Shown one piece after another: positions 1-29,434 of a stretch of DNA of 29,434 nt. Made by a program: the position numbers and the translations under genes. The DNA lies in contig DJPC01000016.1 of NCBI GenBank assembly GCA_002439665.1, positions 273 to 29,706 of the forward strand. The letters are read 5' to 3'. Numbering within the stretch: position 1 is the stretch's first letter; each line of letters begins with the position of its first letter. Source of the DNA: Dialister sp. UBA6422. GTDB taxonomy: Bacteria; Bacillota; Negativicutes; Veillonellales; Dialisteraceae. The notes under the pieces were generated by a model that made no database searches, had not been told where the DNA came from, and saw only the letters and a list, made by a program, of their open reading frames with translations.

Positions 1-792
1 GTTAGTCGCTGGATCAAGCTGGATGGCGTAGTCGCCTTCGTCTCCTACAGAGCCACTGCATCCCCTTTTGAAATCCAAAGTACCTCTAAAAATCTTCTTA
101 GATTCATCGGCCAGCGCACCTTTCACATCGATTTCAGCTTTTGTCTTTTTGCCTACATGGTCAATGTGATAAAACAGATCAAGCTGCTGTTTTTCTCTAG
201 CAGCATATACTGCTTTTTCTGTCATTTCAGACTTGTCGCCCAATAGCTTACCATAGCTATGAACGATAATCTTCTCTCCAGATAATTCTGCCGATGCAAA
301 ATGAGCTTTGGCCCCATCAGCAAAAAGGGTATGCCGCTGATCATATACCATTGTCTTGGCATGTCCATTTTCTACGGTAGACACAGTAAGCGTAGCGTTT
401 TCAGCCAGCTCATAATACACAGCTTTCACGCAAGTTCCCTCTACCGTATCACCTTTTATGTGCCACACCAATGACAAGGTAGAACCTTTTCCTACATGCA
501 CCAAAAACTGTCCTGCAAAATCAGGGGTAGCCGTAAGTGTAATGCTAAGTTTGGCTTCCTTATGATCAGGAACAGAAATGGTATACGACTTTCCTTGGCT
601 GCTAGCTGCTACTGTTTCTTTCGAAGCCCCATCAAAAGAAGCGGGTAATGTCCCTCCTTCTGTGATATACGTATCATCAGAAAAAGTCACTTCTCCTTGA
701 TTCTTAGGTTCTTCAAAAGAAAGGGACGTATCATTGGTATGAAGATACCGATAAGTAAGTAGCGGCAACCGGTTGACTTTAATTTCTTCCAT
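1..792 (-). CDS. sufD: Fe-S cluster assembly protein SufD (partial, 3' end outside window)
   Basis: SufD is the partner of SufB in the SufBC2D scaffold complex that builds and hands on Fe-S clusters in the cytosol. The reading frame is open from the left window edge to an ATG just downstream of sufB; about 264 codons are present and the C-terminal part lies outside. The visible part has the beta-helix style of the SufB/SufD family, for example GTLDFKRGCSGSVGDEGDYA near the break, where the conserved core of the family begins. Two adjacent ATGs (795 and 792) follow the ribosome site AAGGAGG. The second has the better spacing (5 bases, against 2) and is preferred. The ribosome site overlaps the end of sufB, so the gene is cotranscribed as third gene of sufC-sufB-sufD. 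The identification rests on order plus sequence style; I am fairly sure. Confidence 0.88.
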   Translation of the reverse strand, partial: MEEIKVNRLPLLTYRYLHTNDTSLSFEEPKNQGEVTFSDDTYITEGGTLPASFDGASKETVAASSQGKSYTISVPDHKEAKLSITLTATPDFAGQFLVHVGKGSTLSLVWHIKGDTVEGTCVKAVYYELAENATLTVSTVENGHAKTMVYDQRHTLFADGAKAHFASAELSGEKIIVHSYGKLLGDKSEMTEKAVYAAREKQQLDLFYHIDHVGKKTKAEIDVKGALADESKKIFRGTLDFKRGCSGSVGDEGDYAIQLDPATN

Positions 793-802
793 CATGCCCT
801 CC

Positions 803-2215
803 TTATCCTATAGCGCCTTCAAATTCCAAATCAATGAGACGATTCATTTCCACCGCATATTCCAAAGGCAAGGCCTTGGAAATCGGTTCTGCAAACCCGC
901 GAACCAACATAGCCTTTGCATCTTCCTCAGTCAGGCCACGGCTCATGAGATAATAAATATCTTCATCAGGGATGCGACCAATTTTGGCTTCATGCCCCAA
1001 ATCAATGTCATCATTTTCAATGATAATATCAGGAATAGTATCTGAACGGGATTCATTATCCAGCATCAAAGATTCGCAACTGATAGATCCCTTTGTTCCA
1101 GTCGCTTTGGGACCGATGTAAACGACACCACGATAAATGGCTGTTCCCCCTGCTTTGGAAATGGATTTGGAATTCACTGTCATAGACGTATTCTTGCCCA
1201 AAGCTTCTACTTTAGAACCTGTATCTAAGTATTGTCCCTTGCCAGCAAAGGTGATACCCGTAAATTCACAGGTAGACCGATCGCCCTTAAGGACCGTATC
1301 TGGATACAAACAAGAGGTATGAGAGCCAAAAGACCCAGATACCCATATCATATGACCATCCTCTTCTACCAAAGCTTTTTTGGTATTCAGATTGTACATA
1401 TTCTTTGACCAGTTTTCGATGGTGGAATACCGAAGAGAAGCGCCTTTCTTGACAAAGAGCTCTACCGCACCAGCGTGAAGATTGGCTACATTATATCGAG
1501 GCGCACTGCACCCTTCAATAAAATGACAATCTGCCCCTTCTTCCACAATGATTAAGGTATGTTCAAACTGCCCTGCACCAGGAGCATTTAAGCGGAAATA
1601 ACTCTGAAGCGGCATCCGTACATGCACCCCTTTAGGCACATAGACAAAAGAACCGCCAGACCATACCGCATAATGGAGAGCTGCGAATTTATGATAATTA
1701 GGCGTAATCAGTTTTCCAAAATATGGTTTAATGAGTTCTGGGTATTTCTTAACAGCTGTTTCGAAATCCACATAAATAACTCCTTGTTCTTCCAATTCTT
1801 TTTGGATATTATGATACACCACTTCAGAATCATACTGCGCCCCTACACCAGCCAAAGACTTCTTTTCCGCCTCTGGAATGCCCAGACGATCAAAGGTATC
1901 CCTAATATTTTCAGGAAGATCTTCCCACTTGGCCTTCATGTCTGTTTTAGGACGCACATAAGTATCAATATGGGTCATATCCAATTCAGAAATATCCGGT
2001 CCCCAGGGTGGAAAATCCAATTTATTATATATCTGAAGCGCAGCCAGACGCTTTTCTAACATCCATTCTGGTTCCTCTTTTTTGGCAGAAATTTCACGAA
2101 TGATATCTTCTGTCAACCCAGCATCCGCCTTGTAAGAGAATTCTACCGCATCTTTGATATCATAAATACTGCGATTGATATCCTCCACTTGGCTTCTTAC
2201 TTTTTCCTCCGCCAT
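803..2215 (-). CDS. sufB: Fe-S cluster scaffold protein SufB
   Basis: SufB is the main scaffold on which the SUF machinery assembles Fe-S clusters, in complex with the ATPase SufC and with SufD. The 470-residue length is normal for the family. Recognisable blocks are the N-terminal SufB-specific region (KSLAGVGAQYDSEVVYHNI), the beta-helix core (SGSFGSHTSCLYPDTVLKGD), and the C-terminal SCESLMLDNESRSDTIP and LGHEAKIGRIPDEDIYYLMS segments. The first of these holds the conserved Cys that corresponds to the catalytic cysteine of the family. The start follows GAGGTG, 7 bases upstream, inside the end of sufC. The gap to sufC is only two bases, so translation is probably coupled. No SufS/SufU cysteine desulfurase pair is visible; it may lie beyond the left edge. 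Confidence 0.97.
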   Translation of the reverse strand: MAEEKVRSQVEDINRSIYDIKDAVEFSYKADAGLTEDIIREISAKKEEPEWMLEKRLAALQIYNKLDFPPWGPDISELDMTHIDTYVRPKTDMKAKWEDLPENIRDTFDRLGIPEAEKKSLAGVGAQYDSEVVYHNIQKELEEQGVIYVDFETAVKKYPELIKPYFGKLITPNYHKFAALHYAVWSGGSFVYVPKGVHVRMPLQSYFRLNAPGAGQFEHTLIIVEEGADCHFIEGCSAPRYNVANLHAGAVELFVKKGASLRYSTIENWSKNMYNLNTKKALVEEDGHMIWVSGSFGSHTSCLYPDTVLKGDRSTCEFTGITFAGKGQYLDTGSKVEALGKNTSMTVNSKSISKAGGTAIYRGVVYIGPKATGTKGSISCESLMLDNESRSDTIPDIIIENDDIDLGHEAKIGRIPDEDIYYLMSRGLTEEDAKAMLVRGFAEPISKALPLEYAVEMNRLIDLEFEGAIG

Positions 2216-2217
2216 GA

Positions 2218-2961
2218 TTACACCTCACTGCGGTATGCATCAAAACCATTGGTTTCGATTTCATCCACCAGTTCAGGGCCGCCTTCTTTAACGATACGAC
2301 CATCAATGAGCACATGAACAAATTCTGGAGTAATAAACTTTAGGATTTGATTCAGATGGGTGATAATCAGGATGGCATTGTTTTCATTGTGGTATTCAGA
2401 AATATTTTGAGATACAATGCGGACCGCATCTACATCAAGACCTGAATCGGTTTCATCTAGCATCGCCAGTTTCGGATCTAAGATACGCATCTGCAATATT
2501 TCACTTTTCTTTCTTTCACCCCCAGAAAAGCCATCATTCAGATATCGATCTGCATAGGATGGATCCATCGCAAGGTCTTCCATACGAGCTTTCATAAGCC
2601 GTTTGAAAGGAAAGAGTCTCTGCTGTTTCCCTGAAATAGTCGCTTTTGCGGTACGAATAAAATTTTCGGTAGTAATCCCTGCTACAGAAATAGGATTCTG
2701 GAAGGATAAGAAAATGCCTAATTTAGCTCTTTTATCTACCGAAAGAGTCGTAATATCTTCCCCTTCAAAATAAATATGCCCCTCAGTAATTTTATAGACC
2801 GGATTTCCCATGATGGCATGAAGCAGCGTTGACTTGCCTGCCCCGTTAACGCCCATAATCACATGGACTTCCCCTGTATTCACGGTGAGGTTAATGCCGT
2901 GAAGGAGTTCTTTTCCGCCTACAGATACGTGGAGATTTTCCACGCGAAGTAATTCACTCAT
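2218..2961 (-). CDS. sufC: Fe-S cluster assembly ATPase SufC
   Basis: SufC is the cytosolic ABC-type ATPase that drives conformational change in the SufBD scaffold. It is not a transporter. The 247 residues contain Walker A GVNGAGKST (about 37-45), Q-loop SFQNP (86-90), signature SGGERKKSE (from 146), Walker B LAMLDETDSGLD (165-176) and the H-loop LIITHLNQIL. The TDSGLD sequence and the KKSE after the signature are typical of SufC as opposed to transport ATPases. The ATG is preceded by a strong ribosome site, GAGGTGATC. It is the first gene of sufC-sufB-sufD, and a near-consensus promoter lies about 70 bases upstream of the start. Confidence 0.97.
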   Translation of the reverse strand: MSELLRVENLHVSVGGKELLHGINLTVNTGEVHVIMGVNGAGKSTLLHAIMGNPVYKITEGHIYFEGEDITTLSVDKRAKLGIFLSFQNPISVAGITTENFIRTAKATISGKQQRLFPFKRLMKARMEDLAMDPSYADRYLNDGFSGGERKKSEILQMRILDPKLAMLDETDSGLDVDAVRIVSQNISEYHNENNAILIITHLNQILKFITPEFVHVLIDGRIVKEGGPELVDEIETNGFDAYRSEV

Positions 2962-2991
2962 TTGATCACCTCAAACTATATTGTAACCTGC

Positions 2992-3009
2992 ATGCGCTAA
3001 ATAGCGTAT
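2992..3009. repeat. 18-base dyad in the suf leader, possible operator
   Basis: The sequence ATGCGCTA-AA-TAGCGTAT is an inverted repeat with one mismatch. It sits just downstream of the predicted suf transcription start, a usual place for a repressor site. An Rrf2/IscR-type regulator would be a natural candidate for an Fe-S operon. That assignment is inference, since the site does not match a consensus I can recite with confidence. Confidence 0.4.
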
Positions 3010-3028
3010 ACAATTGAAATCTTATTTC

Positions 3029-3057
3029 ATTATATTCGATTTGCTCTTCTATTACAA
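3029..3057 (-). promoter_or_regulatory. Promoter of the suf operon
   Basis: Reading on the minus strand, a -35 TTGTAA (3052-3057) and a perfect -10 TATAAT (3029-3034) are separated by 17 bases. Transcription would start near 3022, about 60 bases before the sufC ATG. There is no other gene between it and sufC, and the preceding gene ends in a strong terminator. Confidence 0.75.
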
Positions 3058-3070
3058 GACATAAGGAGGC

Positions 3071-3086
3071 CTTGAGAAATCTCGAG
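3071..3086. repeat. 16-base dyad upstream of the suf promoter
   Basis: CTTGAGA-AA-TCTCGAG is an inverted repeat with one mismatch, centred about 22 bases upstream of the -35 box. The position would suit an activator or a second operator. No regulator can be named. Confidence 0.35.
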
Positions 3087-3093
3087 TGATTCA

Positions 3094-3146
3094 AAGAATT
3101 TATAGTCATATAAATTTTATACAAACCATGAGCCCTATAAATTCTT
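3094..3146. repeat. Nested inverted repeats in the gap between suf and the solute-binding gene
   Basis: AAGAATTTATAG (3094-3105) is repeated perfectly in inverted orientation as CTATAAATTCTT (3135-3146). Within the left part lies a second perfect dyad, AATTTATA-GTCA-TATAAATT (3097-3116). The two structures share the left arm and so exclude each other. Apart from the suf promoter, three dyads and the terminator at 3288-3336, I see no gene in the roughly 376-base gap 2962-3337. Confidence 0.45.
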
Positions 3147-3287
3147 ACACAGCCACCTATTTACCATTTTCTCTTCTCTCTTTTGCAAAAAGCGCAAGAA
3201 TTTTTTGAGACCATAAATATATAAGAAATAAAAATGTCCACAAATTCACTCTATGCATAAAAATAAACCATTCTATTTCCTAAAAAG

Positions 3288-3336
3288 AAAAAGAGTGTGT
3301 GACAAAATACTTACCCATTTGTCACACACTCTTTTT
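3288..3336 (-). terminator. Strong terminator after the solute-binding protein gene
   Basis: A 19-base perfect stem (3288-3306 with 3318-3336, core AGAGTGTGTGACAAA) encloses an 11-base loop and is followed on the minus strand by TTTTTCTTTTTA. It begins directly after the stop codon at 3338. The A/T tracts on both sides mean it could also stop transcription on the plus strand. Confidence 0.9.
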
Positions 3337-3337
3337 T

Positions 3338-4174
3338 CTATTTCTGGATATCTGGTTCTTGACTGAAGTTACTATCAGAAAACCACTTATCATAAATTTT
3401 ATCGTATTCCCCATTACTCATCAAAGTAGCAATGGCATCATTCACCTGTTTCTGTAATTCTGGATCCTTTTTGTTGAGAAGCATGACAAATCCGCCGCTG
3501 CCAGAAATAATGCCTGCGCCTCTCAGTTTTTCTTTAGCTCCATGTTCCATATAAAAACGAGCCACTGGTTTATCCAAAATCAGTGCATCAGCTTCTTTAT
3601 TTTCTACCGCTTGTATCAGCTGGTCATGGTAATCGTATTTTTTGACTTCACCGCCATACTGTTGCGCCGTTTCCACATATACGGTCCCTTTTTCCACAGC
3701 TACTGTCTTTCCCTTTAAGTCTTCTGGTCCCTTGATAGAGTTATCGCCCTTCCGTGATAGGATCGCTACATTTTCCTTGCTATAGTAAGTGGAAGAAAAA
3801 TTCACTTTATCCGCTCTATCCTGTGTCATATCACAAGCTGCTACTGCTATATCGGCCTTATTATCTACCAGTGCAGGAACCAATTGATCAAATGGCATAC
3901 TTTCATAAGTAGTTTCTGCGCCCATCTCTTTAGCAACTGCTTTGGTGATATCGACATCAAAGCCTACGATTTCCCCTTTGTTATCTTTATAGACAAAAGG
4001 TGGATAGGTGGCAATACATGCTACTTTTAATACTTTCTTAGGTGATGCCGAAGTAGAAGCTGCTTCTGATTTCGGATTTTCACTCTTCGCTGTGCCGCCG
4101 CATCCAGATGCCAAACCCATAGCCAAGAGCGCCAATACGCAAGCTCCAGCTTTCATCCATTGACGATTCATCAT
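3338..4174 (-). CDS. Amino-acid ABC transporter solute-binding lipoprotein (family 3)
   Basis: This is predicted to be the extracytoplasmic binding component of a polar amino acid importer. The 278-residue protein opens with a lipoprotein signal: positive start, hydrophobic stretch, and lipobox LASGC with the modified Cys at residue 25. A serine/lysine-rich spacer follows, then a type 3 periplasmic binding domain. Family marks are YPPFVYKDNKGEIVGFDVDI, the PFDQLVPAL and KADIAVAACDMT segments, LKGKTVAVEKGTV and a C-terminal GEYDKIYDKWF. The start has AAGGAGG six bases upstream. The gene stands alone between a promoter and a terminator, with no permease or ATPase gene next to it, so it must share a transporter encoded elsewhere or act as a sensor protein. 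The substrate cannot be told from sequence alone. Confidence 0.9.
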   Translation of the reverse strand: MMNRQWMKAGACVLALLAMGLASGCGGTAKSENPKSEAASTSASPKKVLKVACIATYPPFVYKDNKGEIVGFDVDITKAVAKEMGAETTYESMPFDQLVPALVDNKADIAVAACDMTQDRADKVNFSSTYYSKENVAILSRKGDNSIKGPEDLKGKTVAVEKGTVYVETAQQYGGEVKKYDYHDQLIQAVENKEADALILDKPVARFYMEHGAKEKLRGAGIISGSGGFVMLLNKKDPELQKQVNDAIATLMSNGEYDKIYDKWFSDSNFSQEPDIQK

Positions 4175-4221
4175 ATGACGCCTCCTTGAAAGAATTTTTG
4201 ATATACACCATTTTTCTTTTC

Positions 4222-4250
4222 ATTATATAAATAGAACCTAAAATGTGCAA
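4222..4250 (-). promoter_or_regulatory. Promoter of the solute-binding protein gene
   Basis: On the minus strand a -35 TTGCAC (4245-4250) and a perfect -10 TATAAT (4222-4227) are separated by 17 bases. They lie about 48 bases upstream of the ATG and leave a short leader. Confidence 0.75.
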
Positions 4251-4380
4251 GACTATGATACATAGAAAAGAATATCTATAAAAAGCTATATCCTTTGGCC
4301 ATATGTAACTGCTTTCTCCCCCATATATACAACTGATAAAAATGGATAGTTCCTTATTTCTTTATTTTCCAAATAGTTAT

Positions 4381-4425
4381 AAATAAAAATAGCCAGATAG
4401 GAAAAATATTTTCCCATCTGGCTAT
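4381..4425 (-). terminator. Terminator after polC
   Basis: A 17-base stem with one mismatch (4389-4405 with 4409-4425; arms ATAGCCAGAT and ATCTGGCTAT) with a 3-base loop is followed on the minus strand by TTTTTATTTAT. It lies 20 bases past the polC stop codon. Confidence 0.85.
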
Positions 4426-4445
4426 CAATAGGCGTGCTAGACCTA

Positions 4446-7400
4446 TTAGAATGAAAACAAACTAATCTGTTCTTCCTCTGGTAACCCCTTTAAGATTCCC
4501 ATGGAATCCATCATATCGATGATACTCTGGCTCACTTTGCCTCGCTTCTTTAAATCTTCTTTGGAAGTGAAGCTATGCTGTTCTCTGGCCTTCACAATTT
4601 CTTTGGCCACCGCATCCCCTAAAGCAGGAATACAGTTAAAAGGTGGTAGCAACTTACCATCCACCATAAGAAACTCCGATGCATCGGAATGTTCCAAATC
4701 GATCGGCAAGAATTCCATTCCTCTTAGATACATTTCTGCTGCTACTTCAATGACTGTGGCATTGCCTTTTTCCACAGCTGACGGTTTATCCAAAGCAGCA
4801 ATACGAGCCAATTCTGCTTTCTGTGATTCTAGGCCTTTTAAAATAACAGGTGCATTGAAAGATCCTTCTGCTCTGATGGTAAAGTACGCCGCATAGTATG
4901 CCAACGGTTGATATACCTTAAACCAAGCAATACGGAAAGCCATCATAACATAGGCCACCGCATGAGCTCTTGGGAACAAATAGCCAATTTTTAGACAAGA
5001 ATCAATAAACCATTGCGGAATATGCGCTGCATCTAGTTCTGCTCGGTTATTGGATCCTCCCTTTTCCAATCCTTTCCCTTTACGTACATTTTCCATAACC
5101 TTAAAGGAGGTCAGCGGTTTCACTCCATGTTGAATCAAAAAGTTCATCACGTCGTCTCTGGTAGAAATCGCTTCTTCCAATTTAACAGTTCCATTTTTGA
5201 TGAGGTCCTGGGCATTATTTAGCCATACATCTGTACCATGAGAAAATCCTGAAATTCGTACCAATTCAGAAAAATTCTTCGGCCTTGTATCTTCTAACAT
5301 GCCTCGCACAAAAGGCGTGCCATATTCAGGAAGCCCCAATGCACCTACAGTGACACCTTTGTTGCCAATGGCACTGGCCAGCTGTTCTGGTGTGAGTCCT
5401 AAAGCTTCTGGTGAGCTGAAGAGAGACAGTGTCTTTTTGTCATCAAAAGGAATTTTCAGTGGGTCGATGCCAGTGATATCTTGCAACATACGAATGACTT
5501 TCGGATCATCGTGGCCCAGAATATCCAGTTTCAACATACGACCAGAAATAGAATGGTAATCAAAATGAGTGGTAATAGTGCCAGGGATCTGATTTCCATT
5601 TTCATCTTTTAAATATTTTTTATTGGCTGCATATTGTAATGGAGTGAAATTATGGATATCCATATCTCTTGGACATACCATAATCCCCGCCGGATGCTGA
5701 CCGGTGGTACGCTTTACACCAGCTACCCCGGCAGAAAGTTTTTCAATGAAAATATCATTGAAGGTAAGTCCCCTATTTTCTGCATACCGTTTGACAAAGC
5801 CATAGGCGGTCTTATCTTGGATCCCTGCAATAGTTCCTGCACGGAAGACATTATCTCTTCCAAAAAGTTCTTCTGTGTACTTATGAGCCACCCCTTGATC
5901 ATCACCGGAAGAAAAGTTCAAATCGATATCAGGTACTTTATCTCCATCAAAGCCCAAGAAAACAGCAAATGGAATATTATGTCCATTTTTGGCTAGGTCA
6001 TGACCACACTTTGGACATTTTTTATCTGGTAAATCGAAGCCACCACCTACAGAGCCATCGGTAAAAAACTTTGTCCAATGGCAATGGGGACATACATAGT
6101 GCGGCGGCAGCGGATTGACTTCTGTAATACCGGACATGGTAGCGACAAAAGAAGAACCTACAGAACCTCTAGAACCCACCAAATATCCTCTATCATTGGA
6201 ATGTTTAACTAGTTTGTGAGCGATATAGTACAAAACGCCATAGCCATGATTGATGATTGGCGTCAGTTCCAAAGTCAGCCTATCCTGCACAATCTGGGGT
6301 AAAGGATCCCCATAAATGGCTTTCGCATTGGCATAGCACATGTCCACCAATTTCTTATCCGCCCCTGCAATTTTTGGATTGTAAGACTTCCATTCTTCTG
6401 CCAAAGGTTTCAGCACTTCACACTGCTCAGCAATTTTTCTCGTATTGGTGACCACGATTTCAATGGCTTTGTCTTTAGGGAGATAATCAAATTCATCTAA
6501 CATTTCCTGGGTCGTACGGATATACACCGGCGGATGGGACTCAATCTTTCCGGGTTTCTCCCAGTTGGATAGAAGAATATCTCGATTTCTTTGGTCCTCT
6601 GCAAACATATAATGAGCATCTGATGTAGCACAGCATGGCATGCCTGCTTTATCGGCGATCTCAATGACTTTTCTATTCAAATCCTGCAAATCTTTTTTGG
6701 AATTCACATGAGGAAATTTATCATCATTGATAAGAAATTCATTGTTCCCTAAGGGCTGCACTTCCAAATAATCATAGAAGCGTGCCTTTTTGAGTAATTC
6801 TTCATCACTTTCTTCTGCCAGCACAGCACGGAAGAATTCTCCCATGACACAGGCAGAACCATAAATGAGTCCTTCGTGTAATTCTTCCAAAATAGGTTTT
6901 GGAATCAGTGGTCTCTTACGATAAAACTTCAGATGAGATAAAGTAACCATACGATACAAATTGCGAAGACCTGTAATATTTTTGGCTAAAATAATAATGT
7001 GATTATACTGCTGTCTATCTGTATCTGGGTCTTCGGGAATCTGCTCAATCATATAGCCTTCCATCCCATAGATGACTTTTTGATGATATTTATCTGCCAG
7101 ATCTTGAATTTTAGGAAATGCCTGGATAACACCATGATCTGTGATAGCTACAGCAGGATGTTTCCATTTAGCCGCTGTTTTAATGACTTCTTCATTATCT
7201 ATAAGACCATCCAAACTCATTTTAGTATGCAAATGAAGTTCTACTCGCGGCGTGGGGTAATGATCTTCATGCGCAATGGTTTTCGCTTCTCCCTTTTCTA
7301 CTTGCAGAAGTTCTAGCACCAATCCCCCTGAATATTTATCCAGGCGCATATTCCCCCGCACTTTAACAACCGCACCAGGTTTGAGTCCTTCTACCCCTTC

Positions 7401-8123
7401 AGCCGCTTCTGGATGATCAAAAAATTTTTTGCAGGATACTCCATTGGTATCATCTGCTATATTCATCACAAATAGTTTTTTCTTACTTCTTAGCTCCCTC
7501 ACTTCCGAGCTAATGACAGTACCGACAAAGATAACGCCATCTTTTTCTTCATTGACACTTTTGATATCTATGGCATCCCCTTGAATATGTTTCTTTCCCA
7601 AATAGATTCCATTATCTCCACCCTTAGAACCTTCTTTAGGTGAAGCAACAAAGGCGCTCTTGGGAAGTACACTAGAAAGACTAGGGAGACCTTGGGGCAT
7701 AGACAAAGCTGGATGATTTTCTTCTACCGGCTGAATAGTTTCCTCTTGCATGGCCGCCGCTTCGATATCTTCTGCTGTAGGAAACACGGAAATATCTGGT
7801 GGCATCTCACTAGAATGACCCTGTTCTTCTGGTACGTCCGGTACGGGTGGTGTAAAAGAAAATGACTTATCAGAAGAAAGATGTTCTTCCTCTGGCATTC
7901 CCAAGGTAACAGATTGAAGTGGTGTGAATACTTCCTCTGATACATCTTCCCCATTGATATAAATGGATTCCACACAAAGAAGAGCCTTTCCCATATCTTT
8001 CAAGGCTTTAAGCGCATCTTCTTTATGTAGCGTCTTAATATACCAAGCTCTACACTCCGTATCTACTTCCAAGAGAGGGATGGCAGACCCTTCTTTTCTG
8101 GAATGTAATCTATATTTTCCCAT
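4446..8123 (-). CDS. polC: DNA polymerase III alpha subunit, PolC type, lacking the exonuclease insert
   Basis: PolC is the replicative DNA polymerase of low-GC Gram-positive lineages. In the 1225 residues I see a short N-terminal part, an acidic proline-rich linker (about 75-165), an OB-fold (about 190-280), and a PHP domain with HLHT at 297-300, TDH at 328-330 and SDAHY near 501. Next come the zinc cysteines C678, C681, C703 and C706 and the polymerase palm with PDIDLNF (731-737) and LKLDILGHDD (864-873). The protein ends in QISLF, the clamp-binding motif. In Bacillus PolC a DnaQ-like 3'-5' exonuclease interrupts the PHP domain between the YGLEA and STGLKNL segments. Here YGMEGYMIEQIPEDP runs almost directly into YNHIIILAKNITGL, so that domain is absent, which explains the short length. 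AAGGAG lies 8 bases before the ATG. No clear promoter was found upstream; a strong hairpin precedes the gene. Confidence 0.96.
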   Translation of the reverse strand: MGKYRLHSRKEGSAIPLLEVDTECRAWYIKTLHKEDALKALKDMGKALLCVESIYINGEDVSEEVFTPLQSVTLGMPEEEHLSSDKSFSFTPPVPDVPEEQGHSSEMPPDISVFPTAEDIEAAAMQEETIQPVEENHPALSMPQGLPSLSSVLPKSAFVASPKEGSKGGDNGIYLGKKHIQGDAIDIKSVNEEKDGVIFVGTVISSEVRELRSKKKLFVMNIADDTNGVSCKKFFDHPEAAEGVEGLKPGAVVKVRGNMRLDKYSGGLVLELLQVEKGEAKTIAHEDHYPTPRVELHLHTKMSLDGLIDNEEVIKTAAKWKHPAVAITDHGVIQAFPKIQDLADKYHQKVIYGMEGYMIEQIPEDPDTDRQQYNHIIILAKNITGLRNLYRMVTLSHLKFYRKRPLIPKPILEELHEGLIYGSACVMGEFFRAVLAEESDEELLKKARFYDYLEVQPLGNNEFLINDDKFPHVNSKKDLQDLNRKVIEIADKAGMPCCATSDAHYMFAEDQRNRDILLSNWEKPGKIESHPPVYIRTTQEMLDEFDYLPKDKAIEIVVTNTRKIAEQCEVLKPLAEEWKSYNPKIAGADKKLVDMCYANAKAIYGDPLPQIVQDRLTLELTPIINHGYGVLYYIAHKLVKHSNDRGYLVGSRGSVGSSFVATMSGITEVNPLPPHYVCPHCHWTKFFTDGSVGGGFDLPDKKCPKCGHDLAKNGHNIPFAVFLGFDGDKVPDIDLNFSSGDDQGVAHKYTEELFGRDNVFRAGTIAGIQDKTAYGFVKRYAENRGLTFNDIFIEKLSAGVAGVKRTTGQHPAGIMVCPRDMDIHNFTPLQYAANKKYLKDENGNQIPGTITTHFDYHSISGRMLKLDILGHDDPKVIRMLQDITGIDPLKIPFDDKKTLSLFSSPEALGLTPEQLASAIGNKGVTVGALGLPEYGTPFVRGMLEDTRPKNFSELVRISGFSHGTDVWLNNAQDLIKNGTVKLEEAISTRDDVMNFLIQHGVKPLTSFKVMENVRKGKGLEKGGSNNRAELDAAHIPQWFIDSCLKIGYLFPRAHAVAYVMMAFRIAWFKVYQPLAYYAAYFTIRAEGSFNAPVILKGLESQKAELARIAALDKPSAVEKGNATVIEVAAEMYLRGMEFLPIDLEHSDASEFLMVDGKLLPPFNCIPALGDAVAKEIVKAREQHSFTSKEDLKKRGKVSQSIIDMMDSMGILKGLPEEEQISLFSF

Positions 8124-8144
8124 GAAATAAACTCCTTATATTTG

Positions 8145-8195
8145 ACATGCTCTATGAATATATAAATAATTCATTCATATACTCATAGAGCATGT
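8145..8195 (-). promoter_or_regulatory. Long hairpin directly upstream of polC
   Basis: Arms 8145-8163 and 8177-8195 (core ACATGCTCTATGA) pair over 19 positions with one mismatch around a 13-base loop. On the minus strand it ends a few bases before the polC ribosome site and is not followed by a T-tract. It is therefore not a standard terminator for vanW. It could shield or present the polC ribosome site, protect a processed 5' end, or act as a protein target. Confidence 0.6.
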
Positions 8196-8226
8196 AATTC
8201 ACATGATTTCTATAGCTAATTACTTT

Positions 8227-9573
8227 TTAAGATGGATCTTTATTATAAGTAATCACTGTATCTACCGCTTCGTAATCAGAGAAAAAGCTATCTTGATAGG
8301 TTCTTCCATCCGCCCATTTGACTTTTTGGACGATAGTGACTTTGTGTCCTTCATGACCAGGTTCTTCCTTCTTATCTTCAGCTTGAGATGGATCAATCTT
8401 AGTAATCGTCTTGAAAGGAAGCGTTTCTTCTTTGGTTTGAGTAATATCCACATGGGACGGCTGATCATTCTCATTTCCCAAAATCCAAATGGTCACCTGT
8501 CCTGCCGTATATTCTGTATAGATATAAACCCCATGTTTTAAATGATTTCTAAAGCAAAAATCCAAAGATCCTTCTGCTACTGTGGCATCTCGGCCCATAG
8601 GAACATAGGATACCGGTGAATAATGACAAGTTCTCTGGGTCACTTCCAAGCCAGATAACAGGACTGCATTAAAAAGCGTACTACTTACCTGGCAAACGCC
8701 TCCGCCTGACCCTGGTTCTAATTTACCGTTGATAATGACTGGTGCTTCTAGATATCCATTGGCAGAAGACCTCAAACCAGTGGTTTTATTAAAGGAAAAT
8801 ACCTCTCCTGGACGAATAAAAACACCATTTAAGCTTTTAGCAGCCAATTCAATATTTTTGCTCCGATTCTTTTCAGGATAAAAAGAAGTGGAATAGCACC
8901 CTAAGACTCGATTGATTTCTTTGGCTTCACTAACGCTCATATTGGGGTCTTTTTCTTCGGATACAGGAATCTCCATCTTTCCTGACTCCCCATTGGTCAA
9001 GTACTTGTCTATAGAGGAAGTGAGTTCATCTGTTTTAATTTTTAAATACGGTCTTCCCTTAGAAAATGTGACAGAGCCATCTCTCTTAAATGTTGGATAT
9101 GCATTATGGGGCGGTTTTTCATAAGTTTTTTCTAAATTCTTAATATAAGATTGCAATGCATCTGTATCATACACCGCTTCCATATGCGAAGCCTGTCCAT
9201 TCCAAAGAATATGCCACCGGTCGTACCACTTTTCAAACAAGTTACCTGTACGCCCCAAAGCCATGGCATCTTGCAAAGATGACTGGTCATAATGGACATG
9301 TAAATCACCATAAGGCAAAGTTTCTTCCACTTCACCTCGTGTCAAAATCAATTTGCCTTTTTTGAGTTCTTCATTCTTATCCGCCATCAGTGATTCTAAT
9401 TCTTCTCTATTTTTGCCTCCCACATTGATCCCATTGATATAAACACCGGGCACAAGTGCATCTGATTTGACCCATATAAAAGGAGCGATAACTATGCCAG
9501 CTGCCAGAATAGATAAGAATGAAATTATCCACCGTTTTCCCCGATTTGTTTTTTTCAAGAAACGTCCCTTCAT
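8227..9573 (-). CDS. VanW family membrane-anchored cell-wall protein
   Basis: The protein has 448 residues. A basic start (MKGRFLKKTNRGKRW) and one hydrophobic segment (about 15-36) act as signal anchor and place the rest outside the membrane. A putative peptidoglycan-binding region of the YoaR type follows (VYINGINVGGKNREELESL). The VanW domain (about 235-370) has its hallmark FIRPGEVFSFN, GGGVCQVSSTLFNAVLLSGL and SYVPMGRDATV segments. Despite the name, these proteins are widespread and do not imply vancomycin resistance; the biochemical role of VanW is not established. I chose the ATG at 9573, which overlaps the holA stop as ATGA, over an upstream TTG at 9582, so translation is probably coupled to holA. 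The position between the replicase genes holA and polC is unusual. Confidence 0.88.
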   Translation of the reverse strand: MKGRFLKKTNRGKRWIISFLSILAAGIVIAPFIWVKSDALVPGVYINGINVGGKNREELESLMADKNEELKKGKLILTRGEVEETLPYGDLHVHYDQSSLQDAMALGRTGNLFEKWYDRWHILWNGQASHMEAVYDTDALQSYIKNLEKTYEKPPHNAYPTFKRDGSVTFSKGRPYLKIKTDELTSSIDKYLTNGESGKMEIPVSEEKDPNMSVSEAKEINRVLGCYSTSFYPEKNRSKNIELAAKSLNGVFIRPGEVFSFNKTTGLRSSANGYLEAPVIINGKLEPGSGGGVCQVSSTLFNAVLLSGLEVTQRTCHYSPVSYVPMGRDATVAEGSLDFCFRNHLKHGVYIYTEYTAGQVTIWILGNENDQPSHVDITQTKEETLPFKTITKIDPSQAEDKKEEPGHEGHKVTIVQKVKWADGRTYQDSFFSDYEAVDTVITYNKDPS

Positions 9574-10568
9574 TTCATACAATATTGCAAAAGCAGATCT
9601 TTTAATTCTGCCTCAGAATTTCCTTGGCGGGAATAAAACTGATACTGAAAAATTTTCAACAAAAACCATTCTACCTCATCTTCCGTTACTTTTCTGGCAT
9701 CCGCCACTAAATATTTCCATTGCCATGCTTTGCTAATATGTAACATCTGCTGCATCCGAAGTACTGGTACTCGATTTCTTTCCATCTCTTTTAGCATTTT
9801 GATTTGTCTAAATTTAGCAGAAAGGGCTCCTAAATTTTTAATAGTAGTGGAGGTATCTGTAAATACTCTATCTGCACTGGCCAATACAGCCGATGATTTT
9901 TTATCAAGTAATACATTGATAAATTTGAACACTCCCTGATTCATATAATCAGGCAAAGCCAGTTCCAATATATGTTTTGTTACCACCGATTCGTTGCCAC
10001 ACATCAGTACAATCTTATCACATTCTGTCTGTAATAGAGGCAGAGAAACCGTATCCCATGAAGAAAGTACCATTTCCATATAATTCCTTCCTGCAAAATC
10101 CACTCGTTTCCCCGCTTGCTGTAACATATGAATCATCATTTCCGCCGCATCGGAAGATTTAAGTAAGTCCAATTTTTCGCTATAACAAATAGAAAGAAGC
10201 GATTTAACAATTTTTGTCCGGCTGTCTGCTTTTCCATCTAGCAAAATTAAGCAAAAAATATCTGGGGGAAGATTCTCTAAGGTGTTTAAAAAAGAAACTT
10301 GTGCTGGATCTTCTTTGCTAGACTTAGATATTCTTTTCAAAAATGGCGGATTATGGATCATAACAGCTGTCGCTGAAGAAAAAAGAGATTGTCCTTCCAA
10401 TGCATTCTGATAGGCCTCATAATTTCCCTGTCCATCAAATTCCGTCACTTCAGGAGGATTGTTATGAAAATAAGCTTGTAATAGAGCGTCTTTACGCAAG
10501 CTAATAGATACCAGATCTTCTCCATATAAAAAACAACAATTTGCTTTATTCAGTTTTTTTACTGCCAT
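9570..10568 (-). CDS. holA: DNA polymerase III delta subunit HolA
   Basis: HolA is the clamp-loader wrench that opens the sliding clamp. The 332-residue length fits the family. Supporting features are the N-terminal NCCFLYGEDLVSI block (the family's YG-D element), an AAA-type fold without a functional Walker A, CLILLDGKADSRTK in the first domain, and the C-terminal helical collar region with SAVLASADRVFTD and LGALSAKFRQIKMLKEM. AGAAGGACG serves as ribosome site. It lies 117 bases downstream of comEC, a conserved neighbourhood in Firmicutes, and its stop overlaps the vanW start. Overall similarity of HolA proteins is low, so the assignment uses position and fold pattern together. Confidence 0.9.
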   Translation of the reverse strand: MAVKKLNKANCCFLYGEDLVSISLRKDALLQAYFHNNPPEVTEFDGQGNYEAYQNALEGQSLFSSATAVMIHNPPFLKRISKSSKEDPAQVSFLNTLENLPPDIFCLILLDGKADSRTKIVKSLLSICYSEKLDLLKSSDAAEMMIHMLQQAGKRVDFAGRNYMEMVLSSWDTVSLPLLQTECDKIVLMCGNESVVTKHILELALPDYMNQGVFKFINVLLDKKSSAVLASADRVFTDTSTTIKNLGALSAKFRQIKMLKEMERNRVPVLRMQQMLHISKAWQWKYLVADARKVTEDEVEWFLLKIFQYQFYSRQGNSEAELKDLLLQYCMK

Positions 10569-10685
10569 ACAATCGTCCTTCTATCCTAAGATACTATAAA
10601 ATGAAATGGTTCTACCATAGAATCTGTATACCAAAACCTATAGCAAAGAAAGCTCTTTACTTATGTTACAAGAGACTATTGATAG

Positions 10686-12926
10686 CTATCTCAAATGCCA
10701 TTCATTGTTAAATGTAATTTCCTGCATACCATCTAAATAGGTATTTCGAGCTTCTATAGGATATAAGGTAAATAATTCCATATTTTCCCAAGAATGTTGC
10801 AGGCGATTTCCGTAATAAACAACCATTTCAGGAACTACTTGTTCCATATCCTTAGTTGTTAATTCTTTATATCCCCCTTGCCCTACTAGCCATAACCTGT
10901 GAGGATGAACACCTAAAGGAGATATGGATTTTTTCCCTTGTATATATATATTCCAAACATCATTTCCAATAATCCAACTGCTACCATTGGTATGATATAA
11001 AATATCACCCATAGCTAATTTAGCCTTCCCCAATTGCCTAATCGGTGCTTCATAGGTATCTTGTAATTTCGGTACTTTGTCTTTCCATGAACCGCCTGTC
11101 ACCCATATTTCCTTGACCGGCACTGATAAAGTGAATGGAATCGTATGTAACACATCTTCTACATTAAGAATCAAAATATCAGCAGCAAAAATACCTTCAT
11201 ATCCTAAGAAAGAATTCCATTCCCAAGCGGAACGATGTGATACCACCCCACCGCCTTTATAATATAAAATTTTTTGATTTCCATGAACTAAAACCATTCC
11301 TTGGTCAGGGCCTAAATCAGGACAATATACCAGAAGCTTGGGGGCTGTCACGTATAGGAAGCCAATCCACAGAGAAAAAATCCCCCATATACTAGCCACA
11401 ACAAGCCGTTTCCTCGAAAAAGACAGCCAAGACCGATGGAAATAAATCATTCCTAAAGTAAGATAATACCAGATACTTTGCCAAGCGGTCATACCGCCTA
11501 TTCCAACTGATGCTTTAGGCAAAGAAGCCAGCGCCATATTCAATCTAAGAGCTATCCATAAGCCATAATCAGCTACATAAAGAATGCCACCTGCTAAAGG
11601 CATACATATGATGGATAAAGCGGCTGCTAAAAGTCCAGCAATAATAGTCCATTCCAAAAATGGTGCGACCAAAAGATTAGCCGGAATAAAATATAAGGGG
11701 AACACATGGAAATCATATAAAATAATAGGAATAGTCAAAAGCTGGGCAGAAATAGCTAAAGATGTAGCTTCTAAAATCCAAAAGGGAACAGAAAGAAGCT
11801 TCTTCAAAGAACCCAAAATCGAACGATAAAACAGTAAAATGCCTGCTGAAGCACCTACAGACAATTGAAAGCTTACATCATATAGGTAAAAAGGATCCCA
11901 TAATACCATACCTGCTACTACAGCACCCAGGAGATTTAAGGTCGTCTTTTCTCGTTCTAAAAAAACGCCTCCTACTGTCAAAATTCCCATAGCTGTAGCG
12001 CGAATCACAGGTGGGACAAATCCAGCCAAAAGGGCATAAAAAAGGACAACTCCGATAGAACTTATTAAAACAGCTTTATGAGGAAGCCCTATCCATTTGC
12101 CTAAAAAATATAAGAATCCAAATAAAAGAGCAATATGAGAACCAGACACTGATAAAATATGAACAATCCCAGTGGCAGAAAAAGAATTCATAATAGATGG
12201 TGAAATATCATTATAATTCCCGCCAAAGAGTAACGTCATAAGAATATGAAGCCGCTTCTCGTCCATATAGGGCAAAAAAGAATCAAAAACATGACCTTTG
12301 ATCGTTTCTGCTAGCCGCATAGGCATGCAGGTACCGCTATCTCCTAAAGAATCAATGGACACACCTTCTGGTAAATAAATCCTTCCTAATAAGTGACGAC
12401 TTCGATATCGCCCTTCTAAATTCATTTTCCCAGGATTTTTATAGTTTCGAATAGCCGTCATCTGCCCTAAGACAGATATTCTCTCTCCTAAAAAATGGGA
12501 ATGTTCTACCCCAGATTCATAGAGATAGGCCGTGCCATGAAGGGTCTTTTCTATTCCGTCAGCATATCTGATTTTTTCTAGGTCCACCAAGTATCGCGTA
12601 TAGGCCCCTTCTTCTTTATCCATAAGAGGGGGTTCTATAATCACCGCTTCATAAGTACCCTCGCTTCCAACAACCCATGAAGATTCATTTTGAAGCGCTT
12701 CATCAGATACATACATGCGACCCATACCTATCAAGCAAAAAAAGCATAAAGCCGCTCCTAAGAAGAGTGCTTTTTCTTTTTTCCAGCAAGCGGTTCCCAA
12801 AAGAAAAAAAGCGATTCCTAATAGCACGACTCCCACCCATAGCGTCTCTTCTTTTATGTAGTCATAGCCAATGACACCAATGGATAAAGAAATCCCGCTC
12901 CATAGCAATAATACATGGTACTTCAT
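10686..12926 (-). CDS. comEC: DNA internalization competence protein ComEC/Rec2, with degenerate beta-lactamase-like tail
   Basis: ComEC forms the membrane channel through which single-stranded DNA enters during natural transformation. The 746 residues show N-terminal membrane segments, a soluble OB-like DUF4131 region (about 85-190), and the Competence domain with many membrane spans (about 215-530), including HILSVSGSHIALL (256-268) and FVPPVIRATAMG (303-314). A metallo-beta-lactamase-like tail follows (about 530-746). The tail keeps a remnant of the family's DVGQGD element as PDLGPDQGMVLV. The metal-binding HxHxDH motif expected after it is missing; the position reads DILILNVEDVLHTIPF. Nuclease activity of the tail is therefore doubtful. 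The ATG overlaps the comEA stop as ATGA. No second frame or stop suggests a broken gene. Confidence 0.94.
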   Translation of the reverse strand: MKYHVLLLWSGISLSIGVIGYDYIKEETLWVGVVLLGIAFFLLGTACWKKEKALFLGAALCFFCLIGMGRMYVSDEALQNESSWVVGSEGTYEAVIIEPPLMDKEEGAYTRYLVDLEKIRYADGIEKTLHGTAYLYESGVEHSHFLGERISVLGQMTAIRNYKNPGKMNLEGRYRSRHLLGRIYLPEGVSIDSLGDSGTCMPMRLAETIKGHVFDSFLPYMDEKRLHILMTLLFGGNYNDISPSIMNSFSATGIVHILSVSGSHIALLFGFLYFLGKWIGLPHKAVLISSIGVVLFYALLAGFVPPVIRATAMGILTVGGVFLEREKTTLNLLGAVVAGMVLWDPFYLYDVSFQLSVGASAGILLFYRSILGSLKKLLSVPFWILEATSLAISAQLLTIPIILYDFHVFPLYFIPANLLVAPFLEWTIIAGLLAAALSIICMPLAGGILYVADYGLWIALRLNMALASLPKASVGIGGMTAWQSIWYYLTLGMIYFHRSWLSFSRKRLVVASIWGIFSLWIGFLYVTAPKLLVYCPDLGPDQGMVLVHGNQKILYYKGGGVVSHRSAWEWNSFLGYEGIFAADILILNVEDVLHTIPFTLSVPVKEIWVTGGSWKDKVPKLQDTYEAPIRQLGKAKLAMGDILYHTNGSSWIIGNDVWNIYIQGKKSISPLGVHPHRLWLVGQGGYKELTTKDMEQVVPEMVVYYGNRLQHSWENMELFTLYPIEARNTYLDGMQEITFNNEWHLR

Positions 12927-13483
12927 AAAGTAATCCGATCAGACAACTTTTGAAATTTGCTATCCCCAATAGATGGGACTTTCTTAATATCCTCCTTGGC
13001 CTTAAACCATCCATTATCCTCTCTATATCGAATAATTTTTTCTGCAGTAGCTGGTCCTACACCAGGTAATGTCTCTAGTTCTTGGGCAGAAGCTTGATTG
13101 ATATTGATCAAATTTTCTTTGCTAGCAGTTGTCTGATAGGGGTTTAATGGAATATAAACTTTATCTCCATCGGAAACCACATCTGCCATATTTACATCAT
13201 CAGTATTGGCATAGGGAAGTACATCACCCGCTGCTTTGACTACATCAAAAACGCGACTTTTTGCTGGTAATTGATATACACCAGGATGACGAATAGCTCC
13301 TACTACATAAACTAGTATCTCTCCTTCTTTATGATGCTCCGTATCCGTAAGGTCAGTGACTGTCACTTCCTTTTCCGCAGGAGAAGCTAGTAAGAAAAAA
13401 TAAGAAAGAGTCACCCCGCATAGAATGATACCGGCTAGCAGACAAAGAATCACAATCCGTCTGCTTTCTTGATCTCGTTCCAT
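12923..13483 (-). CDS. comEA: DNA receptor ComEA (SLBB plus helix-hairpin-helix)
   Basis: ComEA is the membrane-anchored double-stranded DNA receptor of the competence machinery. After a short basic start there is one membrane anchor (VILCLLAGIILCGVTLSYFF). An SLBB-type domain follows (EILVYVVGAIRHPGVYQLP through DGDKVYIPLNP). Last come paired helix-hairpin-helix motifs (NINQASAQELETLPGVGPAT, then DIKKVPSIGDSKFQKL). I prefer the ATG at 13483 (186 residues), which has GGGGGT seven bases upstream, over the ATG at 13498, which has no ribosome site. The stop overlaps the comEC start. Retention of both comEA and comEC suggests possible transformability, but pilus and regulator genes are not in view. 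Confidence 0.93.
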   Translation of the reverse strand: MERDQESRRIVILCLLAGIILCGVTLSYFFLLASPAEKEVTVTDLTDTEHHKEGEILVYVVGAIRHPGVYQLPAKSRVFDVVKAAGDVLPYANTDDVNMADVVSDGDKVYIPLNPYQTTASKENLININQASAQELETLPGVGPATAEKIIRYREDNGWFKAKEDIKKVPSIGDSKFQKLSDRITL

Positions 13484-13618
13484 AGGAATGACCCCCATTG
13501 GTAAGAAGTATATGTTGACATAAAGAATACAGTGAATACATCAAAAAATGGTTATAAAAATAGTTGCATTTTATTCCTATATAATGAAATCACTGATCCA
13601 TCTGTATGTTTAGTTAGC

Positions 13619-14128
13619 TTATTTTTCTTCCTTATCTTTGTTTTCTTCTTGCGTTTGTTGTTCCTGCTGGCGAGCTGCTGCAGAATTAGAATCAATAAGG
13701 CTCTGGCGATTTTTCTTTAAGCTATCTAGTACATTTTCCATATTGGTTTCTACATATTTCAATACATCAGTGGCATAAGTGACAGAGCTGGTACGGAGTT
13801 CATCAGCAGATTTATTGGCTGATGTAATAACTTCATTGGCTCTTTCCTGTGCCTGTTTTACCAGTTCACTTTCTTCAGTAATACGGGCAATGTAATCTTT
13901 TGCCTGTGCTACCGTATCTTCTGCTTTCTTTTCAGCATCTAGCATGATACGTTCCTTATCTGCTACAATGCGCCGTGCACTTTCAAGTTCATTTGGCAAA
14001 GACTGATTGATCGCATCAATGAGACGTGCCACTTCATCCTTATCTACCATTTTTTTATTGGTGAAAGGTACTTCACTTGCGTTATTAATTACATTTTCAA
14101 GTTCTTCTAACAGTTTTCTTGTATCCAT
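13619..14128 (-). CDS. Coiled-coil protein of unknown function
   Basis: The protein has 169 residues and is very rich in Glu, Lys, Ala and Gln, without membrane segment or signal. A long helical heptad-like region (about 40-140) includes ARRIVADKERIMLDAEKKAE and KQAQERANEVITSANKSADE. The charged low-complexity tail is QQEQQTQEENKDKEEK. It resembles the coiled-coil stalk proteins loosely annotated as ATP synthase subunit B/H-like or DivIVA-like, but it lacks the membrane helix of the former, and I do not assign either. It follows coaD by 10 bases with ribosome site GAGG, so it belongs to rsmD-coaD. A structural or scaffold role is the most that can be said. Confidence 0.75.
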   Translation of the reverse strand: MDTRKLLEELENVINNASEVPFTNKKMVDKDEVARLIDAINQSLPNELESARRIVADKERIMLDAEKKAEDTVAQAKDYIARITEESELVKQAQERANEVITSANKSADELRTSSVTYATDVLKYVETNMENVLDSLKKNRQSLIDSNSAAARQQEQQTQEENKDKEEK

Positions 14129-14138
14129 AATAGTAGCC

Positions 14139-14627
14139 TCATTTCTTTTCTGATTCTAATTTCTTCTTGATCATTTCCTGAACATATGGCGGCACCATTT
14201 GTGTTACATCCCCATTAAAATGGGCCAGCTCCCGGACACCCGTAGAAGAAAGATAGGAGTAATGGCTGTCCGTCATGAAAAATGCGGTTTCCAGAGTGGG
14301 GTCGATTTTTTTTATCATCAGCGCCCGTTGAAATTCATATTCAAAATCACTAAAAGCGCGAAGACCACGGATCAAAAGATGGCAATCTTTGCTGGCTGCA
14401 TATTCATTGAGCAGTCCGTCAAATGCATCTACTTCCACATTGGGAATATCCTTGGTTGTTTCCCGAAGCATATCCAATCGTTCTTCGGTAGTAAACATAT
14501 AATGCTTTGTGGGATTCAAAAAAGCTGCCACAATCAGTTTATCCACCAGGCTGGCGCTCCTTCTGATAATATCCAGATGACCATAAGTGACTGGGTCAAA
14601 ACTTCCAGGGCATATAGCTAATTTCAT
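14139..14627 (-). CDS. coaD: Phosphopantetheine adenylyltransferase CoaD
   Basis: CoaD transfers AMP from ATP to 4'-phosphopantetheine, giving dephospho-CoA, the penultimate step of coenzyme A synthesis. The 162 residues start with MKLAICPGSFDPVTYGHLD, which holds the nucleotidyltransferase TxGH signature. They continue with LLIRGLRAFSDFEYEFQ, which binds phosphopantetheine, and YSYLSSTGVREL, equivalent to the ISSTxVR motif. The length matches the family exactly from this ATG. The longer frame reaching to 14699 would add 24 residues overlapping rsmD and is rejected. The ATG overlaps the rsmD stop as ATGA, so the two are probably translationally coupled. rsmD-coaD is a common pair in bacteria. 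Confidence 0.97.
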   Translation of the reverse strand: MKLAICPGSFDPVTYGHLDIIRRSASLVDKLIVAAFLNPTKHYMFTTEERLDMLRETTKDIPNVEVDAFDGLLNEYAASKDCHLLIRGLRAFSDFEYEFQRALMIKKIDPTLETAFFMTDSHYSYLSSTGVRELAHFNGDVTQMVPPYVQEMIKKKLESEKK

Positions 14628-15193
14628 TGAACTTCTCCCTCTGTTCTTCTGCAAAGCAGATAGGTAACAACAATAGCCCCCACTTTCTTTTCTTTCCATA
14701 TAGCGAGAGTCCCTTCAAAAAGAGATACATCAGGGGGTTCAGAAATAGAATGTTCTGCCACAATGATGCTATTTTCTGCAGGAAGCCCGCAAGATATGAT
14801 CGTGGACAGAATCTCATTGATATAGCCCTTACGATAGGGCGGATCCATAAAAATATAGTCAAACTGCTCACCTTGTAAACTTTTGAGTGAGCTGTTTACA
14901 TCTCTAGTGATAACAGAAATTTTATCCTCTACATGACATTTTTTAGCATTTGCCCGAATGATACGTCCCGTCGCTTTATCAATAAAAACGGCTGAATCTG
15001 CACCTCGTGATAAAGCTTCCAGCCCCATAGCTCCGGTTCCGGCAAAAATATCCAGCACCTTGGTTTCTACTAGTCCCACATTGGCAAGTACATTAAAAAT
15101 GCTTTCTCTTACACGACCTAACGTGGGCCTTGTATTTCTACCTGCCGGTGCTTCAAGGATTGTTCCCTTGGCATTGCCACCAATTATTCTCAT
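14624..15193 (-). CDS. rsmD: 16S rRNA (guanine966-N2)-methyltransferase RsmD
   Basis: RsmD methylates G966 of 16S rRNA using S-adenosylmethionine. The 189-residue protein has the family start MRIIGGNAKG, the RPTLGRVRESIFNVL block, SAM-binding motif I VLDIFAGTGAMGLEALSRGA and the catalytic DPPY motif (DYIFMDPPYRKG). I chose the ATG at 15193, which has GAGG seven bases upstream. The ATG at 15199 sits one base from that ribosome site. The gene heads the operon with coaD and the coiled-coil gene; an extended -10 promoter lies about 45 bases upstream. Confidence 0.95.
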   Translation of the reverse strand: MRIIGGNAKGTILEAPAGRNTRPTLGRVRESIFNVLANVGLVETKVLDIFAGTGAMGLEALSRGADSAVFIDKATGRIIRANAKKCHVEDKISVITRDVNSSLKSLQGEQFDYIFMDPPYRKGYINEILSTIISCGLPAENSIIVAEHSISEPPDVSLFEGTLAIWKEKKVGAIVVTYLLCRRTEGEVQ

Positions 15194-15234
15194 ATACATT
15201 CCTCATTGTGCTTTTTGATTTCACACTTGAATTA

Positions 15235-15262
15235 ATTATAGCATAAATAGGGAAAATTGGAA
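15235..15262 (-). promoter_or_regulatory. Extended -10 promoter of rsmD-coaD
   Basis: On the minus strand TGC-TATAAT (TATAAT at 15235-15240, TG element in 15241-15243) forms a perfect extended -10. A weak -35, TTCCAA (15257-15262), lies 16 bases away. The upstream gene ends at 15348, so this is intergenic. Confidence 0.65.
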
Positions 15263-15347
15263 TAAGAAATTTAGATAGCTACGCACCAAATATGCGATGG
15301 ATTTTGCCTTTTCAAGTTTTCTTCATGAGCTAAATAAGGGGCTAAAA

Positions 15348-16925
15348 TCACTTGTCTTTCAATACTATCAGTATGCATAATACAGGTAGACATAGCACAT
15401 AGCTAAAAGAATAACGAAAAACCGAAGAGGCTGGCGTTGAGAGGAGCAAGATAGCTGTATTGAGTAAAAGAGGACTTGCACCAAGTCCGTAGTTTTTCTG
15501 TTGTAAATGGAACATTAATAGAATCCACAAAGTCATCCATAAGCATAGGCCCGTTCCTAAAAAGTGACTTCCTTCCCATTGTATCCTAGCTAATATGGAT
15601 TTTAAAAACATAGGCATGGGAAAATGCCCCACAGCCATGCGATCATTATCTGCAGGAACCATATGAGCTGTATTATCGTCACTAAGAGCCCATCCAAATC
15701 TAGACTGCACCCCATATTCCATAGGATCCACATTCCATAGAGCATATGTTTCTGTCAGCCATCCTTCTATATAGATTTTAGGATTATCTATCCCTGTTTC
15801 TAGCCAAAGACGTAAGAATTTTCCTTTTTCCTGATTTAATTCATGCCTTTTGAAATCATCATGCCATTTCACAAAGTCCACAGTATAAGGAGAATAAGTT
15901 TCTTTCCAAATGGAGGTTTTCAAAATGCCATCCATCATATCGACCGTTTCTTTGCTTCTTGTACCATGCGTAACCAAGGTGCGTCCCAATTGCTGCAAAG
16001 GAATCGCCATAGATTCTTGAAATAAAGGTTCAAAATGATGTACTTCTTGAATCCAACGAGCTGGGAAAATCGCAAGCATCATACTTAAAAGACAAGGAAT
16101 CCATATGTATCGATTTCCGTATTGATACACCAAAAGTCCTGTAAGAATGACAGACAAAATAATCCCATTATTTCTAAAAAGCATGGTGCCCAATAACGCT
16201 GCAATCAATAATATATACCGTTTTCTATCCCATCTAGGATTTTCACGGAAAAGTAAAAACAGCCACATCCAAAGCAAAAGAGATAAAGAAAATATACCAT
16301 CTCGCACCGCTGCTATATCATAATTCCCTACCATAGGCCAGAGGGTAAAGAATAAATAGAGGCCCCATCCCATCTTTTCATGATAATGATTGATCACCCA
16401 ATAGCAAAAACGGGTCAAGGTAAAAGTCATCACCCCCAATTGAATGAGTGATAAAAGAAAAATAATGGGTTCTGCTGTTCCTATCCATTGGCGGCCCCAA
16501 AATGCACCATACCCATAGATCAAAGAATAGAGCCAAGGAAATTGGATGCTGCCATATAAGGGATGATTGATCATAAAAACAGTGTCATTCATTCCTGGTG
16601 CTGGATAAAAAGCTAGCAAAAAAGGAATCTGCCAAAGAAACATGAAAAGAGCTGCCAGATAGAAATGCTTGTGTCCCTGCCTAGGACTTCTCTTCCATTG
16701 CCAATGAGCAAGACGAGGAAGAGTCATCACAAGGATAAGAAATAAAAAAGCAGCCACATCAGCAATAACAGCTAAATCCCACCATTCTAAAATAGGATAA
16801 CCTGGTAGTGACAACTTCCCTTCTCTATCCATGTAATCTATTTTGAGTGTATACCAAATGGCACTGCTAAGCCCTAGTGAAAAAATGCCAATCCATCGAT
16901 GGCCTGCCAGCTTCTTAAGAATCAT
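15348..16925 (-). CDS. Multi-pass membrane protein, GT-C/DUF6020-like
   Basis: The 525-residue protein has many membrane spans, starting with IGIFSLGLSSAIWYTL and AVIADVAAFLFLILVMTLP. The first large outer loop carries FYPAPGMNDTVFMINHPLYG (about residues 106-125). An acidic residue in that place is typical of GT-C fold glycosyltransferases and of the DUF6020 family of membrane proteins. A long soluble part near the C-terminus (about 310-440) contains QLGRTLVTHGTRSKETVDMM. The ATG at 16925 is preceded by AGGAGGTG at good spacing and lies downstream of a terminator. A longer frame to 17006 would begin inside that terminator and is rejected. A role in cell-surface glycan assembly or modification is inference; no sugar or lipid partner gene is adjacent. 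Confidence 0.8.
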   Translation of the reverse strand: MILKKLAGHRWIGIFSLGLSSAIWYTLKIDYMDREGKLSLPGYPILEWWDLAVIADVAAFLFLILVMTLPRLAHWQWKRSPRQGHKHFYLAALFMFLWQIPFLLAFYPAPGMNDTVFMINHPLYGSIQFPWLYSLIYGYGAFWGRQWIGTAEPIIFLLSLIQLGVMTFTLTRFCYWVINHYHEKMGWGLYLFFTLWPMVGNYDIAAVRDGIFSLSLLLWMWLFLLFRENPRWDRKRYILLIAALLGTMLFRNNGIILSVILTGLLVYQYGNRYIWIPCLLSMMLAIFPARWIQEVHHFEPLFQESMAIPLQQLGRTLVTHGTRSKETVDMMDGILKTSIWKETYSPYTVDFVKWHDDFKRHELNQEKGKFLRLWLETGIDNPKIYIEGWLTETYALWNVDPMEYGVQSRFGWALSDDNTAHMVPADNDRMAVGHFPMPMFLKSILARIQWEGSHFLGTGLCLWMTLWILLMFHLQQKNYGLGASPLLLNTAILLLSTPASSVFRYSFSYVLCLPVLCILIVLKDK

Positions 16926-16971
16926 CCCATCACCTCCTGGGAAAGCAATACCTAGATTATGAAATCCCATC

Positions 16972-17008
16972 AAAAAAACTGTGAAACAATACATGTATTG
17001 TCTCACAG
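16972..17008 (-). terminator. Terminator of the cydB-like/small ORF unit
   Basis: CTGTGAAACAATACA and TGTATTGTCTCACAG (16979-16993, 16994-17008) form a hairpin with one mismatch. It is followed on the minus strand by seven T residues (16972-16978). It lies 25 bases after the stop codon of the 56-residue ORF. Confidence 0.9.
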
Positions 17009-17033
17009 CTTTTGTACTATGACAATGGTCACT

Positions 17034-17204
17034 CTATTTCTTATTTTCTTTTTGATTGACTTTTTTTAGCACGACAGAAGCACCTTGTTTTTCTGCCTCA
17101 AATTTATCTTCTTCAGAAAGATGTTCTGAGTCTAGTACTATTTTGACACCCATACGATCCAGCATTTCATCGATAGTATGCTGAGTTTTATACAATTCCC
17201 CCAT
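17034..17204 (-). CDS. Small protein of 56 residues downstream of cydB-like gene, unknown function
   Basis: A 57-codon frame starts with ATG at 17204 after a perfect ribosome site (GAGGTGATTTC then ATG) and ends at TAG, 25 bases before a strong terminator. The protein starts MGELYKTQHTIDEMLDRMGV, continues through a Glu/Asp/Lys-rich middle (DSEHLSEEDKFEAEKQ) and ends in a basic tail (KKVNQKENKK). There is no membrane segment, so it is not a CydX/CydS-type bd oxidase subunit. It is probably a soluble helical protein. It begins 19 bases after the cydB-like stop and almost certainly shares its transcript. I recognise no family. Confidence 0.75.
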   Translation of the reverse strand: MGELYKTQHTIDEMLDRMGVKIVLDSEHLSEEDKFEAEKQGASVVLKKVNQKENKK

Positions 17205-17223
17205 GAAATCACCTCATTGATTT

Positions 17224-18153
17224 TTACACGTGATCATCCCATGCATACTCTTCCTTCTTGCGAAGCAAGCGATAACCTAAAGCAGCCAAAGAGAGTACGA
17301 CAGCTCCTACGAGTAAGGCTGTATTTTCCATACCAGAGAAAAATACCATACCACTAGAGATATCTACTACTTGTGTAACAGTTGTCACAGAAGAAGCAGC
17401 GGACATATAAAGGCACATACCACTGATCAAAGAAAGATGAAATGCTATCAATCCTGCCAATGCCTGGCGCATTCTAGTAAGAGCAAACGCTGATAAGAAG
17501 AGGAGAACATCCATGCCTAAGGCTATCCATAGCAGATAACCATACTGATAGACATCCCCTGCATTGATGTAGAGAAGACCTACAGAAATCAAATGTAACA
17601 CAAGTCCTACAATGCCGGATACCAGAAAGGCAGCGCGGCATCTTTCTCCCAAAGGATTCACCACTTTGCATGCGCCATAGAGAGTTCCCATCTGGAATAC
17701 AGCCAGAATCATCCAAATGGCCAAGAAAATACCCAAAGCAGAAACCATGGCCCCCTCGGTATGTAAAAATGAGCTAATGACAAGACTCATCACGAAGAGA
17801 GCAAAAATAGAAAAAAGACTCATGCCTTTTATGAAAATAGGTCTCGCCATAGATCCCTTGGCAAAACAACCAATAAGACGGAAGAGAGCTCCTAAACCGG
17901 CTGGTCCTAGGAGGGCCATACCTTTCCAGCTGCTTCCTGCCTGCGAAAGAGCGGCTTCTAAAGATAACACTCCTAAAAGAAGCCATAATTCATGACCGTC
18001 CCATCCTGGTTTAAATAAACCAAGAAGTGCTTTACTTTCTTCTTCATTTCGACATACATAAGGTGCTGCTACAGAAAGGCCCCAGTCTGCGGCTTCTAGT
18101 ACGAAGTACAATCCAATGAAACAAAATGGCAGAAGCAAACCATTAAAATCCAT
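17224..18153 (-). CDS. Cytochrome bd oxidase subunit II (CydB)-like membrane protein
   Basis: This 309-residue, about eight-span membrane protein resembles CydB, the subunit of cytochrome bd that supports quinol oxidation. Family marks are the N-terminal FIGLYFVLEAADWGLSVAAP (CydB: VLEGFDFGVG) and FKPGWDGHELWLLL (CydB: GPVWDGNEVWL), each with the conserved Asp. The rest is diverged. The ATG at 18153 follows a perfect AAGGAGG; the frame extending to 18207 is rejected because it has no ribosome site. No cydA gene, which would carry all the haem ligands, is in the window; the neighbour upstream is glmM, 80 bases away. It may pair with a CydA encoded elsewhere or be repurposed. Family assignment is fairly sure, function is not. 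Confidence 0.8.
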   Translation of the reverse strand: MDFNGLLLPFCFIGLYFVLEAADWGLSVAAPYVCRNEEESKALLGLFKPGWDGHELWLLLGVLSLEAALSQAGSSWKGMALLGPAGLGALFRLIGCFAKGSMARPIFIKGMSLFSIFALFVMSLVISSFLHTEGAMVSALGIFLAIWMILAVFQMGTLYGACKVVNPLGERCRAAFLVSGIVGLVLHLISVGLLYINAGDVYQYGYLLWIALGMDVLLFLSAFALTRMRQALAGLIAFHLSLISGMCLYMSAASSVTTVTQVVDISSGMVFFSGMENTALLVGAVVLSLAALGYRLLRKKEEYAWDDHV

Positions 18154-18233
18154 ATAGACCTCCTTGATTCGGATATGACTGATTGATATAAAGGAATTCT
18201 CATTCACTATAAGAATGAATCCATCCCTTTTCC

Positions 18234-19583
18234 TTAATTATTTTCTACACCCAGCTCATGTTCTACCACAGAAGCTATATCATCAATGATACGTTCTAGC
18301 TGATTCAATTCTTTTCCTTCACCCATGACACGAATCAGTGGTTCTGTCCCAGAGGCACGGACCAGAATGCGGCCATCACTTCCCAGTTCTTCTTCCCCAG
18401 CTTTAATAGAGGCTTGAATCAGTTCATTATCTTCCCAGCCATTTTTACTATACACGGCTACATTTTTCAGAATCTGCGGATAAGTCACCATGAGGCTATT
18501 TAATTCAGACATAGTTTTTCCCGATTCACGGAGCACTTTGAGGGTCTGTAAGGCAGTAATCAAACCATCACCAGTGGTATTGAATTCTGTAAAGATGATA
18601 TGTCCAGACTGTTCACCGCCGATAGAGTAATCATGTTTCAGCATTTCTTCCAATACGTATCTATCGCCTACCTGCGTAGAAACGGTCTGACATCCATTTT
18701 CTTTCAATGCTTTGCCGAATCCCAAATTGCTCATCACTGTACCCACAACCATGTTGTCATGAAGACGGCCTTCTTTTTTCATCTGCAACGCATTGATAAG
18801 CATTAAATGATCCCCATCCATGACTTTGCCCTTCTCATCGACGAAAAGGCAACGGTCTGCGTCACCATCGTTGGCAATACCACAGATAGCTCCTTCAGAG
18901 ACAACTCGTTTCTGCAAAGTTTCCATATGGGTAGAACCACAGCCGTTATTGATATTTACTCCATTGGGTTCGTGGAAAATAGCAATCACTTCTGCGCCTA
19001 ATTCTTTAAGAATTTCTGGCAGAAAATCACTAGCTGCTCCATTAGCAGAATCTGTAACGATTTTCATTCCCTTAAAGTCGCCAGTGACTGTAGATTTTAC
19101 AAAAGCTCTATATTTATCTGCCAATTCTGGTCTATGAGAAATAACACCGATATTAGCACCAGTCGGACGAACAATGTCTTCATCGTGGCGAAGAATGTTT
19201 TCAATATCTTCTTCCGTCTGATCTGGCAATTTATATCCATTGCGATCAAAGAATTTAATGCCATTATCAGGAAATGGGTTATGAGATGCAGAAATAACAA
19301 CCCCTGCATCATATCCTTCCGTCTTGGTCAGATAGGCAATACCAGGCGTAGGAATGACGCCAGCCAGATCCACATCTACACCAGATGCACATAATCCGGC
19401 AGCCAAAGCCGCAGTAAGCATAGAACCAGAGATACGGGTATCCATACCAATCAGGAAACGATGATTGCCACCAGCTTTACAAAAATAAGCACCTGCTGCG
19501 CGCCCCAACTGATAGGCCAATTCCGGCATCAATGTGGAATTCACCAATCCACGCACACCATCTGTACCAAATAATGTAACCAT
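18234..19583 (-). CDS. glmM: Phosphoglucosamine mutase GlmM
   Basis: GlmM converts glucosamine-6-phosphate to glucosamine-1-phosphate for UDP-GlcNAc and thus peptidoglycan synthesis. The 449 residues are full length. The four phosphohexomutase blocks are visible: LFGTDGVRG at the start, the phosphoserine loop VVISASHNPFPDNGIKFF with the active Ser at 100, the metal loop DGDADRC (around 240), and the phosphate-binding VRASGTEPLIRVMGEG near the end. The start has GGGAGG at good spacing. It is third in the conserved cdaA-cdaR-glmM order, where CdaA and GlmM are known to interact in Bacillus and Lactococcus. A 161-base gap and a strong promoter separate it from cdaR, so it can be expressed independently. 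Confidence 0.98.
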   Translation of the reverse strand: MVTLFGTDGVRGLVNSTLMPELAYQLGRAAGAYFCKAGGNHRFLIGMDTRISGSMLTAALAAGLCASGVDVDLAGVIPTPGIAYLTKTEGYDAGVVISASHNPFPDNGIKFFDRNGYKLPDQTEEDIENILRHDEDIVRPTGANIGVISHRPELADKYRAFVKSTVTGDFKGMKIVTDSANGAASDFLPEILKELGAEVIAIFHEPNGVNINNGCGSTHMETLQKRVVSEGAICGIANDGDADRCLFVDEKGKVMDGDHLMLINALQMKKEGRLHDNMVVGTVMSNLGFGKALKENGCQTVSTQVGDRYVLEEMLKHDYSIGGEQSGHIIFTEFNTTGDGLITALQTLKVLRESGKTMSELNSLMVTYPQILKNVAVYSKNGWEDNELIQASIKAGEEELGSDGRILVRASGTEPLIRVMGEGKELNQLERIIDDIASVVEHELGVENN

Positions 19584-19620
19584 TTAAATTCCTCCCAAAT
19601 TCAAACATTTTAACGCAATT

Positions 19621-19649
19621 ATCATACCGCTAGACTATTTTTTCGTCAA
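19621..19649 (-). promoter_or_regulatory. Promoter of glmM
   Basis: On the minus strand -35 TTGACG (19644-19649) and -10 TATGAT (19621-19626) are separated by 17 bases, each one base from consensus. The predicted start lies about 30 bases before the glmM ATG, leaving no room for a glmS-type ribozyme or long leader. Promoter and leader explain part of the 161-base gap; no terminator was seen after cdaR. Confidence 0.78.
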
Positions 19650-19744
19650 GATATCTCCATTTGCCCGGCAATTCATGCTCCCAATTGGATAGATAGACCT
19701 ACAAAACTAATGCAGTCCAGGAGCTAAAAATGAATCTTTCTATC

Positions 19745-20665
19745 TTATGACTTATCAATTTCCACAATGACTGTAGCTTGGGGGACAGTAAATGTACCGC
19801 CTGTAGGTTTCGGTAATGTCACCACTTGACGAATTTCTTTATCAGCGCCTGACACATCGATAGGATCGAGTTCCAATATGGCATGCTTATCAAAATAACT
19901 AACCGGTGCTGTCAGTGTAGCTACTGGAGGATCCACTGTAATTTTCCCTACTTTATACCCTTCTGCCGGTTCCCCTTTGGTCGTGGCTTTGATGGGCAAA
20001 TTGCCTACTCTAGTCATTTCTTTCATGTGAATATTGACTTTGACCTGGCTAGGCATGACATCCAGTCCAGTCACAGTATTGCCATCGGCGTCTAAAATAT
20101 TAACACTATCAAATTCTACAAAGTTCTTGTCTTTACCAGACATATTGACAGAAACCACAGCTCTATCTGCTTCGTCCACTTTTTCAGAACTCCCGGCAAT
20201 AGTGATCGTATCTGGTGTGACTTTCTTACTTTCTGCAGAGAAATTCAAATCTGGCGTACCAAAGAGTTCGACCATAGCTGGCAATGTCTTCACTGCATAG
20301 GTATCTACTTTCAGATCAAAATATTCTGGAGTAACGGACACCACGGTTTCATCCCCTGGGACAGATACCAGGATTTTGGTATTTGGAAATTCCCCATCGG
20401 TCATTCCCGATAAATCCACATAGGCTTTGATATTGTCAGCCCGCATATAAATCATATCACTTCGAGCCATACGGACTTTGACTTTAACTTTAGAAGGTAC
20501 ATTGGTTGCTACCAAGGAACGATCCAGATTTCTCACTTCTACCGGAACTGTATAGGTATTTTCTACTCGAGGATTTTGTTCATTCATTACATATACCCAG
20601 AATGCGCAAGCTGCAATAAGGCATAAAAGTTTCGGCAGCCACCAGTCATATTTAGTATATTTCAT
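19745..20665 (-). CDS. cdaR: CdaA regulatory protein CdaR (YbbR domains)
   Basis: CdaR is a membrane-anchored extracytoplasmic protein that modulates the diadenylate cyclase CdaA. The 306 residues start with a short basic region and one membrane anchor (LLCLIAACAFWVYVMNEQNP, about 13-32). Three to four YbbR repeats follow, each with the pattern of a VPVEVRNL- or PAMVELFG-type strand and a DTITIAGSSEKV or PSQVKVNI segment; three starts are clear and a fourth is near the C-terminus. The ATG at 20665 overlaps the cdaA stop as ATGA and has GGAG upstream. The ATG at 20680 lies inside cdaA without a ribosome site and is rejected. Translational coupling to cdaA fits their complex. Confidence 0.93.
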   Translation of the reverse strand: MKYTKYDWWLPKLLCLIAACAFWVYVMNEQNPRVENTYTVPVEVRNLDRSLVATNVPSKVKVKVRMARSDMIYMRADNIKAYVDLSGMTDGEFPNTKILVSVPGDETVVSVTPEYFDLKVDTYAVKTLPAMVELFGTPDLNFSAESKKVTPDTITIAGSSEKVDEADRAVVSVNMSGKDKNFVEFDSVNILDADGNTVTGLDVMPSQVKVNIHMKEMTRVGNLPIKATTKGEPAEGYKVGKITVDPPVATLTAPVSYFDKHAILELDPIDVSGADKEIRQVVTLPKPTGGTFTVPQATVIVEIDKS

Positions 20666-21486
20666 TTCAAGGGGCTCCATTTCTGTAATACATCACTAAC
20701 GCCCTTCGGTTTTCCTTTCATTAAATAGTTGCGAAGGACATTTTTTAAACTTTCCGCATCTTGTCCGCGATAAATATGACCACCGTAGGTATAAGAAACA
20801 ATTCCTGTTTCTTCGCTAACCACCACGATGACGCAGTCTGCCTGTTCACTCATACCAATGGCTGCTCTATGGCGGGTCCCAAGCTCAGAAGAAAGGCTAT
20901 GATCCCTAGTCAATGGTAATAGGCAACCGGCAGCCATGATGCGATTTTCACGAATAATTACGGCTCCATCATGAAGTGGAGTATTGACGATAAAAATATT
21001 ACCCAAAAGTTCTTTGGATACCAATCCTTCAATACGAATCCCTGTATCTATACGGTCATCAAGACCTACACTTCTTTCAAAAACAATAAGAGCCCCAATC
21101 TTATTAGCAGACATAACCATAGCGGCATCTACCACATCATTGATCACATGGTCCCATTCAATTTCATTCATCATGCGGGAAGATACATAAAATTTACCTC
21201 TACCAATCTGTTCCAAAGCACGACGAAGTTCCGGTTGAAAAACAACCGGAAGGGCTACGATCAGAACAGTCATCAGTTTGTCTAGAATCCAGCTAACTAC
21301 ATGAAGCTGAAGCCATCCTGCAAACACGGTAAAAACACCAAGGAAAATAAGCCCCTTCAAAAGAGCAGTGGCCCTTGTATTTCTAATCAAAATATATATG
21401 CGATATAAAAAGAATGCTACCACTAGGATATCCAATACATCCCAGAGTCGCATGGTCATAAAAAGTCCCTGTATCTGACTGATCAT
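20662..21486 (-). CDS. cdaA: Diadenylate cyclase CdaA
   Basis: CdaA makes the second messenger cyclic di-AMP from two ATP. This controls potassium and osmolyte uptake and cell-wall balance in Firmicutes. The 274 residues begin with three membrane helices (about 12-32, 39-58, 63-82). The DAC domain carries both catalytic motifs: DGA at 173-175 (NTPLHDGAVIIRENRI) and RHR at 205-207 (SSELGTRHRAAIGMSE). The ribosome site is AAGGAAC. It is first in cdaA-cdaR-glmM, the canonical arrangement that distinguishes CdaA from DisA or CdaS. No phosphodiesterase (gdpP, pgpH) is in the window. Confidence 0.97.
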   Translation of the reverse strand: MISQIQGLFMTMRLWDVLDILVVAFFLYRIYILIRNTRATALLKGLIFLGVFTVFAGWLQLHVVSWILDKLMTVLIVALPVVFQPELRRALEQIGRGKFYVSSRMMNEIEWDHVINDVVDAAMVMSANKIGALIVFERSVGLDDRIDTGIRIEGLVSKELLGNIFIVNTPLHDGAVIIRENRIMAAGCLLPLTRDHSLSSELGTRHRAAIGMSEQADCVIVVVSEETGIVSYTYGGHIYRGQDAESLKNVLRNYLMKGKPKGVSDVLQKWSPLK

Positions 21487-21576
21487 AAAAAGTTCCTTCC
21501 GCTATCTATCCTTACAATAAGCAGTACATAACAATAAAATATCTCGTTTGTACTTTTTTATTTATCTTGTCATTTT

Positions 21577-21604
21577 ATTGTAGCATGAATAAACAGGGGA
21601 TAAA
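21577..21604 (-). promoter_or_regulatory. Candidate extended -10 promoter of cdaA
   Basis: On the minus strand TGC-TACAAT (hexamer at 21577-21582, TGC at 21583-21585) forms an extended -10, with a poor -35 TTTATC (21599-21604) at 16 bases. It lies about 90 bases upstream of cdaA and has the same design as the rsmD promoter. Confidence 0.45.
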
Positions 21605-21700
21605 AGGTACAATGTAAAAAAGGTTTTTAAAATCTAAGTGTGATGGATGCCTAGGAGCACCCCAATTCCTAAAATAAACCATCACAATAAAAACTCTCCC

Positions 21701-21741
21701 AATAAAAAGAGCCAGGATCAATAAAAGATCCCGGTTCTTTT
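21701..21741 (-). terminator. Terminator after sdaAA
   Basis: Arms 21705-21719 and 21727-21741 (AAAAGAGCCAGGATC with GATCCCGGTTCTTTT) pair with one mismatch and one wobble around a 7-base loop. On the minus strand CTCTTTTTATT follows. It lies 10 bases after the sdaAA stop. Confidence 0.8.
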
Positions 21742-21750
21742 CATTGGGTA

Positions 21751-22638
21751 TTATATTTCCTTCGCTTTTTCATCCAATTTAGCTTGGATATCTTTCCCTG
21801 TTTCTGTCATAGCAAGTCCTGCTCTACTGGTTTCCTTTAATTCTACAGGAAGCCGGCGTCCCACATCTGCCATGGCTTCAATCACTTCATCTGCAGGGAT
21901 CTGGCTCTTTACACCATTCATGGCCATCTCTACAGCAACTAAGGCATGTACAGCATGAAATCCATTGCGTTTAACACAAGGTACTTCCACCAAGCCACCT
22001 ACGGGATCACATACCAGGCCTAAAATATTTTTCAGCGCTAAAGCAAATGCATTGGCCATTTCTTCCGTGGTACCGCCCATCAAATCTACTGCAGCAGCGG
22101 CTGCCATAGCGGTAGCTGTCCCGCACTCTGCCTGGCATCCTCCCACCGCACCAGCAATAGAGGCTTTTTCTGCCACAATACGACCAATCGCCCCAGCAGT
22201 AAATAAAGCACGGGTCAAATCATTCATAGTGGCATTGACTTCTTCCGCCGTAGCAGCTAGTACCGCCGGCAATATACCACAAGAACCAGCGGTAGGACAA
22301 GCAACAATGCGATACATTTTGGCATTGGCTTCTGCGGTGGAAATGGCATAGGCACAGGCCCTTTGACACACAGGACTTAAAAAAGTCATTTTCCCAGTGA
22401 AGATACGGTTGGCATCACCACCCACTAGACCACTTCCAGAAAGTGCCGTATCAGAAAGTCCTTGTTGAATAGCTTGTCTAAAAATAGGAATGGTATTTTT
22501 CATTCTCTCCCATACTTCTTCGTATGTTTTCCCACTATCTTCTGCTTCTACTTCACAGGCAATAATACCTGGAGAACAATGTTTTCTTTGAGCGGCATCA
22601 AATAATTCCGCCAGCGAATGATATTGATATGTTTTCAT
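21751..22638 (-). CDS. sdaAA: L-serine ammonia-lyase, iron-sulfur-dependent, alpha subunit
   Basis: This is the catalytic subunit of the [4Fe-4S] L-serine dehydratase, which turns serine into pyruvate and ammonia, a fermentative energy source in amino-acid-using anaerobes. The 295 residues carry the cluster cysteines in VACPTAGSCGILPAVLA, GGCQAECGTATAM and LVCDPVGGLVEVPCVKRNG. The length is close to the Bacillus and Clostridium alpha subunits. I take the ATG at 22638; a GTG three bases upstream (22641) is closer to the AAGGA ribosome site and remains possible. The beta subunit gene lies upstream with a 195-base gap that holds tandem GTTGTTA repeats. The enzyme is oxygen sensitive, in keeping with an anaerobe. 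Confidence 0.96.
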   Translation of the reverse strand: MKTYQYHSLAELFDAAQRKHCSPGIIACEVEAEDSGKTYEEVWERMKNTIPIFRQAIQQGLSDTALSGSGLVGGDANRIFTGKMTFLSPVCQRACAYAISTAEANAKMYRIVACPTAGSCGILPAVLAATAEEVNATMNDLTRALFTAGAIGRIVAEKASIAGAVGGCQAECGTATAMAAAAAVDLMGGTTEEMANAFALALKNILGLVCDPVGGLVEVPCVKRNGFHAVHALVAVEMAMNGVKSQIPADEVIEAMADVGRRLPVELKETSRAGLAMTETGKDIQAKLDEKAKEI

Positions 22639-22697
22639 CACATACTGTCCTTATTATATAACTCAAATTTCAAGAACCATAAAATGGTATAGAGATT

Positions 22698-22729
22698 GTT
22701 GTTAGTTGTTAGTTGTTAGTTGGTTGTTA
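22698..22729. repeat. Tandem GTTGTTA heptamers between sdaAB and sdaAA
   Basis: GTTGTTA occurs three times exactly in tandem (22698-22718), followed by a variant GTTGGTTGTTA ending at 22729. Related sequences are seen in the gaps near 23.8, 25.4, 28.5 and 28.7 kb but in none of the coding regions I read. Confidence 0.8.
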
Positions 22730-22833
22730 CCCCCTAATAACTATCAATAGTAAGTGCATAAATTTAATTGGTTCATGCCTCAGGGTGACTCCATATATGC
22801 TGTGCATATACGGCATATGAGATTGGTCGCTTC

Positions 22834-23496
22834 CTATATAATATCCATGGACATGGCATATAAAATATTATCATTGGCTTTGACAATCTCTTGCACCATA
22901 GCTTGTGGTACCAACTGGTCTGTATGAATAATCATGACAGCCTCATCCCCCTTACCTTTGCGGAAAAGGCGCATGGTGGAAATATTAATGTGTTCCTTGG
23001 CTAAGAAACGGCATACATCGGCCACAATCCCAGGAACATCGTGATGACGCGTAAGGAATGTATATTCTTCCCCTGTAATTTCTACTGGATATCCATCAAT
23101 TTCAGTAATCATCACACGACCGCCGCCTAAAGATCGGCCTACGACCACCACATGGGCCCCACAAGTACCATAGGCATCAATTTTGGCCACATTGGGATGA
23201 CCCATATCTTCGTCAGATATAGAAAAAGAAATTTGAATCCCCTTTGTCTTAGCCAATGTCAACGCATCGCGAATAGAACCGCTATCAGGGGCATACCCCA
23301 TCAGTCCAGCGACCAATGCTCTATCAGTACCATGTCCCTTTCCTGTTTTCGCAAAAGAACCATACAAAGTAATATGCGCTTTCTGAATTGGTTCTCCCAA
23401 TATACGACTAGCAACTTGTCCGATCCGCGCTGCACCTGCGGTATGGGAACTCGATGGACCAATCATAACCGGTCCAATAATATCAAATATACCCAT
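22834..23496 (-). CDS. sdaAB: L-serine ammonia-lyase, iron-sulfur-dependent, beta subunit
   Basis: This is the beta subunit of the two-component [4Fe-4S] L-serine dehydratase. The 220 residues start with the family block IGPVMIGPSSSHTAGAARIG. FAKTGKGHGTDRALVAGLMG and the HPNVAKIDAYG region follow. A C-terminal ACT domain (about 148-215; HHDVPGIVADVCRFLAKEHI) probably has a structural or serine-sensing role. The ATG at 23496 has AAAGGAG eight bases upstream; the TTG at 23499 is less likely. Upstream is a 400-base gap with a hairpin and an intrinsic terminator, which suggests transcription attenuation of the sda genes. Confidence 0.95.
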   Translation of the reverse strand: MGIFDIIGPVMIGPSSSHTAGAARIGQVASRILGEPIQKAHITLYGSFAKTGKGHGTDRALVAGLMGYAPDSGSIRDALTLAKTKGIQISFSISDEDMGHPNVAKIDAYGTCGAHVVVVGRSLGGGRVMITEIDGYPVEITGEEYTFLTRHHDVPGIVADVCRFLAKEHINISTMRLFRKGKGDEAVMIIHTDQLVPQAMVQEIVKANDNILYAMSMDII

Positions 23497-23599
23497 CAAA
23501 GAAACTCCTTTCTTTTAAGGAAATCCTAGAAACATAGTGATTTATCATGCATGACCTATGTCCCCATGCGCTAATAACTATCGTTAAAAGAGAACAATA

Positions 23600-23626
23600 T
23601 AATAAAAAATCTGCCCTTCGGCAGAT
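23600..23626 (-). terminator. Intrinsic terminator inside the sda leader
   Basis: On the minus strand ATCTGCC-GAAG-GGCAGAT (23609-23626) forms a perfect 7-base stem with a purine tetraloop, followed directly by a TTTTTTATTAT tract. It lies about 105 bases upstream of sdaAB and about 280 bases past the stop codon of the preceding gene. It may be a leader attenuator for sda or the end of an unannotated small RNA. Confidence 0.8.
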
Positions 23627-23713
23627 GGAAATATTCAAAGCAAACTCCCTACCCAGGTGAAATTCCACATTGAATCGATGATGAATTTATAAAAGAATAG
23701 CAAGGAATCGGTG

Positions 23714-23746
23714 GTAGAAAAGAAAACAGAATGTTCTCTCTTCTAC
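23714..23746 (-). promoter_or_regulatory. Hairpin in the sda leader
   Basis: Two 15-base arms (GTAGAAAAGAAAACA with TGTTCTCTCTTCTAC on the plus strand) pair fully if G-U pairs on the minus-strand RNA are allowed, around a 3-base loop. The structure sits upstream of the leader terminator and could be part of a sensing domain. Confidence 0.45.
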
Positions 23747-23805
23747 TCCTCTTCACTTGACAGGTATCCCATATGTAGTGAATACTCAACCATTCTTGTG
23801 ATCAT

Positions 23806-23858
23806 GGTTGCTAGTTATTAGTTATTTGTTGTTTGAATTCTAACAAATAATAATAACC
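23806..23858. repeat. Inverted AT-rich repeat, GTTATTAGTTATT type
   Basis: The left arm (23806-23830, ending AGTTATTAGTTATTTGTT) is imperfectly complementary to the right arm AACAAATAATAATAACC (23842-23858). It belongs to the same GTTGTTA/GTTATTA family as the tandem repeat at 22.7 kb. Its right arm overlaps a candidate sda promoter. Confidence 0.55.
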
Positions 23859-23864
23859 ATTCAA
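23837..23864 (-). promoter_or_regulatory. Candidate promoter of the sda leader
   Basis: On the minus strand -35 TTGAAT (23859-23864) and -10 TAGAAT (23837-23842) are separated by 16 bases. A start near 23830 would give a leader of about 330 bases before sdaAB, containing the hairpin at 23714 and the terminator at 23609. Confidence 0.4.
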
Positions 23865-23906
23865 TCACTTTGGCTTAAAAAAAAGGAATGAACGAGCCGC
23901 CACGAT

Positions 23907-25256
23907 TTACATCCAGTGGCTGAGATCGAAATCTTCACCAATGGTTTCTCGGATACAGATTTTAGCAATATACATGCCCATAAGGGTCAATGAAGAACGA
24001 CGAAGCATGCTATTATCCCAGGCATTTTGCAATTTAGCAAGATCAGATGCCACATGATTCAGCACATAGCCCATTTCTTTTCTGTCATAAGCCACCGGTC
24101 TTGATTCAGCCAAAGCCTGGATGTTATGACGGGTCACCACATCTTCTACGCCCATATCATCCATTAATGTGCTAAGCATAGATTCATCCACAGCAGCCGG
24201 CTTGTAGTAAGAATTATACAAACTGGGCACCAAGGAACCAGAAGGCCACTCTCTAAAAATGGAGGCCAATTCACTCTTCATAGCTCCCCTAAACGCAAAG
24301 ATCAGGGGGTAAGAATCATGGAGCACTTGACCAAATGCAATCTCTTTATTTTCCAAAGAAATGCAATGCAGATATTCTAGTTGCTGATAACCGCTGTATT
24401 CATCAGGTAACTGATCCATAAATGGGGTAATATATTTTTCTGTATATTTTTTAAGATGAGCGGCATCGAAATTATCTGTATTTCTGGAATAATGGAAAAT
24501 CAGAAGCAAAGCCAAAGCATGAAAACCACTTTCTTCCATACGAGGCATAGCTTTCAATGCATCATAGGCCAAAATGGTCTTTGTTTCAGAACGTTTACCA
24601 TGAGCCACATCGGAAAAGGCATCGGATACCATTTCTAATACACGCGGCGTAGGCATCATCACATAAGTGCGCTGCGCATTCTGCAACGCTTCTTGCACCA
24701 TAATATGAGTCAGCGTATCTGCCATCTCTGCATCAGACATGTGCAAGCTGGAAATCAGATGGTGTGTAACTTTTCTAGTATCTTCTTCTACTGTATGAGA
24801 AACAGCGCCATAGCGATTTAAGAAGTGACGTACAAAGTGTTCTTCCAGTGTATCTGCTCCTGGTTTATTTTCCAAAATAGTAGGCACCGGTTCTGGAGCA
24901 AAAGCACTTTTAGAGGATAGCGCACTGCGGCTAGGCTCATGAACGTTATGTTCCAATTCTTTGCGAGAAAAGATTTTCGTCTTTTCTTCTTCCAAAGCCG
25001 CCTTTTTCTCTTTATAAGCTCCAAGAGAAGGAAGAATCTGTGTAGCTTCCTCTGCAGAAGAAACTTTCCTTTCTTTCTTTTCTTCTTTTTTAGGTACTGG
25101 GATCTCCATGGTTTTTTCTAAATCCATGGATGGTTCAACTGGCTTTTTATTTACAGTTTCTTTCTTTTTCTTTTTGAAACCAAATACAGCAAAGTAGGAT
25201 ACAACTAAAAATAATGCGGTCACCGCTGCCAATACTATATAGGGAATAATAAACAT
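23907..25256 (-). CDS. Membrane-anchored protein of unknown function
   Basis: The 449 residues start with one hydrophobic anchor (about 2-26: YIVLAAVTALFLVVSYFAVF) and a run of lysines, so the rest should be cytoplasmic. Residues 35-125 form a charged, low-complexity linker rich in Lys, Glu, Pro and Ser (for example VPKKEEKKERKVSSAEEATQ). A globular, mainly helical part follows (about 130-449). It contains HFVRHFLNRYGAVSHTVEED, MVQEALQNAQRTYVMMPTPR and ends in FDLSHWM. The layout recalls membrane-tethered adaptors such as ZipA or FtsY-like proteins, but no motif supports that. The ribosome site is AAGGAG and the gene has its own promoter, so it is monocistronic. I recognise no family; it may be lineage-specific. 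Confidence 0.85.
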   Translation of the reverse strand: MFIIPYIVLAAVTALFLVVSYFAVFGFKKKKKETVNKKPVEPSMDLEKTMEIPVPKKEEKKERKVSSAEEATQILPSLGAYKEKKAALEEEKTKIFSRKELEHNVHEPSRSALSSKSAFAPEPVPTILENKPGADTLEEHFVRHFLNRYGAVSHTVEEDTRKVTHHLISSLHMSDAEMADTLTHIMVQEALQNAQRTYVMMPTPRVLEMVSDAFSDVAHGKRSETKTILAYDALKAMPRMEESGFHALALLLIFHYSRNTDNFDAAHLKKYTEKYITPFMDQLPDEYSGYQQLEYLHCISLENKEIAFGQVLHDSYPLIFAFRGAMKSELASIFREWPSGSLVPSLYNSYYKPAAVDESMLSTLMDDMGVEDVVTRHNIQALAESRPVAYDRKEMGYVLNHVASDLAKLQNAWDNSMLRRSSLTLMGMYIAKICIRETIGEDFDLSHWM

Positions 25257-25300
25257 GCAATCTCCTTATTTCTTTACTTCATCGAAATAAATCCACGTAC

Positions 25301-25329
25301 ATTTTATCACACACTTACAAGAATGTCGA
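25301..25329 (-). promoter_or_regulatory. Promoter of the 449-residue membrane-anchored protein
   Basis: On the minus strand -35 TCGACA (25324-25329) and -10 TAAAAT (25301-25306) are separated by 17 bases, each one base from consensus, about 45 bases before the ATG. Confidence 0.7.
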
Positions 25330-25420
25330 TTCATGTCAGTCAATGGTTTCCCATCAGACAAGGAATACATAACAAACCATACTGTTTATGAAAGCATGGG
25401 GTAGCAAACAAAGGCTGTCA

Positions 25421-25475
25421 CTAGTTGTTAGTTGCCAGTTATCAATTTGTTTGAATACATTGACTAACTACTATA
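25421..25475. repeat. GTTGTTA-type inverted repeat after gpsA
   Basis: CTAGTTGTTAGTTG (25421-25434) and the roughly complementary GACTAACTACTAT (from 25462) flank a short spacer. It is a member of the intergenic repeat family and lies directly beyond the gpsA terminator. Confidence 0.5.
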
Positions 25476-25505
25476 TAAAAAGCGGCAAGCATCGCTGCTT
25501 ACCGC
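25473..25505 (-). terminator. Terminator of der-plsY-gpsA
   Basis: GCGGTAAGC and GCTTGCCGC on the minus strand (25497-25505 with 25482-25490) pair over nine positions with one G-U pair around a 6-base loop, followed by TTTTTATA. It lies 18 bases after the gpsA stop. Confidence 0.88.
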
Positions 25506-25522
25506 CATGGTTTGACTATCCA

Positions 25523-26533
25523 CTAATTCGGATAGGTTTCCGACTCTGCTTTTTTCGCTCTTGTCATCAAAGCTTCCAAAGCTTCTAGTGCAGAATGGTC
25601 CCCATGAATCAAATGACACACTTCTTCTGTAATGGGCATGTCGATGCCTTCTCTTTCTGCGATTTCATGAACCAGCTGTGCTGTGCGGATACCTTCCACC
25701 ACCATATTGGTACCTTCGGTGATTTCCTTAGCCGTTTTCCCTTCTGCAATCATCATACCAGCTGTGTGATTTCTACTATGCACACTAGTACAGGTGCACA
25801 CCAGATCCCCCATGCCAGACAAGCCGAAGAATGTTGTCATTTCGGCGCCGAAGTGACAACCAAAGCGGGTCATTTCTACCAAGCCGCGGGTCATAAGAGC
25901 AGCCCTGCAGTTATCCCCAAGGCCAATACCATCCAGTACCCCACAGGCCAGCGCCATGATATTTTTTAAGGCCCCGCCATATTCTACACCACGGATATCA
26001 TCGCTTCGATAGACACGGAATACAGGGCTCATAAATAAATCCTGCACCACCTGTACTGCTTCTGGCACAGCTGAAGCAGCCACTGTCGCGCAAGGAAGTC
26101 CTTGTCCTACTTCCTCTGCATGGTTTGGACCGGAAAGAGCTACGATTTTATTAGTGATGCCCTTCACTTTTTCAGTGATGACTTCAGATAACCGATGACC
26201 TTCCTTATCAGCCAAGCCTTTGGATGCGCAAACGACTACCGCATCCTTCATAAGCCATGGAGTGATCTTTTCTGCCATAGATTCTACCACTTGGGAAGGT
26301 GTGCAGAGAATCACACATCCCGCATTGGACACTGCTTTTTCTAAATCGCTGGTGATTCTCACATTGACCGGAATGCGGCATCCAGGGAGATAATCCTTAT
26401 TTTCTCTGGATTTGCTAATGGCTGCCGCCCTTTCTGGATTTCTGCAATACATGACTAAATCATCGTGACGACCAGCTAAGGAAATCATCATAGCCGTGCC
26501 CCAGCCGCCAGCTCCAATCATGGCTATTTTCAT
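25523..26533 (-). CDS. gpsA: Glycerol-3-phosphate dehydrogenase [NAD(P)+] GpsA
   Basis: GpsA reduces dihydroxyacetone phosphate to sn-glycerol-3-phosphate, the backbone for phospholipids. The 336 residues show the NAD(P)-binding GAGGWGTA loop (7-14), the family block LSGPNHAEEVGQGLP (about 133-147), the catalytic-lysine segment VEYGGALKNIMALACGVLDG and the C-terminal EGTNMVVEGIRTA. The ribosome site AGAGGTAA overlaps the plsY stop. It is last in der-plsY-gpsA; the product of GpsA is the substrate of PlsY, so the two adjacent genes form one pathway. Confidence 0.98.
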   Translation of the reverse strand: MKIAMIGAGGWGTAMMISLAGRHDDLVMYCRNPERAAAISKSRENKDYLPGCRIPVNVRITSDLEKAVSNAGCVILCTPSQVVESMAEKITPWLMKDAVVVCASKGLADKEGHRLSEVITEKVKGITNKIVALSGPNHAEEVGQGLPCATVAASAVPEAVQVVQDLFMSPVFRVYRSDDIRGVEYGGALKNIMALACGVLDGIGLGDNCRAALMTRGLVEMTRFGCHFGAEMTTFFGLSGMGDLVCTCTSVHSRNHTAGMMIAEGKTAKEITEGTNMVVEGIRTAQLVHEIAEREGIDMPITEEVCHLIHGDHSALEALEALMTRAKKAESETYPN

Positions 26534-26538
26534 AAGAC

Positions 26539-27123
26539 TTACCTCTTTTCCCTAGAAATCGGCTTCTCTTCTCCTCGCAAAAGCCGCTTGATATTATCCT
26601 TATGTTTGCCGATAACAATGATGGCTGCAAAGGCAGCAAATCCTACATATTCTATTGGCTTATCCATGAGAAACATAACGATAGCTACCACAGGTGCTGC
26701 AAAAATAGACCCTAAAGACACGATGTGTTTCCATTTGAAAATAGCAAGCCATACCAGAAAAGCAGCTATGACTGCTGGATAGCAAATATACGAAAAAGCA
26801 CCTACACCGCAAGCCACGCCTTTTCCGCTTTTGAAATGCAAGAAAATGGACCAATCATTACCTACAATAGCAAAAATAGCGCAGGCCAGTACCAGCGTCG
26901 GATCTGGCATGCCCAGATGGACTGCAATAAATCCCTTTAAAAAATCACAAATAAAAACGGAAAGTCCTGCTACTGCTCCCAATTCACGATAGGCATTGGT
27001 AGCGCCAATATTTCCGCTCCCTACTTTTTTCAAATTAACCCCATAAAAAATTCGTCCGATAATGTATCCGCTTGGGATGGCACCGATGAAATAAGCCAAT
27101 ACCACCCACAGAATGGATTCCAT
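26539..27123 (-). CDS. plsY: Glycerol-3-phosphate acyltransferase PlsY (acyl-phosphate dependent)
   Basis: PlsY is an integral membrane enzyme that transfers an acyl group from acyl-phosphate to glycerol-3-phosphate, giving lysophosphatidic acid. The 194 residues have several membrane spans, about five, and the three loop motifs of the family: GAIPSGYIIGR, VGSGNIGATNAYR (about 34-46) and HFKSGKGVACGVGA. The ATG at 27123 shares its A with the der stop (TGATG) and has GGAG upstream. A GTG at 27126 is the alternative. It is coupled to der and adjacent to gpsA, which supplies its substrate. Confidence 0.97.
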   Translation of the reverse strand: MESILWVVLAYFIGAIPSGYIIGRIFYGVNLKKVGSGNIGATNAYRELGAVAGLSVFICDFLKGFIAVHLGMPDPTLVLACAIFAIVGNDWSIFLHFKSGKGVACGVGAFSYICYPAVIAAFLVWLAIFKWKHIVSLGSIFAAPVVAIVMFLMDKPIEYVGFAAFAAIIVIGKHKDNIKRLLRGEEKPISREKR

Positions 27124-28451
27124 CACTCTTCTCCACCATCCTTCTTACTTCGTACTACAATACGGATCGGAGTCCCTTCAAAACTAAAAGACTCTCTCAG
27201 CTTATTTTCAATAAAACGAACATATGAGAAATGAATCAGATTGGCATCATTGACAAACATAACAAACGTTGGTGGACGAATCCCCACCTGGGTCATATAG
27301 TAAATCTTTGCCACCCGACCTGCATGGGCTGGCGGCGGATTGATCATCTTGGCATCTTCCAAAAGATCATTCAAAACAGAAGTAGGAATACGAAGACTCT
27401 GCTGCTCTGCCACATTATAAATCATGTCACCCAGGCGATGAATACGCTGCTTGGTCAAAGCAGAGCCAAAAAGCATAGGTACATAGGAAGCAAAAGGAAG
27501 ACCATTCTTGATTTCCTTTTCAAATTCCACCATAGTATTGGTCTCTTTGGCAACTGCATCCCATTTATTCACGAAAAGGAGAAGTCCCTTTCCTGCCTCA
27601 TGGATGTAACCAATGATTTTTTTATCCTGTTCTGTAAGCTTATCAATAGCATCTAAGACAAAAATCGCTACATCGCAATTATCAATGGCACGGATGGAAC
27701 GAATAACGCTATATTTTTCCAGTGGTTCATCAATTTTGCTCTTCTTACGCATACCAGCGGTATCTACCAAAATGAAGGTTTTCCCCTTGTAATTCCAAAC
27801 AGAATCCACCGCATCACGGGTGGTCCCCATTTCATCAGCCACAAGAGATCTCTCATAGCCCAGAAGAGAATTGATGAGTGTAGATTTACCCACATTCGGA
27901 CGACCTACAATGGCGGTACGAATGATATCCTCCGATTCTTCTTCTTTCTCTTCAGGGAAACCTTCTGTGATTTTATCTAAAAGCTCACCAAAACCAAGGC
28001 GATTCACCGCAGAAATACCGATAGGATCTCCCAAGGCCAAAGAATAGAAGTCATACACATCCATTTCCTGGTTGTCACTATCTACCTTGTTAACTGCCAG
28101 TACTACTGGTTTCCCAGTGCGACGAAGAAGACGCGCAATGGTCTCATCATCAGGCATCAGCCCTGCTCTGGCATCCACCACAAAAAGAATCACATCCGCT
28201 TCTTCCATGGCAAGCTCTGCCTGCTGACGAATACCACTGGAAATCTGATCCTTTTCATTTCTAAATTCAATACCGCCGGTATCGATCAAAGTAAATTCAT
28301 AATTCAGCCATTTGACATCACAATAAATGCGATCTCTGGTCACGCCAGGGATGTCCTCTACAATGGACACCCGCTTTTGAGCCAATCCATTAATCAAAGT
28401 GGATTTGCCCACATTCGGACGACCTACAATAGCTACGAGAGGTTTACTCAT
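27123..28451 (-). CDS. der: Ribosome biogenesis GTPase Der (EngA)
   Basis: Der is a double-GTPase that acts in assembly of the 50S ribosomal subunit. From the chosen start the protein has 442 residues. Both G domains carry P-loops of the form GRPNVGKSTLIN, with DTGGIE and DTAGMRKKS as G3 elements and NKVD and NKWD as G4 elements. The KH-like C-terminal domain follows (VRFIENKLRESFSFEGTPI). I chose the ATG at 28451 (MSKPLVAIVG) with AAAGGA upstream. The frame to 28484 adds 11 residues that do not look like the family and lack a ribosome site. der-plsY-gpsA is a common order in Firmicutes. Confidence 0.97.
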   Translation of the reverse strand: MSKPLVAIVGRPNVGKSTLINGLAQKRVSIVEDIPGVTRDRIYCDVKWLNYEFTLIDTGGIEFRNEKDQISSGIRQQAELAMEEADVILFVVDARAGLMPDDETIARLLRRTGKPVVLAVNKVDSDNQEMDVYDFYSLALGDPIGISAVNRLGFGELLDKITEGFPEEKEEESEDIIRTAIVGRPNVGKSTLINSLLGYERSLVADEMGTTRDAVDSVWNYKGKTFILVDTAGMRKKSKIDEPLEKYSVIRSIRAIDNCDVAIFVLDAIDKLTEQDKKIIGYIHEAGKGLLLFVNKWDAVAKETNTMVEFEKEIKNGLPFASYVPMLFGSALTKQRIHRLGDMIYNVAEQQSLRIPTSVLNDLLEDAKMINPPPAHAGRVAKIYYMTQVGIRPPTFVMFVNDANLIHFSYVRFIENKLRESFSFEGTPIRIVVRSKKDGGEE

Positions 28452-28518
28452 GAGCCTATTCCTTTCTATATACAATATATGCATAACGCGCGGAAATAAC
28501 AGTCTAGTTTAGAGAAAT

Positions 28519-28710
28519 GTTGTTCGTTGTTTGTTGTGGGTTTATGTTACGTGTTCTTTCTCATCAATTCACACAAATACGTAGAGTGCTTGATTTTGGA
28601 TTTTCCCTTTAGTACATAAATATTAAACCATAAACCAATGTCTTTTTATCAAGGCAAGTTGCTATAAAAGTTCTTGGCAGGTACCCCAAACAATTAACAA
28701 CCAACAACAT
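28519..28710. repeat. Long-range inverted repeat in the der leader
   Basis: ATGTTGTTCGTTGTTTGTTG (28519-28538) matches the complement of CAATTAACAACCAACAACAT (28691-28710) at 17 of 20 positions. The arms are separated by about 150 bases and belong to the GTTGTTA repeat family; another copy-like GGTTGTTGGTT lies near 28840. The whole gap from 28452 to 29047 otherwise holds one promoter and the terminator of the M20 gene, and no gene I can support. Confidence 0.6.
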
Positions 28711-28748
28711 ATAACTAGCAACACTTTCCCATTTTTACTGTACTAAAA

Positions 28749-28777
28749 ATTGTATGATAGGCTAGAAGTAAAGTCAA
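28749..28777 (-). promoter_or_regulatory. Near-consensus promoter reading towards der
   Basis: On the minus strand -35 TTGACT (28772-28777) and -10 TACAAT (28749-28754) are separated by exactly 17 bases, each one base from consensus. Transcription would start near 28742 and give a leader of about 290 bases before der, spanning the inverted repeat. Confidence 0.65.
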
Positions 28778-28966
28778 GTGATTTTCATCAGTAGATGTTT
28801 CCATAACCGCTAAAAGGTAGCAAAAGGCGGGATAGGAACTGGTTGTTGGTTATCCAGAATAAAATCAGGACAAATATGACAGGAGCCGGAATGGATGCCA
28901 TAGCCCACATATCTCTCTATATAATATTCAAATGATGATAGCACCCATAAAGGGCTCCAAAGGAAA

Positions 28967-29010
28967 TAAAAAATCACAGCACTTCCTTTTCAAAAAAGCA
29001 AAGTGCTGTG
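28967..29010 (-). terminator. Terminator of the M20 peptidase gene
   Basis: CACAGCACTT (28975-28984) and AAGTGCTGTG (29001-29010) form a perfect 10-base stem with a 16-base loop; ATTTTTTATTT follows on the minus strand. It lies 37 bases after the stop codon. Confidence 0.88.
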
Positions 29011-29047
29011 CTAGGAACTCTATGTGATTGACTTATAAAATAGGATG

Positions 29048-29434
29048 TTATTTAGCGGACAAGAGATAATCGATAGCAAATCTTGCATAAATGGCAGTAC
29101 CATCAGGGAATGTATCTTCATCCACATCAAAGGCAGGATGATGATGGACGCAATCAATTCCCTTGGCTCTATTTCTAGCCCCCAAGAATCCGAAAACTCC
29201 AGGGATACTGTCCATGTATACCGCAAAATCTTCTGCACCCATTTGTCTATCCATATGTACCAATGCCTCTTGTCCCATAACTTCTGACACTGCATGACGG
29301 GCTATATCATTTAAGTCTTTGTGTTCATTGATAAGTGGTGCAGGTCCGAAGAAATAGGTGCATTCGGCGCTGCAGCCATAACCGGAAGCAATCTTTGTAG
29401 CCGCTTCCTTGATCATATCTGGTAAATGGTTGCG
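29048..29434 (-). CDS. M20 family metallopeptidase/amidohydrolase (partial, 5' end outside window)
   Basis: Only the last 128 codons are present; the frame is open to the right edge. The end of the M20 fold is clear: MGAEDFAVYMDSIPGVFGFL, with the conserved acidic residue of the active site, and VHHHPAFDVDEDTFPDGTAI, with the His that binds the second metal ion. This pattern fits the M20D group (N-acyl amino acid or aminobenzoyl-glutamate amidohydrolases, hippurate hydrolase-like). The substrate cannot be predicted. The ATG at 29416 is internal and is not the start, because the frame continues in the family pattern upstream of it. Confidence 0.9.
   Translation of the reverse strand, partial: RNHLPDMIKEAATKIASGYGCSAECTYFFGPAPLINEHKDLNDIARHAVSEVMGQEALVHMDRQMGAEDFAVYMDSIPGVFGFLGARNRAKGIDCVHHHPAFDVDEDTFPDGTAIYARFAIDYLLSAK

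Follow-up and report, generated by a model that had tools for sequence, protein, structure and literature searches.

The window analysed here, a stretch of 29,434 nucleotides from a Dialister-like bacterium, encodes on its minus strand a PolC-type DNA polymerase III of 1225 amino acids (Table 1). The protein exceeds the cut-offs of both curated PolC models (NF001688, 1371.5 bits against 873; TIGR01405, 1272.6 bits against 1043.45). Directly upstream of polC, on the same strand, lie the gene of a VanW/G5-domain protein (8227–9582) and holA, coding for Pol III delta (9570–10568). Two further minus-strand open reading frames, 15348–17006 (552 aa) and 19745–20680 (311 aa), had no NCBIfam match. 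The nearest named relatives are Dialister genomes, with 83–84% identity.

Table 1. Features of the polC gene and its product (window positions; residues refer to the protein)
Feature	Position	Strand	Basis
polC, exo-less PolC-type DNA polymerase III, 1225 aa	4446..8123	-	NF001688, TIGR01405 above cut-off; no PF00929
PHP domain, residues 295-447, uninterrupted	6783..7241	-	PF02811, 8.7e-31 (Pfam)
19-residue loop (356-374); in Exo-bearing PolC a 209-217-residue insert	7002..7058	-	135-PolC alignment; sequence
Nine PHP metal ligands H297, H299, D329, H330, E355, H375, C425, D502, H504	6612..7235	-	HHDHEHCDH
Zinc-type cysteines C678, C681, C703, C706	6006..6092	-	aligned with 3F2B
Palm Asp-x-Asp, D732 and D734	5922..5930	-	aligned with 3F2B
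C-terminal QISLF, clamp-binding type motif, residues 1219-1223	4455..4469	-	translation

A PolC without the exonuclease domain

The protein has the domain order of PolC, with OB before PHP and HhH after the polymerase core. In Pfam, the OB domain (residues 199–268) scored 24.9 bits, just under the cut-off of 27, and HHH_6 (1135–1215) follows the polymerase core and fingers. The nine PHP metal ligands, the four presumably zinc-binding cysteines, the palm residues D732 and D734 and a terminal QISLF, presumably of the clamp-binding type, are all present, as read by eye and against the structure 3F2B, and the gene looks not dead, as the first-pass annotation had argued from the same motifs.

A DnaQ-like exonuclease domain (Exo) inserted in PHP is usually regarded as the hallmark of PolC, and it is absent from the window protein. 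PF00929 has no match anywhere in the whole protein, so relocation of Exo to another part of PolC can be ruled out. The PHP ligands E355 and H375 are separated by 19 residues, compared with 209–217 in 39 PolC with a live Exo. Exo-bearing PolC of the B. subtilis and G. kaustophilus type belong to the same family and have the same core, but their PHP loop carries this insert, which is about 213 aa long. Thus, the annotation correctly described a PolC without its exonuclease domain and a PHP contiguous as in DnaE, which Pfam matches in one unbroken piece. The stretch it quoted lies in the window sequence where it had been placed, and the alignment with other PolC that it proposed shows the insert to be missing.

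The best solved structure for the protein is that of G. kaustophilus PolC, 3F2B (alignment over residues 188–1224), a structure without Exo according to PMC3919608. The same paper (Timinskas et al., NAR) reports that exo-less PolC account for 6% of PolC, that with one exception they come from Clostridia and Negativicutes, where DnaE1 always accompanies them, and that their share within PolC+DnaE1 systems is 16%. This variant, by definition without Exo, is described there with the architecture that we find in the window (NTD/OB, PHP without Exo, Pol3, HhH), and the window protein fits it in being a PolC with a contiguous PHP and relatives in Negativicutes. The exo-less PolC of the window is this published variant, a known trait of its class. 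The passages of PMC3919608 that describe the variant, supplements aside, do not state its class-wide extent, repeated loss or a dead Exo.

Spread in the class and the phylum

The search of named genomes gave ten loci. Of these, nine are full-length (L001–L009, from Dialister, Allisonella and uncultured Veillonellaceae/Veillonellales, including type-strain assemblies), and all nine have the same junction with no internal stop; L010 begins past the Exo site and is uninformative. Among the best 120 of 7314 protein matches to the window PolC, none carried PF00929. The junction shared by the nine relatives, together with the class-wide absence of Exo, makes a sequencing or assembly deletion in this strain next to inconceivable. 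What might have been a strain-specific oddity is a published trait of the class, common to the relatives.

In the class of D. succinatiphilus, exo-less PolC occurred in all of the at least 148 genomes listed, out of 250 searched. Among the matches listed, 150 PolC matches in 148 class genomes all continued without a break through the Exo site (alignments starting no later than query residue 187; open frames of 1093–1350 aa); the other 102 of the 250 genomes lie outside the list of PolC matches. G073 and G209 each have two exo-less copies. In the 30 class PolC loci that were read, the loops measure 12–29 residues.

PF00929 matched in 43 of 50 class genomes, never in an open reading frame of PolC length, and seven were without any match. 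Six of the matches lie in frames of 866–1012 aa, at least some of which start like a UvrD-type helicase by eye. Frames of about 861–875 aa in class genomes, at L011, L054, L055, L056 and L061, join a UvrD-type helicase start to PF00929 and were read by eye as fusions.

The phylum sample comprised 149 genomes from Clostridia-like groups and the window's class; like the 250 class genomes, they were requested at a completeness of at least 90%. A PolC-level match was present in 113. The 36 others (G258 and 35 more) had DnaE-level matches only and were excluded, as were six genomes whose PolC is cut by a contig end (G257, G297, G326, G333, G371, G397), leaving 107 classifiable PolC. Of these, 65 lack Exo (unbroken match or stub), 41 have a match that breaks at the Exo site, in longer frames that contain PF00929, and one (G381) has a dead Exo. 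The excess over the published shares (65/107 versus 6% and 16%) probably reflects the sampling of uncultured species.

Repeated change of the Exo state

The core tree included 135 PolC, 95 with a short loop or stub and 40 with an Exo-size insert, whose columns were omitted. This tree was built by a quick method, with no bootstrap replicates, and its root was placed on an Exo-bearing group of our choice. The Exo-bearing G261 and G366 are absent from it, and L001–L009 were omitted, the same genes having entered via G handles. The tree needs eight changes of Exo state, five of them forced by branches with an SH-aLRT of at least 95. A single exo-less clade was rejected on 53 chosen rows, with L146 scored as lost (lnL 217 worse, p-AU 3.8e-43). 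All rows from the window's class, 33 when the window itself is counted, fall into a single supported exo-less clade, which fits a single loss in the ancestor of the class.

Across the 39 live-Exo rows, Exo and core distances correlate (r 0.74; none of 2000 permutations was as high), which speaks against repeated insertion. The polymerase-only tree also gave eight changes, four of them forced. The PHP-only tree gave 12, only two of them forced; it has little resolution and does not gather the exo-less forms. On these two trees, segment swapping was rejected as the source of the scattered pattern.

One fully supported clade contains a live Exo (L139 and L141), a dead one (L146) and a 39-residue stub (L162). 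In L146, whose PolC gene spans 732–5075 on the plus strand, the dead Exo is an Exo-like insert of 198 residues that lacks DEDDh, while the PHP ligands of the protein are intact; a pattern test found DEDDh in the 39 other Exo-size inserts. This state is not a matter of a single assembly, because independent database proteins of 1389–1436 aa, namely P0122–P0124 (78–99% identity to L146), P0127 and P0128 (58%), also have an Exo-like insert without PF00929. Stubs of 39, 33 and 27 residues occupy the Exo site in P0125, P0126 and P0131, respectively, and 213 residues are found there in P0129, P0130, P0132–P0135 and P0146. All 22 proteins of this alignment, with live, dead or stub Exo, have the PHP ligands HHDHEHCDH. 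At the Exo site of the L129 PolC there is an 84-residue Ala/Pro-rich stretch, perhaps another stub.

In 14 pairs compared, the dead Exo mostly diverges faster than the live one. Where the rest of the protein is 92–93% identical, dead Exo are at 61–70% (three pairs) and live Exo at 82% (one pair); where it is 81–83% identical, the values are 37–38% (two pairs) and 66% (one pair). The exception is the dead pair P0127/P0128, with Exo at 74% and the rest at 88%, which shows no faster divergence.

Dead Exo and stubs show, at the level of sequence, loss in at least one lineage. The series of live, dead and stub forms and the single insertion site point to loss, not gain, as the direction of change. 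Most likely, Exo was lost several times among Clostridia-like Firmicutes.

Candidates for proofreading without Exo

All nine ligands of the M. tuberculosis DnaE1 type are present in the window PolC. According to PMC5636811, they hold a trinuclear zinc centre in that enzyme, which proofreads with it; the paper also places the PolC Exo in the loop that adjoins the active site of PHP and that measures 18 residues in Taq, and describes the G. kaustophilus PolC as having one PHP ligand changed and no PHP exonuclease activity. The window protein resembles DnaE1 with a PHP exonuclease (M. tuberculosis, T. thermophilus) in its contiguous PHP, nine ligands and short loop beside the site; it differs in belonging to the PolC family, in whose exo-less members a PHP exonuclease is putative.

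Of 95 exo-less PolC, 94 have all nine ligands, the sole exception being L098 (HHEHEHCDH); among the 40 PolC that carry an Exo-size insert, 36 have them. Although this difference gives a Fisher p of 0.027, we do not take it as proof, because the four Exo-bearing exceptions, all D to N, form one clade. In a set of 72 exo-less PHP regions, built with 71 of the 93 available loci and not including L098, all nine ligand columns are invariant. Since the site is intact in Exo-bearing PolC too, its conservation is not peculiar to exo-less forms, and PHP was probably kept, not regained. The annotation had suggested a revived PHP nuclease: PHP stands as a candidate, its revival does not.

In DnaE, the nine PHP ligands are complete in all 44 proteins (24 from exo-less genomes and 20 others), which were chosen from listed rows, not drawn, and of which L232, among the 20, comes from G297, whose PolC is cut by a contig end. 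In the relative G007, a second C-family polymerase, 1199 aa long, likewise has intact PHP ligands (L190). The spacing between the flanking ligands is 12–20 residues in 88 of 95 exo-less PolC and 16–21 in the 44 DnaE.

A 2026 polymerase survey (PMC12926913) describes most Clostridia as carrying DnaQ in PolC together with an active PHP in both PolC and DnaE1, and states that in Pol III alpha subunits it is PHP that has been inactivated, and not DnaQ. As that statement is worded, the dead-Exo PolC with intact PHP ligands (L146, P0122–P0124, P0127, P0128) are exceptions to it. For C. difficile, no paper on PolC, DnaE and proofreading turned up in a literature search.

We consider it probable that the window encodes a working PolC, that the DnaQ-like Exo was lost from it in the ancestor of the class Negativicutes, and that the PHP site of PolC itself or of DnaE1 removes mismatches. 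Cells would have tolerated the loss because each of the two C-family polymerases retains all nine ligands of its PHP site. In cells with exo-less PolC, proofreading would most likely be done by PHP, and we infer that PHP is catalytically active in exo-less PolC and sufficient for this task. Several observations count against such an explanation: the PHP-only tree forces just two changes, Exo-bearing genomes are also often free of any DnaQ besides PolC, the PHP ligands are nearly as well kept in Exo-bearing PolC, one exo-less PolC (L098) has an altered ligand, and a stand-alone DEDDh protein does exist in Dialister and its kin.

We regard as unlikely the alternative that a stand-alone DnaQ-like exonuclease supplies proofreading in trans, in the manner of epsilon with E. 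coli DnaE; the sliding clamp might tether such an enzyme to the fork. All seven genomes related to the Dialister window have a stand-alone DEDDh frame of 200–222 aa, whose nearest NCBIfam model is PRK06195 ("Pol III subunit epsilon"), although below its cut-off. In one branch of the family (P0242–P0244, query from L012) the protein ends in QSSLF, QLSLF or QISLF, which is of the clamp type, and for these reasons a trans proofreader may exist in Dialister and its kin. However, only four of 62 stand-alone DEDDh tails fit Qxx[LI][FL]; nine have a similar motif without Q, and 49, the D. succinatiphilus type included, have neither. The idea that the Dialister exonuclease is a relocated PolC Exo is not supported, as it scores far higher with PRK06195 (172.7 bits) than with the PolC model (75.6 bits). 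In a tree of Exo domains, weak owing to long branches and open forks, PolC Exo and stand-alone groups lie nearly apart (two changes, one forced). By our own size rule, frames below 600 aa are stand-alone and longer ones helicase fusions; a stand-alone DnaQ-like frame is then present in 32 of the 62 genomes with exo-less PolC and in 23 of the 41 with Exo-bearing PolC (Fisher p 0.69, kinship ignored), so compensation by extra DnaQ genes is unsupported. No DnaQ of any size besides PolC was found in 18 of 62 exo-less and 13 of 41 Exo-bearing genomes. PF16473 and TIGR00573 were absent too from 26 genomes without PF00929: the 18 exo-less ones, the dead-Exo G381 and seven of the class, of which G008, G026 and G050 have a listed exo-less PolC and G020, G252, G253 and G254 are not among the PolC matches listed. 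Thus, 22 genomes with exo-less or dead-Exo PolC had no DnaQ-family match (PF00929, PF16473, TIGR00573; E 0.001) and seem to do without a DnaQ-type proofreader, although a gene may have been missed where a genome is incomplete, or a distant homologue may be too weak for this threshold. The separate exonuclease that the annotation had considered is therefore not supported as a general replacement; its proposed search, run on relatives, succeeded in the seven related genomes and found nothing in several others.

Somewhat more doubtful still is the idea, raised in PMC3919608 (2013/14) as the question whether DnaE1 performs normal replication there, that DnaE1 is the main replicase and PolC a minor or special enzyme without need of its own proofreading. 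The phylum-sample genomes without a PolC match (36 of 149) and the uniformly intact DnaE PHP sites agree with it. On the other hand, PolC occurs in all of the at least 148 class genomes listed, the window PolC keeps its clamp motif and polymerase site, and a PolC PHP intact in 94 of 95 cases would be needless if proofreading were dispensable. Finally, Exo may never have been present, exo-less PolC being the old form and Exo a later insertion. The DnaE PHP is contiguous too, and the exo-less loops match those of DnaE in size. We find this very improbable, however, because the gene tree, with its chosen root, mixes Exo-bearing with exo-less forms, dead Exo and stubs speak for loss in at least one lineage, and Exo evolved along with the core.

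Returning to PHP as the proofreader, we give about even chances to a broader proposal: in PolC+DnaE1 bacteria PHP would be the indispensable proofreader and Exo a dispensable one, switched off and deleted many times via a dead intermediate, with some lineages free of DnaQ. New here are the dead-Exo intermediates and the pattern in which Exo was lost, by which PHP proofreading in these bacteria would become a concrete, testable idea. If it is true, which nuclease proofreads a PolC+DnaE1 replisome could be tested directly, with the live, dead and stub series as natural comparisons. If PHP proofreads across a whole class of human-associated anaerobes, models based on B. subtilis would fail there.
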